Positions 1 to 64,000 of a stretch of 64,000 bases of DNA are shown here, in pieces (positions within the stretch are counted from its first letter, which is position 1; each line of letters starts with the position of its first letter). Under the pieces are notes generated by a model. The model made no database searches and was not told where the DNA came from. It was given only the letters and a program-made list of their open reading frames with translations. The stretch comes from Halorussus salinus. Its GTDB lineage: Archaea; Halobacteriota; Halobacteria; Halobacteriales; Haladaptataceae. The stretch is taken from assembly GCF_004765815.2 (NCBI RefSeq), contig NZ_SBIS02000011.1:1-64000 (forward strand), written 5' to 3'. The position numbers were made by a program, and so were the translations under genes.

Positions 1-176
1 CAGGCCGGGGTGTCCGCTCTCGCTCCACAAACTCCAAGTCAATCCACGAACTAGAACCACTGAGGCGGTTGAATTTGGTCATAGAGCAACCGAAGAACGA
101 CCGCCTCGCTCTTAACTGAACACGGCCCCCACATACTCCCACAGATTTATCTACCGCGGCTACCGTACTAGACTTC
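1..176. other. Left edge, no assignable gene
   Basis: Two forward frames are open from the window edge, one to a TAA at 113-115 and one to a TGA at 117-119, so the 3' end of a gene lying outside the window may be present. About 38 codons are visible and I do not recognise either product. The stretch from 120 to 176 looks like upstream DNA for the next small gene, with an AT-rich segment around 145-150. Confidence 0.3.
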
Positions 177-314
177 ATGACAATGTTCGAGTACGGTCAA
201 GACGGGGACGAAAAACAGGCGTACGTCCCTGAAGGAGTCCTGAAGGGAATCGAGGACATTGCTGAAGGCCGTACTCTCAGCGACGAACAGTTCGACGAAG
301 TTCTCGACTTGTGA
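177..314 (+). CDS. Small 45-aa protein, antitoxin-like
   Basis: ATG at 177 and TGA at 312-314 give a 45-residue acidic protein. The C-terminal half, around GIEDIAEGRTLSDEQFDEVL, resembles the short regulatory tails of haloarchaeal VapB-like antitoxins. That is an impression from pattern, not an established match. A TATA-like AT-rich segment lies about 30 bases upstream, which fits leaderless transcription. The stop codon touches the right end of the IS200/IS605 element, so the insertion probably landed just after this gene. It may once have been coupled to the gene now at 2220. Function unproven. Confidence 0.5.
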   Translation: MTMFEYGQDGDEKQAYVPEGVLKGIEDIAEGRTLSDEQFDEVLDL

Positions 315-450
315 ACTACCCTACCCTATTCGCTCACGGCTGACGCCGTTTGCTCCTTGAGGGTAGGGCTTCCTGCTTCCAAGACGCGCTTTGCAGGAAC
401 TGTCGTGGTTCCCGTAGGGAGCGCAGTCTCCACAGGCGTTGATTCGGAGC
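315..450 (-). ncRNA. Probable TnpB guide RNA (omega/reRNA) scaffold
   Basis: In IS200/IS605 elements the guide RNA is made from the 3' end of tnpB through the right end, and its last bases come from the flanking target DNA. Here the tnpB 3' end runs directly into the right-end hairpin (317-366). The guide would therefore be read from about position 314 downwards, inside the 3' end of the 45-aa gene. Extent and processing are inferred from family knowledge, not seen. Confidence 0.4.
317..366. repeat. Right-end hairpin of the IS element
   Basis: CTACCCT at about 321-327 pairs with AGGGTAG at about 360-366, and ACGGC/GCCGT form an inner stem. The tnpB stop codon (326-328) lies inside the hairpin. 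It matches the left-end hairpin in layout and in the conserved TTGAGGG arm. Confidence 0.6.
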
Positions 451-1570
451 GTCCCTCTCCTACGTGTTTCGCACCACGAGAAAGAATGTTTCGCGCCGCG
501 TTCGCGTCCCTGTCGGCGGTGAATCCGCACGACGGACAGGAATGTTCGCGGACCCACAGCGGCTTGTCCGTCTCAACGCCACACGCCGCGCACTCCTTGG
601 TCGTCCCTGCTGGTTCAACCGCCACGAAGTGCGTCCCTTCGCGTTCACACTTGTATTCGAGCATCCGGAGGAACGTTCGCCACGCAGCAGACGCCGTATT
701 GCGACTGTTCGACGCCGACTCCATCATCCCCTTCACGTTCAAGTCCTCTACGGCTACAAGGTCGTATTCCCGAGCGTAGAAGTTCGAGAGTTTGTGCAAG
801 AAGTCACGGCGCTTGCGGCGGAGGTCTGCGTGACACTCCGCGACTTTCCGCCGTTGTTGCTCGTAGTTGTTCGACCCGTGTTCCTTCCGCGAAAGTTTCC
901 GTTGTTCGCGTTCCAACCGTTCGCGTTCGTCCGAGAGGTCAACCGATTCGACGGCGTGACCGTCGGTGTCGTGGGCGTACTTGAGAATCCCCACGTCGAT
1001 ACCGACGCACCGCTCGGGTTTCTCAGGCGGCTCGGGCAGTTCTCGGTCCATTTGAACCCCGAAGGTGGCGAACCACTCGCCCGTCGGTTCCTTCTTGAGC
1101 GTGACCTGTTTCACCGTAGCGTCGTCGGGGATGGGTCGGTAGAGTCGAATCGGGATATCCGCAAGTTTCGAGAGTGACAGCACAGTCCGACCGCCCTTCT
1201 TGTCGAGCTTGAAGCCAGACTGACTATACGTGAAACTACGGAACTCCCGTGGTGGCTTCCACTTGAGTTGGCCGACGCCGTAGCCGTTGTTCTTGAGTGC
1301 AGAGAGGCTCTTGAGGTTATCGAACAGGCGTTCGACGACTGTTTGAAGAACCTTCGAATACACGTCCGAGAGATCGTCCCACCATTTTTTGAGGTCGGGG
1401 AGTTCCGACCGCAGGGTGGTCATGGACGGCAGTTCGCCGTGGTCGTCTTGGTACTCGTTGAGGCGATAGCGCGTGTGGTTGTACAGTTGCCGACAAATAT
1501 CGCGGTGGCGGTCCAACTCCTCGCGGTGGGCATCGGACGGTTCGAGGCGATACTTGTAGGCGTAGTACAT
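326..1570 (-). CDS. tnpB: TnpB, RNA-guided endonuclease of an IS200/IS605 element
   Basis: This 414-residue protein has the TnpB architecture: an N-terminal OrfB_IS605 region, a RuvC-like nuclease and a zinc ribbon. RuvC acidic residues are visible as D192 (GIDVG), E275 (AVEDLNV) and a D near 355 (DRDANAAR). The zinc ribbon is CAAC near 327-330 and CPSC near 345-348. TnpB proteins cut DNA under guidance of an RNA made from the element end and help retain the element after excision. The 59-residue tail after the last RuvC motif is Thr/Ser-rich and overlaps the right-end hairpin. No frameshift or missing catalytic residue is seen. It lies just downstream of tnpA. Confidence 0.93.
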   Translation of the reverse strand: MYYAYKYRLEPSDAHREELDRHRDICRQLYNHTRYRLNEYQDDHGELPSMTTLRSELPDLKKWWDDLSDVYSKVLQTVVERLFDNLKSLSALKNNGYGVGQLKWKPPREFRSFTYSQSGFKLDKKGGRTVLSLSKLADIPIRLYRPIPDDATVKQVTLKKEPTGEWFATFGVQMDRELPEPPEKPERCVGIDVGILKYAHDTDGHAVESVDLSDERERLEREQRKLSRKEHGSNNYEQQRRKVAECHADLRRKRRDFLHKLSNFYAREYDLVAVEDLNVKGMMESASNSRNTASAAWRTFLRMLEYKCEREGTHFVAVEPAGTTKECAACGVETDKPLWVREHSCPSCGFTADRDANAARNILSRGAKHVGEGRSESTPVETALPTGTTTVPAKRVLEAGSPTLKEQTASAVSE

Positions 1571-1574
1571 GGCG

Positions 1575-1979
1575 CTACTCGCGTTGGTCTTCGACGTACT
1601 GCTTCAGCACATCCAGCGACACCTGCCCCGTCGAAATGAGGCAGTACGAGTCGTTCCAGAAGGAGTCGCCCCACAGGTCGGTCTTCAGTTCATCTTCGTA
1701 CTCGTTGCGGATTCGGCGGGCGGTTGCGCCCTTGACCGTGTTGATGAACTTCACGAGGTCCGTGGTGGGTTTCGCTCGGAACAGGATGTGAACGTGGTCG
1801 TCTTCGCCGTCAAGGTTGGTCAGTTCGACACCGTAGTTGTCCGCGAACCCGCTGATGACCTCGTGAATGAATTGGGTTCGCTCCTCGGTTAACACTCCGC
1901 GCCGATACTTCGTGGTGAGTATCAGGTGGTAATGGAGCGAATACGTCGAGTGCGAACCTGAATCGAGGTCGTATTCCAT
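1575..1979 (-). CDS. tnpA: TnpA, Y1 (HUH) transposase of an IS200/IS605 element
   Basis: The 134-aa product carries the HUH motif as HVHILF (near residues 62-64) and a catalytic Tyr near 128 in LKQYVEDQ, the signature of single-strand REP/Y1 transposases. ATG at 1979 was chosen because it gives the family-typical N terminus MEYDLDSGSHSTYSLHYHLI. An in-frame GTG at 1988 would add three residues. Length is normal for the family (about 130-150 aa). A perfect 12-bp palindrome, CCCAATATTGGG at 1988-1999, sits immediately upstream and may affect expression. Confidence 0.92.
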   Translation of the reverse strand: MEYDLDSGSHSTYSLHYHLILTTKYRRGVLTEERTQFIHEVISGFADNYGVELTNLDGEDDHVHILFRAKPTTDLVKFINTVKGATARRIRNEYEDELKTDLWGDSFWNDSYCLISTGQVSLDVLKQYVEDQRE

Positions 1980-2083
1980 TGGGTTCACCCAATATTGGGA
2001 TACCCCAACGCAAAAACGTTGCGATTACATGGGCCTGTGGGCCTGTAACAGAATAGTGTGCGAACAGATAATGACGGCGCTGT

Positions 2084-2141
2084 ATCCCCTCCCTACTGCG
2101 CTACTCGGGCTTGGCCCTGCGTTGCTCGTTGAGGACGGGGG
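2084..2141. repeat. Left-end hairpin of the IS element
   Basis: An imperfect hairpin contains CGGGCTTGGCCCTG and a TTGAGGACGGGGGCTT arm. It resembles the right-end hairpin in sequence and orientation, which supports this as the left terminus of the element. The outer cleavage point is not resolved. Confidence 0.5.
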
Positions 2142-2219
2142 CTTAGCGCCTGCATTCAGCTAACCCGCTTATTTCAAAGCAGTTTAGTTAGCTCCCTGAA
2201 TAGCCGTAAATGAGCAGAC

Positions 2220-2669
2220 GTGAGTACTGTAAAACTCTCTGACGAAGAGAACTATGCTATTCTTGCCGAGCAGTTCGGTGAGGGGATATCGTCGTTGGGG
2301 GCTACAGACCAGCGACGAGTAGTCAAACGACTATACACGGTCTTAGATAGTAGCAATCCACAGTACTACATCTACGAAACTGTCGAAGGTTGTGACGAAC
2401 TGCAGGTCATCCGGGAAGGTGATTCACTTCGGATTTACTGTCGGCTCGTGATGGGTATTCCGCAGAATAATAAGCACTACAATGTCCTCTTCGCGTTCTA
2501 CGTCGATACTCACGACTACGAATCTAAAACGCTATCTCATCTTGACGAAGCCGCCGAGCAGTGGTTAGAGGAGATAACTGAATTTTCCGCAGTTACGGAC
2601 GTTGACGCGTATCTCCAGACCCACGACGCGAAAACGCCGGAGTTCTTCGCGGACCGACTCGACCGGTAG
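2220..2669 (+). CDS. Hypothetical 149-aa protein, possibly toxin-like
   Basis: The frame starts at GTG 2220. The ATG at 2210 is out of frame and stops quickly. A TATA-like TTTAGTTA at about 2183-2190 fits a start near here. The central part (residues 55-95) alternates short beta-like segments, including LRIYCRLVMG and YNVLFAFYVD, and is preceded by an acidic helix-rich N terminus. I cannot assign a family; a RelE/HigB-like toxin is one possibility. Codon use is less GC-biased than that of the genes to the right, which fits accessory DNA. It may have been separated from the 45-aa gene at 177 by the insertion. Confidence 0.6.
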   Translation: MSTVKLSDEENYAILAEQFGEGISSLGATDQRRVVKRLYTVLDSSNPQYYIYETVEGCDELQVIREGDSLRIYCRLVMGIPQNNKHYNVLFAFYVDTHDYESKTLSHLDEAAEQWLEEITEFSAVTDVDAYLQTHDAKTPEFFADRLDR

Positions 2670-2693
2670 TTTCGGCGATTTTCGACGGTATCG

Positions 2694-3020
2694 CTACTCC
2701 GAATCCAGATGCTCGCGCGTCCGCCCCGAGTAGCCCAAGACGACCGCTATCACGAGCAAGGCCGCGAACCCGACGACCAGCGCGCCCTGCAACGCCGCCA
2801 CGACGGCCATCCCGACCGCGCCGACGGCCGCGATTTTGTACTGGTTCGTCCAGATGCCGCGGGTGCCGGTCAGCGCGAACGAGAACGTCAGCAGGTACAG
2901 CAGGAGTCCGGACTGGGAGAACCCGCCGAGACCCAACAGGACGTACGCCCCGATGAATCCGAGGAGGACGACGACGCCGACCGAGAACCCCTTCGCCAAG
3001 ACGACGCGCGTGTTGGCCAT
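2694..3020 (-). CDS. Small membrane protein, about four TM segments
   Basis: This 108-residue hydrophobic protein has helices at roughly 9-32, 37-51, 62-80 and 82-95 and ends in a short charged tail (GRTREHLDSE). It starts at ATG 3020 and is divergent from the Band-7 gene, 67 bases away. Haloarchaea carry many small membrane proteins of this type. No motif gives a function. Confidence 0.7.
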   Translation of the reverse strand: MANTRVVLAKGFSVGVVVLLGFIGAYVLLGLGGFSQSGLLLYLLTFSFALTGTRGIWTNQYKIAAVGAVGMAVVAALQGALVVGFAALLVIAVVLGYSGRTREHLDSE

Positions 3021-3087
3021 ACGTTCCCTTGTCCGGCCAGCGACATAAACGTCAAACGTTAAGCCCCCTTAGCCTCGATTGGACGAC

Positions 3088-4215
3088 ATGAATAATCCCT
3101 TCTACGAGTTGGGGCGACTCTCCGCCGGGCGCAACGTCTCGCGTCTGCTGGCGAGCGTCGTCGCCGTCCTCGCGCTTCTCTTCGTCCTCCCCTTGGCGGA
3201 CCCCCTGACAGTCGCGGGACTGCTGGCGCTCGGACTCGTCCTCGCGGTGCTTTCCAGCGCGGTCGAAATCGTGGGTCCCTACGAGAAGCGCGCGCTGACG
3301 GTGTTCGGCGAGTACCGGAAACTGCTGGGACCGGGGCTGAACGTCGTCCCGCCGCTGGTGAGCAAGACTCACACCTTCGACATGCGGACCCAGACCCTCG
3401 ACGTGGCCGAGCAGGAGGCCATCACCGAGGACAACTCGCCCGTGACCGCCGACGCGGTCATCTACCTCCGCGTGATGGACGCCGAGAAGGCGTATCTGGA
3501 GGTCGAGGACTACGAGAAGGCGGTCTCGGACCTCGCCCAGACGACGCTCCGAGCGGTCATCGGCGACATGGAACTGGACGACACGCTCCGCCAGCAACGG
3601 GAGATAAACGACCGCATCCAGCGGGAACTCGACCGGCCGACCGACGAGTGGGGCGTCCGCGTCGAAGCCGTCGAGGTCCAGTCGGTGATGCCGACGCCGA
3701 CCGTCGTGGACGCGATGGAGCAACAGACCGCCGCCGAGCGCCGCCGCCGCGCGATGATTCTCGAAGCGCAGGGCGAGCGCCGGAGCGCCGTCGAGAAAGC
3801 CGAAGGCGAGAAGGCGTCGGAGGTCATCCGCGCGCAGGGCGAAAAGCAGAGCCAGATTCTCGAAGCGCAGGGCGACTCGATTTCGACGGTCCTCCGCGCC
3901 GAGTCCGCCCAGTCGATGGGCGAGCGCGCGGTCATCGACAAGGGACTGGAGACGCTGGACGCCATCGGACAGGGCGACTCGACCAGTTTCGTCCTGCCCC
4001 AAGAACTCTCGTCGATGGTGGGTCGCTACGGCAAGCACCTCACCGGGAGCGACGTGAAAGAACGGAACGGCGAACTCGACAGCCTCGACTTCGACGCCGA
4101 GACCGAGGAGCTACTTGGACTGGACGAGGTGGACGAACTGGCGGGCGGCGTGGACACCGACGAGACCGCCGAACTGGACGAGACCGCCGAAGTCGCCGAC
4201 CCCGAGTCGGAGTAG
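3088..4215 (+). CDS. SPFH/Band 7 domain membrane protein
   Basis: The 375-aa product has two N-terminal membrane helices (about 20-40 and 43-60). A Band-7 domain follows, starting VEIVGPYEKRALTVFGEYRK, and then a long Ala/Glu/Arg-rich helical stretch (AAERRRRAMILEAQGERRSA and similar repeats), typical of stomatin/prohibitin scaffolds. The last 50 residues are very acidic and repetitive (TDETAELDETAE). Band-7 proteins form oligomeric scaffolds at the membrane and often regulate proteolysis. ATG 3088 is preferred to the in-frame TTG at 3079. No NfeD-type partner gene is adjacent. Confidence 0.88.
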   Translation: MNNPFYELGRLSAGRNVSRLLASVVAVLALLFVLPLADPLTVAGLLALGLVLAVLSSAVEIVGPYEKRALTVFGEYRKLLGPGLNVVPPLVSKTHTFDMRTQTLDVAEQEAITEDNSPVTADAVIYLRVMDAEKAYLEVEDYEKAVSDLAQTTLRAVIGDMELDDTLRQQREINDRIQRELDRPTDEWGVRVEAVEVQSVMPTPTVVDAMEQQTAAERRRRAMILEAQGERRSAVEKAEGEKASEVIRAQGEKQSQILEAQGDSISTVLRAESAQSMGERAVIDKGLETLDAIGQGDSTSFVLPQELSSMVGRYGKHLTGSDVKERNGELDSLDFDAETEELLGLDEVDELAGGVDTDETAELDETAEVADPESE

Positions 4216-4314
4216 ACGGCCCGACCGCTCGTCGGCGTCGGGCGACGACGTTCGTTTCCCGCGCCGACGGAGACCATGGTACTTATTGTCTCGGGGGTGT
4301 AATGAAAGACCGTG

Positions 4315-4518
4315 ATGAGTTACGACGACCGACCAGTCGGCGGACTCGACGGGAGCGAACCCCCTCGCGGGGACGCGAGCGAACGCTCGGACACTCGACT
4401 CGTCCGGCGGGTGATGGACCGACTCCACTCGCTGGGCGAACGTGTCGCGAGCTACTCCCGAACGTGGTCCGGGCGGTACGTCGAACAGCAGGCGCAGTTG
4501 TACGAAAAGAGTCGCTGA
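4315..4518 (+). CDS. Small hydrophilic protein, 67 aa
   Basis: ATG 4315 is directly preceded by an in-frame GTG at 4312. A TATA-like TACTTATTG lies about 30 bases upstream, which suggests a leaderless transcript. The C-terminal half is a charged helix (RRVMDRLHSLGERVASYSRT) ending in QLYEKSR. Function unknown. A T5 run at about 4547-4551 just past the stop is a plausible terminator shared with the convergent USP gene. Confidence 0.55.
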   Translation: MSYDDRPVGGLDGSEPPRGDASERSDTRLVRRVMDRLHSLGERVASYSRTWSGRYVEQQAQLYEKSR

Positions 4519-4560
4519 GGGCCGCGTCGCCCTCGATTCGGAGCTGTTTTTCTCGTCGTC

Positions 4561-4995
4561 CTACTCGTCCAGTCGCACGGTCATCACGGGCACCGGCGAC
4601 GCGCGGACGACTTTCTCGGTGACGCTCCCGATGAGGTAGTGGTCCAGTCCCGTCCGGCCGTGGGTGCCCATCACCACCACGTCCGCGTCGGCCTCCTCGA
4701 CGTACTCCAGAATCGCGGACTTCGGGACGCCCGATTCCACGACCTCCTCGACGGGCACCTCGTCGGGGAGTCGGGCCGCGGTCTCGCTGGCGGCCTGCGT
4801 GGCGCGCTCGCGCTCGGACTCCTCCCACGCCTCGGCCGCGACGCCACCCGACGGACTCTCGAAGCGGTTGCGCGAGTCCGCGACCGCGAGGACGTGGACC
4901 GTGGCGTCGTAGTTGCGGGCGATGCTCGCGGCGTGTTCGGCGGCCGCCGCGGTACCGTCGCTCCCGTCGGTCGGCAGGACGAGGTCGTCGTACAT
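4561..4995 (-). CDS. Universal stress protein (UspA family)
   Basis: The 144-aa product starts MYDDLVLPTDGSD and has the nucleotide-binding signature MGTHGRTGLDHYLIGSVTEK followed by PVPVM, as in ATP-binding USPs. Its start codon shares one base with the stop of the upstream TauE gene (TGATG), so the two are translationally coupled. USPs bind ATP or other nucleotides and act in stress adaptation. In haloarchaea they often follow transporter genes, as here. A longer in-frame upstream extension is open only because it runs antisense to the transporter gene, so the internal ATG was chosen. Confidence 0.9.
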   Translation of the reverse strand: MYDDLVLPTDGSDGTAAAAEHAASIARNYDATVHVLAVADSRNRFESPSGGVAAEAWEESERERATQAASETAARLPDEVPVEEVVESGVPKSAILEYVEEADADVVVMGTHGRTGLDHYLIGSVTEKVVRASPVPVMTVRLDE

Positions 4996-6116
4996 CAGAC
5001 CACTCCTCCCGACGCCATCAGGAACAGCGCGGTGGCGATGACCGCGAACAGGCCGCCGACGAACTTCTTGATGGTGCCGGTGTCCAGCGCGGCCGAGACG
5101 TACGGCGCTATCTGGCCGCCCGTGGCCGTCGCCGGGACCGTCCAGACGACGATGTTCCACGGCGTCGAGGAGAGACTCATCGTGTGGCCGCCGACGAGTC
5201 CGCCGCCGAAGACGTGAACGACCGACGCGAGGATGGCGGTCGAAGCCACGACGATGTGGTTGGTCCCGATGGCGACCCGGACCGGAATCTTCGAGCCGAG
5301 CATCGAGATGATGCCCAACTCGCCGATGCCGAACCCGGCGAGTCCTTGGAACGTGCCGCCGATGCTGTAGTTGGCGAACCGCCGCAGGTAGCCCGACCGC
5401 TCGTAGGTGTAGTCGTTGCCGTCGCGGTCCACCCGCGTCACGACGCCCTCGTCGTCGATTCGGACGCCACCCTGTCCGGGCTTGGCGGCGTCGTTGGGCA
5501 GGTCGGGCGTGCCGCCGTCGGTCTCGGCCGCGGCGGCCGCGCCCTCGGACGCGCCGTCCGACGAGCTACTCGGCTCCTCGTGGCCGAGGTCGGCCTTGAA
5601 CAGGAGGTAGGACGCCGCCAACAGCGCGAGTCCGAGGAGGGTGTGGAACACCGGTTCCGGGATGAAAAACGACAGGAGCGCGCCGCCGACGACGAACGGG
5701 ACCGCGCCGCCGACCAGCGAGAGCGCCAGTCGCCGGTCCACGAGACCGTACTGGACGAACGCCAGCGCGGAACTCGACAGGCCGAACGACTCGCTGATGA
5801 GCCCGATTTTGACGAGCGTCTCGGGTTCGAGCGGACGGGCGACCAGCGGGAAAATGAAGATGAGGAACGGCACGAACAGTGCCGACCCGCTGATGCCGAC
5901 CGTGTTCACGATGGTCGCGCCGAGCATGAACACGGGGAACAGCCACCAGTACTGGAGCCAGTAACTCCTCCCGGCGTCCGCGGGCGCGATGCCCCCGAAG
6001 ACGACGGTTCCGACGAACACCACGGGCGCGAGGAACACGAACACGTGCTGGTACTTGAGGAACGTCTCCATCAACCGCTCGTACGACGACGACGGCGTGA
6101 CTTGTTGTTCGGTCAT
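4995..6116 (-). CDS. TauE/SafE (TSUP) family anion exporter/permease
   Basis: The 373-aa membrane protein belongs to the TSUP family, which moves sulfite, sulfonates or other organic anions. About eight helices are visible in two halves. The second half has GGTFQGLAGFGIGELGIISM and KIPVRVAIGTNHIVVAST, typical of the family repeats. A long hydrophilic loop (about residues 177-240, rich in Ser, Ala, Asp and Gly) separates the halves and is larger than usual. It is the first gene of an operon with a USP. A possible leader ORF and promoter lie about 270-300 bases upstream. Confidence 0.88.
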   Translation of the reverse strand: MTEQQVTPSSSYERLMETFLKYQHVFVFLAPVVFVGTVVFGGIAPADAGRSYWLQYWWLFPVFMLGATIVNTVGISGSALFVPFLIFIFPLVARPLEPETLVKIGLISESFGLSSSALAFVQYGLVDRRLALSLVGGAVPFVVGGALLSFFIPEPVFHTLLGLALLAASYLLFKADLGHEEPSSSSDGASEGAAAAAETDGGTPDLPNDAAKPGQGGVRIDDEGVVTRVDRDGNDYTYERSGYLRRFANYSIGGTFQGLAGFGIGELGIISMLGSKIPVRVAIGTNHIVVASTAILASVVHVFGGGLVGGHTMSLSSTPWNIVVWTVPATATGGQIAPYVSAALDTGTIKKFVGGLFAVIATALFLMASGGVV

Positions 6117-6308
6117 GAATCTCGATTACGTCGCTCGCGCGGCGAGACCGTCGCGTCGCTGGGAGACGACTCGATGCTCGGCGGACGCCTCACCGGAGAC
6201 TCGACGCGCCCGAGCGGGTAGCGACGGCTCCGGAGCGGGTCGGAATCGGGTCGGGAAAACGAGGAGCGTCGAGCGGTCCGAAGCGAAACGAGTGGGAGAG
6301 ATCATCGG

Positions 6309-6383
6309 CTACGTGAACCCTCCTGTGGGGGGTTGGATGGGGTGTCCGGGGTGCGAACGCGCGTGCGTCTGCTCTCGGTTCAT
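6309..6383 (-). CDS. Candidate 24-aa leader peptide upstream of the TauE gene
   Basis: ATG 6381-6383 opens a 24-codon frame ending in TAG at 6309-6311. Its ATG is about 30 bases after a strong TATA-like T-run (6408-6419 on the minus strand), which is where a leaderless haloarchaeal transcript would start. The peptide is rich in His and Pro (ARSHPGHPIQPPTGG). Its stop lies about 190 bases before the transporter start. It could be a regulatory leader, or chance. No homolog can be named. Confidence 0.35.
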   Translation of the reverse strand: MNREQTHARSHPGHPIQPPTGGFT

Positions 6384-6407
6384 AGTACCGGCGAGTAACA
6401 GATTGGC

Positions 6408-6419
6408 GGTAAAAAAGTC
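6408..6419 (-). promoter_or_regulatory. TATA-like promoter for the TauE-USP transcript
   Basis: On the minus strand the sequence reads ACTTTTTTACC, an A/T run in GC-rich surroundings. It stands about 30 bases upstream of ATG 6383. The transporter ORF starts only at 6116, so the transcript would have a leader of about 270 bases. The rest of 6117-6553 shows no other gene. Confidence 0.45.
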
Positions 6420-6455
6420 TTGATGAAGATATCTACTATTTGCTTCGATTATGAT

Positions 6456-6499
6456 GTTCGTTTCCCCGAACGTGTTTCGAGCCGACAATCTTGTCGGCT
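6456..6499. terminator. Two short hairpins after the metal exporter gene
   Basis: GTTCG/CGAAC (6456-6471) and a perfect 8-bp stem AGCCGACA/TGTCGGCT with a 4-base loop (6480-6499) lie 55-100 bases past the exporter stop. No clear U-run follows on the minus strand, so a terminator role is tentative; transcript 3'-end processing is another option. Confidence 0.35.
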
Positions 6500-6553
6500 A
6501 CCCCGGACCGGCCGGTGGGTCGCCGGGACCGGGGACCTGCGAGCGAATCGCGG

Positions 6554-7780
6554 TCAGCCGACCACTCCGAAGCCGAACTGGGCGTACGGCCAGAAGTAGT
6601 AGACTGCGACGCCGACGACGATAGCCGGAATCGTCGTGTAGATGGTGGCGATGATGGCGGCCTTCAGGTCGATGGCCATCAGCGGGAACAGCGCGTCGCC
6701 GTCCTGACTGATGGCGTTGGCCGTCAGCGCCGAGAAGGGGATGTCGCCGTTCGCGTAGAGCGTGGCGAAGACTATCTGGGGCGCACAGCCGGGGACGAGT
6801 CCGAGCGTCGCGCCCGCAATCGGGGCGAGGACGCCCGCGGCGGCCGCCAGCGCGCCGATGTCGAGCGCGAAGACGACCACGCTGTACTCGTAGAGGAGGT
6901 AGGCCGCGAGGACCCAGACGGTCACCATGCTGGTCTCCATGGCGGCGTGCTGGAACGTCTCGTAGGCGCTCTCGAAGTCGTCGCGGACGCGCCCGGCCTC
7001 GCCCTCGCCGATGAACCGGCGGCCGACGAAGTGGAGGTAGAACGACGCCGAGGTCCCGAGCAGTCCGGCGACGGTGAACAGGCCGAAGAAGGTGGGACCG
7101 AACTCCAAGGCGACCTCGGGGGCACCGCGGCGCAGGTACTCGACGCCAGCGACGAGTCCGGCGAACGCGACGACCCACCAGAGGACGTGAACGCCGTGGC
7201 TGAGAGTCGTCATCGCTCCGGAATCGGTTCCGACCGCTCGGGCGTCGTGGCCGCACGCGGCGTCCTCCTCGTAGTCCGGGATGCTCGGGCCACCTTCGGC
7301 GACGCTGGTCGTGGCGAACCCGCCGTCGGTCATCGGCCGACCGATGCGCTCTACGGCGTCGTCCACGCGGCCGATGCCGAGACCCCACAGGTCGATGGCG
7401 TAGCCGAACAGGACCGCGGCGACGAACGCCAGTCCGTAGGCGTAGAGCGCGGCTTCCGGCGCGAGCGCGAGGATGACGAACGCGGAGTCGCCCGCCGTCG
7501 CCGCGAGCGCGGCGACGACCGTCCCGAAACTGACCGTCCCGCGGACGTACAGCGGCATGGCGACGATAGCGCCGCCACAGCCGGGCGTCAGCCCGAGGAG
7601 ACCGCCAGCGATGGGCTGGAGTCGCTCGTTGTCTTCGAGAAACCGGACGACGCGACCGCCGGTCCGATACTGGACGTAGCTGAACAGCAGGACGGTGATG
7701 GCGACGAACGCGCTGACCTGTACGAAGCCGTCTCGGACCGAAAATACCAAGATTTCGAGTGCTTGCTCCGGGGATATCAC
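6554..7780 (-). CDS. Putative manganese/metal exporter (10-TM, ArsP_2-type)
   Basis: The 408-aa membrane protein has two homologous halves, each with a conserved loop: GLTPGCGGAIVAMPLY near residues 60-75 and GLVPGCAPQIVFATLY near 330-345. This repeat is characteristic of the family annotated as putative manganese transporter, related to ArsP permeases. The middle loop (about 165-195) has His and Cys (GHDA, AACG) that could contact metal. It starts at GTG 7780, overlapping by 4 bases the stop of a 70-codon upstream ORF. A palindrome resembling DtxR/SirR operators stands upstream of the promoter, which fits metal-controlled expression. Confidence 0.85.
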   Translation of the reverse strand: MISPEQALEILVFSVRDGFVQVSAFVAITVLLFSYVQYRTGGRVVRFLEDNERLQPIAGGLLGLTPGCGGAIVAMPLYVRGTVSFGTVVAALAATAGDSAFVILALAPEAALYAYGLAFVAAVLFGYAIDLWGLGIGRVDDAVERIGRPMTDGGFATTSVAEGGPSIPDYEEDAACGHDARAVGTDSGAMTTLSHGVHVLWWVVAFAGLVAGVEYLRRGAPEVALEFGPTFFGLFTVAGLLGTSASFYLHFVGRRFIGEGEAGRVRDDFESAYETFQHAAMETSMVTVWVLAAYLLYEYSVVVFALDIGALAAAAGVLAPIAGATLGLVPGCAPQIVFATLYANGDIPFSALTANAISQDGDALFPLMAIDLKAAIIATIYTTIPAIVVGVAVYYFWPYAQFGFGVVG

Positions 7781-7989
7781 GCCGACGACACCTCCCGCGG
7801 AGCCGACCGATGGTCGGCGGTCGCTACGCGGCGGAGAACATTTGCGACCGGGCTGGGGTCACCGCCGACGCGACCGGGGAAACTATCGACTCGACCGGCG
7901 GCGCGTCTGCTGGGAGTCGCGGGCGTGCGGAGACGAACCGTCTCCCCGTCGGGAACTCTCGATAACGCAGGCGTATCGTCGCACGTCAT
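7777..7989 (-). CDS. 70-aa ORF translationally coupled to the metal exporter
   Basis: ATG 7987-7989 lies about 12 bases after the transcription start predicted from the TATA box at 8021-8034. Its TGA overlaps the exporter GTG (GTGA). Position and coupling argue that it is translated. The sequence is Arg/Pro/Ser-rich, with no recognised motif (it begins MTCDDTPALSR). It may be a leader ORF that controls exporter translation, or a small protein. An untranslated 210-base leader is the alternative. Confidence 0.4.
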   Translation of the reverse strand: MTCDDTPALSRVPDGETVRLRTPATPSRRAAGRVDSFPGRVGGDPSPVANVLRRVATADHRSAPREVSSA

Positions 7990-8020
7990 GTTTGAATCTA
8001 ACAGCTGTAGTTGATACGTG

Positions 8021-8034
8021 GAAGTATAAAATAG
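8021..8034 (-). promoter_or_regulatory. TATA box of the metal exporter transcript
   Basis: The minus strand reads TATTTTATACTTC. It is about 35-40 bases upstream of the ATG at 7989 and directly downstream of the palindrome at 8053-8068, a normal archaeal promoter-operator spacing. Confidence 0.6.
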
Positions 8035-8052
8035 TACCTGTCTAAGCTAAGG

Positions 8053-8068
8053 ATTAGACTAGTCTAAT
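8053..8068. promoter_or_regulatory. Perfect 16-bp palindrome, DtxR/SirR-like operator
   Basis: ATTAGACTAGTCTAAT is a perfect inverted repeat. Its TTAG...CTAA arms match the general shape of metal-dependent DtxR-family operators (TTAGG...CCTAA). It sits about 20 bases upstream of the exporter TATA box, where it could affect recruitment of TFB or TBP. Regulator identity is inferred. Confidence 0.6.
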
Positions 8069-8243
8069 TCAGGCGGTCGCACGAGCGAGTGCCGGGGTAG
8101 CGACCGGAGTACAGCTGTCGGCGAGCGCGAACTCGGCGTCTACGCTCGCTCGTTCGACGCGTAACTGCTCGGTACTCGACACTCGACGTTCGATTTCGGA
8201 CGACTGCGAACGGTCGCCCCGAGAGCGGGGCGGCAAAAGAGCG

Positions 8244-10307
8244 TCAGAACCCGTCGGTCGGTTCCGGCACGCCCTCGCCCTCCACGTCTACGTCCACGTC
8301 GAACTCCTCGCGCAGTTCCCGGATGCGGTCGCGGATGTCGGCGGCGAGTTCGAATTCGAGGTTGCTCGCGGCCTCGTTCATCCGGTCCTCCAACTCCTCG
8401 ATGTGCGCCTCGGCCTCGTCGTCGGTCTCGGGTTCGCCGTCGGTCACGCCGGAGGTGTCGGTCTTGCTCCCCGGCAGATTGGCCTCAGAGACCTCCTTCT
8501 CGATGGTGGTGGGTTCGAAGCCGTTCTCCTCGTTGAACTCCTGCTGGATGGCCCGACGGCGCTGGGTCTCGTCTATCGCGGCCGCCATCGCGTCGGTGGT
8601 CTCGTCGGCGTAGAGGACCACCTCGCCGTTGACGTTCCGGGCGGCCCGGCCCATCGTTTGGACGAGCGACGTTTCGGACCTGAGGAATCCCTGCTGGTCG
8701 GCGTCGAGGATGGCGACGAGCGAGACTTCCGGGATGTCCAGTCCCTCGCGCAGGAGGTTGATGCCCACCAGCACGTCGAACTCGCCGAGGCGCAGACCCC
8801 GGACGAGTTCGTGGCGCTCCAAGGTGTCGGTCTCGTCGTGCATGTACTCGACCGCGACGCCAGCCTCCTCCAGATACTCGGTCAGGTCCTCGGCCATGCG
8901 CTTGGTCAGCGTCGTCACGAGGACGCGCTCGTCGTTTTCCGTCCTGCGGTCGATGCGGTCCATCAGGTCGTCTATCTGCCCCTCGGCGTCCGAGACCTCG
9001 ACCTTCGGGTCCACGAGGTGGGTCGGGCGAACGATCTGCTCGACTATCTGGTCGCTCTGCTCGCGCTCGTAGTCGGCGGGCGTCGCCGAGACGTAGAGGG
9101 TCCGGTCGGTCTTCTCCTCGAACTCGTCGAACTGGAGCGGCCGGTTGTCGTAGGCGGTCGGCAGGCGGAAGCCGTTCCCTACGAGACTGTCCTTCCGGGA
9201 CTTGTCGCCCGCGAACTGGCCCTTGATTTGGGGGACAGTCTGGTGGGACTCGTCGATGACCGTGAGGAAGTCGTCGGGGAAATAGTCCAACAGCGTGAAG
9301 GGTGCGTCGCCGACCTCGCGGTCCGAGAGGTACACCGAGTAGTTCTCGATGCCCGAGCAGTACCCGGCTTCCCGCATCATTTCGAGGTCGAAGGTCGTGC
9401 GCTCCTCGATGCGCTGGGCGGCCACGAGGTCGTCGTTGCGCTCGAAGTACCGGATGCGGTCGTCCAAGTCGTCCTCGATTTCGGCGATGGCGTCGTCCAT
9501 CGTCTGCTCGGGGATGGAGTAGTGTTCGCCGGGGTGGACCAGCACCGCCGACTCTTGGGAGACGACTTCCCCTTCGAGGGGGTCTACCTTCATCATGCGG
9601 TCTATCTCGTCGCCCCACAACTCGACGCGCACGGCGTACCGGCCGTACATCGGGAAGATTTCGACGGTGTCGCCTCGGACGCGGAAGGTGCCCTGCGTAA
9701 AGTCCACGTCGTTGCGCTCGTAGTTCAGGTCCACGAGGCGAGCGAGGAGTTCGTCTCGCCCCACCTCGTCGCCGACTTCGAGGCGCAGGCTCATCTCCTC
9801 GTAGTTGCGCGGGTCACCGAGACCGTAGATGGCCGACACCGACGCGACCACGATTACGTCGTCGCGGGTCAACAGCGAGCGCGTCGCGGAGTGACGCAGG
9901 CGGTCTATCTCCTCGTTGATGGAGGCGTCTTTCTCGATGTACTTGTCGGTCTGCTCGACGTAGGCCTCCGGCTGGTAGTAGTCGTAGTAGCTGACGAAGT
10001 ACTCGACGGCGTTGTCCGGGAACAGGTTTCGGAACTCCTCGTACAACTGCGCCGCGAGCGTCTTGTTGTGCGCGATGACGAGGGTGGGTTTCTGTATCTC
10101 CTCGACCACCCACGAGACGGTGTTGGTCTTCCCCGACCCCGTCACCCCGAGCAACGTCTGTTTCTCCATGCCCGACCGGAACCCCTCCGCTAACTCCTCG
10201 ATGGCCTCCGGTTGGTCCCCCGCGGGGTCGAAGGGCGCATCGACCCGGAACTCCGACTCGGCCTCGGGTCTGTCGGGCGAAAGCGGCCCGCTGTCGGCGT
10301 CGCTCAT
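8244..10307 (-). CDS. uvrB: UvrB, excinuclease ABC subunit B
   Basis: This 687-aa damage-recognition helicase of nucleotide excision repair shows Walker A GVTGSGKT (54-61), the beta-hairpin region [20 protein letters not shown] that wedges between DNA strands, VIDESH, and helicase motif VI around QTMGRAARN. The C-terminal UVR motif ([20 protein letters not shown]) binds UvrC. The acidic insert near 590-625 is a haloarchaeal feature. It starts at ATG 10307, and a weak TATA-like GATAAGCG is about 40 bases upstream. It appears to be a single-gene unit; uvrA and uvrC are not in the window. A T4 run follows the stop at about 8234-8237. Confidence 0.98.
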
Positions 10308-10571
10308 TGTGAAGCGAGGTAGGGATTGGAGCTACTTCAGATGGTCGCTTATCGAGTCGAAGCGGGGAACGGAGGTACTCGAACGTCTGTGACACCCGAC
10401 CCGTGACTAGTCGCCAGAACCGATATCGTCGCAAGCACAAGCGAACACGTCGGCGAAGGAGCGAATCCGGTCGGTACCCCGGCGATACCGCCGAGGAGAA
10501 GCGCGAGGAAGTCCCGGAAGGACTCGGATAGCGACTCCGGGACCGCCGAAATCAAGTCTCAAGCGGGTCGT

Positions 10572-11213
10572 TTAGCACACGGGCTTCGGATTCACGCCCA
10601 TCCCTTCCAGCGTCTCGGTGTACTCGTCGTAGGCCGCCTGAATCGCACCGCTCGCCGCGTCGAGCGCCGCGTCCCACTCCTCGTCGCTCTCGCAGACCTC
10701 GGCCAACAACGCCGTTCCGCGCTCCAACTGCCCGTCCAAGTCGTCGCCCAAGTTCCGGAACAGTTGGGCGGTCTGGGGGTCGGCCTGCCCGACGAAGAAC
10801 CCGACCATCTGCTCTTTGGACTTCTCGCTGGCCAAGGTTCGACCCAAGAAGCCGCCGACGCGAGCCGGGTCGTCTTCGAGGTCCCGCAGGTACTCGTGGA
10901 TGGCGGGCACCTCGCTCGGGTCGTGGTCGTCGGGCGTCTCGCCGTCCAGTTTCCCGAGGACCTGCTCGTAGTGGTCGCGCTCTTGGTCGGCGAAGTCGGC
11001 GAAGGTTTCCCGGACCTCCTCGGCGGCCGCGTCGTCGGCCCACTGCCCGAACGTCTCGCTGGCGGCGTACTCGGCGTCCGCGGCGGCGCGGAACACGGTC
11101 TCGGGTTCCATCTCACCCTCGGTCTCGGCGTAGAGCGACTTCGAGGAGCCCAGTCGGGAGAGGGCGGTCTCGTTGTCGTCGCGAACCGAATCGAGGAACT
11201 TGTCTGCGTTCAT
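10572..11213 (-). CDS. Rubrerythrin-like / ferritin-superfamily haloarchaeal protein
   Basis: The 213-aa, mostly helical acidic protein matches my memory of haloarchaeal proteins annotated as rubrerythrin family. Helices carry Glu and His in ferritin-like spacing, for example DQERDHYEQVLGKLDG. The C-terminal rubredoxin domain of classical rubrerythrins is absent. If it binds iron, it could act in peroxide defence. The start MNADKFLDSVRDDNETALS at 11213 is chosen over longer upstream frames. The protein ends GMGVNPKPVC. The intergenic DNA up to uvrB (10308-10571) holds nothing clear. Confidence 0.7.
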   Translation of the reverse strand: MNADKFLDSVRDDNETALSRLGSSKSLYAETEGEMEPETVFRAAADAEYAASETFGQWADDAAAEEVRETFADFADQERDHYEQVLGKLDGETPDDHDPSEVPAIHEYLRDLEDDPARVGGFLGRTLASEKSKEQMVGFFVGQADPQTAQLFRNLGDDLDGQLERGTALLAEVCESDEEWDAALDAASGAIQAAYDEYTETLEGMGVNPKPVC

Positions 11214-11290
11214 GCTCCGACGTACGGAAACCAGTCGCTTGTAAGTAGCGCCTCCGGCGAGAAATCGCCCCCATCTCCCGCGTAGCGACC

Positions 11291-12403
11291 CTACGCCGCG
11301 TCGAGGGTCACCACGACCACGGTCCCGCCCGAATCGCTCTCCTCGAACCGCAGGTCGCCGCCATACCCCTCTACGACCCACTTCACGAGCCAGAGACCGA
11401 ACCCGCTCCCGTGGTCGAGTTGCGTGAGGTCGCGGTCGCCGGTCAGGACCGCCACCTCGTCGGCGGGGATGCCCGGCCCGTCGTCGGCGACGCGAATCTC
11501 GACGCGACCGCCGGTCTCCTCGGCGGCGAGTCGGACGCTCGGGGCCTCGCCGTCGTGGTGACGAATCGCGTTCTCCACGAGGTTGCCGAGGACCCGGCGC
11601 AACTGGTCGTTCGCCCGGACCGACGAGTCCCCCGGAATCGCTACCTCGATGTCGGCGTCGGGGTACTCCTCGCGGTACTCGGCGACCACCTCGTCGGCGA
11701 CCGGTCGGAGTTCGACCGAGCGGGTCGGGGCCGCCTCGCTCTCGATGGTCTGCTGGATGTCGGCGACCTTGTCGTACATCCCGCCGAGGTCGTCGGCCTT
11801 GCGCTCGACCCGACCCGCCACGTCGGCGAGTTGCGGGTCCTCGACCTCCGCGGTCAGTCGCTCGGCGAACCCGCCGAGTACCTGCACGTCGTTGCGGAGG
11901 TTGTGACGGATGAGGCGGTTCAACACCGCGGTCTTCTCGCGTTCGGTGGCTAGCTCCTCGGCGCGGATGCGACGCACGTCGTTGACGCCGATGATGACGT
12001 GGGCGGCCGCGCTGACGCCCAGCACGGTCGCCACGACGAACGGCGGGACCGCGACCGGTCGGTAGAGATAGACCAACCCGAGGACCAATCCGAGGACGAC
12101 GACGCCGAGCGTGTTCCAGCCCGCGATGCGAAGGGTGTTCGTCGCCGAGAACCCGGCGCGATGTATCAGGTAGCCCGCGGCGACGAGGACGAGCGCGACT
12201 ACCGTCCCGAGCCCCGCGAGGAGGCCCGCGACGAGGGATTCGGGTCCGGCAACGAGTCTGGAGACGGTCGGCACGAGGAGACCGAACCCGGTGAGCGCGA
12301 TGACGCCGCTTCCGGCGGTCCGGCGTGGGTCGCCACCCGTCCGACCGTCGCCGGTCTCGTCGGACGAGAGCGGCCCGGCGATAGTTTCTCCGATTGACGA
12401 CAT
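11291..12403 (-). CDS. Membrane histidine kinase
   Basis: The 370-aa protein has four N-terminal helices (about 33-50, 56-80, 95-113, 120-140). A linker helix and a haloarchaeal H-box, RLIRHNLRNDVQVLGGF with H167, come next. A HATPase_c domain follows, with N-box LVENAIRHHDG, G1 DDGPGIP and G2 GSGFGLWLVKW. It should autophosphorylate and pass phosphate to a response regulator, but none is adjacent. No extracellular sensor domain or PAS domain is present, so the signal may be sensed in the membrane. This layout is common among haloarchaeal orphan kinases. Confidence 0.9.
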   Translation of the reverse strand: MSSIGETIAGPLSSDETGDGRTGGDPRRTAGSGVIALTGFGLLVPTVSRLVAGPESLVAGLLAGLGTVVALVLVAAGYLIHRAGFSATNTLRIAGWNTLGVVVLGLVLGLVYLYRPVAVPPFVVATVLGVSAAAHVIIGVNDVRRIRAEELATEREKTAVLNRLIRHNLRNDVQVLGGFAERLTAEVEDPQLADVAGRVERKADDLGGMYDKVADIQQTIESEAAPTRSVELRPVADEVVAEYREEYPDADIEVAIPGDSSVRANDQLRRVLGNLVENAIRHHDGEAPSVRLAAEETGGRVEIRVADDGPGIPADEVAVLTGDRDLTQLDHGSGFGLWLVKWVVEGYGGDLRFEESDSGGTVVVVTLDAA

Positions 12404-12502
12404 CTACCGAGATAGACGTGACCGGAGACGTATAATTCCGACGCTCTCGACGGTCGCTCCCGATACCCGAACCCTTTGGCGTAACTCGTCCGAAAGACGA
12501 GT

Positions 12503-13381
12503 ATGACCGCGACCGCCGAGCGACAGGCCGAGCGCACCGTCCTTCTCACGGGATGCGGGTCCGGAATCGGCCGCCGGACCGCCCGCGCGTTCGCCCGCGA
12601 GGGCTGGACCGTCTACGCGACCGACCTCCGGGCGGACCTGCTCGACCCACTGGCCGACGAGTGCGAGACCGCCGAACTCGACGTGACCGACAGCGAGCAG
12701 TGCGAGGAGGTCGTCGCCCGAGTCGCCGACGAGGCCGGAGGCATCGACTGTCTGGTCAACAACGCTGGCTTCGGCGTCGTCGGAGCCATCGAGGACGTGT
12801 CGGCCGACCTCGCCCGCGAGCAGTTCGACGTGCTGGTCCACGGGCCCCACCGCCTCGCGCGCGCCGCCCTGCCCCACCTGCGAGAGGCCGGGACCGGCCG
12901 ACCCGGTTCCGGTCGCATCGTCAACGTCTCCAGCGTCCTCGGCCGGGCGGCGTTCCCCGGTCTGGGCACCTACAGCAGTGCGAAGTTCGCACTGGAGGGC
13001 TTGACCGACGCGCTCCGACTGGAGGTCGCCCCCGAAGTCGAGGTGGCGGCGGTCGAACCAGCGTGGGTCCGGACGAACTTTGAGGCGGCCGCGATGGACC
13101 GCATGGCCGACGCCGAACGCTCCTCGGCATACGACGACGTGTACGACCTCTACGAGCGCGGTGCCGCCCTCGACGGCGGCCCGCTCGCGGTCGGCCCCGA
13201 ACGCGTCGCCGAGACTATTCTCCGGGCCGCCACCGACGCGGACCCGAAGACGCGCTACCCGGTCGGGTGGGTCGCGCGAGCCATCGTCTCCTCGCGGATT
13301 CTGCCAGACCGCGTGCGAGACAGGGCTATCTGGAGGCTGGCGAAGTCGGCAATCGAACTGCGAAAATGGGGATTAATTTGA
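12503..13381 (+). CDS. Short-chain dehydrogenase/reductase (SDR)
   Basis: The 292-aa classical SDR has TGCGSGIG (16-23) for NAD(P), NNAG (86-89), catalytic Ser around 143-144 (NVSS) and YSSAK (157-161). The C-terminal extension is typical of retinol-dehydrogenase-like SDRs that act on lipophilic alcohols or ketones. The substrate cannot be predicted. It is divergent from the kinase gene with 99 bases between, enough for two promoters. Confidence 0.93.
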   Translation: MTATAERQAERTVLLTGCGSGIGRRTARAFAREGWTVYATDLRADLLDPLADECETAELDVTDSEQCEEVVARVADEAGGIDCLVNNAGFGVVGAIEDVSADLAREQFDVLVHGPHRLARAALPHLREAGTGRPGSGRIVNVSSVLGRAAFPGLGTYSSAKFALEGLTDALRLEVAPEVEVAAVEPAWVRTNFEAAAMDRMADAERSSAYDDVYDLYERGAALDGGPLAVGPERVAETILRAATDADPKTRYPVGWVARAIVSSRILPDRVRDRAIWRLAKSAIELRKWGLI

Positions 13382-13429
13382 CTCGGTTCGATGCGTCGTC
13401 ACTCGCGGCGTCCGGAGACGTGAGGTTCG

Positions 13430-13678
13430 CTAGCAGTTCACGTTCCACTCGTAACAGTCGCGGGGGTCATTTTCGCCGACGCCGCTGCACATCGTCGAGA
13501 CTCCGCCGGTGATCGTAATCGGACAACTATTGTTATTCACGTTCACGTTGAGGGCACTGGTCGCGTCGTCAGTCGTTTCCGCGGTCACGTCGGCACTCGG
13601 CGTCGCCGCGGCCGAACCGCTAAGTACTGTGAGAGCGAGCGCGGCCGCGAGTGCGAGTTTCAATGTTGTCGATGTCAT
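13430..13678 (-). CDS. Small secreted cysteine-containing peptide precursor
   Basis: The 82-aa precursor starts at ATG 13678. It has a signal peptide (hydrophobic core LALAAALALTVLSG, likely cut after SAAA near residue 25). A short acidic propeptide-like stretch and a C-terminal part with four Cys (NNSCPITITGG, STMCSGVG, RDCYEW, final Cys) follow. The last residue is Cys. The upstream DNA is AT-rich (13730-13760), with a TATA-like AAATATTTA. It looks like a secreted peptide, possibly a microhalocin-like or disulfide-bonded product, but no family is recognised. Confidence 0.6.
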   Translation of the reverse strand: MTSTTLKLALAAALALTVLSGSAAATPSADVTAETTDDATSALNVNVNNNSCPITITGGVSTMCSGVGENDPRDCYEWNVNC

Positions 13679-13785
13679 GGGGTAGGGCTGCTTTCTTGCT
13701 GAAGCAGTGGGAGTAATTCTCAAACAGGGACGTAAATATTTTTCTAAATTTACAATCGTAATATGAATCTCTGTCTGCCCTTAAC

Positions 13786-14136
13786 GTGAGTCGTGTCCTA
13801 CCACAGCAAAAGAAAAGACCAGCCGTAGGCGCTTGCTCCTCGCCGTGTCGCTTCGAGAACTCGTGTGCAACGCTTTCCCGCTCTCACCCTCGCCAGCGCC
13901 AGTGGAGAGTAGGAATTACTCGCGCTGAAACGGTCGCTCGCTACTCTCCGCTCCCAGCGCCAGCGGAGAGTAGGTTATCTCGCCGCCTGACGGCACGCTC
14001 GGCCGCTACTCTCCGCTGCCGTGCTTCACGGCTCGCTACGCTCGCCGTTCCGCTTCGAGGACTCGTGCGCTACGCTTACTCGCCCTCGCCAGCGTCAGCG
14101 ACGAATAGGGGTCGCTCGCGCTGAAACGCTCACTCG
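13786..14136. repeat. Hairpin-rich diverged repeat block, no gene
   Basis: Two diverged copies of a block of about 100 bp (beginning about 13849 and 14051, CGCTTCGAG.ACTCGTG and ending CGCGCTGAAACG.TC.CTCGCTACTC) flank shorter GGAGAGTAG / CTACTCTCC elements. A perfect 12-bp stem, CTACTCTCCGCT/AGCGGAGAGTAG with a 9-base loop, lies at 13941-13973. Open frames here are short and lack promoters. The block follows the stop of the sulfurtransferase gene at 14137 on the minus strand. Confidence 0.6.
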
Positions 14137-15003
14137 CTACTCGCCACTGCCGGTCTCGATGGGCGCGTCCACGAGGTTGCCCCACTCGGTCCACGACCCG
14201 TCGTAGTTCACGGTGTCGTCGTAGCCCAGCAGTTCGTGGAGCGCGAACCACGCGACCGAGGAGCGCTCGCCGATGCGGCAGTACGCGACCGTGGTGCCCT
14301 CGCCGTCGATGCCCTCGTCCGCGTAGAGGTCCGCGAGTTCCTCGCGGGTCTTGAACGTCCCGTCGTCGTTCGTGACCGCGGCCCACGAGATGTTCTTCGC
14401 GCCGGGGATGTGGCCGCCGCGCTGGGCGGTCTCTTGGAGGCCCGGCGGCGCGAGGACCTCGCCGCTGTACTCCTCGGGCGACCGAACGTCCACGAGGGGA
14501 ACGCCGCGGTCGATGGCCTTCTCCACGTCGTCGCGGTAGGCCCGGATGGACTCGCGGGGACCCGCGGCGTCGTAGGTCTGCGCGGAGAACTCCGGCACCT
14601 CGTCGGTGGTCGGGTAGTCGTTGTCGAGCCAGTAGTCCCGGCCGCCGTCGAGCAGGCGCACGTCGTCGTGGCCGTAGTACTTGAACTGCCAGTAGGCGTA
14701 GGCCGCGAACCAGTTGGAGTTGTCGCCGTAGAGGACGACCGTCGAGTCCTCGGTGATGCCGTGGGAACCCAGAAGCTCCTCGAAGTCGGCCTTTTCGAGG
14801 ATGTCGCGCTGAGTCTGGTCCTGCAGTTGCGTCTCCCAGTTGAAGCCGATAGCGCCCGGCGCGTGGGCCTCGTCGTAGGCCTCGGTGTCTACGTCTACCT
14901 CCACGAGTCGGTACTCGGGGTCGTCGCTCTGGAACTCGTCGAGATGCTCCTCCACCCAGTCGGCAGTGACGAGAACGTCGTTCGCGTACTCTGAATCGCT
15001 CAT
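14137..15003 (-). CDS. Thiosulfate sulfurtransferase (two rhodanese domains)
   Basis: The 288-aa protein has an inactive N-terminal rhodanese domain (no Cys in the loop, LYGDNSNW near 92-98) and an active C-terminal one with Cys242 in YCRIGERSS, the CRxGxR loop of thiosulfate sulfurtransferases. It moves sulfane sulfur from thiosulfate to cyanide or a thiol acceptor. Family length is normal. A TATA box (GGATATAAC on the minus strand, 15030-15038) is about 30 bases upstream of the ATG. It is divergent from a second sulfurtransferase at 15237. Confidence 0.92.
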   Translation of the reverse strand: MSDSEYANDVLVTADWVEEHLDEFQSDDPEYRLVEVDVDTEAYDEAHAPGAIGFNWETQLQDQTQRDILEKADFEELLGSHGITEDSTVVLYGDNSNWFAAYAYWQFKYYGHDDVRLLDGGRDYWLDNDYPTTDEVPEFSAQTYDAAGPRESIRAYRDDVEKAIDRGVPLVDVRSPEEYSGEVLAPPGLQETAQRGGHIPGAKNISWAAVTNDDGTFKTREELADLYADEGIDGEGTTVAYCRIGERSSVAWFALHELLGYDDTVNYDGSWTEWGNLVDAPIETGSGE

Positions 15004-15029
15004 AACCGTCTAGTGGTTCACGGCCTCGC

Positions 15030-15038
15030 GTTATATCC
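15030..15038 (-). promoter_or_regulatory. TATA box of the sulfurtransferase gene
   Basis: The minus strand reads GGATATAAC about 31 bases upstream of ATG 15003, with no room for a Shine-Dalgarno leader. This predicts a leaderless transcript. Confidence 0.6.
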
Positions 15039-15236
15039 TCTTTACTTACGGTAGCTTACGCCTTCTGTCCCCCGTCCCGGAGATTTTTGCCGATACCCGG
15101 CGCGCTGGTCTCCGGCCGGTCGCGTTCGACGTGTCTCCCTTCCCGAGAAGCAGAAATACTTGCTGGTAGCTGTGAGATTTGGCGAGGAGCGACCGGAACC
15201 CGAGGCATTTAGCCGCGGCCGCCCTACCCCCGGCCG

Positions 15237-16076
15237 ATGAACGAGAACGTCGTAGTCAGCGCCGACTGGCTCGCCGACCGCCTCGACGAGGTGCGGGTCG
15301 TGGACGTGCGCGACGCGTGGGAGTACGACGGCATCGGCCACGTCCCCGGCGCGGTCAACATTCCCTTCGACAGCTTCCGGGACGAGGAGGGCGACGCTCC
15401 CGGAACCCTCCCCGGCGAGGAGGCGTGGGCCGACCTGCTCGGCGAGGCGGGCATCTCCGCGGACGACACCATCGTCGCCTACGACGACACCCACGGCGTC
15501 TTCGCGGCGCGATTCCTCGTGACCGCGGAAGCCTACGGCCACACCGACCTCCACCTGCTAGACGGCGACTTCAGTTCGTGGATGCGCGAACACGAGACCG
15601 AGAGCGAGGCCCCCGAGGTAGAGCCGACGACCTACGAAGTTCGCGCGGTGCCCCGCACCGCGGAAGAGACGAGCGGCGACGAGCCGCGAGTTCGGGACCT
15701 CGACCCCGAGGAATCGCCCTTCGTGGACCACGAGGAGGTCGAGGAAGCGGTAGACGACCCGAACAGCGTCGTCGTGGACACCCGCGACGACTGGGAGTAC
15801 GACGAGGGGCACATCCCCGGCGCGAGGCTCCTCGACTGGAAGGAACTGGTGGACGACGAGACCCGCGGGCTGAAGCCCCGCGACGAGTTGGAGGAGATTC
15901 TGGCCGACCACGGTATCACGCCCGACAAGCGCGTCGTCCTCTACTGCAACACCGCTCGGCGCATCAGCCACACCTACGTCGTCCTCGCGTCGCTGGGCTA
16001 CGACGACGTGGACTTCTACGAGGGGAGTCTGACCGACTGGGAGGCGGTCGGCGGTCCCATCGAGACCGAATCGTAG
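15237..16076 (+). CDS. Sulfurtransferase (two rhodanese domains)
   Basis: This 279-aa paralog of the divergent neighbour also has an inactive N-terminal domain (AYDDTHGVF) and Cys237 in YCNTARRISHT. The active loop CNTARR differs from the CRIGER loop of the other gene, which suggests a different sulfur acceptor or donor. A TATA-like CATTTAGCC at 15206-15214 lies 27 bases before the ATG. The 233-base region between the two genes therefore carries two face-away promoters and no other feature. Confidence 0.9.
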   Translation: MNENVVVSADWLADRLDEVRVVDVRDAWEYDGIGHVPGAVNIPFDSFRDEEGDAPGTLPGEEAWADLLGEAGISADDTIVAYDDTHGVFAARFLVTAEAYGHTDLHLLDGDFSSWMREHETESEAPEVEPTTYEVRAVPRTAEETSGDEPRVRDLDPEESPFVDHEEVEEAVDDPNSVVVDTRDDWEYDEGHIPGARLLDWKELVDDETRGLKPRDELEEILADHGITPDKRVVLYCNTARRISHTYVVLASLGYDDVDFYEGSLTDWEAVGGPIETES

Positions 16077-16203
16077 CTCCGAGACGCCGACGGCGGAGTC
16101 CCGAGAATCCGGGCGAATCGAAGTCCGAAGCGGTCGGCGGTCGCTCGGCGAGCGCCGACGCCCGTGAGGAACTATCCCGCGCTCCGAGAGGTCTCGAAGG
16201 GTA

Positions 16204-16213
16204 TGATTTATAC
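16204..16213 (+). promoter_or_regulatory. TATA box of the beta-helix surface protein gene
   Basis: TGATTTATAC is about 27 bases upstream of GTG 16236 and supports GTG as the start of a leaderless transcript. Confidence 0.6.
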
Positions 16214-16235
16214 TTTCCATCTTTGAAGAGCCTGT

Positions 16236-19200
16236 GTGAATCGCGCGCCCACTCGAATACTCACCCTGTTCTTGGTCGTCGGCCTGTTGGCCTCGCCGGT
16301 CGGACACGCCGCGGCCGCGCTCTCGACGGACTCGTCGGGTGCGTCCGCCGCGACGACGGGACCGGCCGCGAGCGCGACTGACGCCGCCCGCGCCGACGTG
16401 ACCTACGTCGAGGACGACGTGACCGAGAACACCACGTGGACCGCCGACGGCGGTCCCTACCGCATCGCGGCGGACGTGACCGTCGAGGAGGGCGCGACGC
16501 TGACGGTCGAACCCGGCACCGCCGTCCAACCCGCGGCCGACATCACGATTACGGTCGCGGGCACCCTCACCGCGGAGGGGACCGCCGCCGACCCCATCAC
16601 TATCGCGACCGCGCCGCAGGCCCCCGACGACGTTCGCTGGGCCTCGATTCGGTACGCGGGCGACGGCGACTCGCGGCTCTCGCTGTCGCACGTCGCGCTC
16701 GAAAACGCGACGAACGCCGTGACGGTCGCCAGTCCCGCGGGCCGCATCTCGCTCTCGGCTGTCACCGTCCGTAACGTCGCGCAGGACGGGGTTCGAATCG
16801 CCGACGTGACCGGGACGCCGAGAGTGACCGTCGAGGACTCGACGTTCGCCGACGTTGGCGGCCGAGGAGTCGCCGTCACGCCCGGCACGGGCGCGGTCGG
16901 GAAGTCGCGGGTCACGTCGAACTCGACGGGGTTGAGCAACGTGACCGAGCATCAACTCGCGCTCCGGCCCGGTCTCGACACGACGATGGACGCCTTCTAC
17001 GTCTCCTATCGCGGCCACGGCGACATCGGCGACGTGACCCGCGGTTCGTTCCGACAGTTCGGTCTCGACCTCAACGACAACGGGAGCGTCGAGCGGTCGC
17101 TGTTGCCGCTCGTGCGAAACGTCACCAGCCCCCACAAGAACAGCTACGAGATACAACTCCGGCGGTCGGTGACGATTCCGGCCGACGCGACGCTCCGCGT
17201 GGCGTACAAGCGAGTCGAAAATCCCAACACCTTCGGCACGTATCCGGTCGAAGTCGCCTTCGAGACGAACGAGGTCGCCCAGACCGCGACGACCGTTCTG
17301 CCCTTCCGCCTGCGCTCGGACGGCGGGCAACCCGCGCTGGACGAGGCCACGAGTCGCGCCGGTGGCGTCACGGTCCGGGACTCGACCTTCGAGTCGGTTG
17401 GCGAGCAGGGCGTGTTCGTCGCCGCCGACCGGACTCGCAACGTCCGGGTCACGGGCAACTCGTTTTCGGGCACTCGCGGGTCGGGCGTCACCTTCCGCGG
17501 ACGAGAGGTCGGCGGTGTCGTCGCGGGCGGGAACCGCCTCGCGGAAATCGGGCCGACCGCCGACGGCATCCGGGTCGTCGCGCGGAAAGCCTCGGAGTTG
17601 ACCCTCCGCGAGAACCGCATCTCCCAAGCCGACGCTGGCGTCGGCCTCTACGCCCGCAACGGGAACGTCGAGGAGATTCGGCTCTCCTCGAACGTCGTCA
17701 CCGACAGCGCGACCGGCGTGCGCGTCTATCACCGGCCGGAGTACTACTCCCAGCGACTCTCGCTGACGGCGACCGGAAATCGGTTCGCCGACAACCGCGG
17801 CCGGGGCGTCTCGGTCGTCGCGCCCTCGTCGCGTCTCAGGCGGACGACGTTCCGGGGCAACGAGATTTCGGGTAACGGCGACGTTGGTCTCTACTTCCGG
17901 GGGAACGAGGTCGCCAGAATCGCGCTCCGGGACAACCGAATCGAGCGCAACGACGCCGCCGGGGTGCGCGTCCTCGCCGGAAAGTTCCTCCACTCGTCGG
18001 TCCGGAACAACACGCTCGTGGAGAACCGCGGCGACGGGATGGTCGCGCGGACGGGACTGGTCGTCCACAACCTCTCGCTGTCGGAGAATCGCGCGCTCGA
18101 CAACGCGGGCGTCGGCCTCAACATCAACAACAGTCTGACCCACGCCGGAGCGGTGAACCTGACCGACAACCTCGTCGCCGCCAATGCCTACGGCATCCGG
18201 GTCGCTGGCGCGTTCGACGGCCGAATCCTGAACAACACGGTCGTCTTCAACACCCACGGCGACGCGCCGGTCGAACTGCGGGACTACCGGCCGGGAACCG
18301 GCATCGTGGTCGAGGAGGGCGACGCGGGCGCAATCTTCCGGACCGGCGACGTGAGCGAGACGCTCAGGGAACTGGTGGACGACCAGCAGGTCGAGAAGCG
18401 ACTCGACGACCGCGTGCCCGACACGTACACGGTCGTCCTCCGGCCGGACAGGGAGGCCTACGTCTGGGAGGGGAGCGAGACTGCGCTCTCGGTGCGGGCG
18501 CTCTCGGAGGACATCCCCACGGGCGTCGTCCTCCGGAAGGCCGACGAGAACCGACAGGGCGTCGTCGTCCGAGGCAACGACGTGTACGGCCACGTTCGCG
18601 GCATGACGGTCAACGTCGAAACGCTCGTGGACGCGAACACGACGACCCGCCTGTTCGTCAACGCGACCCGGACCGTCGTCGCCGAGCGCAACTACTGGGG
18701 TGCCGACGGCGGCCCGACCCACGCCTCGATTCACCCCGAGGGGACCGGCGACCTCGTGGTGACCCGGCAGGGGTGGGTGGACTTCATCCCGTCGGCCTCC
18801 TCGCCGTTCGGTCCCGAGCGCGAGCGCCCGGTGGCGAGCGTCGCCGCCTCGCCGAACCCCGTCGCCGTCGGCGAACCGGTCGTCCTCTCGGGGCGCGCGT
18901 CGAGCGACGCCGACGGTCGCGTCGAGGAGTACCGGTTCACCCTTCTCCCGCCTGAGAACGGCACGCTCGAAAACGTCACGGGACCGACGAAGAGTGGACC
19001 GTCGTCGCCCGACGCGACCGCCACCTTCGGGACGGCGGGCAACTACACCGTCTCGCTGGTCGTGGAGGACGACTTGGGCGTCGAGAGCGCGTCGCCCGCG
19101 AACGCGACCGTCGCCGTCCGCAACGAGTCGGCGATGCCGACGACGACGACCGAATCCGCGACGACCAACCCCACCACGACGGCGGCCTTCGAACCCCCCG

Positions 19201-19532
19201 TGAACGCGACGACGACGCCCGCGGACAGTTCCGAGGGCGGTCTCGTCCCGCAGATGTCGGTGTTCACGACGTTGGGCGGCCTCCTCGGACTCCTGCTGTA
19301 CGGCGGCGGTCTCGCCCTCGGCGGCGTCGGCGCGGTCCAGACGGTCCGGCGCGCGGGCGTCCCGGCCGACGGCAAGACCATCAACGGTCTCGCGGTGGCC
19401 GGAATCTCGGTCTGGGTCGTCTCGGGACTGCTCGGCACCGACGGACTCCTCGCCGTCGGGGCCGCCAGCGGCGTGCTGTGGGTCGCGCTGATCGTCCTGC
19501 TTTGGGCGCTAGTTCGGTTCCTCCTCGACTGA
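16236..19532 (+). CDS. Large secreted beta-helix protein with PKD domain and C-terminal TM region
   Basis: The 1098-aa surface protein starts at GTG with a signal peptide (LTLFLVVGLLASPVGHAAA). Most of residues 60-840 is a right-handed parallel beta-helix made of NosD/PbH1-like repeats (for example VTGNSFSGTRGSGVTF and LRENRISQADAGVGLY). A PKD domain follows (about 865-945, starting PVASVAASPNPVAVGEPV), then a Thr-rich linker likely O-glycosylated, then two or three C-terminal membrane helices instead of a PGF-CTERM tail. Such proteins bind or process polysaccharides or act in the cell envelope. No catalytic residues can be assigned. Many N-x-T/S sequons suggest N-glycosylation. Confidence 0.85.
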   Translation: MNRAPTRILTLFLVVGLLASPVGHAAAALSTDSSGASAATTGPAASATDAARADVTYVEDDVTENTTWTADGGPYRIAADVTVEEGATLTVEPGTAVQPAADITITVAGTLTAEGTAADPITIATAPQAPDDVRWASIRYAGDGDSRLSLSHVALENATNAVTVASPAGRISLSAVTVRNVAQDGVRIADVTGTPRVTVEDSTFADVGGRGVAVTPGTGAVGKSRVTSNSTGLSNVTEHQLALRPGLDTTMDAFYVSYRGHGDIGDVTRGSFRQFGLDLNDNGSVERSLLPLVRNVTSPHKNSYEIQLRRSVTIPADATLRVAYKRVENPNTFGTYPVEVAFETNEVAQTATTVLPFRLRSDGGQPALDEATSRAGGVTVRDSTFESVGEQGVFVAADRTRNVRVTGNSFSGTRGSGVTFRGREVGGVVAGGNRLAEIGPTADGIRVVARKASELTLRENRISQADAGVGLYARNGNVEEIRLSSNVVTDSATGVRVYHRPEYYSQRLSLTATGNRFADNRGRGVSVVAPSSRLRRTTFRGNEISGNGDVGLYFRGNEVARIALRDNRIERNDAAGVRVLAGKFLHSSVRNNTLVENRGDGMVARTGLVVHNLSLSENRALDNAGVGLNINNSLTHAGAVNLTDNLVAANAYGIRVAGAFDGRILNNTVVFNTHGDAPVELRDYRPGTGIVVEEGDAGAIFRTGDVSETLRELVDDQQVEKRLDDRVPDTYTVVLRPDREAYVWEGSETALSVRALSEDIPTGVVLRKADENRQGVVVRGNDVYGHVRGMTVNVETLVDANTTTRLFVNATRTVVAERNYWGADGGPTHASIHPEGTGDLVVTRQGWVDFIPSASSPFGPERERPVASVAASPNPVAVGEPVVLSGRASSDADGRVEEYRFTLLPPENGTLENVTGPTKSGPSSPDATATFGTAGNYTVSLVVEDDLGVESASPANATVAVRNESAMPTTTTESATTNPTTTAAFEPPVNATTTPADSSEGGLVPQMSVFTTLGGLLGLLLYGGGLALGGVGAVQTVRRAGVPADGKTINGLAVAGISVWVVSGLLGTDGLLAVGAASGVLWVALIVLLWALVRFLLD

Positions 19533-19562
19533 AAAACGGTTCTCGACCGCTAACCTGTTTTT
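19533..19562. terminator. Bidirectional T-run terminators between convergent genes
   Basis: TGTTTTTAC (about 19555-19562) ends transcripts from the left. On the opposite strand CCGTTTTTC (about 19533-19541) ends the gene at 19585. Short T-runs after the stop are the usual haloarchaeal terminator signal. Confidence 0.5.
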
Positions 19563-19584
19563 ACTCCGAACTACGTCACCCTAC

Positions 19585-20235
19585 TCAGGCACCGCCGGTC
19601 GTCGTGGTCGCGTTGGTCGCGCTGGCCGTCCGGAGACCGAGGAGCGCCCCGTCGGTCGCCGCCACGAGCGCCTGCGTCCGGGTTCCGTCGGGCGATCGGA
19701 GAGCGACGCCGTAGACGAGTTCGCCGCGCTTGATGCCCGCGTTCACGACCGAACCGTTCGTCTCGTTCGCCGCGAGTCGGATGGCGTCGCCGACCGTCCG
19801 CAACTCGGCGTAGTCGAACGCCGCGCCGCCGAGGAACTGCTGGCTCACGACCGTGACGTTGCGCTCGACCGCGGTTACTCGCGGGTCGGTCGCATCGACC
19901 GTGACCGTCGAGACGCTCAGGTTCTCGGCGAGGAGCGACAGGTTGTACACCGGCGTCCCGTCCTGCGACCCGAGGGTCACGACGACCGCCTTCTCGCCGG
20001 TCCGATTCTGCGCGAGTTCGACGGCGTCGAGCGCCGAGACGTTCAGGGCGCTCGCGTTCACCTGCTCGCCCTGCGTCGTGGTCGTCTCGCCGCCCTGCTG
20101 TGCGGCGACGTTCGATGGCTGTCGTTCGGTCGCTTCCGTCGCTATCGACGGCGTATCCGCACCGGCCGCTCCGCTCAGTCCCCCGGCGAGGAGACAGAGC
20201 GCGAGACCGACCGATACGAGCGTGTGGTGTCTCAT
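19585..20235 (-). CDS. Secreted Thr-rich protein with two PepSY-like repeats
   Basis: The 216-aa protein starts MRHHTLVSVGLALCLLAGGL, a signal peptide probably cleaved after GAAG. The mature part has two similar segments, each with ALDAVELAQNRTGEKAVVV or DAIRLAANETNGSVVNA, followed by a YNLSLL / YGVALR strand. This resembles paired PepSY-like domains. Several N-x-T/S sequons and a Thr-rich C terminus fit an exported glycoprotein. It is convergent with the beta-helix gene. Function unknown; peptidase inhibition is known for some PepSY proteins but cannot be claimed here. Confidence 0.65.
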   Translation of the reverse strand: MRHHTLVSVGLALCLLAGGLSGAAGADTPSIATEATERQPSNVAAQQGGETTTTQGEQVNASALNVSALDAVELAQNRTGEKAVVVTLGSQDGTPVYNLSLLAENLSVSTVTVDATDPRVTAVERNVTVVSQQFLGGAAFDYAELRTVGDAIRLAANETNGSVVNAGIKRGELVYGVALRSPDGTRTQALVAATDGALLGLRTASATNATTTTGGA

Positions 20236-20318
20236 AGAAAACGCGTCTCCCCATTCGGGAAATCGTTTGATGAGCGTGCTGGCCGACCGGTCTCCACGCC
20301 GAGTCGTCCGGGGCCGCG

Positions 20319-22223
20319 CTACTCCGCGGCCGTCACCTCGAACAGTTCCTCCCACCCTTCCACGAAGATGCGGTCCCCGACGATTCGGGGCGGGTCGGGG
20401 AACCCGAAGTCGCGTTCGACCGTCCGCAGGCGCTCGCCGGTCGCGCCGTCCACGAGTCGGAGTTCCTCCTCGTAGGTCAGACAGAGCGTCTCGCCCGCGA
20501 CAGCGCCCGCAACGTCCGTGTCGGGCGGCGACTCCATCGACCACAGCGGGTCGCCCGACTCGGCGTCGAATGCGCGAACCGACCCGAATTCGGCCACGCT
20601 CCCGCCCGGAATCGCGTAGAGGCGGTCGCCGTCCGCGGCGAGTCTGTACCCCCAACCGTCGCCGACCGCGTTCTCGCGCGTCCAGCGCGTCTCGCCGGTC
20701 GCGGCGTCGAGTGCGAAGAGGTCCCTCCCGCCGACGTAGAGCGTCCCGTCCACGACCGGCGTGTTGCCCGCGTGGCCCTCCGACCCGAGGTCCACGCGCC
20801 GGGTCCACGCCGCGTCGCCGGTCGCGCCGTCGAAAGCCCGCACGACCCACTCGTGGTTCCCGTCGTCGGTACTCGCGTTGTGGGTGGCGAACACCCGCCC
20901 GTCGGCGACCGCGGCCGGGGTCGATGGCCCGGTGGTCCACTCGACCCGCCACCTCCTCGCGCCGGTCGTCGTATCGACGGCGGTGACGCCATGGTCGCCG
21001 AGGAGCGCCGTGTTCCCGGCTACCGTCAGGTCGCGGAACAGCGCGTTCGTCTCGTAGTGCCACCGTTTCCGGCCGGTCGCGGCGTTTAGGGCGGTCAGCC
21101 CGAGGTTTATCGAGACGAACACCGAGTCGCCGTCGGTCGCGATGGCGTGTGGCACCGCCCACGTCTCGTCGTCGGCGAAGGGACCGGTCTCCTTTTCGCG
21201 GTAGGTCCAGCGCTCCTCGCCGGTCTCGGCGTCGATGGCTCTCACGGCCTGTCGGTCGCAGAAGTAGAGGGTCCCGTCGGCGTAGACCGGGCCGTCCTCC
21301 GCGTTCGGGTCCCGGCCGGTGTAGAGTGTCTCGACGGCGAGGTCACCCGAGGAGAGCCGCGCGGACGGGTTCGCGGCGGTCTGTCTCGGCCCGTAGTTGC
21401 GCATCGGCCACCCGGCCACCTCGCCGGTCAAGTCGGGGGGCGACCCGAAGAGCAGTTGCGTGGCTTCGTTCTCGACCCACGGGCCGACGAACCGGGACGC
21501 CATGTAGCCAGCGTAGCCGACCGCACCGACTTGCAGGAGATTGCGGCGCGAGACCGCCGGGAGCCACGCGGGACCGACGCCGCCGTCGGCATCGGCATCG
21601 GCATCCGAGTCGGGGAGACCCTCGTCCGATTCGATGGTATCCGCGTCCGGGCCGATAGTGTCGGCGTCGGAGTCGGAGTCGGTGGCGTCCGAGTCCACGC
21701 TCTCGATTTCGCCCTCGGACGCCGCCGCGCGGAGGTGTCGGTGTCGCTGGTACAGGTAGAGCGCACCGAGGAGCGCCCCGAGTCCCGTCGCGACTATCGT
21801 GAGGTAGTAGACTCCCGAGGGGTCCCACGAGGTCCGTCGTCGGACGGCCGCGCTCTCGACGTGGAACGCGACCGGCGCGACGAGGTGGAGACCGAACAGT
21901 CCGAACACGAGGGCCGAGAGGACCGTGAACGGGAGTGCAAAGAAGAATCGCGCCGCGACGGCCCCGAGGGCGAGGTAGCCTATCGTCGCGGTGGGGAGCA
22001 GAAAGAGGACCCACCAAGCGAGTCGCTCGCGGAGAGTCGGGTCGTAGTCGTCGCGGGGGCGACGCCGCCCGTCCGCGTACCGGTCGCGCAGGACCGCCGC
22101 GAGGTAGGCACCGTAGGTGACTATCGCCGCGGCCGTCGAGACGACGAAGGTGACAGCCAGCGCCCCGTCGAGGGCGGAGAACTCCGGGAGACCGAACGTC
22201 CGGAGGAGGACCAATCGAGACAT
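20319..22223 (-). CDS. Membrane-anchored PQQ-like beta-propeller protein
   Basis: The 634-aa protein starts with four membrane helices (about 20-45, 68-88, 90-115, 139-158). An acidic Ser/Asp/Ala linker (165-220) comes next, a further helix preceded by SRRNLLQVGAVGYAGYM, then a propeller of BamB/PQQ repeats (residues 260-634; repeats such as ALDAATGETRWTRENA and AFDAESGDPLWSME). The inner SRRN sequence looks like a twin-arginine signal placed internally. It may translocate the propeller to the outside. No PQQ-ligating residues were confirmed, so a dehydrogenase role is not claimed. Confidence 0.8.
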   Translation of the reverse strand: MSRLVLLRTFGLPEFSALDGALAVTFVVSTAAAIVTYGAYLAAVLRDRYADGRRRPRDDYDPTLRERLAWWVLFLLPTATIGYLALGAVAARFFFALPFTVLSALVFGLFGLHLVAPVAFHVESAAVRRRTSWDPSGVYYLTIVATGLGALLGALYLYQRHRHLRAAASEGEIESVDSDATDSDSDADTIGPDADTIESDEGLPDSDADADADGGVGPAWLPAVSRRNLLQVGAVGYAGYMASRFVGPWVENEATQLLFGSPPDLTGEVAGWPMRNYGPRQTAANPSARLSSGDLAVETLYTGRDPNAEDGPVYADGTLYFCDRQAVRAIDAETGEERWTYREKETGPFADDETWAVPHAIATDGDSVFVSINLGLTALNAATGRKRWHYETNALFRDLTVAGNTALLGDHGVTAVDTTTGARRWRVEWTTGPSTPAAVADGRVFATHNASTDDGNHEWVVRAFDGATGDAAWTRRVDLGSEGHAGNTPVVDGTLYVGGRDLFALDAATGETRWTRENAVGDGWGYRLAADGDRLYAIPGGSVAEFGSVRAFDAESGDPLWSMESPPDTDVAGAVAGETLCLTYEEELRLVDGATGERLRTVERDFGFPDPPRIVGDRIFVEGWEELFEVTAAE

Positions 22224-22308
22224 CGCTCCGACAGTTTGGAACGTCGGGACATGATTCTGTCGGAGCGAGCGGAGGCCGATTCCGAGGGACCGACGACCGA
22301 CGGCGGCC

Positions 22309-23301
22309 TCACTCGGCCTTCCCGTTCACTTCGGCGGCGAGCAGTTCGCTGGCCTCCGCGAGGAGGGCGACGACCAGCGGTCCGGCGATGAACCCGATGG
22401 GACCGACGCTGAGCAGGCCGCCGGTGAACCCGACGAAGTAGAGGCTCCCCGGCAGGTCGGCCGTCTCGCGGGCGAGTCGGGTCCGGATGACCGCGTCCGG
22501 CAGCCAGCCGATGAGCAGGCCACCCAACACGAAGACGAGGAGTGCGCCCACGAGGTCGTCGGCGGTGACGCGGTAGGCCGCGAGCAGGGCGACCAGAAAC
22601 GAGGGGCCGACGATGGGGAGGAACTGGAGGAACCCCGCGACGAGCGCGAGCGTGAGGTAGAACTGGTAGTCCAGCAGGAAGAAGACGGGGAGCGCGACGA
22701 GGAACGTCGCGGCGGCCGTCGCGGCCTGCAGGACGTAGATGGCGTAGAGCGTGTCGCGGGTGCGCTCGTGGAACGCGGCCGCCACGTCCCGATACGCGTG
22801 GGGAATCGGCGCGAGGAGGGCGCGCCGGGCCTGCCCGCGGTTGACCAGCAGGGCGAACACCAGTAGCGCGAACAGGGTGGCCTTGAGCGCGAGGACGGGC
22901 GCGAGGCGAGCGAGCGCGAGCGCGACGACGCCGAGGTACTCGCGCGTGACCTCGGTCACGACCCCGGCGTCGATGGTGTAGACCGTCCCCAGCAACTCGA
23001 CGGCGACGCTCTCGGGCAAGTCCAGCAGGAAGCCGACCATCTCGGTCCGTCGCCGGTACAGCAGGAAGCCGAACGACGCGAAAAACAGGAGGACGCTCAC
23101 GAACGCGACGGCGGTCGCGGCCGCGCTGGCCCACCACGGCGGGACCCCGCGGTGGACGAACCGCTCGTGGAGCGGCACGAGGACGTAGGCCACCGTGATG
23201 GCGAAGAAGACCGTCCCCAGCACGTCGAACAGCACCGCGGCCGCGAGCAGACCGGCCACTGCCAGCACGCCAGCCAACACCCACTGCCGCGAAGTAGACA
23301 T
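22309..23301 (-). CDS. AI-2E family transporter
   Basis: The 330-aa membrane protein (start MSTSRQWVLAGVLAVAGLLA at 23301) has about eight helices. It carries the conserved block FLQFLPIVGPSFLVALLAAY, LLIGWLPDAVIRTRL and the C-terminal GPIGFIAGPLVVALLAEA typical of the AI-2E/PerM family (TqsA-like exporters or Na+/H+ antiporter relatives). Substrate cannot be deduced. The frame is open further upstream only through the tandem repeats at 23340-23425, so the internal ATG was chosen. Confidence 0.88.
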   Translation of the reverse strand: MSTSRQWVLAGVLAVAGLLAAAVLFDVLGTVFFAITVAYVLVPLHERFVHRGVPPWWASAAATAVAFVSVLLFFASFGFLLYRRRTEMVGFLLDLPESVAVELLGTVYTIDAGVVTEVTREYLGVVALALARLAPVLALKATLFALLVFALLVNRGQARRALLAPIPHAYRDVAAAFHERTRDTLYAIYVLQAATAAATFLVALPVFFLLDYQFYLTLALVAGFLQFLPIVGPSFLVALLAAYRVTADDLVGALLVFVLGGLLIGWLPDAVIRTRLARETADLPGSLYFVGFTGGLLSVGPIGFIAGPLVVALLAEASELLAAEVNGKAE

Positions 23302-23339
23302 GTCCGCCACATCGAACCCGGCTGGCAAAACCTTTCGGC

Positions 23340-23425
23340 TGTCGGCACGCGCCAGTCGGCGCGCGGAAGTCGGCACGCGGAAATCGGCACGTGGGAGTCG
23401 ATGCGCCGAAGTCGGCGCTCGACGA
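23340..23425. repeat. Degenerate tandem repeat, period about 14 bp
   Basis: About six imperfect copies of GTCGGCACGCGGAA lie between the divergent AI-2E and thiamine-transport genes. The copies drift (GCACGCG, GCGCGCG, GCACGTG). The rest of 23302-23543 holds only the promoter of the transport operon. Confidence 0.55.
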
Positions 23426-23543
23426 CCCGGTCTCTCGAAACTCCGACGGCGAGGGAACTCACGGTCGGGCGCTCCTCTCGCCGCCGAATCGACGCGACTC
23501 CACATCCCGCCAGTTAAGTATCACCGGATGTAACCACCCGGTA

Positions 23544-24719
23544 ATGAAACGACGAACGGTGCTGAAACGCGGCGGGGCCGTCGGTATCGTCGGTCTCGCG
23601 GGCTGTATCGGCGGCGGGAGCGGCGGACAGGAGACGACGACCGACGGGACGACCACCCCGGCCGAGACCACCACTGAGGAGACCGCGACCGAGACCACCG
23701 AGGAGACCGAAACCACCGAGACGACCGAGCAATCGCTCAGCGGGACGCTGAAAGTCGCTACCTACAGTTCGTTCGTGGACGCGCCCAGTTCGTCGCCCGG
23801 CCCGTGGCTCAAGAAGGAGTTCGAGAAGCGCCACCCCGACGTGACCGTGAAGTACGAGACGCCCGACAACGAGGTCAACTACTACATCCAGCAGGCCGCG
23901 CAGGGCGTGGACGTAGACGCCGACGTGTACGTCGGCCTGAACGTGGAACACCTCATCCGCATCGACGAGAAGTTGGGCCAGCAGGCGCTGTTCGCGCCGA
24001 TGGCCGACCAGTTGTCGAACTACGGCCACGTCAAGGAGGGCCTGAAGTTCGACCCACAGCAACGCGCGATTCCCTACGACACGGGCTACATCAGCCTCGT
24101 CTACGACGGCACCGAGGTAGAACAGCCCCCGACGACGTTCGACGACCTGCTGAAGAGTCGCTACGAGGGCGACCTCATCGTCCAGAACGCGAAGACGAGC
24201 GCGACCGGGCGGGCGTTCCTGCTGTGGACCATCAACACGCTGGGCGAAGACCAGTACCTCGACTACTGGACGAAACTGGAGGAGAACGGCGTCAAACTCC
24301 TCGGCACGTGGGACGAGGCCTACACCGCGTGGGAGAACGGCGAGGCCCCGATGGTCGTCTCCTACTCCACCGACCAAGTGTACGCCAACCGCTACGACCA
24401 GAACATGGAGAAACATCAGGTCGGCTTCCTCAACGAACAGGGGTACGCCAACCCCGAGGGGATGGCGAAGTTCGCCGACACCGACACGCCGGAACTCGCC
24501 GCGGCGTTCATGGACTTCATGCTCGGTCAGCAGGCACAAGGCGAAATCGCCGTGCGGAACGTCCAGTTCCCCGCGACCGACTGGGCCGACCTGCCCGCGG
24601 AGTTCGAGAAGTACGCCAAGGAACCCGAGAACCCCGTGACGTTCACCTACGACGAGCTACAGGGCAACCTCGACGGCTGGGTGGACTCGTGGGCGCGCCA
24701 GATAGCGGGCGGCCGATAG
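23544..24719 (+). CDS. thiB: Thiamine-type ABC transporter substrate-binding lipoprotein (ThiB-like)
   Basis: The 391-aa exported lipoprotein has a twin-arginine signal (MKRRTVLKRGG) and lipobox GLAGC. A Thr/Glu-rich tether (about 30-75) precedes a periplasmic-binding-protein fold resembling ThiB/TbpA, with KVATYSSFVD near the start and PYDTGYISLVYD. It should capture thiamine or a phosphorylated form outside the cell for the permease encoded next. ATG 23544 was chosen. A TATA-like GTTAAGTA lies about 27 bases upstream, so the frame extending to 23391 is not used. It is the first gene of a three-gene operon. Confidence 0.85.
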   Translation: MKRRTVLKRGGAVGIVGLAGCIGGGSGGQETTTDGTTTPAETTTEETATETTEETETTETTEQSLSGTLKVATYSSFVDAPSSSPGPWLKKEFEKRHPDVTVKYETPDNEVNYYIQQAAQGVDVDADVYVGLNVEHLIRIDEKLGQQALFAPMADQLSNYGHVKEGLKFDPQQRAIPYDTGYISLVYDGTEVEQPPTTFDDLLKSRYEGDLIVQNAKTSATGRAFLLWTINTLGEDQYLDYWTKLEENGVKLLGTWDEAYTAWENGEAPMVVSYSTDQVYANRYDQNMEKHQVGFLNEQGYANPEGMAKFADTDTPELAAAFMDFMLGQQAQGEIAVRNVQFPATDWADLPAEFEKYAKEPENPVTFTYDELQGNLDGWVDSWARQIAGGR

Positions 24720-24720
24720 C

Positions 24721-26550
24721 GTGACCCGCGAGGAGGCCGGAGCCGAGGACGGGAGCGCCTCCGTGCGTCCTTCCGCCCGGCGCGAGCGCGCCGGACCGAC
24801 CCGGTGGCTCGAACGCCACGCCATCGGCCTCCTCGGAGCCGCGACCGTCGTCGTCCTCGCGGTCGTGTTCTACTACCCGGTCCTGACGGTCTTCGCCGAC
24901 GCGGTGCGGGTCGGCGGCGAGTGGACCGGCGAAGTCGTCGGCGAGGTCCTCACCGACCCCTTCTACTTCGGTCTCCTCGCGCCCATCTTCGGCGGCGAGT
25001 TCGGCGCGGTCGGCGAAGTCGCCGCGGAGTCGCCGCTCGGCCTGTTCGGGTTCACCGCGTATCAGGCGCTCCTCTCGACGGTCGCCAGCGTCGCGCTCGG
25101 CCTGCCGGGAGCCTACGTCCTCTCCCGGTACGAGTTCCCCGGCAGGCGGACGCTCCGGTCGCTGACCATCCTCCCGTTCGTGATGCCCTCCATCATGGTC
25201 GCCATCGGCTTCGTGGCGTTCTTCGGGACGAACGGGCCGCTGAACGACCTGCTCGCGCTCGTCGGTCTCGGTCCGGTGAACCTCCTCTTTACTCTGGAGG
25301 CCATCGTCGTCGCCCACGCCTTCTACAACGCGCCACTGGTCGCGCGAGTCACGACCGCGGCGTGGGAGAGCGTGGACGCCCGGATGGTCGAGACCGCCCG
25401 GTCGCTCGGCGCGAACCCGTGGTACGCGTTCCGCACCGTGCTTGCGCCCCAACTCCTGCCCGCGGTGTTGACCGGCGCGCTCCTCACGTTCGTCTTCACG
25501 TTCATGTCGTTCCCCATCGTCCTCGCGCTGGGCGGGTTCCAACTCGCCACGGTCGAGGTGTGGGTCTACTCGCTGGTGCAGGAACTCGAATACGCCGAGG
25601 CCGCCACCCTCGCGGTGGCCGAGACGGTGGTCTCGCTCGCGCTGACCTACGCCTACCTCCGGTACGAGGCTCGCCAGTCGGGGGGCGGTCGGGCCGCGAA
25701 CCCGCCGCCGAGGAAGCGTCTCGTGCCGGACTCGCCCTCGCCGCTCGACGCGCTCGAACGCCTCGGCGTCGCGGCCTACGCCGTCGTGGTCGCGGTGGTC
25801 TTCGTCGGTCCCATCGCCAGCATGGTCGCCGAGAGCGTGACCGGTCCCTCCGGGTTCACGCTCCAGTACTACGAGTTTCTGGTCCGGCGGCAGGTCGAGG
25901 GTGCGTCGTTCCAGACGAAACCGGGGGTCGCGGTCCGCAACTCCGTGCTGTTCGGCGTGGCGACCCTGCTGGTCGCGCTCCCGATGGGCGTGACCGTCTC
26001 GGTGCTGACCGCCCGCGGGGGCAGGAAAACCAGACTCGCCGACGCGGCCGCGATGGCTCCGCTCGCGGTCAGCGGCGTCGTCGTCGGTCTCGGGATGCTC
26101 CGCGGGTTGGTCTTCGGCGTCGAGGTGTGGGGCCACCGATTGCAAGTCACCGGACCGGTCGCCATCGTCGCGGCCCACGGCGTCGCGGCCTACCCCTTCG
26201 TGGTCCGGAACGTCGCGCCGCTGTTGGGCGGCGTGGACCGGTCGGTCGTAGAGTCGGCCCGCGCGCTCGGCGCGACTCGGGTCCGGGCGTTGCTGGACGT
26301 GGAACTCCCGCTCGTGGCGTCGGGGGTCGCCGCCGGGGCCGCGTTCGCGTTCGCCATCTCCATCGGCGAGTTCGATTCGACGGTGATTTTGGCGACGGGG
26401 AGCAGTAGTTACACCATGCCAGTCGCCGTCGAGCGCTACATCGGCAACCGGACGCTCGGGCCAGCGACCGCGATGGGGACGGTCCTCTTGTTCGTCACGA
26501 GTCTGAGTTTCGTCGTCGTAGACCGTCTCGGAGGGAGGTGGGAAGTATGA
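24721..26550 (+). CDS. thiP: ABC transporter permease, fused two-domain (ThiP-like)
   Basis: The 609-aa protein has about 12 helices in two homologous halves, each with a BPD_transp_1 domain and EAA loop: ARMVETARSLGANPWYAFRTV in the first half and SVVESARALGATRVRALLDV in the second. The fused layout is that of ThiP and iron (FbpB) permeases. GTG 24721 follows the thiB stop by one base. Residues 320-345 form a charged linker between halves. It works with the ATPase at 26547. Confidence 0.88.
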   Translation: MTREEAGAEDGSASVRPSARRERAGPTRWLERHAIGLLGAATVVVLAVVFYYPVLTVFADAVRVGGEWTGEVVGEVLTDPFYFGLLAPIFGGEFGAVGEVAAESPLGLFGFTAYQALLSTVASVALGLPGAYVLSRYEFPGRRTLRSLTILPFVMPSIMVAIGFVAFFGTNGPLNDLLALVGLGPVNLLFTLEAIVVAHAFYNAPLVARVTTAAWESVDARMVETARSLGANPWYAFRTVLAPQLLPAVLTGALLTFVFTFMSFPIVLALGGFQLATVEVWVYSLVQELEYAEAATLAVAETVVSLALTYAYLRYEARQSGGGRAANPPPRKRLVPDSPSPLDALERLGVAAYAVVVAVVFVGPIASMVAESVTGPSGFTLQYYEFLVRRQVEGASFQTKPGVAVRNSVLFGVATLLVALPMGVTVSVLTARGGRKTRLADAAAMAPLAVSGVVVGLGMLRGLVFGVEVWGHRLQVTGPVAIVAAHGVAAYPFVVRNVAPLLGGVDRSVVESARALGATRVRALLDVELPLVASGVAAGAAFAFAISIGEFDSTVILATGSSSYTMPVAVERYIGNRTLGPATAMGTVLLFVTSLSFVVVDRLGGRWEV

Positions 26551-27611
26551 CGAGCATTCACCTGCGCAATCTCTCGAAATCTTTCGACGGCGTGGACGCA
26601 CTGCAAGACGTGAGCCTCGACGTGGCGGACGGCGAGTTCTTCACGCTGGTCGGTCCCTCCGGGTGTGGCAAGACGACGACCCTGCGCGCCATCGCGGGGT
26701 TCGAGTCGCCCGACGAGGGCGCGGTCCGATTCGGCGAGACGGAGATGTCGGGCGTTCCCCCCGAGGAGCGCGACGTGGGTATCGTCTTCCAGAACTACGC
26801 GTTGTTCTCGCACATGACGGTCGGCGAGAACGTGGCCTACGGGCTTCGGTTCCGGGACGCGCCCGGCGGGCAGTCCGACGACGAGCGCGTCGCGGGCCTG
26901 CTCGAACTCGTAGATTTGCCCGGATTTCAGGACCGCAACCCCGACGAGTTGTCGGGCGGTCAGCGCCAGCGCGTCGCGTTGGCGCGGGCGCTCGCGCCCG
27001 GCCCGAACGTACTCCTGCTGGACGAACCGATGAGCGCGCTCGACGCGCGCCTCCGTCAAGACCTCCGGACGCAGGTCAAGCGAATCCAGTCGGAACTGAG
27101 CATCACGACGGTCTACGTCACTCACGACCAAGAGGAGGCCCTCGCGGTCTCCGACAGGGTGGCCGTGATGAACGAGGGCGTGGTCGAGCAGGTCGGCACG
27201 CCCGAGGAGGTCTACCGCCGCCCGGACACCCGCTTCGTCGCGGAGTTCCTCGGCGAGAACAACGTCTTCGCGGGCGAGGTCGAGGGCGACGCGGCGTGGG
27301 TCGGCGGGACGCCCTTCCGCCTGTCGGGCCTCGACGCGCCGGAGGGGAGCGAGGTCGTCTTCTGCGTCCGCCCGGAGAAGTTGACCCGCGGCCCGAGCGA
27401 GAACGCCTTCGAGGCGACCGTCGAGACGGTCGAGTTCCTCGGCGAGTCGTTCCGCGCGCACCTCGACTGGGAGGGCCGGGACGTGACGCTCCGGGCCGAC
27501 GAGCGCCCGACCGACGAGCGCCTGCGGGTCGGGTTCGACCCCGACGACGCCCACGTCGTCTCCCCGAGCGCCCAGCGAGAGCGCGAGGTCGCCGACGGGG
27601 ACCTCGCCTGA
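26547..27611 (+). CDS. ABC transporter ATP-binding protein for the thiamine-type importer
   Basis: The 354-aa ATPase has Walker A GPSGCGKTT, Q-loop FQNYALFSHMTV, signature LSGGQRQRVALARAL, Walker B VLLLDEP and H-loop THDQEEAL. A C-terminal TOBE-like region (about 240-354) follows. Length and TOBE domain are closer to the PotA/MalK/FbpC type than to short bacterial ThiQ. ATG 26547 overlaps the permease stop (ATGA), so the three genes form one translationally coupled operon. Confidence 0.92.
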   Translation: MTSIHLRNLSKSFDGVDALQDVSLDVADGEFFTLVGPSGCGKTTTLRAIAGFESPDEGAVRFGETEMSGVPPEERDVGIVFQNYALFSHMTVGENVAYGLRFRDAPGGQSDDERVAGLLELVDLPGFQDRNPDELSGGQRQRVALARALAPGPNVLLLDEPMSALDARLRQDLRTQVKRIQSELSITTVYVTHDQEEALAVSDRVAVMNEGVVEQVGTPEEVYRRPDTRFVAEFLGENNVFAGEVEGDAAWVGGTPFRLSGLDAPEGSEVVFCVRPEKLTRGPSENAFEATVETVEFLGESFRAHLDWEGRDVTLRADERPTDERLRVGFDPDDAHVVSPSAQREREVADGDLA

Positions 27612-27721
27612 CCTCCCCCGACCGGCCGCCTCGCGGGAACCCCGTAGCCGCGTCGAGACCTCTCGGATTCGAGTCCGGCGATAATGTTAGAATTCAAGAC
27701 AATATCCGTCTCAGTCATAGA

Positions 27722-27731
27722 CTTTTAGATA
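27722..27731 (+). promoter_or_regulatory. TATA box of the soluble MCP-like gene
   Basis: CTTTTAGATA lies about 27 bases upstream of GTG 27754, in an AT-rich stretch (27676-27732). It supports leaderless transcription from GTG. Confidence 0.55.
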
Positions 27732-27753
27732 CGTCGCCCGAACTGGTCGTACC

Positions 27754-28737
27754 GTGACCGATCAAGGCGACCGCCCAGTAGACGACTCGACCGACGCAGG
27801 GGACCTCGAACACGAGGACGACGTGACCTTAGAGACGGAGGTCGAAGAGATAGAACAGACCGTGCGAGCAGACGCCGACTACGACCGGGAGGCGGCCAGC
27901 GAGATACAAGCGTCGCTCGCGGAACTGCAGGACTCCTCGGAGAGCATCGCCGAGCGGACCCGAGAGATTACCACGCTCGCTCACGAGCAGTCCGAAGGGA
28001 TGTCGCAGGTCTCCGAGGAGGTCTCGGACCTGAGCGCCGCGGTCCAAGAGATAGCCTCGTCGTCGGAGGAGGTGGCGACCGCCAGCGAGGAAGCCTACCG
28101 ACAGGCCGAGCAGGGCCAAGAGGCCGCCGCCGAGGCGGGCGAGACGATGACCGAGATACAGACCGCCGCCGAGAGCGTGACTCGGGACGTTCAGACGATA
28201 CGCGAGAGCGTCGAGGAGATAGACGAGATCATCGAGGTCATCAACGATATCGCCGAGCAGACCAACCTGCTGGCGCTCAACGCCAACATCGAGGCCGCCC
28301 GCGCGAACGAGGGCGGCGACGGCTTCGGGGTCGTGGCCGACGAGATCAAAGCACTCGCGGCGGAGTCTCAGACGCAGGCCGACGAAATCGAGCAGAAAGT
28401 CGGTCGGATTCAGGAGAACACCGAGAACGCCGTCGAGAGCCTCGAAGAGAGCAACTCGCGCATCGAAACGGGAATCGAAACGGTCGAGTCCGCGGTCGGG
28501 AGCCTCGACGAGATCGCCGACTCCGTAGAGGAGGTCAATCAGGGTATCGAGGAAGTGGCGTCCGCGACCGACCAGCAGGCCGCCAGCACCGAGGAGGTCG
28601 CGGCTATGGTCGATCAGACGACCGGCAACGCCGAGAACATCGCCGAGCGAACCGACAGCATCGCCGTCCAACTCGACGACCAGACCGACCAGATATCCGA
28701 CATCAACCGACAGGTTGACGACCTCGTCGAGGATTGA
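27754..28737 (+). CDS. Soluble methyl-accepting chemotaxis-like protein without sensor domain
   Basis: The 327-aa protein is a long coiled coil with the conserved MCP hairpin tip (IAEQTNLLALNANIEAARA, about 168-187) and GFGVVADEIKALAAES. It should bind CheW/CheA. No membrane helix, HAMP, PAS or globin domain is present; the first 45 residues are acidic and unstructured. Glu/Gln pairs in both arms could serve as methylation sites. Haloarchaeal cytoplasmic transducers usually have a sensor domain, so this is a minimal form. No other chemotaxis gene is nearby. Confidence 0.88.
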   Translation: MTDQGDRPVDDSTDAGDLEHEDDVTLETEVEEIEQTVRADADYDREAASEIQASLAELQDSSESIAERTREITTLAHEQSEGMSQVSEEVSDLSAAVQEIASSSEEVATASEEAYRQAEQGQEAAAEAGETMTEIQTAAESVTRDVQTIRESVEEIDEIIEVINDIAEQTNLLALNANIEAARANEGGDGFGVVADEIKALAAESQTQADEIEQKVGRIQENTENAVESLEESNSRIETGIETVESAVGSLDEIADSVEEVNQGIEEVASATDQQAASTEEVAAMVDQTTGNAENIAERTDSIAVQLDDQTDQISDINRQVDDLVED

Positions 28738-28765
28738 CCCTCGATTCGACGCCAGTGCGGACTCG

Positions 28766-28990
28766 CTACGCGCTCTCGTCGGGAAAGCAGTTCGCACAGT
28801 CGTCGTAGAGGACGGTCTGGCTCGCCGAGAGCCGTCGCCACTCGGCCTCCTCGCGGGCGAGGAACGCCCGACAGGCTGGCTCGTCGCCGGACTCGTCCGG
28901 CCGGTGGCGCTTCTTCGTCGTCGCGGTCGGACTGACGAGGTACGCTCGGGATTCGCGGTCGGATTCGGCGGTCGGTCGGCCCGCGCTCAT
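28766..28990 (-). CDS. Small protein with clustered cysteines, 74 aa
   Basis: ATG 28988-28990 overlaps the stop of the upstream 56-aa gene (ATGA), which supports translation. Three Cys lie in the second half (EPACRAF, DDCANCF). CANC could be half of a metal site. No family recognised. It ends close to the convergent MCP gene. Confidence 0.55.
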   Translation of the reverse strand: MSAGRPTAESDRESRAYLVSPTATTKKRHRPDESGDEPACRAFLAREEAEWRRLSASQTVLYDDCANCFPDESA

Positions 28991-29157
28991 CGCCACTCCT
29001 CCAACGCGACGGTACTCGACTCGGCGGCGTTGACCCACTCGTGAGTGGCGCGGGGGTTGTAGAAGACCAGTTCCGGGTCGCCGTCGCTGGCGGTCCGGAG
29101 GTAGGTCTCGATTCGGACGTGCGTTTCGTCTTCGGTCGGGGTGGCGTCTGTTTTCAT
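28987..29157 (-). CDS. Small conserved-looking haloarchaeal protein, 56 aa
   Basis: ATG 29155-29157 is preceded by a good Shine-Dalgarno (GGAGG about 9 bases upstream), unusual in this mostly leaderless genome. A TATA-like GTTTAACC stands further upstream near 29203. The product has VRIETYLRTASDGDPELVFY then ATHEWVNAAESSTVALEEW. The strand-plus-WxxA pattern recalls small haloarchaeal DUF7331-type proteins, from memory and uncertain. It is co-transcribed with the 74-aa gene. Confidence 0.55.
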   Translation of the reverse strand: MKTDATPTEDETHVRIETYLRTASDGDPELVFYNPRATHEWVNAAESSTVALEEWR

Positions 29158-29287
29158 CTGGATGCCTCCCGTGAGGATGTTCGAGTAGGTGGCTCAGGGG
29201 GTTAAACGCGAGCCAAGGGCGCAGTGAAAGTGAAACTGACTCGTCCGTAACCGTCTCGGCACAGCAGAACAGCGAAGCAGGCAGTCT

Positions 29288-29431
29288 TTACTCCTCTACG
29301 CCCCACTCGTCGTGGTCGGCCGTGGCGTCGGTGTCCTCGTCGCCCTCGTAGCCGTCGAAGTCGGCGAACGTGCGTCGTCGCTCGTCGTCGCAGTCGTCAC
29401 TCCGTTGCTCGTCGTCGCAGTCGTCACTCAT
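29288..29431 (-). CDS. Small acidic protein with duplicated N terminus, 47 aa
   Basis: The ATG at 29429-29431 overlaps the helicase 3' end by 8 bases in another frame. The first 18 residues contain a tandem duplication of SDDCDDE(Q/R)R encoded by a 27-bp DNA repeat. The rest is very acidic and ends HDEWGVEE. Overlap with the helicase suggests co-translation. Function unknown. Confidence 0.45.
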   Translation of the reverse strand: MSDDCDDEQRSDDCDDERRRTFADFDGYEGDEDTDATADHDEWGVEE

Positions 29432-31814
29432 CGGTTTCCTCCCGACCCCGCCAGAACCGCTCTAACCCGAGCGAGAGCATGTCCGGACTCACGGGCTGGA
29501 ACTCGTCGCGCTCGGTGTCTGGGAAGTACTTCCGCACGCTGTCCCACGAGTCTCGGGCGTAGCGCGAATCCACGAGGACGCGGACGCCGACCTCCTCCGG
29601 CCCGCGAATCACGCGCCCGAGGGCTTGGCGGGCCTTCCGGACCGCCGGGACCGTCAGCGCGTACTCGAAGCCGTCGCCGAACTCGCGCTCGTAGGCGGTC
29701 CTGACCGCTTTGGTCCGGGGACTCGCGGTGTTGATGATGGGGACGCCACAGACCACCGCGGCGCTGAGTCGGTCGCCCTCGTAATCGACGCCCTCCGTGA
29801 GCGTGCCACGGAGACTGGTCACGAGGACTTTGCCCTCGCCGCCGAAGAACTCGGCTTTCAGGTCTTCGGTCACGTCGTCGGCGCTACTCTCGTCCAGTAG
29901 GACCGGTTTCTCGACCTCGGGATTCTCCCGCAACGTCTCGGCGGCCCACGTCGCCTCGGCGTAGTTGGGCATCCCGACGAGGAGGTTGCCCGGCGTCTCG
30001 GTCGCCACCTCGCGGAGCGCGTCGGCGTACATCCGGCGGGTCTGGGTCTCGTCGTCCGGGCCACCGCGGTTGTCGTAGGTGAACTTCGGCGCGTCCACGG
30101 CGAAGCTCTCGCGGCACTCCTCGGGGAAGTTCAGGCCGTAGGTCCGTTCCACGACCGGGCGGCCCTGTTCGGAATCAAGGTGGTTCAGCCCCGTGACCTC
30201 CTCAAACACGTCCAGCGGTGCGAGGGTCGCGCTCATCAGGACGCCGCCGCCGAACTCCGCGAGTTGCTCGCCGATGGCGTCGCTGGGCACGCAGTTCTGC
30301 ATGGCGAGGCTGGCGTTGTACGCGCGCCGCCACGAGGTGTCGGGTTCCTTCTCGTTCCACGTCCGGTCGAGTTCTATCTCCCGGAAGTAGCGTTCGTGGT
30401 CGTTGCGGTACCACTCGCCGAGGACCCGGCCCGCGGCGGGCGCGGCCCGCTCTTTCTCGTCGTCCTCGGCCTCGTTCAGGATGCGCGCGACGACGGCACC
30501 GACCGCCTCGGCTTTGACCCAGACGCCGTCGTGGTAGCCGGTCTTCTCGGCCCACTCGGAGATTTCGTCCGGCTGTGGCTCGGTGGGGTCTCGAAGCGGA
30601 ATCTCGTCGTCGGGCAGGTCGTGGAGGTTGGACTTCCAGCCCCGGTGTTCGCGTTCGAGGTGGGCCGTGACGCGTCGGTCTAGCTCCTCGCGCAGGTCCC
30701 GGAAGAAGTCACGGGTCGCTTCGAGGTCCGCGAGTTTCACGTCGCTGTCTTCGAGTTCGCCGCGCACGAGGTCGGCGTCCGCGCTGGTGTGGGTCTCCTT
30801 GTCGCCGTCGAACTTGAGCGGTTGGATGACCCGCGTGAGTTCCGACTCGGCGTCCCGCAGGGTCGCGTCGCCCACCGCGTCGCTCACGAGGTCCCTGACG
30901 CGCGGTTCGAGCATGTGGGCCTCGTCGCAGACGACGAACGTCGATTCGTCCAGCAGGGCACCCGTGAATCCGGAGGTCGTCACCGGGTCGAAGGCGTGGT
31001 AGTAGTTGCCGACCACGACCTCGGCGTGGGGCAACATCGCGCCCATCATCGAGTGGGGGCAGGTGCCGTGCTGGACCGACAGCGAGACCAACTCCTCGGG
31101 GTCGATGAGTCCCATTCCGTCGAAGTCGAAGGGGACGGCTTCGACTGGGTCGCCGTCTTCTGGTAGCTCGTCCAAGAACTGCGCGTAGAACGGACAGTAC
31201 TCCACATCGTCGTACTCCGGCATCTCCGGCGGATAGGGCGTCGGCTCGTTCGCGGTTTCGAGGTAGGAGGCGGCGGCTCGACCCTGCGTTCCCGAGTCGG
31301 CCAGTCCGGTCTGCTGGCTCCGAGCGCGCGAAACGAGATTTTGGGCGGTCGTCGGCCCGGCCTCGCCGGTAATCCCGCGGGTGTCCTCCCGCAGGGACTC
31401 ACAGCGCTCGTAGACGTTTTCGTCGTCGATGCCGCCCGCGTTCTCGCGGTTGTACGGGCACACGTCGGCCTTCCCGACGAGCGTGAGGCTGGTCACGGGG
31501 TCCCAGTCGGTCGGGAGGTTCGCGTTGACGGTCCGGAGGTCCTCCTCGAACTGGCGGAGCTGTTGCTTGACGCTGGTCAGGACGACGACACGCTCGTAGT
31601 CGCTCTCCGGGTCGCGCACGAGGTCGATGCCCGCGGTCAGCGCCAGCATCGTCTTGCCGGTCCCACAGGCACCTTCGACCACTGCGAACCCGCCCTCCTC
31701 GGCGGTGTCGATGGCGGTTTCGATGCCGTCCACCTGCTCGTCGTACGGGTCGGCGTGGCCGAACACCTCGCGCCACGAATCGCTTGCGGTCACTGGGCCG
31801 GGGTTGGTCGCCAT
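29424..31814 (-). CDS. XPD/DinG-family ATP-dependent DNA helicase with Fe-S cluster
   Basis: The 796-aa superfamily-2 helicase has Walker A EGACGTGKT, the DEAH box VVCDEAH, and the late motif QALGRVIRGPEEVG. Four spaced Cys between motifs I and II (ADVCPYN, YERCESL, VEYCPFY, HGTCPHS) match the 4Fe-4S domain of XPD/Rad3/DinG 5'-3' helicases used in repair. MATNPGPVT at 31814 was chosen as start because the frame upstream to 31892 lacks ATG. A small acidic gene overlaps the 3' end. Confidence 0.93.
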   Translation of the reverse strand: MATNPGPVTASDSWREVFGHADPYDEQVDGIETAIDTAEEGGFAVVEGACGTGKTMLALTAGIDLVRDPESDYERVVVLTSVKQQLRQFEEDLRTVNANLPTDWDPVTSLTLVGKADVCPYNRENAGGIDDENVYERCESLREDTRGITGEAGPTTAQNLVSRARSQQTGLADSGTQGRAAASYLETANEPTPYPPEMPEYDDVEYCPFYAQFLDELPEDGDPVEAVPFDFDGMGLIDPEELVSLSVQHGTCPHSMMGAMLPHAEVVVGNYYHAFDPVTTSGFTGALLDESTFVVCDEAHMLEPRVRDLVSDAVGDATLRDAESELTRVIQPLKFDGDKETHTSADADLVRGELEDSDVKLADLEATRDFFRDLREELDRRVTAHLEREHRGWKSNLHDLPDDEIPLRDPTEPQPDEISEWAEKTGYHDGVWVKAEAVGAVVARILNEAEDDEKERAAPAAGRVLGEWYRNDHERYFREIELDRTWNEKEPDTSWRRAYNASLAMQNCVPSDAIGEQLAEFGGGVLMSATLAPLDVFEEVTGLNHLDSEQGRPVVERTYGLNFPEECRESFAVDAPKFTYDNRGGPDDETQTRRMYADALREVATETPGNLLVGMPNYAEATWAAETLRENPEVEKPVLLDESSADDVTEDLKAEFFGGEGKVLVTSLRGTLTEGVDYEGDRLSAAVVCGVPIINTASPRTKAVRTAYEREFGDGFEYALTVPAVRKARQALGRVIRGPEEVGVRVLVDSRYARDSWDSVRKYFPDTERDEFQPVSPDMLSLGLERFWRGREETDE

Positions 31815-32374
31815 CGGGTTTGAACGTTTGGAATCCGAGCATCTCGCGTTCGCGGTCGTCAGTCGTCGCGTCGTCGGATACCGACAAGGCAAGTATCGAG
31901 ACTGGTAGAGCTATGCGAAAGAAAGGAACAGATTACTCTAAGAACGACATTTAACTCTCCCAAGTCAGACGCGTGGGGGCGCGGCCTCCGGGCCGCACCC
32001 GTCCGCGCGAGGGACGAGTATCGGAGCGGAACGCAGTGGAGCGAGAAACGCAGTCGGTTGGGGAGGACGTGGCGCGGGGCGGTGCGGTCGTGGTGCTGTG
32101 CGGTCGCGGGGTGGTGCGGTCAACTCCTTGGAGTCGGGAATAGAGGGCTGTGCGGTTACGGTGGGGTCGCAGTGCCGTGCGGTCGCGGAGCGGTGTCGTG
32201 CGGTCGCGGAGCGGTGTCGTGCGGTCGCGGAGCGGTGTCGTGCGGTCGCGGAGCGGTGTCGTGCGGTCGCGGTCTTCTTTTGCTCGACGCCACTCTTCCA
32301 ACGCAACCATCTGACTCCGCAACTGACCCCACTCGAAGCGAGGATTTTTGCCCGATGCCCGTCCACGTACGCAC
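31815..32374. repeat. Intergenic region with 21-bp tandem repeats
   Basis: No supported gene lies in these 560 bases. From 32177 to about 32272 there are four full and one partial copy of a 21-bp unit, GTGCGGTCGCGGAGCGGTGT plus C. Looser GGTGCGGTCGTGGTGCTGTG motifs and an ACTCCTTGGAGT inverted repeat precede them (32058-32150). Because 21 is a multiple of 3, apparent ORFs cross it with peptide repeats, but these lack promoters. Confidence 0.6.
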
Positions 32375-32830
32375 ATGACCGAGCCGCCGCTCGAAGTCGA
32401 GACCGTCCTCGTCCCCGTCGATGGCAGCGACGAGTCGGTCGAAGCCGTCGAGTACGCCGTCGCCGTCGCCGAGCAGTACGAGGCGTCCGTCCACGCGATG
32501 TACGTTCTCGGCGAGGAGCTAGTCCGAGGCATCGAACGCGGGGCCGTCGCCAAGGAGGACGTACTCTCGGACACGGAGACGTTCATGGACGAGATGCGCG
32601 AGGTCGCCGCCGAGTACGACGTGGCCGTCTCGACCTCGAACGCCTACGGCTTCTCGACCACCAGAAAGACCCAGCATCCCGGTAGTGCGGTGTTGGACAC
32701 CGCCGAGGACATCGACGCCGACTTCATCGTGATTCCGCGCGAACCCCTGAGCGGCGAACCCGGCGAAGTGTTGGAGAAGGCCGCCGAGTACGTGCTGTTG
32801 TACGCCAGCCAGCCCGTGCTGTCGGTGTAA
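32375..32830 (+). CDS. Universal stress protein (UspA family), ATP motif degenerate
   Basis: The 151-aa product starts MTEPPLEVETVLVPVDGSD at ATG 32375; a TATA-like GATTTTTGC is 28 bases upstream. The C-terminal nucleotide loop reads IVIPREPLSGEPGEVLEKAA instead of GxxGRxGxxxxxxGS, so classical ATP binding is doubtful, although P-rich variants exist in haloarchaea. Single-gene unit flanked by the repeats at 32177. Confidence 0.87.
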   Translation: MTEPPLEVETVLVPVDGSDESVEAVEYAVAVAEQYEASVHAMYVLGEELVRGIERGAVAKEDVLSDTETFMDEMREVAAEYDVAVSTSNAYGFSTTRKTQHPGSAVLDTAEDIDADFIVIPREPLSGEPGEVLEKAAEYVLLYASQPVLSV

Positions 32831-32855
32831 GCGTCAGTTCGGGTCGAAGGTCGCG

Positions 32856-32981
32856 CTACGCGTTCTCCTCGTCGGTATCGGTGTCGTCTCGCTTACGACG
32901 GACGAACAGCTTCGTCAGTAGTGCCGGGCCTTTGTGGCTTCGTTGACCTAACTCGGACGGTGTCGGTCGCTTCTTCGACAT
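32856..32981 (-). CDS. Small basic protein, 41 aa
   Basis: ATG 32979-32981 lies 29 bases after a strong TATA box (TTTTATAG at 33006-33013), the best evidence that it is expressed. It starts MSKKRPTPSELGQRSHKG, is rich in Lys and Arg (unusual for a halophile) and ends in an acidic tail. A nucleic-acid or ribosome contact is imaginable but unproven. Confidence 0.55.
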   Translation of the reverse strand: MSKKRPTPSELGQRSHKGPALLTKLFVRRKRDDTDTDEENA

Positions 32982-33004
32982 GATTCTCTCTCCGTCGCTT
33001 TCGA

Positions 33005-33418
33005 CTATAAAACTACGGACGCACCGACGGCGACGACGCCGACAACGAAGAGCGTTTGTGTCACAGACAGGAGACGGCTGTTGAATTGAATCTCCGCGGC
33101 GTTTTCGTCTATCCAGCCGCCGAAATTGCACAGCAAATCTCGCTCCCAGTCGTCGCCGTCGTACTGGCGGTCCGCGAGTCGTTCGACGTAGGTCTGGTTC
33201 GGCCCAAGGTAGAGGTCCGACTCGCTGTACGTGAACGTCCCCGCGGCGAGCGCCCCGACCAACGCGATTCCGCCCACACTGGCAAATACGGGGTCGAGTA
33301 CCGCGGCCTCGATTCGCCACGCCGAGAGCAACACTCCGAGGAGAATAACGGTTATCCGCACCGTCCGCACCGCCTTCGTGTCCATGTCGGCCAGCGTCTC
33401 GCGCTGGGCCTCCAACAC
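33005..33418 (-). CDS. Membrane protein with three TM helices, 137 aa
   Basis: The frame begins at GTG 33418; an internal ATG at 33385 is possible. Helices lie at about 19-36, 44-62 and 120-137. Between them is a hydrophilic segment with YLGPNQTYVERLADRQYD. The 3' end overlaps the promoter of the 41-aa gene. Family unknown. Confidence 0.65.
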   Translation of the reverse strand: MLEAQRETLADMDTKAVRTVRITVILLGVLLSAWRIEAAVLDPVFASVGGIALVGALAAGTFTYSESDLYLGPNQTYVERLADRQYDGDDWERDLLCNFGGWIDENAAEIQFNSRLLSVTQTLFVVGVVAVGASVVL

Positions 33419-33546
33419 GGGGCCTTCCGATACGTCACCTCGCGTCGCTCGTCCGCGTCGTGTAGCGCCATCCGGGCCGGAGTTGTCTCGGCTTCGGATT
33501 TAAAATTCGGCCCGAGGAGCGACCGGCGACCGACGTTCGCTCCGAG

Positions 33547-34068
33547 TCAGAGCCGCAAGACCATCTCTATCTCGAAGCTCTCGGTACCGTTGGTCTCGAA
33601 GCCGACCGACTCGTAGAGGTTCACCGCGGCGTGGTTCCACCGCTCGACGGTGAGCCAGACCTTCTCGACGCCCTCCTGCTGTCCGTAGCCCAACAGTGCC
33701 CGGATGAGTCGCGACCCGATACCGGCGCGTTGGTAGTCCTGATGGACGAAGATGGCGAGTTCCGAGGCGTCCTCGTCCGGAACCAGCGTGGCGTGACCGA
33801 CCGCTCGGTCGTCGTGCCACGCGACGACGTTCAGGCCGTCCAGCAGGTTCTCCACCCAGTCCCGGACCCGCGACTCGGTGGCAGGCGGGATGCCTTGGGC
33901 GCGGTCGGCGGGGTCGAAGTCGGCGTACATCTCCACGACCGCCTCGAAGTCCTCGTCCTCGTAGGGCCGAATCTCGATGGGGCGGCCCTCCTTGTCGTCG
34001 AACGTGACGGGCGGCTCCGGGAACTCCTCGGCCTCGTCGTCCGGGTAGTCGCGGTCGGCCGGACTCAT
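33547..34068 (-). CDS. GNAT-family N-acetyltransferase
   Basis: The 173-aa protein has the acetyl-CoA motif A as VHQDYQRAGIGSRLIRALL and the C-terminal NHAAVNLYESVGFE. The N-terminal 25 residues are an acidic extension. Its ATG overlaps the stop of the upstream USP gene (ATGA). Stress-linked protein or metabolite acetylation is a possible role; the substrate is unknown. Confidence 0.9.
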   Translation of the reverse strand: MSPADRDYPDDEAEEFPEPPVTFDDKEGRPIEIRPYEDEDFEAVVEMYADFDPADRAQGIPPATESRVRDWVENLLDGLNVVAWHDDRAVGHATLVPDEDASELAIFVHQDYQRAGIGSRLIRALLGYGQQEGVEKVWLTVERWNHAAVNLYESVGFETNGTESFEIEMVLRL

Positions 34069-34433
34069 CGTACCAACTTGACGCTGACCGGGGAGTTCAG
34101 CAGGACGAACTCCGCGATGTGGCCGAGCTTTATCTTCCCCATCGGACTGCGCTGGCCGCCGCCGAGGACCACTTGGTCGAAGCCCTCCCGCTCGGCGAGG
34201 TCCACGAGTTGGCTTCCGGGGTCGCCCGAGAGGTGGCGGACCTCGGCCGCGAAGTCGGCCTCCTCCAAGGTCTCGAACACGCGCGTCTCGATGGTCCCGG
34301 TCTCGCGGTCGCTCTCGGGGTTTTCGAGGATAACGACGGTGAGGTCGTCACCGGCGGCCTGCGCGCGGTCTACGGTCTCTTCGAGGGCGCGAAACGAGTC
34401 GTCGCTACCGCCGATTCCGAGCAGCACGTTCAT
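34065..34433 (-). CDS. Universal stress protein-like, short form
   Basis: The 122-aa USP starts MNVLLGIGGSDDSF and ends with GGGQRSPMGKIKLGHIAEFV, a variant of the nucleotide-binding loop (GGxRxxxGK), then PVSVKLV. It is first in a two-gene operon with the acetyltransferase, which suggests the pair acts together. Confidence 0.85.
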   Translation of the reverse strand: MNVLLGIGGSDDSFRALEETVDRAQAAGDDLTVVILENPESDRETGTIETRVFETLEEADFAAEVRHLSGDPGSQLVDLAEREGFDQVVLGGGQRSPMGKIKLGHIAEFVLLNSPVSVKLVR

Positions 34434-34575
34434 ATCTCTCCCAATCGGCCCCCGCTTCAAAACAGTTACTGGTGGGCGCAAATCGCGCGGAATCTCACAC
34501 GGAATCGTCTGCGAGAAGCGTGGTAACGTGCGCCAGACGGTAACGCTTTTCCACCTCCCACCGCTACCCCGACGC

Positions 34576-35364
34576 ATGGCAGACGACCCATCGCGTCCGC
34601 CCGAGAACGACAAACAGGACGCCGAGGAGCCCGCCGGTTCGCCGACCGAAGCCCCCGAGAAGACCGACGTAAACGCCGACCCCGAGACCGGCCGAGAGGA
34701 AGTCCTCGCCGCGACGGACGGTGAAGTCGCCGACGAGGCCGCGGACGGAGCCGAGGAGGCCACCGACGACCCGGACGCCAGCGAGGAGGCCACCCAATCG
34801 GACCTGCCGCCGGACGTGGCCAAGTACGAGCGATTCAAGAAGGTGGACGGTGCCCAGTACGACCGCGTCAACGAGTTCCTGCGCGACAGAACCTACATCA
34901 CCGCCCGCGAGTGGGCCATCGCCCGCCTCTGTGCGGACTTCCGGACCGAAACCGGGGTCGAGATGACCAAAATCGGCGAGAATCTGCCCGAACTCGTCCC
35001 GTTCATGACCGACACCTACAGTCCGCAAGCGGTCAACCAAGCGCGCTCGTCGTTCGAGGACAAGATTCGGCAGTCCGGAGCCACGTTCCTCTACGGCGCG
35101 ATGTCGGGGTTTTTCACCGCCGAGGAGCTAGACGACATGATGTACGAGGTGACGGAGGTCGCCAAGTTCCTGCTGGAAGTCGAGGGCGTGGACCTCTCGG
35201 TCGAGGAGGAACTCGAAGCCGAAGACCGCATCTCGGGCGTGATGCGCGAGGTCCGGTCGGCCAGCGAGCAGTTGCGCCACGACGAGTTGGAGTGTCCGAA
35301 CTGCGGCCACGAAATGGAGGCGTCGGACGCCGAAGCCGTCGATACCGCGGAGGGCGACGACTGA
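34576..35364 (+). CDS. Conserved haloarchaeal protein (DUF5806-like)
   Basis: The 262-aa protein has a disordered acidic N terminus (1-75), a helical core (about 80-225, for example YERFKKVDGAQYDRVNEFLR) and a C-terminal CPNCGHEME knuckle. I recognise it from memory as the haloarchaeal DUF5806 family; function not known. It is divergent from the USP-GNAT operon. The single CxxC with a nearby His could bind zinc in a dimer. Confidence 0.75.
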   Translation: MADDPSRPPENDKQDAEEPAGSPTEAPEKTDVNADPETGREEVLAATDGEVADEAADGAEEATDDPDASEEATQSDLPPDVAKYERFKKVDGAQYDRVNEFLRDRTYITAREWAIARLCADFRTETGVEMTKIGENLPELVPFMTDTYSPQAVNQARSSFEDKIRQSGATFLYGAMSGFFTAEELDDMMYEVTEVAKFLLEVEGVDLSVEEELEAEDRISGVMREVRSASEQLRHDELECPNCGHEMEASDAEAVDTAEGDD

Positions 35365-35389
35365 GACGGAGAACGCTATTTTCGGAGGG

Positions 35390-35788
35390 TTAGACTGTCG
35401 CGGCCGTATCACCCGAGCCGTGTGCGAACGGACTGATGAAGAGGTCGTCGTACGGGAAAACGGGACGCTTCGACTGTCCGTCTCGGTCGAAACGGATGAC
35501 TCCCAGCGCCTCCAACGTCGTCAACTCCTCGTGGACGTTCTTCACGTCTCGACCGGCGAATCGTGCCGTCTCTCGGATGCTAGCTGGCTGATCCTCCCGA
35601 ATGACGCGCAGGAGGGTGTACGTTCGTTCGTTGAACACTTCGCCGAGTTGCTTCTCGTTTGCGAACGTAACCGTAGCTGGCTTCCCGACCGCTTTGCCGT
35701 CTTCGAGGCGCTGAATCGCCTCTAATCCCGCTTCATACAGTTATTCGTCGCTACCGACCGTAACGAGGAGAACATGCTCACCGCTCAC
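35390..35788 (-). pseudogene. HVO_A0114-type winged-helix DNA-binding protein, interrupted by in-frame TAA
   Basis: From GTG 35788 the frame reads MSGEHVLLVTVGSDE, meets TAA at 35741-35743, then continues in the same frame with LYEAGLEAIQRLEDGK and an HTH (SIRETARFAGRDVKNVHEEL) to 35390. The parts before and after the stop fit one haloarchaeal HTH family of about 130 aa. A TATA box (TTTTAACC at 35815-35822) is 30 bases before the GTG. A single base change would restore the gene. A shorter 82-aa product from GTG 35638 would keep only the HTH. Confidence 0.7.
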
Positions 35789-35843
35789 TGTGTCGTCGTA
35801 TTCGACTAAATTGCGGTTAAAAGTGTTGGTCAGAACGACAACG

Positions 35844-36890
35844 CTACTTCTCGTGCTGTTCGCTCCCGGCGACGAACGGGCCGATGAACAGCGTCGATTG
35901 GGAGACCGTCGCCAGCCGCGAGATGTACGAGATGAGCGTCATGAACGGGACGAGCGCCGTCGTCGCCGCGGCGCTGACGAACCAGAGGCGGTTCTCGACG
36001 CCGAGCGTCCGGCCGGGGAAGACGGTCGGGTCGTACATCTGGGCGGCCCAGAACGCCAGCAACAGCGAGGGCAGGCCGACGTACAGCAACGCCCGCGAGA
36101 AGTTGATGAACTCCGTACGGATGTAGGTCGTCTTCAGGTAGCCTCGCGCGGTGACGAACAGTTCGAGGGCGTTGACCGTCTCGACCAGCGCCTCCCGCTC
36201 GTCGTCGTCCAGTTGCTCGCCGTACTCCTTGCGAATCCGTCGCAGACGCCGTATCTTGCCCGAGGTGTCGAAGTCCATCACCGCCGCGACCGCCTCGAAG
36301 TCGCCGAACTTGGCGTCGCGTAGCTCGTCGTTGACGTTCTCGGCGTCCGCGACGAGTCGCCGGGAGAACGCCGTCACGTCGGATTCGAGGTCCGGGCTAC
36401 CGGTTACGTCGTCGGTCAGCGATTCGGCGCGGTCCCGGAGCGCGGACACCAAATCGTCCAAGTACTGGCCCGGCGAGAGCGGACTCACCGTGTCGTCGAG
36501 GAGACCCTCGCTCCGTTTCCGAAGCTCCATCGTGTCCTCCAGTCGCTCGCGCTGGTCGCTGACGGGGCCGAGTTCCGGCGAGAGGACGAGTTGGTTGATG
36601 GAGAGGACGATGGTCGTGACCGAGACGATGGTCTTGAGCAGTTCCACCAGTGCGGTCGCTGGCGAGATGCCCTCCGCGAGGAACTGCTGGACCGACACCG
36701 GCCCGAACGTGCCGACGAGGACGGTCAGCCCGAAGGTGGCGAGCGCGAGGAGACCCACGACCAGCCACCGGTTCGCGTCCACGAGAAGCCAGCGCTTGAA
36801 GTCGAACAGTGCCTCTCCGAGCGGCCCGCGGTCGGGTTGCTCGATGGTGTCGGTTATCTCGGTCGGCGAGTCGATGTCCGCGCCAGTCAT
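35844..36890 (-). CDS. Membrane protein, four TM helices, 348 aa
   Basis: Hydrophobic helices lie at about 43-62, 78-103, 270-290 and 305-325. Between them is a 165-residue cytoplasmic helical domain rich in Arg and Asp (for example RRLRRIRKEYGEQLDDDERE). The architecture resembles haloarchaeal proteins annotated only as membrane protein. No channel or enzyme motif is seen. Confidence 0.75.
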   Translation of the reverse strand: MTGADIDSPTEITDTIEQPDRGPLGEALFDFKRWLLVDANRWLVVGLLALATFGLTVLVGTFGPVSVQQFLAEGISPATALVELLKTIVSVTTIVLSINQLVLSPELGPVSDQRERLEDTMELRKRSEGLLDDTVSPLSPGQYLDDLVSALRDRAESLTDDVTGSPDLESDVTAFSRRLVADAENVNDELRDAKFGDFEAVAAVMDFDTSGKIRRLRRIRKEYGEQLDDDEREALVETVNALELFVTARGYLKTTYIRTEFINFSRALLYVGLPSLLLAFWAAQMYDPTVFPGRTLGVENRLWFVSAAATTALVPFMTLISYISRLATVSQSTLFIGPFVAGSEQHEK

Positions 36891-36944
36891 CCGACGGGAA
36901 AATTCGGCGTCCGGCCGTATCGTTCCGTCGGCCGCGAATCGGGG

Positions 36945-37622
36945 TCAGGCCCCGCCGTCGCCGCCGGTCTCGCTACTCTCGGGGCTGGTCTCGTCGCTCT
37001 CGGGCGCGAAGTTCCCCGGTTCCCGGTGGGTGAACTCGACCTGCTCGTTGGTCAGCGTCCGGACGTAGGTCCGCATCTCGCCCGCCTCCTCGGCGGCCGT
37101 CAGCATCGACTGGGCGTTCTTCGCGTCGTAGTACGCCGGGTAGAGGACCGCGACCTCCGACTCGGGGTCTTCCATCGCGACCACGAACAGGACCAGCCCG
37201 TCGGCCGTCGCTCGGAACGCCTCGTAGCTGTCGAACGACACGTCGCCCTCCAAGAGGGACTCCAACTCGGCGAACTCGTCGTCGGGCACCAACACGTCGA
37301 GACCAAACTGGTCGTCGCCCTCCTCGTCGGGCACCAGCGCGGTCACGTCGCCGGGGTGGAGTTGGAGCGTCTGCCAGCCCTGCGAGGCGTACTCGTCGGC
37401 GGTCGCCTCCATGTCACCGACGATGTCGTCCCAGAACTCGGCGGCCCGGAGGTGGGTGCCGGGGAGGTCGCCCACCTCCTCGAAGGCGGCGGCCGGGTCC
37501 TCGTCGGCGAGTGCGTCGAGGTCCGCCTCGTCGGCGTCGTCGGGTACTCCGGCATTTTCGAGTCCGGCGTCTTCGACTGCGCCGTCCGGCGACTCGTCGT
37601 ACTCCTCGTCGTCGTCGCTCAT
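36945..37622 (-). CDS. Conserved haloarchaeal protein, 225 aa
   Basis: An acidic disordered N terminus (1-50) is followed by an alpha/beta domain with FWDDIVGDMEATADEYASQG, LHPGDVTALVP and FGLDVLVPDDEF, then a Ser/Glu tail. I believe this family is restricted to haloarchaea (possibly DUF7529, from memory). No catalytic motif. It is in line with the next two genes and S6e, a conserved run. Confidence 0.65.
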   Translation of the reverse strand: MSDDDEEYDESPDGAVEDAGLENAGVPDDADEADLDALADEDPAAAFEEVGDLPGTHLRAAEFWDDIVGDMEATADEYASQGWQTLQLHPGDVTALVPDEEGDDQFGLDVLVPDDEFAELESLLEGDVSFDSYEAFRATADGLVLFVVAMEDPESEVAVLYPAYYDAKNAQSMLTAAEEAGEMRTYVRTLTNEQVEFTHREPGNFAPESDETSPESSETGGDGGA

Positions 37623-37682
37623 GGTTTCGAACGCGACGCTACGCGGTAAAAGTCTTGGTACTCCGAGGCGTGTCCGGGCGAC

Positions 37683-38123
37683 CTACTCGTCCAGACCGCT
37701 CGCGATGTCGGCCAGACTCTCGTCGGGCGACTCGGTGGCCTCGTAGAAGACGCGCTGTCCGGGTTCGCGCAGGCCGTACTTGAACCCCTCTTCGATAACG
37801 TCCACGAGGACCGACTGGTCGAACTCGACGTTCGTGCCTTCGAGCCACGACGAGAGGTGATTCTCGCCCTCCTCGGGGTTGCGCGCGAGGGTCGGCGAGT
37901 CGTAGAGACCGCGAATCTCGCGGCCCTCGTCGGTCAGCGGCGACTCGATGCGGGCGCGGTACTCGGTGTCGTCGGCGACCACACGGACGAGTTCGCCGTC
38001 GGGGAACGCGTCGGCGTCGTCGGCCGGAATCTCGACTTTCGGACGGTCGAGTCCGCCGCTTCGGACGAGCGTCGCGCGAACGGTCGTTAGCGAGGAGTGG
38101 TCGCTGGAGATACGGTCGGCCAT
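37683..38123 (-). CDS. Conserved haloarchaeal protein (DUF7112-like), 146 aa
   Basis: Starts MADRISSDHSSLTTVRATLV; central beta strands (GELVRVVADDTEYRARIESP) suggest a small barrel. The C-terminal half is VLVDVIEEGFKYGLREPGQR. I recognise it from memory as a haloarchaeal family next to ribosomal protein genes; function not known. Confidence 0.7.
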   Translation of the reverse strand: MADRISSDHSSLTTVRATLVRSGGLDRPKVEIPADDADAFPDGELVRVVADDTEYRARIESPLTDEGREIRGLYDSPTLARNPEEGENHLSSWLEGTNVEFDQSVLVDVIEEGFKYGLREPGQRVFYEATESPDESLADIASGLDE

Positions 38124-38174
38124 AGCGGATGCTGACCGGAGCTAACGCGCGAACGCAAAAAGTTGCTCTGGTCG

Positions 38175-38573
38175 TTACTCGTCGTCTTCGCCGCCCTCGC
38201 CGAGGAGGTCCGCGACGGACTCCTCGCCGTACTCGCTGACCTTGACGTTGAGTTGGGCGGTGGCCTCGCTGACCTCGCCGCCGCGGACGGTCACGCGCTT
38301 GCGCTCGCCGTCGCGGGACGGCTCGTAGCCGACGCCGCCGTCGAGGAGGACTTCCTTGAGGTTCGGCCCGTCCACGTCGCCGCGCATCGGTCGGCCCGCG
38401 TCGTCGGAGCCGCCGGTAATCTCGACCGTGAAACCGTCGAGACCGACCGCGCCGCCGTCCACGTCGTCACCGATGGACTTGCCGAGGAATCGGTTCGCGT
38501 CCTGTCCGTCTACGTCGCGCTGGTAGGTCGCCCCGGAGTCGGGGTCCGCGACGACGACCTGAAAGTCTGCCAT
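38175..38573 (-). CDS. rps6e: 30S ribosomal protein S6e
   Basis: The 132-aa product starts [20 protein letters not shown] and has [20 protein letters not shown] and the core [12 protein letters not shown] found in archaeal and eukaryotic eS6. It binds the small ribosomal subunit near the base of the body. The short acidic C terminus is normal for haloarchaea. It lies upstream of DUF7112-like and other haloarchaea-only genes. Confidence 0.96.
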
Positions 38574-38669
38574 ACGGGTTGAAAAGAGGACGCTCCCTAA
38601 AAATACGTCGAAGTACCCCGACCCGGCGATTGCGGGGGATTTCCGGAGACTGGTCCCCGGCACCGCCGG

Positions 38670-39212
38670 TCACGACTCGCACCCGAAGCCGAACCCCTCG
38701 ACGCCCGACTCCCCGACTCGGAGCGAGACCTGCGAGACGTGGCCGTCGCACCGAATCACGCCCCACGCGACCAGCGGGGCGGGAGTCTCGCCGTCTGCTC
38801 CCTGCTGGCGGACCGTGACGACGGCGTTGCCCGTCGGCGGCACGTCGTGGTCCGTCACCGAGAAGTTCGCCACGCCCTCGAAGTAAGCTCCGCCGACGAC
38901 CTCGCCGCCGGGTTCGACCGCGGTCGCGCCCGACTCGGGACCGTAGGTGACGGCGCTCGGCGGTTCGGGCGGCGCGACGGTCCGGGTCGTCCCGTTCGCG
39001 TAGGTCACGGTCACGTTCTCGAAGGGGTCGGCCACGAGGTCGGCGGACACGACGTAGGTCGCGGACGAATCGCCCGTCATCTCGACGGTGAACGTCTCGG
39101 TTCCGGCGAGGGTCGTCGTCGGGTCGCTCGGCGCACCGCCACAACCGGCGAGGAGGACCAGCATCGCCAGCGCGGCCAGCGCGACGACCGACGAGCGGGA
39201 GAAGCGCGTCAC
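38670..39212 (-). CDS. Exported lipoprotein, 180 aa
   Basis: GTG 39212 starts a signal peptide with lipobox LLAGCGG near residue 24. The mature part is beta-rich (TFTVEMTGDSSATYVVSADL) with two C-terminal Cys (IRCDG, GFGCES) that could form a disulfide. No enzymatic motif. The 25-bp repeats begin 28 bases upstream of the start and may cover its promoter. Confidence 0.65.
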   Translation of the reverse strand: MTRFSRSSVVALAALAMLVLLAGCGGAPSDPTTTLAGTETFTVEMTGDSSATYVVSADLVADPFENVTVTYANGTTRTVAPPEPPSAVTYGPESGATAVEPGGEVVGGAYFEGVANFSVTDHDVPPTGNAVVTVRQQGADGETPAPLVAWGVIRCDGHVSQVSLRVGESGVEGFGFGCES

Positions 39213-39239
39213 GGGTGTCGCTTGAACGCCAGCGACCTT

Positions 39240-39338
39240 GAAGACTGGCGAGGCGTCCCGTCGTGAAGACTGGCGAGGCGTCCCGTCGTGAAGACTGGCG
39301 AGGCGTCCCGTCGTGAAGACTGGCGAGGCGTCCCGTCG
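39240..39338. repeat. Four tandem copies of a 25-bp repeat
   Basis: The unit is GAAGACTGGCGAGGCGTCCC plus GTCGT. Copies at 39240-39264, 39265-39289, 39290-39314 and 39315-39338 are identical except that the last lacks its final T. They lie between the divergent lipoprotein and SOUL genes. Since 25 is not a multiple of 3 the array is not coding. Confidence 0.85.
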
Positions 39339-39411
39339 AAGGGTCCGCGAAAGCGGTCTCCCGGAGTCCCGCGGCGCGTGAACTTTTGGGACTCCGCGGC
39401 GTACGAGACCC

Positions 39412-40161
39412 ATGCGAACTCGAACCAAGACACTGCTTGCGGGTGCGGGCGGTCTCCTCGCGACGTGGGTCGGGTGGGGAGCCTACGTGGACCGGACGAC
39501 CGAGACCGTGCCCTACGAGACCGTCGCGGAGTTCGACGGCGTGGAACTCCGGCGCTACCCGCGGGTCGTCCTCGCGGAGACGACCGCCGAGAGCGAACGC
39601 GAGGCGTTCAATCGGCTCTTCCGGTACATCTCCGGCGAGAACGAGACCGGCGACGAGGTGGCGATGACCGCGCCCGTGGCGACCCGCGGGACGAAGATTC
39701 CGATGACGACGCCGGTCCGGACCGACCGCGCGAGGAGCGAGGAGTCCGCCGACTCGACGGGGCGCGGCGGCGGTGCCGACCGCGCCGACCGCACCGAGGG
39801 CGACGAGATTTCGATGACCTCGCCGGTCCGGACGACCGGCGACGGGGGCGAGGTCACGATGGCGTTCTACCTCCCGGCCGACTACGACCCCGGCGACGCG
39901 CCGATTCCGACGAACTCGGCGGTCCGACTCGCGGTCGAACCGCCGCGGACCCTCGCAGTCACGCGATTCTCGTGGTACGCCACGGAGGGCCGCGTCGAGA
40001 AGTACCGCGAGAAACTGCTCGACGCGCTCGACGCCCGCGGCGTCGAACCTCGGACGCGACCGACCGTACTGCAGTACGACGACCCGTGGACGCCGCCGTT
40101 CATGCGCCGGAACGAGGTCGCGGTCGAGGTGGACCACGAGGCGGTCCGCCGCGTCGAGTGA
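39412..40161 (+). CDS. SOUL-family heme-binding protein
   Basis: The 249-aa protein begins with an N-terminal membrane anchor (KTLLAGAGGLLATWVGWGAY). The SOUL/HEBP fold follows: VPYETVAEFDGVELRRYPRV, then YISGENETGDEVAMTAPVAT and ARGVEPRTRPTVLQYDDPWT. A hydrophilic insert (about 100-128) is extra. Homologs bind heme; no heme ligand can be assigned from sequence. A promoter may lie within or after the 25-bp repeats. Confidence 0.88.
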   Translation: MRTRTKTLLAGAGGLLATWVGWGAYVDRTTETVPYETVAEFDGVELRRYPRVVLAETTAESEREAFNRLFRYISGENETGDEVAMTAPVATRGTKIPMTTPVRTDRARSEESADSTGRGGGADRADRTEGDEISMTSPVRTTGDGGEVTMAFYLPADYDPGDAPIPTNSAVRLAVEPPRTLAVTRFSWYATEGRVEKYREKLLDALDARGVEPRTRPTVLQYDDPWTPPFMRRNEVAVEVDHEAVRRVE

Positions 40162-40233
40162 CCGCGGCGGACCGCGGACGAGCGGCGGACCGACCGCGGA
40201 CCGATAGGAGACCGACCGCGGACCGGCCGTCGC

Positions 40234-41016
40234 TCAGAAGCTGTCGAGGGTGGCGTTGACGCGGTGGGTCTCGGCCTCGCCGTCGCCCTCGTCGGGCGCG
40301 ACCGTCCGGACCCACGCCGTGTAGCTGTCGGGCAACTCGTCCAACTCGACGCGAATCTTCAGGACGGTCGCCTCGCGGGCTTTGGCCGCCATCGCCTCGC
40401 GCTGGCTCCGCTCGAACGAGCCGTCGCCGGACTTGACCTCGCAGAAGTACTCGGTGAGGACCGGCCGGTCGGGACCGAGCCGAACCACCGCCCGGCAGTC
40501 GGGTTCCCACCGCCTGCCGGACCCGACCGTCACGGGGTCGGGGTCGGTGTCGAGTTCGACGCGGAGGTCTCGGCTCTCGGCGTCGCGGTCCGCCGCCGTC
40601 TCGCCGAGGTTTGCGTCCGTCTCGCCGAGGTCGGCATCGACGCGGGCGAAGTGCGTGAGTAGTGGCGGGTTCACCTCGGGCGTCAGCACGACGGCCTCGC
40701 CGAGCGCGCCGTACTGGTTGGCCTCGGTGTCGAAAGTCAGCCCCTCGGTCGGCGACCCGTCGGGGTCCTGATGGCGGCGTTGGGGCCACCCGACGAGGTA
40801 GCCGTCAACGTCGTCGGGGTCCTGTGGCGCGGCGCGCTGGACCTTGACGACCGACTCGCCCTCGGCGGAGAGTTCTCTAGCCCGCCGGTGGGCCTCGGTC
40901 TCGGAGGCGAAGGTCACGCGGTCCTCCTCGATGGTCGCCAGCCTGCGGGCGGGTTCGTTTACCTCCCGCGCGCTCTCCTTGACGGCGACGGTGAACGGCT
41001 CGGCATCGAAGGTCAT
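40234..41016 (-). CDS. Haloarchaeal protein with possible PD-(D/E)XK nuclease fold, 260 aa
   Basis: Starts MTFDAEPFTVAVKESAREVN. The second half has DCRAVVRLGP, then YFCEVKSGDGSFERSQREAM: an acidic residue before a strand, then E-V-K and a following Gln-containing helix, the layout of PD-(D/E)XK active sites. A duplicated DADLGETDANLGET segment lies mid-protein. Annotation elsewhere is probably hypothetical. The nuclease idea is inference. Confidence 0.6.
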   Translation of the reverse strand: MTFDAEPFTVAVKESAREVNEPARRLATIEEDRVTFASETEAHRRARELSAEGESVVKVQRAAPQDPDDVDGYLVGWPQRRHQDPDGSPTEGLTFDTEANQYGALGEAVVLTPEVNPPLLTHFARVDADLGETDANLGETAADRDAESRDLRVELDTDPDPVTVGSGRRWEPDCRAVVRLGPDRPVLTEYFCEVKSGDGSFERSQREAMAAKAREATVLKIRVELDELPDSYTAWVRTVAPDEGDGEAETHRVNATLDSF

Positions 41017-41182
41017 CGTCGGGAGTGTGGTCGGGCGCGGTATTTGAATCTGAACATCTGTCTCCTCCCCGAAGTCCGCGGTCGTTCGGCCCCGCAACCT
41101 CGCAACTCCGGGCGGTGCTGGCGAACCGACGCGAAAATATTGGATTCAAAACAACTTTGCCGAGGAGACGTAACCTCGAAAT

Positions 41183-41377
41183 ATGAGCGACGACGGAGGG
41201 AACACCGCTCGGACGATTCGGCGGGTCGGCGCGTTGCTAGTGGTCACGGAAGTTCTCGGGACGATACTCTCCACGACTGGCGGCGAACCGTACGAACTGG
41301 CGGGAATTTTTCTACTCCTCGGTGCCGGTAGTCTACTCTACCTCTTTTTCAGTTTCACCGAAAAACGGTCCGCGTAA
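41183..41377 (+). CDS. Small membrane protein, 64 aa
   Basis: Two helices (VGALLVVTEVLGTILST and LAGIFLLLGAGSLLYLFFSF) separated by GGEPYE. ATG 41183 follows an AT-rich promoter (GAAAATATTGG about 41131-41141). Function unknown. Confidence 0.6.
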   Translation: MSDDGGNTARTIRRVGALLVVTEVLGTILSTTGGEPYELAGIFLLLGAGSLLYLFFSFTEKRSA

Positions 41378-41416
41378 TTCGACCGCTTTCGGCGAGCGTT
41401 TCGGGGAGATTCGGCC

Positions 41417-42892
41417 CTAAAACGGGTAATCGCGCTTCTCGGTCTGCGTCGAAATCCACTTCGTCTGGGTGAGTTCGTGGAGAATCTCCTCGCCGTCGTA
41501 GCGGCCGATGCCCGACGCTTTCATGCCGCCGAACGGGACGTTGGGTTCTTCGTTGACTGGCTGGTCGTTGATGTGGACCATTCCTGCGTCGATTCGCTCG
41601 GCGATGGACTTGGCGTGGTCGAGGTCGCCGCCGTGAATCGCGGCCGCCAGCCCGTGTTCGGTGTCGTTGGCGAGTTCGATGGCTTCCTCCTCGCTACTGA
41701 AGGGAATCACGGGCGCGACCGGGCCGAAGTGTTCGTTGCAGGCCGCGGCCATGTCGTTCGTGGCGTCCGAGAGGACCGTCGGCTCCACGAAGAGGTCGTC
41801 GTGGTCGCCGCCGGTTTCGAGGGTCGCGCCCTGTTCGACGGTCTCCTCGACGTATTCGAGAATCTGGTCGCGCTGGTCCTCGTCGATGATGGGACCGACG
41901 ACGTTCTCGCGCTCGCGCGGGTCGCCGATGGGTAGCTCCGCGGCGCGCTCGGCCAACTGTTCGACGTACTCGTCGTACAGCGATTCGTGAACCAGATGGC
42001 GGTTGATGGAGATGCAAATCTGACCCTGATGGAGGAACGAGCCGAACACGGCCGAATCGACCGCGGCGTCCACGTCGGCCTCCTCGGTGACGACGAAGGG
42101 GTTGTTGCCGCCCAGTTCCATCGCGGGGAGCGCGAGGTTCTCGGCGGCTTGGGCGGCGACGTGCTTGCCGACCTCGGTCGAACCGGTGAACGCCATCACG
42201 TCGAGTTCCGGGTGGCCAGCCACGCGGTCGCCGATGTCCGAGCCGTGGCCCGTCACGACGTTCAGCACGCCGTCGGGGAGTCCGGCCTCCTCGAAGATGC
42301 GCGCGATGAGCAGGCCGCCCGTGATGGGCGTCGAGGAGGCGGGCTTCAACACGACGGCGTTCCCGGTCGCCAGCGCGGGCGCGACCGCCCGGACCGAGAG
42401 GTTGAACGGGAAGTTCCACGGCGAGATGACGCCGACGACGCCCTCGGGGACGCGCTGGACCTCGTTTTCCTTGCCGGGAATCATCGAGTCGGACGTTTCG
42501 ACCTCGTCCATCTTTCCGGCGAGGCTCTTGGCGTGGTGGCACATCCCTTGGGCGGTCTGCCACTCGGCGAACGCCTTCGCGTTGGCGCTCCCCGATTCGA
42601 CCGCCAGCGCCTCCAAGATGTCGTCGCGTCGGTCGTCCAGAATCTCGATGGCCTCCTCGATTACCGAGACGCGCTCGTCTACCGACCGCTCGCTCCACGA
42701 GTCTTGGGCCTCGGCGGCCGCCTCGTAGGCGCGGTCCACGTCGGCCTCCGTGGCGGCCGGAACCTCGGCGACCTCCTCGCGCGTGGCCGGATTCTCGACC
42801 GCGATGGTCTCGCCGTCGCTCGCCTCGACCCACTCGCCGTCGAGGTACAGTCCGTTCCAGTCACCGTCGATAGTGAAGGTTTGGTCCGTCAC
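41417..42892 (-). CDS. NAD(P)-dependent aldehyde dehydrogenase
   Basis: The 491-aa ALDH has SPWNFPFNLSVRAVAPALA, the cofactor loop TGSTEVGKHVA, catalytic Glu in MELGGNNPF, and catalytic Cys in HQGQICISINRHLV. The ICxSxNR context resembles benzaldehyde/vanillin-type dehydrogenases, so an aromatic aldehyde is possible, but specificity cannot be set. An in-frame N-terminal extension of about 12 residues precedes the usual start. Length is normal. Confidence 0.93.
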   Translation of the reverse strand: MTDQTFTIDGDWNGLYLDGEWVEASDGETIAVENPATREEVAEVPAATEADVDRAYEAAAEAQDSWSERSVDERVSVIEEAIEILDDRRDDILEALAVESGSANAKAFAEWQTAQGMCHHAKSLAGKMDEVETSDSMIPGKENEVQRVPEGVVGVISPWNFPFNLSVRAVAPALATGNAVVLKPASSTPITGGLLIARIFEEAGLPDGVLNVVTGHGSDIGDRVAGHPELDVMAFTGSTEVGKHVAAQAAENLALPAMELGGNNPFVVTEEADVDAAVDSAVFGSFLHQGQICISINRHLVHESLYDEYVEQLAERAAELPIGDPRERENVVGPIIDEDQRDQILEYVEETVEQGATLETGGDHDDLFVEPTVLSDATNDMAAACNEHFGPVAPVIPFSSEEEAIELANDTEHGLAAAIHGGDLDHAKSIAERIDAGMVHINDQPVNEEPNVPFGGMKASGIGRYDGEEILHELTQTKWISTQTEKRDYPF

Positions 42893-43133
42893 GGGTTCCG
42901 TTTGGAGTTCGAGCCAGAAAATACAGTCGGAAGCGGGCGAGTCGTCCGCGACCGTTCGCGGGCCCGCGGTCGATTCGAGGAGACGAGAGACTGCGAGAGA
43001 CGCGTGAACGTATAGTGTAAATGTGAACTCACGGTGGAAATTTGAGCTTGTGGTGGAATCGTGAAACCGCCGTGAAGTCCCGAGCCACCGCCCCTACGTC
43101 AGATTCGTCACAGATGTTTTCGAGACGAGCGAG
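42893..43133. other. Region between ALDH and CHAT gene
   Basis: The ALDH promoter should lie just right of 42892. From 43065 the CHAT frame is already open with high GC3 and plausible protein sequence, but no start codon before TTG 43134. An in-frame TGA stands at 43062-43064, and a GTG frame (43023) runs into it. CGTATAGTG near 43009 is TATA-like. Confidence 0.4.
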
Positions 43134-45068
43134 TTGGAACTCCCCTACATCGTCATGTCGTACGTCAGAGACGGCGACGGCGAGGTGCTGGCCGACCTCG
43201 GCCACGACGCTTCGGCGGAGTTCCCGCCCGGTGCCTACCTCGTGGACCTGAGCGCACCCATCAAACTCTACCTCCGCGCGGAGGCCGGACTCCGCATCGA
43301 GTCGAGTACCGATTCGATGCGCATCGCGTTCGACCGCGAGACGACGGTCGAAATCGGCGCGCGGTCGTTCCACAAGTCACCCGCCGCGACGGTGACGACG
43401 ACCGACGACCCACACGACGTGATGGCCGCCGTCTCGACCCTCGGGTCGGTCCTGAAGACGACCACCTGTGAGCGGTCGTGGCCCACCCTCCGGGGCCACC
43501 CGCCCCACATCGAACGCGGCGACGAACTCGACGTGCCCGACGACCTCACGGTGCCGGACACGGGGGCGACCGTCGAGGTACCCCCGACCTACGACGCCAT
43601 CTACGCGGCCGCGCCGCTCGCCTACTACTTCGGGGCCGACCTCGTGGCTGGCGAGACGCCGCGTTTGACCGTCGGCGGGTTCGAGCGCCGCTTCGACGCC
43701 GACGACGAGTTCGAGGAGGACGTGGTGCGGACGCTGAAGCAGGCGTTCTTCCTCGATTGCGTCACCCGGACCGAAGGCTACTACCCCATCGAACTCGCCG
43801 ACCGAAACCGCCTCGAACCGCTGGTGGACGTGGACTTCGCGGCGCTGTACGACGCCCCCTTAGACGAGCAACTCTCGACGTACTTTTCGATTCCCTACGA
43901 GACGGTGGCCGAGGCGATGCCGTCGTGGCACCGCGTCGCCTACGTCCGCCCCGACCCCGAGAACGTCGAGTCGCTCCCGTACCTCGTCAACGACTTTTCG
44001 ATTCTCCGGACGCCTCCTCGGCCGAGCTACGACGAGACCGAGGAGATGCGCGAGACCCGCGACGCCATCGACCAGTTCAAGCGAACGCCCTCGCCCGACG
44101 ACTCGGACCAGCGCCCCGAGAGCGAGCGCGACACCGCCGCACGGCGCGGCGTCCCGCCGGTCGAGGAGTACGTCCAGATGCCGGACCACGACGACGCCCT
44201 CGAACTCGCGTGGGTCGGCGAGGGGACGCCGGTCAGTGGGACGAAAATCATCCCGGATGCGTACCGACACGAATCGACGGGCACGTCCGACGACGAGATC
44301 GAGATTACGGTCGTCTGCAACGACGAGGAGATGCGCGACGAGTGGGACGCGGTCGCGGAGATCTACGGCCCCCGAGAGACCATCTCGTTCGACCCGACCG
44401 TCCACTTCGACGTGACGACCGACGAACTTCGGGGACTCCTCCGGACGCCGACCGACCTGTTCCACTACATCGGCCACATCGACGGTCGCGGGTTCGAGTG
44501 TTCGGACGGCGTGTTGGACGCCAGAAACCTCGACGAGGTCGGGATGCGCGCGTTCCTCCTCAACGCCTGTCGGTCGCACAATCAGGGCGTCGCGCTGGTC
44601 GAGGCTGGCTGTCACGGCGGTATCGTAAGTCTCGGCAACGTCGGGAACGCCGCCGCCCTCGACCTCGGCGAGACGCTGACGAAACTGTTTCAGGCAGGGT
44701 TCAGCATCGGCGGCGCGCTCGCCATCACAGAGGAGGCGACCTTCATCGGGACCCGATACATTGCGGTCGGCGACCCCGGATTCACACTCGCACAGACCGA
44801 CGATATCATTCCACTGGTGTACGAGATAGAAGACAGCGATGAGTCTCCGTTATCGTTGACTGGATTCGGATATCCGACGCGAGATCACGCTATCGGGAGT
44901 ATCTCCACGACGTATCTCCACGATGGTCCACGTTTTCTATCGACCGGCCCGTACGATTTTGAAACAACCAAGGGACGTATCGAAGAGACACACAACAACA
45001 AACCGTACTCGCCTTTAATTGTTGACGGAGAATTGGAATTAGTTCACCAGTGGTTGGCCAAGCAGTAA
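43134..45068 (+). CDS. CHAT-domain (caspase-like) protease with haloarchaeal N-terminal region
   Basis: The C-terminal part matches CHAT peptidases: His448 in LFHYIGHIDGRGF, Cys479 in FLLNACRSH, then GGIVSLGNVGNAAALDLGET, LFQAGFSIGGALAI and YIAVGDPGF. The N-terminal 340 residues are an uncharacterised region with APIKLYLRAEAGLRI. Residues 300-345 form a charged linker. The last 100 codons are clearly AT-richer than the rest. TTG 43134 is the only start before an upstream in-frame TGA at 43062, so the real N terminus may be damaged or differ. It faces a 45-aa membrane peptide gene, 2 bases beyond its stop. Confidence 0.8.
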   Translation: MELPYIVMSYVRDGDGEVLADLGHDASAEFPPGAYLVDLSAPIKLYLRAEAGLRIESSTDSMRIAFDRETTVEIGARSFHKSPAATVTTTDDPHDVMAAVSTLGSVLKTTTCERSWPTLRGHPPHIERGDELDVPDDLTVPDTGATVEVPPTYDAIYAAAPLAYYFGADLVAGETPRLTVGGFERRFDADDEFEEDVVRTLKQAFFLDCVTRTEGYYPIELADRNRLEPLVDVDFAALYDAPLDEQLSTYFSIPYETVAEAMPSWHRVAYVRPDPENVESLPYLVNDFSILRTPPRPSYDETEEMRETRDAIDQFKRTPSPDDSDQRPESERDTAARRGVPPVEEYVQMPDHDDALELAWVGEGTPVSGTKIIPDAYRHESTGTSDDEIEITVVCNDEEMRDEWDAVAEIYGPRETISFDPTVHFDVTTDELRGLLRTPTDLFHYIGHIDGRGFECSDGVLDARNLDEVGMRAFLLNACRSHNQGVALVEAGCHGGIVSLGNVGNAAALDLGETLTKLFQAGFSIGGALAITEEATFIGTRYIAVGDPGFTLAQTDDIIPLVYEIEDSDESPLSLTGFGYPTRDHAIGSISTTYLHDGPRFLSTGPYDFETTKGRIEETHNNKPYSPLIVDGELELVHQWLAKQ

Positions 45069-45070
45069 CT

Positions 45071-45208
45071 TTACGGGCCGCTACTTCCGCCACCCATACC
45101 TGCGAGAACGTTGCCGGACTCCACGAGGAGAAGCACGAGCAACCACGCAAGGTGTACCGCCGTTTTGCTACTGGTAACGCTTTCGACCGTATTTCTGACA
45201 ACGGACAT
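45071..45208 (-). CDS. 45-aa single-span membrane peptide ending in Gly-Pro
   Basis: ATG 45206-45208 opens a peptide with a polar N terminus (MSVVRNTVESVTSSKTAVH), one hydrophobic helix (LAWLLVLLLVESGNVLA) and a glycine-rich tail GMGGGSSGP. It resembles short haloarchaeal peptides (DUF7503 type, from memory) that share the helix and a terminal GP. It is convergent with the CHAT protease gene, separated by 2 bases, and has the same AT-rich composition as that gene's 3' end. It is a candidate substrate, regulator or partner of the protease. Confidence 0.6.
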   Translation of the reverse strand: MSVVRNTVESVTSSKTAVHLAWLLVLLLVESGNVLAGMGGGSSGP

Positions 45209-45433
45209 GTAATAAAAAATCAGTAGATAGGGTTTAGTTTATCTTTCGATATTACCCCAGAATGTTGATTCGGTTATAGTATTCGAGAGAACACGATACT
45301 ATATCAATGGTTATTTCTACGGTTATGAGATTGTATAAATTTTAATATATTTCTAGTATCGAACGGAGTTGGCCCGGAGTCGGCTCTCGCCCAAAGATAC
45401 AGGACCCCCGAGTGAGAGGAGAAACCCGAAGCC
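45209..45433. other. AT-rich intergenic segment
   Basis: Markedly AT-rich for this genome, with several TATA-like runs (TATAAATTTTAATATATTT at about 45334-45352; AAACTAAACC near 45230). It carries the promoters of the 45-aa peptide and of spo0M. A GAGGAG about 15 bases before the spo0M ATG could act as a distant Shine-Dalgarno. No gene is supported. Confidence 0.5.
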
Positions 45434-46171
45434 ATGAAGAAAGTTCTCGCTAGCATCGGTGTCGGCAACGCGAACGTCGATACCGTTCTGTCCTCCACGA
45501 CCGTCACACCCGGCGAAACCATCGACGCGGAAGTACATGTCGACGGCGGGTCCGCCGAGCAGGAAGTCGGCGCGATAGAGTTCGAACTCGAAACCCAGTA
45601 CGCCACCGAAGAAGGGTACGAGGAGGCCGACATCGACCGGTTCACTCTGACCGAAGACCTGACCATCGAACCCGACCAGTCTGAAACCCGGTCGGTCGAA
45701 ATCGACGTTCCCTACGGGACGCCCGTGACGCTCGGGAACGTGGACGTGTGGGTCGAGACCGAACTCGACATCGACTGGGCCGTAGACCCCGAAGACAGGG
45801 ACTACGTGGACGTGAAACCGACCCCGCGCTTGCAGGCGGTCTTCGACGCGATGGACGAGTTGGGCTTCTCGTTCCGGACCGCCGAGTGCGAGGCCGACCC
45901 CTACGACCGTTACGGGTCGGGCCAGCGGTTCGTCCAAGAGTTCGAGTTCACGCCCCAAGCCGGGCCGTTCCGCGGCGACTTGGACGAAGTGGAACTCGTC
46001 GCGCGCGAGACCCCCGACGAACTCACGCTGTTCGTGGAAATCGACCGCCGGGGCGGCCTCCTCAGCGAGATGGCCGAGACCGACGAGTCGAAGACGAGCC
46101 TCACGGTCCGGGACGCCGACGTGACGACGATTCGTGACGACTTGGAGCGCGTGCTGGAACGGCACGCCTGA
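45434..46171 (+). CDS. Spo0M-family (arrestin-like) protein
   Basis: The 245-aa protein starts MKKVLASIGVGNANVDTVL and has the Spo0M features: VTPGETIDAEVHVDGGSAEQ, then DIDRFTLTEDLTIEPDQS, and WAVDPEDRDYVDVKPTPRLQ. The fold is two arrestin-like beta sandwiches. In Bacillus it affects sporulation and cell division; the archaeal role is unknown. Single gene. Confidence 0.9.
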   Translation: MKKVLASIGVGNANVDTVLSSTTVTPGETIDAEVHVDGGSAEQEVGAIEFELETQYATEEGYEEADIDRFTLTEDLTIEPDQSETRSVEIDVPYGTPVTLGNVDVWVETELDIDWAVDPEDRDYVDVKPTPRLQAVFDAMDELGFSFRTAECEADPYDRYGSGQRFVQEFEFTPQAGPFRGDLDEVELVARETPDELTLFVEIDRRGGLLSEMAETDESKTSLTVRDADVTTIRDDLERVLERHA

Positions 46172-46289
46172 ACCACCTCACAGCGACCCTACGGCCGTTC
46201 TGCGGCCGTTCTGCGGCCGTCACTCGGATACGCTCGCCCGACTACCGCTACGCGAAGTTCTTTGTCGTCGCTCGCGCGTAGCCAGTGGT

Positions 46290-47057
46290 ATGTCCGGTTC
46301 GAGCGGTCCGTCCGGTGCTGATTCCCCGTCCCGCGCGGCGTTCCGCTCCGGGGTCAGGGACGTTCTCCCCGCGCTCCCGGCGAACGTCCCGTTCGGCGTC
46401 ATCGCGGGCGTCGCCACCGTCGGCGCGGGGTTCGACCCGGCGCAGGCCACCGCGTTCGCCGGACTGCTGTTCGCCGGGGCCGCGCAGGTCGCCGCCGTGG
46501 AACTCCTCGGCCAGAACGCGCCGCTGGCGGTGGTCGTGCTGACCGCGCTGGTCGTGAACCTCCGATACCTGATGTACAGCGCGTCGCTGGGCGCGCACTT
46601 CCGGGACCTCTCGACCTGGTGGAAACTGCTCGTCGCGTTCTTCCTGCTGGACGTAACCTACGCGCTCTCGGTGGGCCGGTTCGAGGAGCGCCCGGACGCC
46701 GACCCGACCGGCGCGGGGCGGTTCTACTACCTCGGCACGGCGCTCCCGCTGTGGGCGACGTGGGTCGGCGCGAGCGTAGTGGGCATCGTCTTCGGCGCGC
46801 GAGTGCCCGCGAGTTGGCAACTCGACTTCGCCATTCCACTGTTGTTCATGGGGCTCCTCTTCCCGGCGCTCGACGGTCGGCCGTCCTACGTCGCGGGAGT
46901 CGCCGCGGGCGGACTGGCTATCGCTGGCTTCGGACTCCCGTTCAACCTCGGCATCCTCGTCGCCGCAGTCGGGGGTATCGTCGCGGGCGTGCTGGCGGAG
47001 GGCGTGGGCGCGCGGACGACCGAGGCCAGCGCGCGGACGGGAGGAGACGACCGGTGA
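46290..47057 (+). CDS. azlC: AzlC-family branched-chain amino acid exporter subunit
   Basis: The 255-aa membrane protein (start MSGSSGPSGADSPSRAAF) has ALPANVPFGVIAGVATVGAG, VVNLRYLMYSASLGAHF and about seven helices. With AzlD it forms an efflux system for branched-chain amino acids. Its stop overlaps the azlD start (GTGA). A short 11-bp triplicated motif, TGCGGCCGTTC, lies before the promoter (46192-46221). Confidence 0.9.
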   Translation: MSGSSGPSGADSPSRAAFRSGVRDVLPALPANVPFGVIAGVATVGAGFDPAQATAFAGLLFAGAAQVAAVELLGQNAPLAVVVLTALVVNLRYLMYSASLGAHFRDLSTWWKLLVAFFLLDVTYALSVGRFEERPDADPTGAGRFYYLGTALPLWATWVGASVVGIVFGARVPASWQLDFAIPLLFMGLLFPALDGRPSYVAGVAAGGLAIAGFGLPFNLGILVAAVGGIVAGVLAEGVGARTTEASARTGGDDR

Positions 47058-47395
47058 GCGCCCCGTTCTCGGACGCGTCCATCTGGCTGGTCGTCCTCGC
47101 GGCGAGTCTCGGCACCTTCGCCATCCGACTCTCGTTTCTCGCGCTGTTCGGCCGCCTCGGCGAGGTCCCGCCGTGGCTGGAGCGCGCGCTGAAGTTCGTC
47201 CCCGCCGCGGTCCTGACCGCGCTGGTCGCGCCGCGACTGGTCTACCTCGACGGGGCGCTCGCGCTCGGCGTCGGCAACGACCGCCTCCTCGCTGGCGCGC
47301 TCGCGGCGGTGGTCGCGTGGCGGACCGAGAGCATGCTCTGGACCATCGTCGTCGGCATGGTCGCGCTCTGGACGCTGGCGTGGCTCCCGGTCTGA
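47054..47395 (+). CDS. azlD: AzlD-family branched-chain amino acid exporter subunit
   Basis: The 113-aa protein has four helices, with AIRLSFLALFGRLGEVPPWL and LKFVPAAVLTALVAPRLVY, the AzlD signature. GTG start overlaps azlC stop by 4 bases. Small partner required for export in characterised systems. Confidence 0.9.
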   Translation: MSAPFSDASIWLVVLAASLGTFAIRLSFLALFGRLGEVPPWLERALKFVPAAVLTALVAPRLVYLDGALALGVGNDRLLAGALAAVVAWRTESMLWTIVVGMVALWTLAWLPV

Positions 47396-47473
47396 GTCGC
47401 GCTTCGGTCTGCTCGTGGCGGTTCGTGGCTCCTCGGAAGCCGCGATTCGAGAGCGTTCTCGTCGGTTACGGAG

Positions 47474-47524
47474 CGAGCGCATCTTCACCGACCACGGAAC
47501 GAGCGCATCTTCACCGACCACGGG
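47474..47524. repeat. Direct repeat, two copies, period 26 bp
   Basis: CGAGCGCATCTTCACCGACC followed by ACGG occurs at 47474 and again at 47500. The surrounding 47396-47748 has no gene. It also holds GGTGCTGTGCG and a GACTCCGTGAAGTC inverted repeat that resemble motifs near 32100. Confidence 0.6.
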
Positions 47525-47748
47525 ATGCGCCGCGTCTGCGCTCGCGCTTCTGCGGTTCCGCGCGAGCGTAGACGCGGGCGGGGAGGCTCGGGGCGCGGGG
47601 CGGTTGCGGTGCTGTGCGAGGACTCCGTGAAGTCGGGGATACTCCGATGAGAAACGTAGAGAAGCCGTTAAAAGATACGTAGATTGCTAAAGCAAACGTC
47701 TCTCATTCTCACCAAACGCTTACCTCCGCCGACCGACAACTCGCCTGC

Positions 47749-48600
47749 ATGAAGCAGTACCCCGCCGTCCCGCGCGCCGAGGAGGCCGCCGACCTCTTCG
47801 ACTCGGGCCACCTCTGGCTCCAAGAGCGAATAGACGGCGCGCTCGTCCGGTTCCGACTGCGAGACTCGGGACTCCTCCAGTTCGGCGACCGGACGCGGCC
47901 CTTCGACGCCGAGGAGGTGCCGCTCCCGTACCGCCACGCGGTCCGGCACGTCCGGGAGTCGTTCGACCGCGAGGAGTTCCGGAACACGGTCGCGGACGTG
48001 GAGTCGGTCGTCTTCGTCGGCGTGGCGACGGTCCGCCGGGGAGTCGAGTACGACTGGGCGCGGACGCCCGGTCTCCTCGGACTCGACGTGTGGGACGCCG
48101 ACCGCGGGCGGTTCCTGCCGCCCGATTCGGTCGAGCAGATTTTCGAGCAGTTGGGCCTCCGCCCGGTCAACGCGTTCAGCAAGGAGGTCCGCGCGGTCGA
48201 TTTCGACCCCGAGAGCTACGAGGTTCCTGACTCGGCGTGGCGCGACGGTCCCGCGGCGGGCGTCGTCGTCCGGAACAAGACCGGCGGGCGGGCGACGATT
48301 CCCCACCCCGCGTCCGACGAGTGGCGCGAGGAGTCCGACCCCGCGACCGCGCCCGCCGCCGACCTCGCCGACGAGTTCGTCACCCGCGAGCGCGTCGAGC
48401 GGGTCGCCCAAACCCTCGAAGCGAGCGGGCGGACGGCCGATTTCGACGCCGTCTTCGACCGCCTGCTGGAGGCCATCGCCCGCGAGGAGTACCACCGACT
48501 GTTCCACGACCGGGCGTCGGTGGACCTGCGGGCGTTCCGCTCGGCCGCGGCCGAGCGGACCCAAGAGTTGTTGCACGGCGGGAACGGCGGGGCGGCGTGA
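47749..48600 (+). CDS. RNA-ligase-fold protein with degenerate catalytic motifs
   Basis: The 283-aa protein aligns by eye with a haloarchaeal RNA ligase-like family (HLWLQERIDGALVRF, YDWARTPGLLGLDVWD, PAAGVVVRNKTGGR). The nucleotidyl lysine of motif I (KxDG) is Arg27 here (RIDG). Motif III, normally FGE, is FVGVAT, and motif IV, normally EG, is AAG. So the three main catalytic residues are replaced, and it is probably a pseudoenzyme that may still bind RNA or nucleotide. The frame is intact with normal codon use. Confidence 0.65.
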   Translation: MKQYPAVPRAEEAADLFDSGHLWLQERIDGALVRFRLRDSGLLQFGDRTRPFDAEEVPLPYRHAVRHVRESFDREEFRNTVADVESVVFVGVATVRRGVEYDWARTPGLLGLDVWDADRGRFLPPDSVEQIFEQLGLRPVNAFSKEVRAVDFDPESYEVPDSAWRDGPAAGVVVRNKTGGRATIPHPASDEWREESDPATAPAADLADEFVTRERVERVAQTLEASGRTADFDAVFDRLLEAIAREEYHRLFHDRASVDLRAFRSAAAERTQELLHGGNGGAA

Positions 48601-48732
48601 CTGGAGACGGCGCGCTGACGTAACAGAGAACCGTAGGACCGGGAACAGCGGGGCGGCGTGACCGCGAACAGCAGGACTGCATAACCGCGACCGACGCGAA
48701 GAATTATCACCCATCAGTTCGGTGTCAGCTGT

Positions 48733-49191
48733 ATGGCAACCACCGACGAGTTCGAGGAGTGCGGCGTCGGCATCCGCGGCGTGGCGATAGCTATCGACTC
48801 GTTCGTCTGGTTCGGACTCCTGTTCGCGGCCATCTACCCGGTCGCCGCCGTCACCGGCGACATCCAGACGACTGCGACGGGGACGAACGCGGAACTCGAA
48901 GGCACGCCGGGGACCGTGGCGTTTCTCCTCTGGCTCGGGCTGTCGCTGGGCTATCACACGGTCGCTGAGTGGCGCTACGGCCAGACACTCGGCAAAGGAC
49001 TCGTCAAAATCGAGGTGCGGGCGAGCGACGGCGCGGCCCCGACGTTGCGGTCGTCGGCCGTCCGGAACCTCGCTCGGCTCGTGGACTTCCTGCCGCTGTG
49101 GTACGGTCTCGGCATCCTGCTGGTCCTGACCTCCGAGCGACACAGGCGACTCGGCGACAGGGTAGGTGACACCGTGGTCGTCCGGTCGTGA
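48733..49191 (+). CDS. RDD-family membrane protein
   Basis: The 152-aa protein has about three helices. The RDD pattern shows as GVAIAIDSFVWFGLLFAAIY, then EWRYGQTLGKGLVKIEVRA and a C-terminal SERHRRLGDRVGDT. RDD proteins are often associated with ion or antibiotic resistance transport, but the role is unclear. It starts at ATG 48733. Confidence 0.88.
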   Translation: MATTDEFEECGVGIRGVAIAIDSFVWFGLLFAAIYPVAAVTGDIQTTATGTNAELEGTPGTVAFLLWLGLSLGYHTVAEWRYGQTLGKGLVKIEVRASDGAAPTLRSSAVRNLARLVDFLPLWYGLGILLVLTSERHRRLGDRVGDTVVVRS

Positions 49192-49275
49192 CTGCCGCGA
49201 CGAGTTCTACACGTCGTAGTCGCCGACGCCTCGATTCGCTTCTTTTATAAAATTAGACTACACACTGATGCACAG

Positions 49276-50097
49276 ATGCCGAACAGTCTCTCGTTCGGAC
49301 TGAATCTCGTCTCTCTGGTCGTCTTCGTCCTCCCCGGACTCACTGGCGTGAAAATCGGACTGCTGATAGCAGACCGCGCCGATTGGCTGAATCGTGTCGA
49401 TACGATAGCCCTGAGTTTCGGAGTCAGTCTCGTCTCGATGGGTGGCGTCTATCTCTGGTACAGTGTTCTCAACGGCCATCTGCTACTTCTGACGGAACTG
49501 TCACCAGCGTGGACCCACCTCCCGACCGCGATTACAGTCTATCTACAGTTGGTGGGGACTTCGCTCGGCGTCGGCGTCGTACTCGGTGTCTTTGATTTCG
49601 GCGGAGAATACGTCGCAAGGCGCGAAGGCCTCTGGTACCGGTTCTTTTCGGAAGTCGAGGCGCAAACCGATTCGGAGGAGTATCAGGTCCGTGCCCGAAT
49701 GCAGTCCGGCGACGAATTGTGGGGTCGGGTCGAAGACAACGGTGAGATCAGCGTCAACCGAGACGTGTTACTGGAGAACCCCCGACGGATAGTCAGAAGC
49801 GAAGACGGGTCGATTGGAGACACGTATCGGTACACCGGTACCGCCTACCTCCACAATCAAGCTATCAGCCACATCGAATTTGATAGGCTGAAGACCGCCG
49901 ACGCAGTTGGTGGAGACGACCCCGACTTCGAAGCGTCGCGTAGCGACCGAGATTCGGAACCGAACGGGGCCAACGATTCGGGAGAGGCGACGACGGTCGA
50001 AGCCGATGCGGAGATAACGGAACTGGAAGGCCTCGCAAAAGAGGCAGCGGAAGATTCGAGTGACGCAGGCGACCGCGGAGACGAGACAGAGAACTAA
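49276..50097 (+). CDS. Membrane protein with cytoplasmic tail (DUF6338-like), 273 aa
   Basis: Three helices lie in the first 115 residues (about 8-30, 43-65, 85-108). A cytoplasmic region has YQVRARMQSGDELWGRVED and ISVNRDVLLENPRRI, and an acidic tail follows. The layout recalls DUF6338 proteins. Codon use is less GC-rich than that of neighbouring genes, as in the convergent gene at 50109, which suggests a small acquired island. Confidence 0.6.
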   Translation: MPNSLSFGLNLVSLVVFVLPGLTGVKIGLLIADRADWLNRVDTIALSFGVSLVSMGGVYLWYSVLNGHLLLLTELSPAWTHLPTAITVYLQLVGTSLGVGVVLGVFDFGGEYVARREGLWYRFFSEVEAQTDSEEYQVRARMQSGDELWGRVEDNGEISVNRDVLLENPRRIVRSEDGSIGDTYRYTGTAYLHNQAISHIEFDRLKTADAVGGDDPDFEASRSDRDSEPNGANDSGEATTVEADAEITELEGLAKEAAEDSSDAGDRGDETEN

Positions 50098-50108
50098 CAG
50101 CTATCTTA

Positions 50109-50594
50109 CTACACTGCTTTTCCGGTAGAAATATCGAGAACACTGTTTTCGGCCATTTCGGGATACTCCCCGTAGACGTATTCGAGCAGTTCCCAGAGGT
50201 CCATTCCGTTGTACCGACGTTTGACTGCCTCTAAGCTGTCTAATGCCTCGGGAAATTCACTTTCCGGACAGTCGCGCGCTCGTTCGAGCGTTCGCTCACC
50301 TTTTTCCGTGAGTACGTACGTCTGTTTGTCGTCGTTGTCACCGTCGGTCGGTTCGTCTATTCGACGTACGAAACCCTGCGCTTCCAGTTTGTCGATATCG
50401 TCGTAGAGCGGCTTCGAGTACGGCCCGTACTGACCCGGCTCGTACGAATAAAACGTCTCCTGCAGCGTCTCCCGCTGTGCGAGGAAGACCAGTTTCATGA
50501 ACCTCGTAATCCCCTCGATCGGCTCTTCGTCGTTGGTCTGTAGGAGAGCCAACGGGAGGAGCTTGGTGTTCATCGTGCGTACGTTGAACTGCAT
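50109..50594 (-). CDS. Winged-helix protein, SocA/Panacea- or PadR-like
   Basis: The 161-aa protein has ITRFMKLVFLAQRE, then YEPGQYGPYSKPLYDDIDKL and a YVLTEKGERTL wing. The 'FAQ/LAQ...YGPYS' pattern resembles SocA-like (Panacea, DUF4065-type) antitoxin domains, and also archaeal wHTH regulators. An in-frame second Met lies at residue 8. Codon use is lower in GC. Possible partner: the convergent membrane protein at 49276. Confidence 0.6.
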   Translation of the reverse strand: MQFNVRTMNTKLLPLALLQTNDEEPIEGITRFMKLVFLAQRETLQETFYSYEPGQYGPYSKPLYDDIDKLEAQGFVRRIDEPTDGDNDDKQTYVLTEKGERTLERARDCPESEFPEALDSLEAVKRRYNGMDLWELLEYVYGEYPEMAENSVLDISTGKAV

Positions 50595-50632
50595 CGTATA
50601 CGACTCTTGTGGTGTTTTGAACGGCGACGAAT

Positions 50633-51028
50633 TTAAATTCCGAGCGCCCGCCGAATCCGCGCCACGACGCCGCCACCGCCCGAGACCGGCAACTCCCGGC
50701 GGAGCGCGTCGAGTTCCTCGTCGTCGAAGCGCTCGTCGGTGCGTGCCTCGTCAAGCCACTGCTCCCACTCGTCCTCGGTGAGAAGCCCCTCCGACCCCTC
50801 GCCCCACTGTTCGACCAGCGCCTCGCGCTCCCGGAACGGAACGTCCATCTCGCCGCCGCCCCAGTAGAGCGGCGAGAGGTGGAACTCCGCCGCGTCACCG
50901 CCGGACTCCTCGTCGGGTCCGGTCGGGTCGTCGTCCGGAAACGCGACCCGATAGGGGTAGTCGTTGTAGAGGAACACGTCGTCGGGCGTGACGGTATCGC
51001 CGTTCGGGAGCGTGAGCGTTCGGTCCAT
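50633..51028 (-). CDS. Conserved-looking hypothetical protein, 131 aa
   Basis: Acidic protein with MDRTLTLPNGDTVTPDDVFL, LYWGGGEMDVP and a C-terminal helix VVARIRRALGI. No family recognised. It lies 52 bases downstream of the KaiC-like gene on the same strand, so they may be co-transcribed. Confidence 0.6.
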   Translation of the reverse strand: MDRTLTLPNGDTVTPDDVFLYNDYPYRVAFPDDDPTGPDEESGGDAAEFHLSPLYWGGGEMDVPFREREALVEQWGEGSEGLLTEDEWEQWLDEARTDERFDDEELDALRRELPVSGGGGVVARIRRALGI

Positions 51029-51080
51029 TCGCTGGCGGGAGTTGGGTCGCCCCAGTCTTGAGGATTGCGCGGTCGGCGGG

Positions 51081-52634
51081 CTACTCGATGCCGTCCCCGC
51101 CGCTCGCCCTGACTTCGAGGTACGGCGGTTCGTCGAGGTGGCTGACGTGGCGGCTGACCCCGGTCTGGCCGCCCGCGCTCTTGTTGAGGCGGACGTACTC
51201 CATCCCGTTGTCGTGGACCCACTGGCGGAGGACCTGCTGGGCGTCGTGGACGTAGAACTCCGCGAGTTGCTCGCCCATCGAGACCGGGTTCTGGACGAAG
51301 ACCACGTTGTCCGCGTCGGTGAGGATGTTCGCCCGCGCCCAGTTGTACTGGAACCGCACGTCGGACGGCCCGAGGTCCTGAAGCATCGTCTCGGTGTAGA
51401 CGAACGCCGTCAGCGGTTGGGTCCGCCGGTCGGTCAGCGTCCGGTAGATGCGAAGCAGTTTCTGGGTCAGGTAGAACTTGCTCTGGCTCAACAGGTCCCA
51501 CAGCCCCGAGAGGTGGACCGGGAAGACGTTGCGGTGGTCCACGTCCCACGCGTTCGACCAGTCCACGACGAACAGTCGGTCCTCGTCCAGCAACGTCTCC
51601 AGCGGCGCGACGTGCGAACAGACCGTCTCGCGGAGCCACCCCGGCGTCATGTTGGGTTCCGGGAATAGCGCGACCGACCGGTCGGCTTCCAGCGCGCCGA
51701 GGAGGCCGCCCGCGATGGTCGCGCTCACGTCCGCCCGGCCGTCGTTCTCGATGACCGTCGAGTTGCCCTCCGGGTAGCCGCCGCCGGTCAGTCGGTCCAA
51801 CCCCGCGATGCCGGTGGTGACGGCGTCGGCGTCGGGGTTGGCCTGCCGGTCGTCGCGGGCGAAGACTTCGATTCCGCCGTCGGTTATCTCGAACTCGTGG
51901 GGAGCGGTGTCGTGGTCTACGCCGCGGAGCTTCGTCACCTCCAGAAACCGGTGGTACTCCCCGGCGACGCGCTCGCGGGTGAGTCGCACCGCGCCGTGGG
52001 TCGTGAACTGGAGGAGTTCCGCGGCGGGCACGTCCTCGTGGGCGTCGCTCTCCTCGGCGACGAAGATGCTCGCGGCACCGAACTCCTCGGAGAAGGTCCG
52101 GACGAGTTCGAGCAGTCCCCGGCGAAATCGGGGCGTATCGTCGGCCAGCGGAGCCAATCCGGAAACGCTGTCGAAGACCACTCGGTCGCACTGGTCGTAC
52201 TCCGCGAGGTGGTCGCGGATGTACTCCATCTCGAAGGGCACGTCCGCACCGAACGCCCCCACGCTCGTCTCGTCGTCGCCGACCGTCCCGAGCGTCAGTT
52301 GCTCCTCGTCGTCGAAGACGTGGCCCGGCGTCGCGTGGACCGACGTGACGTGCAGTCCGTCCGCGTCGAGGTCGAACGCGAAGTTCCGGAACGAGTCGTG
52401 TAACTCGTCGAGCGTCTGTTCCGTACTCACGTACAGCACCTCCTCGTCGGCCGCCAGTCCGGCCTGCAGGAACTGCATGCCGAGCGTACTCTTCCCCGCG
52501 CCGGGACCGCCGCTGACGAGTATCGGTCGGTTGCGGGGGACGCCACCGCGGAGCATCCGGTCGAGGACGGTGTCGCCGGTGCTGGCCGGAGACCGGCCGC
52601 TCTGCGCCGTAGCGTCTGGAAAGCTCTCTGCCAT
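51081..52634 (-). CDS. KaiC-like RecA-superfamily ATPase, second domain lacks Walker A
   Basis: The 517-aa protein has an N-terminal KaiC-like domain with Walker A SGGPGAGKST (41-50) and Walker B DRVVFDSVSGL. The second, similar domain begins GIAGLDRLTGGGYPEGNSTV but has IENDGRADVS where a P-loop should be, so it probably does not hydrolyse ATP. Haloarchaea have many KaiC-like signalling ATPases with unknown partners. The C terminus is rich in aromatic and charged residues. Confidence 0.82.
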   Translation of the reverse strand: MAESFPDATAQSGRSPASTGDTVLDRMLRGGVPRNRPILVSGGPGAGKSTLGMQFLQAGLAADEEVLYVSTEQTLDELHDSFRNFAFDLDADGLHVTSVHATPGHVFDDEEQLTLGTVGDDETSVGAFGADVPFEMEYIRDHLAEYDQCDRVVFDSVSGLAPLADDTPRFRRGLLELVRTFSEEFGAASIFVAEESDAHEDVPAAELLQFTTHGAVRLTRERVAGEYHRFLEVTKLRGVDHDTAPHEFEITDGGIEVFARDDRQANPDADAVTTGIAGLDRLTGGGYPEGNSTVIENDGRADVSATIAGGLLGALEADRSVALFPEPNMTPGWLRETVCSHVAPLETLLDEDRLFVVDWSNAWDVDHRNVFPVHLSGLWDLLSQSKFYLTQKLLRIYRTLTDRRTQPLTAFVYTETMLQDLGPSDVRFQYNWARANILTDADNVVFVQNPVSMGEQLAEFYVHDAQQVLRQWVHDNGMEYVRLNKSAGGQTGVSRHVSHLDEPPYLEVRASGGDGIE

Positions 52635-52806
52635 TCGCTTCGGCGTTCTCCCTTACAAGTCAAACTTCTTTTGACTCGGAATTAAAGAACTGCGGCGTTC
52701 GCCCCGCTCCGGGTAACGTGTTCGACAAGCGACTCCGGACACCGGGCACCGAACACCGGAGAGCGCCCACGAAAGATTTAGATCGCCGGTCTCGGTACGG
52801 AGGAGT

Positions 52807-53829
52807 ATGACGACCGCGGCCCCGCAGGAGCGACTGCGCGACCGGATGCTCGACCTCGACCCCCGAGAGTTCGAGGTCCTCTGCAAAGTCGTCCTCGCCG
52901 ACGAACTCCGGACCGCCAGTCTGGCTGTCACTCCGGCCTCGCAGGACGGCGGCATCGACATCGAGGGGCGACTCGACTACGACTGGTTCGCCGCCGACTT
53001 CGGCGTGCAGGTCAAGCGGTACAGTCCGGGTAACGTCGTCGGCAACGACCGCGTCCACCGACTCGCGGGCGCGCTGGTCGAGAACGGCTACGCGCTGGGC
53101 ACCTTCGTCACGACGAGTTCCTACTCCGGTCCGGCGAGGAGGACCGCCGAGGAGTTGCCGATTCAGTTGGTCTCGGGCACGGACCTCGCGGCGTCGATGC
53201 TCCGAACCGGCCTCGGCGTGACCGAGACCGACGGCGAGTACGACCTCGACGCGACCTTCTGGCAGGACTTACGCGAGAGCGACGAGCGAGTCCCCGCGAG
53301 CGAGGTCCCGCTCGGCAACGACTTCGGGAAGATTCGCGCGGTCCTCCGCGCGATTCGAGCGACCGACGGCACCCGCGACGAGATTCGGCAGTGGGTGGCC
53401 CGGAACACCGGCTACGACCTCTCGGAGCGCCACGTCTACAGCCACGCGAACTCGGCGACGGTCCTCGGTCTGGCCCGGAAAGAGCCGTCGGCGTCGGGCG
53501 ACGGAGCGACGCGCTGGGGCCTCACGGCGACCGGCGCGGAGTACGTCCGGGCGCGACCGGACTCGACCCCGGCGCGGCGACTCCTCGAGCGAGCGATTCG
53601 GAGCGTCGAACTCGTCGAGCGCGTCCTCGCGGCGGCCGCGGAGGCGGGCGAACTCACGACGGCGGAGATAGACGACCTGCTCGCCGACGAGACGACCGGT
53701 CTCTCCGAGTCGAGCGTCCAGCGCCGGGGGAGCGCCCTCCGGACGTGGCTCGAACTCCTCCCCGAAATCACCGTCGAGGGGCCGCGAACTGCAAAGAGAT
53801 ACGTCTACGACGGCGAGCGCGGCAGCTAA
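52807..53829 (+). CDS. Mrr-type restriction endonuclease-like protein
   Basis: The 340-aa protein has an Mrr_cat nuclease domain: ASQDGGIDIEGRL (D51 region) and FGVQVKRY (Gln68-x-Lys70), with VHRLAGALVENGYALGTFVT after it. The C-terminal half (150-340) has two helical regions resembling winged helices (for example DEIRQWVARNTGYDLSERHV). Mrr proteins cut modified DNA. No methyltransferase gene is nearby, so it could be a type IV enzyme or a repair protein. A TATA-like ATTTAGATC lies about 35 bases upstream. Confidence 0.85.
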   Translation: MTTAAPQERLRDRMLDLDPREFEVLCKVVLADELRTASLAVTPASQDGGIDIEGRLDYDWFAADFGVQVKRYSPGNVVGNDRVHRLAGALVENGYALGTFVTTSSYSGPARRTAEELPIQLVSGTDLAASMLRTGLGVTETDGEYDLDATFWQDLRESDERVPASEVPLGNDFGKIRAVLRAIRATDGTRDEIRQWVARNTGYDLSERHVYSHANSATVLGLARKEPSASGDGATRWGLTATGAEYVRARPDSTPARRLLERAIRSVELVERVLAAAAEAGELTTAEIDDLLADETTGLSESSVQRRGSALRTWLELLPEITVEGPRTAKRYVYDGERGS

Positions 53830-53876
53830 TTGTTACCGGTGTCGTGCCGAGACCTCCCCCGGAGCCGTACCGAGAA

Positions 53877-55154
53877 CTACCCGCTGTCCTGTTCACAGCC
53901 CGCGAGGAGCCAGTTCCGGGCGTCGGTGAGCGCCCGCTCGCGCTCGCCGACGGTCCAGTCGCCGTCGTCGGCGACCGGCCGGGCGACCTGCACCGTCGGC
54001 GACGAGACCCACGAGAGGGGCGGCCGCAGGTCGCTGTGGAACCCGTAAGCCGACAACAGCGACGAGGGGAGCGGGTCGCCGGGCGCGAGCAGGAGGTCGG
54101 CGTCGGCGTGCCGCCGGACGACCGCCGCGAGGAGCGCCGACAGCGCGCGTTCCCGGTCGGCTCCTCCGACGAGGGGCACCACGTCGGCGAGTCGCGCGAC
54201 CGCGGTCCCGTCCGGCCGAGTCCGGCGTCCGACAACGAGCGCGGCGGTCGGCGAGTCGTCGTTCGCGCCACTCTCGCGCCGGTCGCCGCCAGACCCGTCA
54301 CGCCCGCCGCCGTCGCGCGCGACGACCGTCTCGTAGTTCCACCGCGGATTTTCGAAGCGCCAGTCGTAGAACCGCTCGTCGCGGGCGACGTGGATTCGGC
54401 CGGGCGCGCCCGCGTCGGCCAGCGACCCGAGGAGGCCCGCCGGAACGCCGTCGTGCCAGCGGCGCGCGACGCCGGTCTCCTCGGGCGCGAGGCGGTCCCG
54501 GACCGAGAGGTACGCCCGCGCCCCGAGTCGTCCGGCGAGTCGGCCCGCGGACGCCCCCGCAGACGCGACTACCTCGGCGAGTCGGCCCGACGACTCGACC
54601 ATCCCGGCGAGTCGGCCCGGCGACTCGACCGCACCGACGACGCCCTCGTCGGAGTCTGTCGGGAGCGCGTCTTCGACCCACGTCGAGGGGTCCTGCACGC
54701 GGTAGTGGGTCGCGCGCTCGGCGACGACCTCCCACCCGAGGTCGAGGTTGCCCGGCAGCGAGAGGTGGTTCGGGAAGTTGAAGAAGTAGTCCGCCTCGTC
54801 GGCGTAGCGGTCGATGGCGGCCTCGGTCATCCGGGTGAACAGGCCCCGACGCCGGTGGTCGCGCCGGACCATCGTGTCGCAGGGCTGGAGCGCCGAGAAC
54901 GCGCGCCCGTCGGCCCGGAGTTCGAGCGCGAAGAACGCCCGCGCGCCGACGACCTCGCCGTCCGTCTCCGCGAGGAGGACCGGCACGTGGTCGGCGTAGG
55001 GGTTCGCGCGGTACTTCCAGTCGAACCACGCCGCGCTGGCTCGCCCGCCGAGGACCGCCTCGAAGAGCGACCGGAAGGCCTCCTCGTCGTCCGACTCGAA
55101 GGGGCGGACGGTGTACTCGTCGTCGGACCGGTCGGTCGCCGGGGTCTCGCTCAC
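53877..55154 (-). CDS. GNAT-family N-acetyltransferase, long form, 425 aa
   Basis: The N-terminal 150 residues form a GNAT domain (YTVRPFESDDEEAFRSLFEA; MVRRDHRRRGLFTRMTEAAI as motif A). A second domain follows. The middle (about 175-205) is an Arg/Gly/Ser-rich repeat encoded by repeated GGCGAGTCGGCC units. Similar long GNATs (Eis-like) occur in actinobacteria and haloarchaea. Substrate unknown. The 272 bases upstream (55155-55426) hold nothing recognisable. Confidence 0.85.
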   Translation of the reverse strand: MSETPATDRSDDEYTVRPFESDDEEAFRSLFEAVLGGRASAAWFDWKYRANPYADHVPVLLAETDGEVVGARAFFALELRADGRAFSALQPCDTMVRRDHRRRGLFTRMTEAAIDRYADEADYFFNFPNHLSLPGNLDLGWEVVAERATHYRVQDPSTWVEDALPTDSDEGVVGAVESPGRLAGMVESSGRLAEVVASAGASAGRLAGRLGARAYLSVRDRLAPEETGVARRWHDGVPAGLLGSLADAGAPGRIHVARDERFYDWRFENPRWNYETVVARDGGGRDGSGGDRRESGANDDSPTAALVVGRRTRPDGTAVARLADVVPLVGGADRERALSALLAAVVRRHADADLLLAPGDPLPSSLLSAYGFHSDLRPPLSWVSSPTVQVARPVADDGDWTVGERERALTDARNWLLAGCEQDSG

Positions 55155-55426
55155 GGCGCTCCTCCCGAGGACCGGGCGCTCGGTTCGCTCCCCGTTTCCG
55201 ACTGCGCCGTCGAACCGCGGTCGCGCACAGCGAGCATCGTCCGCTCCTCGGCGCTCGTCGCACTATACTACGCGCCGCCTAACCGACCGCCGCCGTCGGA
55301 TAGGCTGTTCTTTCCGCGCGTCGCTCGCGCCGGGACTGCCGCGACAAACCGCGCTGAATCGCGGAACGGCGACTCCCGCGAGCGCCGCTGAGAAGACCGA
55401 CGGCCGCCAGAACGGACTCCCTGTCC

Positions 55427-56407
55427 TCAGAGGAGGTCGCGGTTCCGGAAGTAGACCAGTCCGGCCAGCGGCGTGAGGACCGTCCAACCCAACAGGACGA
55501 CCGCCGCGAACCAGTGGGAGGTCGCCACCGTCGAAATCGAGTCGGCGGGCGTCGTGATGACGGGGTGGTACCCCACGTCGGCGAACAGCGTCGTCAGCTT
55601 CACGTAGGCGTTGATGGGGTTGAGCCGACCGACCCAGAAGTACCACTCGGGCTTGGGATAGGGGTCCTCGACGCCCGACATGAGCAGGAACTGGAGCGCG
55701 GGCCACCCCGCCCGGAGGACGGTGAACGCCGCGATGACCACCGCGACCGAGCGGTTCGAGGTGTCGGCGTACGCCGAGGCGGTGAGTCCGATGCCGACGA
55801 ACAACAGCGCGTAGGGAATAGAGAGCATCGTCAGCCCGACCATCCCGAGGAGCGAGCCGTTCTCGAACGTGAGCGCGACGATGACGCCCGTGAGGACGAG
55901 ACAGACCACCAGCGGGACGACGACGACCGCCGACCGCGAGAGGTACTTGCCGACGTACGCCTCGTCGCGGGAGTTGGGCAGGCCCAGCAGGAACCGGACG
56001 CTCCCGGTCTCGCGCTCGCCGACCAGCGCGGCGTAGCTCCCGACCAGACAGACCAGCGGGAGGAGGACCGACAGCGCCGACCCGACCGCCACGATTGCGA
56101 GTTCCATGTCCGGCCGCCCGCCCACCGACTGCGGTTCCGAGAGCGCGAGCGTCGCCACGACCGCCAGCACGGTGAACCCGACGACCACGCCCGCGATCTG
56201 CTTGGGGTTCCCGAGGAAGACCAGCGCGAGGAGCGACGCGATGGCGGCGAGACCGCCGACGCCGCCCAACAGCGCCACGTCGCTGGCCAGCGCGAACAGG
56301 CCGACCGCGACCACGGTCGCCAGCGCGACGATGGCCGAGACCGCGGTGCCGGTCCGGGACCGGTAGACGCTGGTCAAATCGCGCCGGAACACGTCGGCGC
56401 GGCTCAC
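55427..56407 (-). CDS. ABC-2 type exporter permease
   Basis: The 326-aa protein begins at GTG 56407, overlapping the ATPase stop (GTGA). About six helices are present. RETGSVRFLLGLPNSRDEAYVG is the conserved cytoplasmic loop of the NosY/YhaP ABC-2 family. It pairs with the ATPase encoded upstream. Substrate unknown; such pairs are often drug, lipid or copper-related exporters. Confidence 0.87.
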   Translation of the reverse strand: MSRADVFRRDLTSVYRSRTGTAVSAIVALATVVAVGLFALASDVALLGGVGGLAAIASLLALVFLGNPKQIAGVVVGFTVLAVVATLALSEPQSVGGRPDMELAIVAVGSALSVLLPLVCLVGSYAALVGERETGSVRFLLGLPNSRDEAYVGKYLSRSAVVVVPLVVCLVLTGVIVALTFENGSLLGMVGLTMLSIPYALLFVGIGLTASAYADTSNRSVAVVIAAFTVLRAGWPALQFLLMSGVEDPYPKPEWYFWVGRLNPINAYVKLTTLFADVGYHPVITTPADSISTVATSHWFAAVVLLGWTVLTPLAGLVYFRNRDLL

Positions 56408-57315
56408 GCCGGACCCTCCGTGTACTTCGAGAACACGTCCGACAGCGACGCGTCGCTGACCTCGAAGTCCTCGAAGACGCCCGCGTCGGCGACCGCGTTC
56501 AGCGCCCGGAGCTTCGTCTCGCCGCCGCCGTCGCAGGCGATTTCGACGCGACCGTGGCGCTCCCGGACCTCGCGGACGCCCTCGATTTCGCGGAGGTCGG
56601 CCAGCAGCGACTCGGACACCGACGAGACCCACACCGAGAGGGTCGTGCCCGCACCGAGTTCCCGCTGGAGTTCGCCGACCTCGCCGACCGCCGCGAGCGA
56701 CCCGTCGAGCAGGATGCCGATGCGGTCGGCCACCGCGTCCACCTGTTCGAGGATGTGCGACGAGAAGAACACCGTCGCGCCCCGGTCGGCCTCCTCGACC
56801 ACGACCTCACGGAGGGTGCGCGCGCCGTTGGGGTCGAGACCGGTCGATGGTTCGTCCAGCACGAGGAGGTCCGGATTACCGACCAAGGCGACGGCGAGCG
56901 CCATCCGCTGGCGCATCCCCTTCGAGTAGCCGCCAGCGCGCCTGTCGGCCGCTTCCCGGAGGCCTACCCTGTCGAGCAGTTCGTCGGGGTCGTCGTCGGC
57001 GTCCTTCGTCTCGATGGCGTGTTCGACGTGTTCGCGCCCGGTGAGCCGCGGGTACGCGCCGTAGCCCTCCAGCAGGAGGCCCGACCGCTCGCGGACCGCG
57101 ACCGACTCGCGGTTGGCGTCGTTCCCGAACACCCGAATCTCGCCGCTGGTCGGCTTCGTGAAGTCCAACATCGCGTTGATGGTCGTGGACTTCCCGGCAC
57201 CGTTCGGGCCGAGGAAGCCGAACACCTCGCCCTCCTCGACCGACAGCGACAGGCCGTCTACCGCGGCAACGTCGCCGAACTGCTTCGTCAACTCGTCTAT
57301 CTCGATGACTGACAT
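56404..57315 (-). CDS. ABC-2 exporter ATP-binding protein
   Basis: The 303-aa ATPase has Walker A GPNGAGKSTT, signature YSKGMRQRMALAVALV, Walker B LLVLDEPSTGLDPNG and H-loop SSHILEQVD. A C-terminal 90-residue domain is typical of the CcmA/DrrA class. It is the first gene of a two-gene operon. Confidence 0.93.
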   Translation of the reverse strand: MSVIEIDELTKQFGDVAAVDGLSLSVEEGEVFGFLGPNGAGKSTTINAMLDFTKPTSGEIRVFGNDANRESVAVRERSGLLLEGYGAYPRLTGREHVEHAIETKDADDDPDELLDRVGLREAADRRAGGYSKGMRQRMALAVALVGNPDLLVLDEPSTGLDPNGARTLREVVVEEADRGATVFFSSHILEQVDAVADRIGILLDGSLAAVGEVGELQRELGAGTTLSVWVSSVSESLLADLREIEGVREVRERHGRVEIACDGGGETKLRALNAVADAGVFEDFEVSDASLSDVFSKYTEGPA

Positions 57316-57420
57316 TGGGGACCTTGTTGCCGTTGGCTCAGGGACGCGGAATAAGTCTTCTTGCTATCAGATATGCGAATCGACACGACGTAACCGACAA
57401 CCGACGTAGGCCAGTGGATC

Positions 57421-57560
57421 AGCCGCCGTCCTCGGCGGACTGAAAGGGCGAGCGAGGCTCGCGTTTACTCGGTCGTCTCAGCGCGGCCCTATTCGGCGCG
57501 CGCAGACCTGCGCGCGCCGAATATCCCGGTGAGCGACCGCGAGCCGCGCGAGGGCTTTCG
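57421..57560 (+). ncRNA. Candidate structured RNA or long leader upstream of the beta-CASP gene
   Basis: Consecutive stems can be drawn: GCCGCCG/CGGCGG (57422-57438), GCGAGC/GCTCGC with a 3-base loop (about 57449-57464), and a perfect 15-bp stem with a 2-base loop at 57491-57522. GAAAG (about 57442) is complementary to CTTTC (about 57556), which would close the whole set. Together they fill most of the 336-base gap before the MBL gene. The strand is assumed from the downstream gene. This could be an RNA element or a DNA palindrome; only the pairings are seen. Confidence 0.45.
57491..57522. repeat. Perfect 32-bp palindrome
   Basis: ATTCGGCGCGCGCAG is followed by AC and its exact reverse complement. 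It is the longest perfect inverted repeat I found in the window. A GTG at 57529 lies just after it. Confidence 0.9.
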
Positions 57561-57651
57561 AGGCTACCCTCCCTCTGAACCCATGTTCAACCCCGACTTC
57601 CCCACTCTAGAACCGACGGACGAAAAGGCCCGCGCCGAGTACTCCCCGCTA

Positions 57652-58902
57652 ATGAACATCGAGTTTCTCGGCGGAGCCCGCGAGATAGGGCGAAGCGCCC
57701 TCCTCGTGGACGACTCGCTCCTGCTGGACTACGGGATGGCGACGGGCAACCCGCCGTCGTTCCCGGTCGGCGACCCCGACCCCGACGCCGTGGTGGTGAG
57801 CCACGGCCACTTGGACCACGTCGGCGCGATTCCCTCCCTGCTGTCGGGCGACGCTCGCCCGCCGATTCACTGGACGCCGCCGACCCGCGACCTGACGCGC
57901 GTGCTGGCCGAGGACACGCTCAAGTTGCACGGCGGGAGCTACGACTGTCCGTTCACCCACACCGAGGTCAAGCGCATGAGCCAAGTTTCCGAGACCCACG
58001 GCTACGGCGAGACCTTCGCAGTCTGCGGGGGACCCGCGTCCGGCGGGTACGAAGTCACCTTCTACGACGCGGGCCACATTCCGGGGAGCGCGCACGTACT
58101 GGTGGACGACGGCGAGACCCGACTCCTCTATACCGGCGATTTTCATACGGAGGACACGCAACTCCTCTCGGGGACCACGGCCCGGCCTGACGCCGACATC
58201 GTGATTACGGAATCGACCTACTCCGACGTGGACCACGACCCCCGCCAGCAGGTCGAGGAGTCGTTCGTCGAGAGCGTCCGGACCACCATCTGGGAAGGTG
58301 GGACCGTCGTCGTCCCGGCGTTCGCCATCGGTCGAACGCAGGAGATGCTGATGGTCTGTGCGGCCCACGACCTCGACTGCTACGTCGATGGGATGGGCCA
58401 GCAGGTCACGCGCATCGCGCGCCAGTACCCCGAGTTCGTCCGGGACGCCGACGCCCTCGGTCGCGCGAAGTCCAACGCCCGGTTCGTCACCGGCCGCGAC
58501 GGCCAGCGCAAGCGCATCGCCGAGAAGAACACCGTCGTCGTGACGACCTCGGGGATGCTCTCGGGCGGCCCCGCGATGACCTACATTCCGGAAATCCGCG
58601 CGAACCCGACGAACAAAATCGCCTTCACGGGCTACCAAGTCGAGGGGACGCCGGGCCGGGAACTGCTGGACTCGGGGCGCGCCGAAATCGACGGACGAGT
58701 AATGCCCGTGAGCGCGCAGGTCGAGTCCTACGACTTCTCGGCGCACGCAGACCGTGACGGACTCTTGGGGTTCCTCGACTCGTATCGGAACGCGCAGATT
58801 CTCGTGAATCATGGCGACCGATGCGGGGACTTCGCCGACGAGTTGCGCGAGGAGGGCTTCGATGCGAGTGCCCCCGAACTCGGGGAGAGCATTCCTGCCT
58901 GA
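57652..58902 (+). CDS. MBL-fold/beta-CASP metallo-hydrolase (RNase-like)
   Basis: The 416-aa protein starts MNIEFLGGAREIGRSALLV, the typical family start. It has the metal motif VVSHGHLDHVGAIPSLL (HxHxDH), YDAGHIPGSAHV, LLYTGDFHTED and the beta-CASP region FAIGRTQEMLMVC, ending with DFSAHADRDGLLGF. Members are RNases or mRNA 3'-end processing factors (CPSF-like). Upstream in-frame starts at 57529 (GTG) and 57583 (ATG) would add 41 or 23 residues with no family resemblance; they would lie in the hairpin-rich leader. Confidence 0.88.
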   Translation: MNIEFLGGAREIGRSALLVDDSLLLDYGMATGNPPSFPVGDPDPDAVVVSHGHLDHVGAIPSLLSGDARPPIHWTPPTRDLTRVLAEDTLKLHGGSYDCPFTHTEVKRMSQVSETHGYGETFAVCGGPASGGYEVTFYDAGHIPGSAHVLVDDGETRLLYTGDFHTEDTQLLSGTTARPDADIVITESTYSDVDHDPRQQVEESFVESVRTTIWEGGTVVVPAFAIGRTQEMLMVCAAHDLDCYVDGMGQQVTRIARQYPEFVRDADALGRAKSNARFVTGRDGQRKRIAEKNTVVVTTSGMLSGGPAMTYIPEIRANPTNKIAFTGYQVEGTPGRELLDSGRAEIDGRVMPVSAQVESYDFSAHADRDGLLGFLDSYRNAQILVNHGDRCGDFADELREEGFDASAPELGESIPA

Positions 58903-58980
58903 CATGCTCTCTCGGAAACGACGAGGAGTCCCCGAGAGAGTAAGCGAACAAACTTCACTCGACGGCGGTACCACTCACAC

Positions 58981-59853
58981 ATGGGGTACGAGTACACCGG
59001 TGACGCCCACAGCGAACTCGTCGAGTCCTATCGAGTGGACGAATCGCCTTTTCCGACGGACACCTCGCGGGTCTACCCCCGCCGCGATTCGCTACGTGAC
59101 GAACCGCCCCTCCTCAAACAGTTGCTGTTCCCGAGGTGCTGGAACGCGACGGAACTGGTAGACGACCCCGACGAAGTTCGCGCGCACCTGACCGAACTCG
59201 GAGTCTGTATGCAGAAGGGCATCACGGCCTATTCGGACGGTGACGGTGACGACTCGACCGGAATCGTGGACGAAACACTCGACCGATTGCCAGCGGTTCG
59301 ACGCGCGCTGAAGAAGGATGTCGAGGCCGCGTACAAGGGCGACCCCGCGGCGAAGAGCTACTGCGAGATTATCCGGTCGTATCCCGGCTTTCACGCTATC
59401 ATGATTCACCGGGTAGCGCACGGCCTCTACGAGAAGGACTGCCCCGAGTACGCCCGCGAACTCGCCGAGTACTCGAAGACCGAGACGGGTATCGACATCC
59501 ATCCCGGTGCAGAAATCGGCGAGTACTTTTTCATCGACCACGGGACCGGCGTCGTCGTCGGCGAGACCGCGACCATCGGCGACTGGGTTCGGGTCTATCA
59601 GAACGTCACGCTGGGCGCGCTCCACTTCGAGGAGGAGGAAGGCGAGGACCACATGCTGGCGAAAGAGTACAAGCGCCATCCGGACATCGGCGACAACGTC
59701 GTTATCGGCGCTGGAAGCAACGTCCTCGGGCCGGTAGAAATCGGCGACCACGTGAGCATCGGTGCGAACTCGTGGGTGACCGACGACGTTCCGGACGACA
59801 CGAGCGTGTTCATCAGCGACCATCCAGAACAAGAGCGGAAATCGAACAGATAG
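58981..59853 (+). CDS. epsC: Serine O-acetyltransferase (EpsC type)
   Basis: The 290-aa protein has the helical SATase N-terminal domain and a left-handed beta-helix with hexapeptide repeats: GIDIHPGAEIGEYFFIDHGT, VVGETATIGDWVRVYQNVTL, IGDNVVIGAGSNVLGPVEIG. It makes O-acetylserine from serine and acetyl-CoA for cysteine synthesis. Catalytic His is likely in FIDHGTG. Length fits the archaeal/plastid-like EpsC group. It is 78 bases after the MBL gene with no clear coupling. Confidence 0.93.
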   Translation: MGYEYTGDAHSELVESYRVDESPFPTDTSRVYPRRDSLRDEPPLLKQLLFPRCWNATELVDDPDEVRAHLTELGVCMQKGITAYSDGDGDDSTGIVDETLDRLPAVRRALKKDVEAAYKGDPAAKSYCEIIRSYPGFHAIMIHRVAHGLYEKDCPEYARELAEYSKTETGIDIHPGAEIGEYFFIDHGTGVVVGETATIGDWVRVYQNVTLGALHFEEEEGEDHMLAKEYKRHPDIGDNVVIGAGSNVLGPVEIGDHVSIGANSWVTDDVPDDTSVFISDHPEQERKSNR

Positions 59854-59991
59854 TGTCGAATCGCCGAGTTCGCAGTCGTTCCCTCGGTAGAGAGTTTCGC
59901 GGCAAGCGCGACAGAAATCGGAGAGCGCGGTACCGCGAAGTGACTCGTTGGGTGTCGAGACGGACCGCTCGCCGGAAAGTTGGGAGAAGCT

Positions 59992-60258
59992 CTACCCACC
60001 GCCCCCGCCGAAGCTCCCTTTCTCGGCCTCCAGTTCGTTCTCGCGTCGAGTTCGCTCGTCGTCGGAGTCCGGCGGCGTTTCGGTCTCCTGTCCGGACTGC
60101 CGGACCGCGAGCGCCCAACCGAGACCGTACGCCGCGACGGCGCATCCGACTCCGGCCGCGGTCCCGAGGAGGGACGCCCCGACGAGAAACGACGCGATAG
60201 CCAGTACCGGGCCGCCGAGGAGCGCGTACCCGAGGTTTTCGGTCACGAGTCGTCGCAT
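59992..60258 (-). CDS. Small membrane protein, 88 aa
   Basis: Two N-terminal helices (YALLGGPVLAIASFLVGASL and AAGVGCAVAAYGLGWALAV) and a charged tail (DDERTRRENELEAEKG) ending FGGGGG. Conserved type in haloarchaea; function unknown. Confidence 0.65.
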   Translation of the reverse strand: MRRLVTENLGYALLGGPVLAIASFLVGASLLGTAAGVGCAVAAYGLGWALAVRQSGQETETPPDSDDERTRRENELEAEKGSFGGGGG

Positions 60259-60320
60259 CGTCGCATCGACGTTTTCGAGCGCAGTGCAAATGCTTTGTCC
60301 GTTAGCCGTCGGAGGGTGGC

Positions 60321-60530
60321 CTACTCGGTCTGCGGGTCGATGTGGTGGACCGCCTCGGGCGACAGCAGGCGACCCGAGGGGAGTTCGACCCAGCCGTTCC
60401 CGAGGACCCTGATGGGACCGTCGTGGAGGACCGTCTCACCCTCGAAGTCGGCGTAGACGACCGCGCTCTCGCACTCCGTCGTGAAGTCGTCGGCGACCTC
60501 GCTCCAGACCGGTTCCGTGGAGAATACCAT
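60321..60530 (-). CDS. Small conserved haloarchaeal protein, 69 aa
   Basis: Acidic beta-rich protein starting MVFSTEPVWSEVADDF with ELPSGRLLSPEAVHHIDPQT at the end. I have seen similar small proteins across haloarchaea; no function is known. Single gene, 60 bases from its left neighbour. Confidence 0.65.
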   Translation of the reverse strand: MVFSTEPVWSEVADDFTTECESAVVYADFEGETVLHDGPIRVLGNGWVELPSGRLLSPEAVHHIDPQTE

Positions 60531-60612
60531 GCGGTCGCCTTCGACTGACAGACTGATAACAGTATCGCGGCGTTTCGGTCTCCGACTCGGCGCTCCGCGC
60601 CGACCCGCCTCG

Positions 60613-61893
60613 CTACTCCTCGACCAGCACCTCGGCGAGTTTCGGGACGAAGGTGCCCACGTCGGTCACCATCCCGATGGCTTGGGCGCTCCCGCGGTCC
60701 AGCAGTTGCGTGACCGTCGCGGGGTCGATGTCCACGCAGACGACCTTCGTGGTCGAGGGCAGGCAGTTGCCGACCGCGACCGAGTGGAGCAGGGTCGAGA
60801 GCATTATCACGAGGTCGGCCTCGCGGGCCTGCTCGCGGATGGCGTTCTGGGCCTCCACCGCGTCGGTGATGGTGTCCGGAAGCGGACCGTCGTCCCGAAT
60901 CGACCCCGCGAGGACGTAGGGCGCGTCGTTTGCGACGCACTCGTACATCACGCCCTCCTCGACCAGTCCGTCTTCGACGGCCTCCTCGATGCCGCCAGCC
61001 CGGATTATCTCGCTGATGGTGTAGATGTGGTGCTTGTGGCCCTTCCGGGGGCTTTCGAGCGTCTCCACGTCTAAGCCCAGCGACGTGCCGTACTGGCCGC
61101 GTTCGAGGTCGTGGACCGCGAAGCCGTTGCCCGCCGAGAGCATGTCCACGTAGCCCTCGCGGACCAGTCGGGCCAGCGCGTCGCCAGCGCCCGCGTGGAT
61201 GACCGCGGGACCGGCGACCGCCAAGACGGTGCCACCCTCGGCCTTCGTCTCGGCGACGGCCTCGGCGATTTCCCGGATGAGCGACCCCGACGGGCGCTCG
61301 GCGGACACCCCGCCCTGCATGAACCCGAACGGACCCTTCGACCCGCGGGGGCGCTCGGGCGGGTCCACCCGGACGCCAGCCTCGTCGGTCACCACGAAGT
61401 CGCCCTCCTCGATGGCGTTCAGGACCTTCGTGTAGGCCCGCGGGCCGTCGTCCGCGGTCTCCGCGTCGCTCTCTCCATCTCCGGCCTCCGCGTCGGGGTC
61501 CGACGCCGGTTCGACCACGACGGCGCAGTCCATCTCGACGTTCTCGACGGGGAGCCACTCGCCCTCGTAGCGAACTTTCGTCGGGTGGTTCGTCGTGGAG
61601 TAGAAGCCGTGGGGCACCACTTTGTCGCCGGGTGCGGGTTCGAGCGTCGCGTCGGGCGGGTCCGAGAGGTGCGCACCGTGCTGGTGGAGTTCGTGCAGGA
61701 TTTCGCGCAGGGACTCCTCGTCGTCGGCCGTGACCACCATCCGGCAGTACGACTCGGCGTCCTTGTGCGTCCCCACGTCGAAGACCTCCACGTCGAAGTC
61801 GCCCCCGAGGTCCATCACGACGCCGAAGCACTGTTGCATCATCCCCGAGTCGATGATGTGGCCCTCCAGCTCGACCGTGCGTGCGACTGTCAT
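60613..61893 (-). CDS. TIGR00300-family protein, archaeal ornithine cyclodeaminase-type
   Basis: The 426-aa protein starts MTVARTVELEGHIIDSGMMQ, the family signature. The central region carries PHGFYSTTNHPTKVRYEGEW, GVSAERPSGSLIREIAEAVA and VDMLSAGNGFAVHDLERGQY; the C-terminal part CVDIDPATVTQLLDRGS is Rossmann-like. The family includes the ornithine cyclodeaminase domain of bacterial AgrE/ArgZ and archaeal enzymes that make proline from ornithine. An acidic insert (about 130-152) is halophile-specific. The start is at 61893. Confidence 0.85.
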   Translation of the reverse strand: MTVARTVELEGHIIDSGMMQQCFGVVMDLGGDFDVEVFDVGTHKDAESYCRMVVTADDEESLREILHELHQHGAHLSDPPDATLEPAPGDKVVPHGFYSTTNHPTKVRYEGEWLPVENVEMDCAVVVEPASDPDAEAGDGESDAETADDGPRAYTKVLNAIEEGDFVVTDEAGVRVDPPERPRGSKGPFGFMQGGVSAERPSGSLIREIAEAVAETKAEGGTVLAVAGPAVIHAGAGDALARLVREGYVDMLSAGNGFAVHDLERGQYGTSLGLDVETLESPRKGHKHHIYTISEIIRAGGIEEAVEDGLVEEGVMYECVANDAPYVLAGSIRDDGPLPDTITDAVEAQNAIREQAREADLVIMLSTLLHSVAVGNCLPSTTKVVCVDIDPATVTQLLDRGSAQAIGMVTDVGTFVPKLAEVLVEE

Positions 61894-61975
61894 ACCCGGA
61901 GAACGGAAGGCCGAGCAATCAACGTTGCGCTGGCGGTGGTTATTCGCTGGTCGCAGAACGGTCGGAGTCGAGGAG

Positions 61976-63115
61976 TCAGTCCCGGAGCGCCTCGACCGGA
62001 CGCTCGTTGGCGGCCTTCCACGCGGGGTAGAGTCCGCTGATGACCGCCGCACCGACCCCGAACGCGAGTCCGAGTCCGATGTACTGGAACCCCTTCGCGG
62101 TGAACGCGAATGGGTCCCCGAGCAGTTGCCGGTTGATGAGCAGCCCGAGTCCGAGACTCAACACGGCACCGACGAGCGCGCCGACGAGTCCGAGGAGCGC
62201 CGACTCCCCGAGCATGAGCTTGAGGATGTCGAACCGGCCGTAGCCGACCGCCCGGAGGACGCCGATCTCCTCGCGGCGCTCGATGACGCTCATCAACTGG
62301 ACGTTCAGGATGGAGATGCCCGCCACGAGCAACGAGATGCCCCCGACCCCGAGGAGAAAGAGGTTGATGGTCGACATCTGCTCGTTGAACCGCTCGATGG
62401 AGTCTTTGAAATCGACGATGCGGTAGCGGTCCTCGCGGCCGAAGCCCAGACGCTCACGGAGCATCACCGCGGTCCGGTTGGCTTCGGTCGGCGAATCGGT
62501 CCGAATCTGAACCTGCGAGTACTGATCCTCCTCGAACGTCGACATCGGGACGAGAACGCCATCGTCGAGGCTCTGGAACGCGCCGCCGCGGGGTTGGTCT
62601 TCGAGGACGCCCGCGACTCGGTACGACTTGCCGTCGAGCGTGACGCTACTGCCGGGACCTACGCCGTAGGTGGCGGCGGTCTCCGCGCCGACCAGCACCT
62701 GCTTGCGCCACGTGTTCGGTATCCGCCCGCGCTTCGTCGAGAGGTACTGGCGGGCCTCCTCGAGACCGTAGACGGAGACCGGCCCGGACTGCCGGAGATG
62801 CGACAGCCGCCCGCGGCGCTGTTTCATCGCGTACACCTCGTCGTCGGCGTCCACGTTCGACTTCACCTTCGAGACCTGACTCTGCGAGAGCGTGAAGTTG
62901 GCGTCCTCGCCCGGCATGACGAGGACCGTGTTCCCGAACGTCGCGCCTTGGAGGAACGACAGTTTGAACGCGACGCCGAACACGCCGAGCGAGGCGATGG
63001 CGACGACGCCGATGACGACGCCGAGCATCGCCAGCGCCGACCGAGTTTTGGCCCGAGAGAGGTTCCTGCGGGCGAGCATCGCCAGCGGAAACCGCTCGAA
63101 CAGCCACTCCATCAT
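61976..63115 (-). CDS. MacB/FtsX-like ABC transporter permease
   Basis: The 379-aa protein has one N-terminal helix (SALAMLGVVIGVVAIASLGVFG), a large MacB-type extracellular domain and three C-terminal helices in an FtsX region (LLVAGISILNVQLMSVIERREE, then VGALVGAVLSLGLGLLIN). ATG 63115 overlaps the ATPase stop (ATGA); a second Met follows. Such systems export lipids, lipoproteins or peptides or act mechanically on partners. The C terminus ends KAANERPVEALRD, normal for the family. Confidence 0.88.
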   Translation of the reverse strand: MMEWLFERFPLAMLARRNLSRAKTRSALAMLGVVIGVVAIASLGVFGVAFKLSFLQGATFGNTVLVMPGEDANFTLSQSQVSKVKSNVDADDEVYAMKQRRGRLSHLRQSGPVSVYGLEEARQYLSTKRGRIPNTWRKQVLVGAETAATYGVGPGSSVTLDGKSYRVAGVLEDQPRGGAFQSLDDGVLVPMSTFEEDQYSQVQIRTDSPTEANRTAVMLRERLGFGREDRYRIVDFKDSIERFNEQMSTINLFLLGVGGISLLVAGISILNVQLMSVIERREEIGVLRAVGYGRFDILKLMLGESALLGLVGALVGAVLSLGLGLLINRQLLGDPFAFTAKGFQYIGLGLAFGVGAAVISGLYPAWKAANERPVEALRD

Positions 63116-63927
63116 CGTATTCGTCCGTCCACGAGTTCGATGGTTCGGTCGGCGAACTCCGTCACCTGTTCGTCGTGGGTGACGGCGACGACCGCGACGC
63201 CGTCGTCGGTGATGCGACCGAACTCCGCGAGGACCTGCGACCCGGTGTCTTGGTCCAAGTTCCCGGTGGGTTCGTCGGCCAGCACGAGGTCGGGTTCGTT
63301 GACCAGCGACCGCGCGACCGCGACGCGCTGTTTCTGGCCGCCGGAGAGTTCGTTCGGGAGGTGGCCGAGTCGGTCGCCGAGACCGACCCGTTCCAGCAGG
63401 TCCGTGGCGAGGTCGTGGGTCGCCGACCGGTCGCCGTCGAGCAGCCGAGGCACCTTCACGTTCTCGACGGCCGACAGCGTCGGGATGAGATAGAAGTTCT
63501 GGAAGACGAACCCGACGGTGCGCTTGCGCAGTCGCGTCCGCTCGGCGATAGAGAGGTCGCTCACCGCGGTTCCCCGGACCGAGACCGTGCCCTCCGTGGG
63601 CGTGTCGAGCAGTCCGAGTTGGTTCAACAGCGTCGATTTGCCGCTCCCGCTCGGGCCGACGACCGCGACGAACTCGCCGGGACGAACTTCGATATCGATA
63701 CCCTTGAGCGCACGCAGGACCTCCTCGCCGGAGTCGTACTCTTTGACGACGTTTCGCGAGCGGATAACGGGCGACGTGTCGGCGGCCGACTCGCCGTCGT
63801 TCCCGCCGGATTCGCCGTCGGTCGTGGCGGGGGTAGCGTCGGTCGCTCCGGTCTCGCCGTCGGTCGTCGCGTCGGTCGCGTCGGCGAGACCCGCGGTAGT
63901 TCCCTCGGTCGATTCGTCAGTCGCCAC
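63112..63927 (-). CDS. MacB-type ABC transporter ATP-binding protein
   Basis: The 271-aa ATPase has Walker A GPSGSGKST, the Q-loop FQNFYLIPTLSAVENV, signature ELSGGQKQRVAVARSL and Walker B LVLADEPTGNLDQ. The first 50 residues are an acidic Thr/Asp/Gly-rich extension (ATDATTDGETGATDA) not found in bacterial LolD. The start is GTG 63925-63927, overlapping the upstream gene by 11 bases. First visible ATPase of an operon continuing beyond the window. Confidence 0.9.
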   Translation of the reverse strand: MATDESTEGTTAGLADATDATTDGETGATDATPATTDGESGGNDGESAADTSPVIRSRNVVKEYDSGEEVLRALKGIDIEVRPGEFVAVVGPSGSGKSTLLNQLGLLDTPTEGTVSVRGTAVSDLSIAERTRLRKRTVGFVFQNFYLIPTLSAVENVKVPRLLDGDRSATHDLATDLLERVGLGDRLGHLPNELSGGQKQRVAVARSLVNEPDLVLADEPTGNLDQDTGSQVLAEFGRITDDGVAVVAVTHDEQVTEFADRTIELVDGRIR

Positions 63928-64000
63928 GGAACCACCTCCAACCGCCCGCGAGCGCGACCAGTCCGACGAGACCGCCGCCGACGAGCGGCAGTGATAGCGG
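63917..64000 (-). CDS. C-terminal end of a membrane-anchored protein (partial)
   Basis: The frame enters from the window edge and stops at TGA 63917-63919. The visible 27 residues are a membrane helix (LPLVGGGLVGLVALAGGW) and a short basic end (RWFRGD), typical of the C-terminal anchor of an exported haloarchaeal protein. It overlaps the ABC ATPase start and is likely the substrate-facing or accessory subunit of the MacB-like system. The rest is outside the window. Confidence 0.6.
   Translation of the reverse strand, partial: PLSLPLVGGGLVGLVALAGGWRWFRGD

Follow-up and report, generated by a model that had tools for sequence, protein, structure and literature searches.

A candidate polymorphic recognition cassette formed by a CHAT protease gene and a Gly-Pro-ended peptide gene in haloarchaea

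The window, the whole 64,000-nucleotide stretch of Halorussus salinus DNA analysed here, carries a CHAT (caspase-like) protease gene facing a small gene for a peptide that ends in Gly-Pro. Judging from the sequence patterns of the two families, the locus is probably a polymorphic ligand-sensor recognition cassette, in which the variable Gly-Pro peptide would be read by a variable C-terminal domain of the CHAT protein. The features of the locus are as follows.

42978..43119, no strand: genome-unique segment where the syntenic relative L002 has the CHAT promoter and the initial ~52 codons
43134..45068, + strand: readable part of the CHAT (caspase-like) protease gene, a 644-aa frame opening with TTG; an in-frame ATG follows at 43155
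43134..44003, + strand: conserved CHAT N-terminal domain, residues 1-290, without a Pfam name (block RSFHKSPAATVTTTDDP...SWPTLRGHPP)
44475..44477, + strand: codon of His448 (FHYIGH), putative catalytic residue
44568..44570, + strand: codon of Cys479 (LLNACRS), putative catalytic residue
44814..45065, + strand: hypervariable, beta-rich, AT-shifted CHAT C-terminal domain, residues 561-644, proposed sensor domain
44814..45100, no strand: contiguous hypervariable cassette of CHAT tail, both stops and peptide tail
45071..45208, - strand: convergent 45-aa peptide gene, divergent DUF7503, with a Ser-Gly-Pro end
45101..45208, - strand: peptide residues 1-36, conserved N-terminus and hydrophobic segment, closed by a signal-peptidase-like V-L-A site
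45074..45100, - strand: variable peptide tail GMGGGSSGP, uncharged, with a C-terminal Gly-Pro; proposed mature ligand

The open reading frames, their convergent strands and the 2-bp gap between the stop codons are all as the sequence-only reading had described them, and the two residues that it had singled out, His448 and Cys479, are correctly placed and invariant in 75 of 75 homologues.

The two families and their pairing

The CHAT product has the His/Cys pair and the caspase-like fold of the family, with a Pfam CHAT (PF12770) match of 17.6 bits that falls below the gathering score of 24. A paralogue in the same genome, with its neighbours in the frame, scores 25.7 bits, and family profiles built from relatives recover both the window CHAT and the window peptide. 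CHAT is the sole Pfam domain of the protein, no SAVED, TPR or CRISPR domain being found by Pfam; the pair had no match in NCBIfam or among the PADLOC defence models, and a PDB sequence search with the CHAT protein returned no relative. The fold was taken from an AlphaFold2 model of the full-length syntenic ortholog L002, 87% identical to the window CHAT, which comprises a beta-rich N-terminal domain, the CHAT domain and a beta-rich C-terminal domain (pLDDT 89, pTM 0.90). In a Foldseek search with this model, the CHAT part matched a SAVED-CHAT protein and separase (PDB 8tl0, 5fby, 5fc2; E ~1e-6) and also gingipain, while other matches were unconvincing. The C-terminal domain modelled alone likewise gave a confident fold (pLDDT 87), for which the structure search found no solved relative (best E 0.18). 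From the invariant His/Cys pair and the fold, the product is predicted to be an active, cytoplasmic caspase-like protease.

The peptide, by its position, its length, its layout of basic residue, transmembrane segment and Gly-Pro, and its family profile, is a divergent member of DUF7503, to which Pfam assigns no function (PF24335). Its Pfam match reaches 15.4 bits against a cut-off of 27, with relatives scoring up to 81 bits, and its E-value is ~6e-19 with a family profile that includes the window peptide itself. In the alignment, the consensus reads MS-(6-8)-YLAEHP[RK]M-x-G-[VA]-LFT-LLLLL-[ST]-Q-A-G-x-[VA]-A-A, followed by 6-7 variable residues and Gly-Pro. The Gly-Pro forms the C-terminal end in 126 of 128 peptides (chance ~0.005 per gene), two being without it, and the codons for Gly, Pro and stop are mixed, indicating that the constraint acts on the protein. 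The signal peptidase I (-3,-1) rule is satisfied in 115 of 128 peptides, with a predicted mature length of mostly 8-9 residues, and of the 1121 residues in the predicted mature tails only 15 are charged, an unusual figure for haloarchaea. Most peptides conserve the HP[RK] motif ahead of the transmembrane helix, and an N-in/C-out orientation is predicted from the basic residue that precedes the hydrophobic stretch. Conservation of the hydrophobic part exceeds that of an ordinary signal peptide, and this part may therefore remain in the membrane. Positions -38 to -27 upstream of the peptide starts are AT-rich, which would fit a TATA box of the gene's own and a leaderless or short-leader transcript, and Rfam gave no RNA element match at the locus. 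We also considered a translation-arrest peptide (Gly-Pro-stop) and rejected it, since the Gly, Pro and stop codons are mixed, the residues before Gly-Pro vary, and the motif is internal in the repeat protein described below.

Of the 293 genomes sampled, 268 have CHAT relatives and 249 have DUF7503 peptides over the cut-off. Such peptides are absent from every CHAT-less genome among those listed (there are 25 CHAT-less genomes in total, five of them outside the listing; another profile search names two more, G173 and G221), and the co-occurrence is strong (Fisher p ~1e-24). When 105 distinct loci were selected by the peptide list alone, 104 had a convergent CHAT stop within 260 bp, most of them within a few bases; the exception, L191, has its CHAT gene ~1 kb from the peptide. 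The sequence-only reading had made its module idea depend on CHAT homologues being accompanied by short Gly-Pro peptides, and they indeed are. In the H. salinus genome, nine profile-detected peptides each face a CHAT gene, and a tenth CHAT gene (L115) faces a peptide that the profile missed, found by position and also Gly-Pro-ended. No peptide was detected adjacent to the eleventh CHAT gene, whose relatives face a thioredoxin-like gene.

Relatives were found in Halorussus, Haladaptatus, Haloarcula, Haloferax, Halococcus and other genera, with up to ~ten paralogous pairs per genome and some on haloarchaeal plasmids; the chromosomal presence of the module in haloarchaea is near-universal. Outside this group there were four weak matches, all in one other family; a single one of them has the His motif, and the Cys motif was found in none of the four. 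Searches of phage records and IMG/VR found no CHAT-peptide genes, and a viral or provirus origin was rejected on these zero matches. The only candidate for a conserved third gene was a HalX-type response regulator, which neighbours the module in 19 of 122 loci (e.g. L076, L253, L267, L118); these belong mostly to the Haloferax/Haloferacaceae lineage and probably reflect shared synteny, and the candidate was rejected. Elsewhere in the H. salinus genome, a stretch of 6 kb contains two CHAT-peptide pairs arranged tail to tail (C3:124441-130404; CHAT+/peptide-, peptide+/CHAT-), and a CRISPR-like array with the repeat CTTCAACCCCACAAGGGTTCGTCTGGAAC and a period of ~66 adjoins a pair on C7 near 193800 (L109 1737-3063).

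A hypervariable stretch across two 3' ends

We compared 174 locus pairs with a protease-domain identity of at least 0.9, all of them between species. In these pairs, the CHAT N-terminal domain (0.92), the protease domain (0.95) and the transmembrane part of the peptide (0.97) are conserved, while CHAT residues 562-620 share an identity of 0.48 and the six peptide residues before Gly-Pro 0.63. The difference in rate between tail and core on which the sequence-only reading had also made its module idea depend (0.48 versus 0.95 for the protease domain) is present. The break is sharp, at CHAT residue ~560 in each of the six clades listed, where identity drops from 0.82-1.00 to 0.27-0.74, and the glycine, proline and tryptophan scaffold residues are retained within the variable tail. 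At the DNA level, identity falls from ~0.9 to ~0.45 over the tail and the peptide 3' end and returns to ~0.95 in the peptide 5' part. As the genes are convergent and nearly abut, the variable 3' ends of both merge into a single stretch of ~300 bp flanked by conserved sequence.

In five of these clades, the protease domain has 0.26-0.39 synonymous differences per site, the N-terminal and transmembrane part of the peptide 0.20-0.26 and the tail 0.60-0.81, and saturation is confined to the ~300-bp stretch, with conserved DNA on either side. Saturated synonymous sites between conserved flanks mean that the tails far exceed the rest of the genes in age, which would be expected from exchanged or long-maintained alleles; fast amino-acid change alone would be insufficient. 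The earlier suggestion that the protease tail and the peptide were exchanged together accordingly needs redrawing: it fits the CHAT tail and the last ~9 peptide codons, and does not extend to the N-terminal and transmembrane part of the peptide, which is conserved like the CHAT core. No tail shares more than 0.68 identity with one outside its own core clade (core identity <0.75), so that exchange looks confined to close relatives.

Base composition, which had been read as a low GC content common to protease tail and peptide, bears this out for the tail (0.492 in the last 84 codons against 0.668 in codons 1-560) and only partly for the peptide gene (0.583). In 62 of 62 peptide-linked homologues, GC drops from the CHAT core to the tail, by 0.12 on average. 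The shift is therefore old and class-wide and by itself no proof of a recent exchange in the window copy, and recent horizontal exchange was rejected as its specific cause.

The CHAT tail and the peptide tail vary in step. Within clades, peptide tails are identical in 68% of comparisons with a CHAT tail identity of at least 0.75 (n = 25) and in 0% of those below 0.4 (n = 81). Partial Mantel tests of CHAT tail against peptide tail, given the N-terminal and protease domains, were positive in six clades (p = 0.0085, 0.04, 0.07, 0.02, 0.08 and 0.03; combined 4e-5), and a seventh, smaller clade of four members showed no coupling. As the two tails lie so close together, joint exchange alone (hitch-hiking) could yield this covariation.

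CHAT genes lacking the peptide served as a control. In 13 Haloarcula genomes, a CHAT paralogue without a Gly-Pro peptide has identities of 0.944 in the protease domain and 0.928 in the tail, whereas the peptide-linked CHAT of the same genomes has 0.960 and 0.472. However, the tail is variable too in a Halorussus CHAT clade that has no peptide gene next to it (identity 0.31, against 0.74 in the core), and variability is thus not strictly dependent on a neighbouring peptide; this thioredoxin-linked clade may have lost its peptide or may use one in trans. Its members (L008, L009, L011-L016, L018 and, in the H. salinus genome, C3:43042-45168) face a gene for a thioredoxin-like protein (WGADWCGDC). 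A second haloarchaeal CHAT subfamily (HYIGHC, LNACGSY; L277-L281, L286, L288) is mostly peptide-less; opposite one of its genes (L281) is a longer, divergent peptide with the same Gly-Pro end. At L287, a tandem CHAT gene pair (FVGHVTD, LNGCRSYEQ type) has no Gly-Pro peptide.

In two species of one genus (G198 and G259), the convergent site of the peptide, 4-bp overlap included, is occupied by a tandem-repeat protein (L030 3396-3962, - strand, and L118, in G198; L117 in G259), and neither genome has a DUF7503 match among those listed. A neighbouring HalX-type regulator suggests that this is the same locus. The protein consists of 13 units of TADGNSGGISGP, or of 6 units of TADGNGSGISGP and one degenerate unit, the last ending in ISGP-stop, and it is without a hydrophobic segment, a signal peptide or the HP[RK] motif, one version being without any basic residue. 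The 13 units differ pairwise by 435 synonymous and 0 non-synonymous changes. As the units end in ISGP and differ only synonymously, the Gly-Pro tail appears to be the selected unit and the hydrophobic part to be dispensable.

Proposed mechanism and alternative explanations

We propose that the small gene encodes a precursor of ~44 residues whose N-terminus is conserved and which contains a hydrophobic segment resembling a signal peptide, and that its last 8-9 residues, uncharged and Gly-Pro-ended, would be the variable ligand, an active role suggested by the sequence pattern. The tail would be released or exposed outside the cell, and the ~84-residue CHAT C-terminal domain, varying in step with it, would be the simplest reader. 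A matching peptide, once bound, would either activate the protease or keep it inactive, the direction, the trigger and the outcome being conjectural, and the result could be self/non-self or density recognition ahead of a caspase-like effector. As the variable stretch lies between conserved flanks, homologous recombination within these flanks could swap lock and key jointly. A signalling, immune or death role for the pair is plausible. We put forward only tentatively the more specific idea of an archaeal pherotype/allorecognition system wired to cell fate, in which the variable domain of the caspase-like protease reads a secreted Gly-Pro peptide typed by species or strain.

An alternative is an intracellular guard or antitoxin, in which the Gly-Pro tail of the peptide would restrain CHAT at the membrane until viral interference freed the protease to kill or arrest the cell, and an arms race with virus-encoded decoys would drive the matched variability. 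CHAT proteases participate in known defence systems, and the nearest solved fold is a SAVED-CHAT filament; the up to ~ten paralogous pairs per genome, some of them plasmid-borne, would suit such a role. An intracellular ligand is argued for most strongly by the repeat protein that replaces the peptide: it carries no export signal, and its soluble, multivalent nature could suit an inhibitor in the cytoplasm. For an exported ligand, the strongest points are the positive-inside pattern and the (-3,-1) site, and the conserved basic residue before the transmembrane segment together with the uncharged tail favours a tail outside the cell. Furthermore, the pair has no PADLOC match and is absent from phage records and IMG/VR, and its near-universal chromosomal presence is unlike the patchy occurrence of typical defence genes. 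We thus regard a guard or antitoxin as rather unlikely.

Mere genomic linkage, whereby the adjacent ends of the two genes evolve fast under weak constraint in AT-rich convergent 3' DNA without any joint function, would account for the AT-rich 3' ends and for the concentration of variation around the stops. This seems very doubtful, as the tail keeps its glycine, proline and tryptophan scaffold and folds confidently, the peptides retain Gly-Pro in nearly all cases and have uncharged tails, the peptide-less Haloarcula CHATs keep conserved tails, and the pairing persists across the order. A protease-effector pair, in which CHAT would cut the peptide near HP-R/K and the freed helix would permeabilise the cell as a miniature analogue of the gasdermin pathway, draws on the conserved HP[RK] and on the nearest solved structures, separase and gingipain, which cut after Arg, and is highly improbable because the replacement repeat protein has neither transmembrane segment nor HP[RK] (nor, in one version, any basic residue), the variable and invariant features of the peptide lie at its opposite end, and the coupled variable tail is left unexplained.

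Relation to known systems and state of the window copy

Polymorphic peptide quorum-sensing loci include Staphylococcus agr, PlcR-PapR and the phage arbitrium AimR-AimP. Such loci resemble the pair described here in having a short precursor with a variable C-terminal signal, an adjacent receptor gene varying in step (a receptor role that is proposed for CHAT) and a variable stretch bounded by conserved DNA, as in B. subtilis ComQXP (PMC4408185). Unlike ComQXP and agr, the pair has no histidine kinase, and no ComQ-like modifying enzyme was found in it. The exported precursor with a variable C-terminal peptide of RRNPP/arbitrium systems is a pattern that the haloarchaeal peptide fits, its export being predicted, whereas Pfam finds only CHAT and no TPR/HTH receptor. 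The caspase-like protease as partner, the convergent genes and the archaeal hosts set the pair apart from all of these peptide quorum-sensing loci. With the CHAT family (PF12770; separase, SAVED-CHAT, TPR-CHAT/Craspase) it shares the His/Cys pair and the caspase fold, but its large unnamed N-terminal domain and variable C-terminal domain differ from the named members. Like the CHAT protease of bacterial gasdermin systems, it adjoins a membrane-associated partner, although this partner is a 44-aa peptide without a gasdermin match (Pfam, PADLOC) and the variability lies in the tails.

To our knowledge, a CHAT protease and a variable Gly-Pro peptide joined in a 3'-to-3' exchange cassette have not been described as a system before, and a literature search, with most subscription papers outside its scope, found nothing published on DUF7503 or on CHAT genes of haloarchaea or Haloferax. 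The cassette may thus be an undescribed recognition or signalling system, possibly controlling a death-type protease. If so, a caspase-like protease would be under polymorphic peptide control in nearly all haloarchaea, Haloferax included, and the 3'-to-3' layout would be a simple means to hold lock and key together through recombination. Strong caspase-like activity has been reported in Haloferax volcanii, with no gene homologue known (PMC3615174), and the gene behind this activity, as well as how archaea recognise kin or density, would become testable. The secreted signal in a quorum-sensing study of H. volcanii was a small molecule that survives proteinase K (PMC12240190), and we therefore do not equate the Gly-Pro peptide with it.

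The window copy itself has lost its 5' end. In its relatives, the protein begins ~57 residues further upstream, and the conserved segment at their N-terminus is missing from the window CHAT, which matches the family profile at positions 53-692 only, whereas the other listed copies in this genome start at 1-4. The 142 bp at 42978-43119, present in no sampled relative, stand in for ~218 bp of the L002 locus, so that the promoter, the start and the first ~52 CHAT codons are gone. Along the window branch, 59 synonymous and 34 non-synonymous changes were counted; constraint on the remaining CHAT is thus not visibly relaxed, suggesting that the loss is recent or tolerated. The window CHAT copy may be inactive, or may be shortened, with the peptide intact. 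Elsewhere in the window are a perfect tandem repeat of 4 x 25 bp (39239-39338) and a 26-bp near-duplicate (47468-47523).
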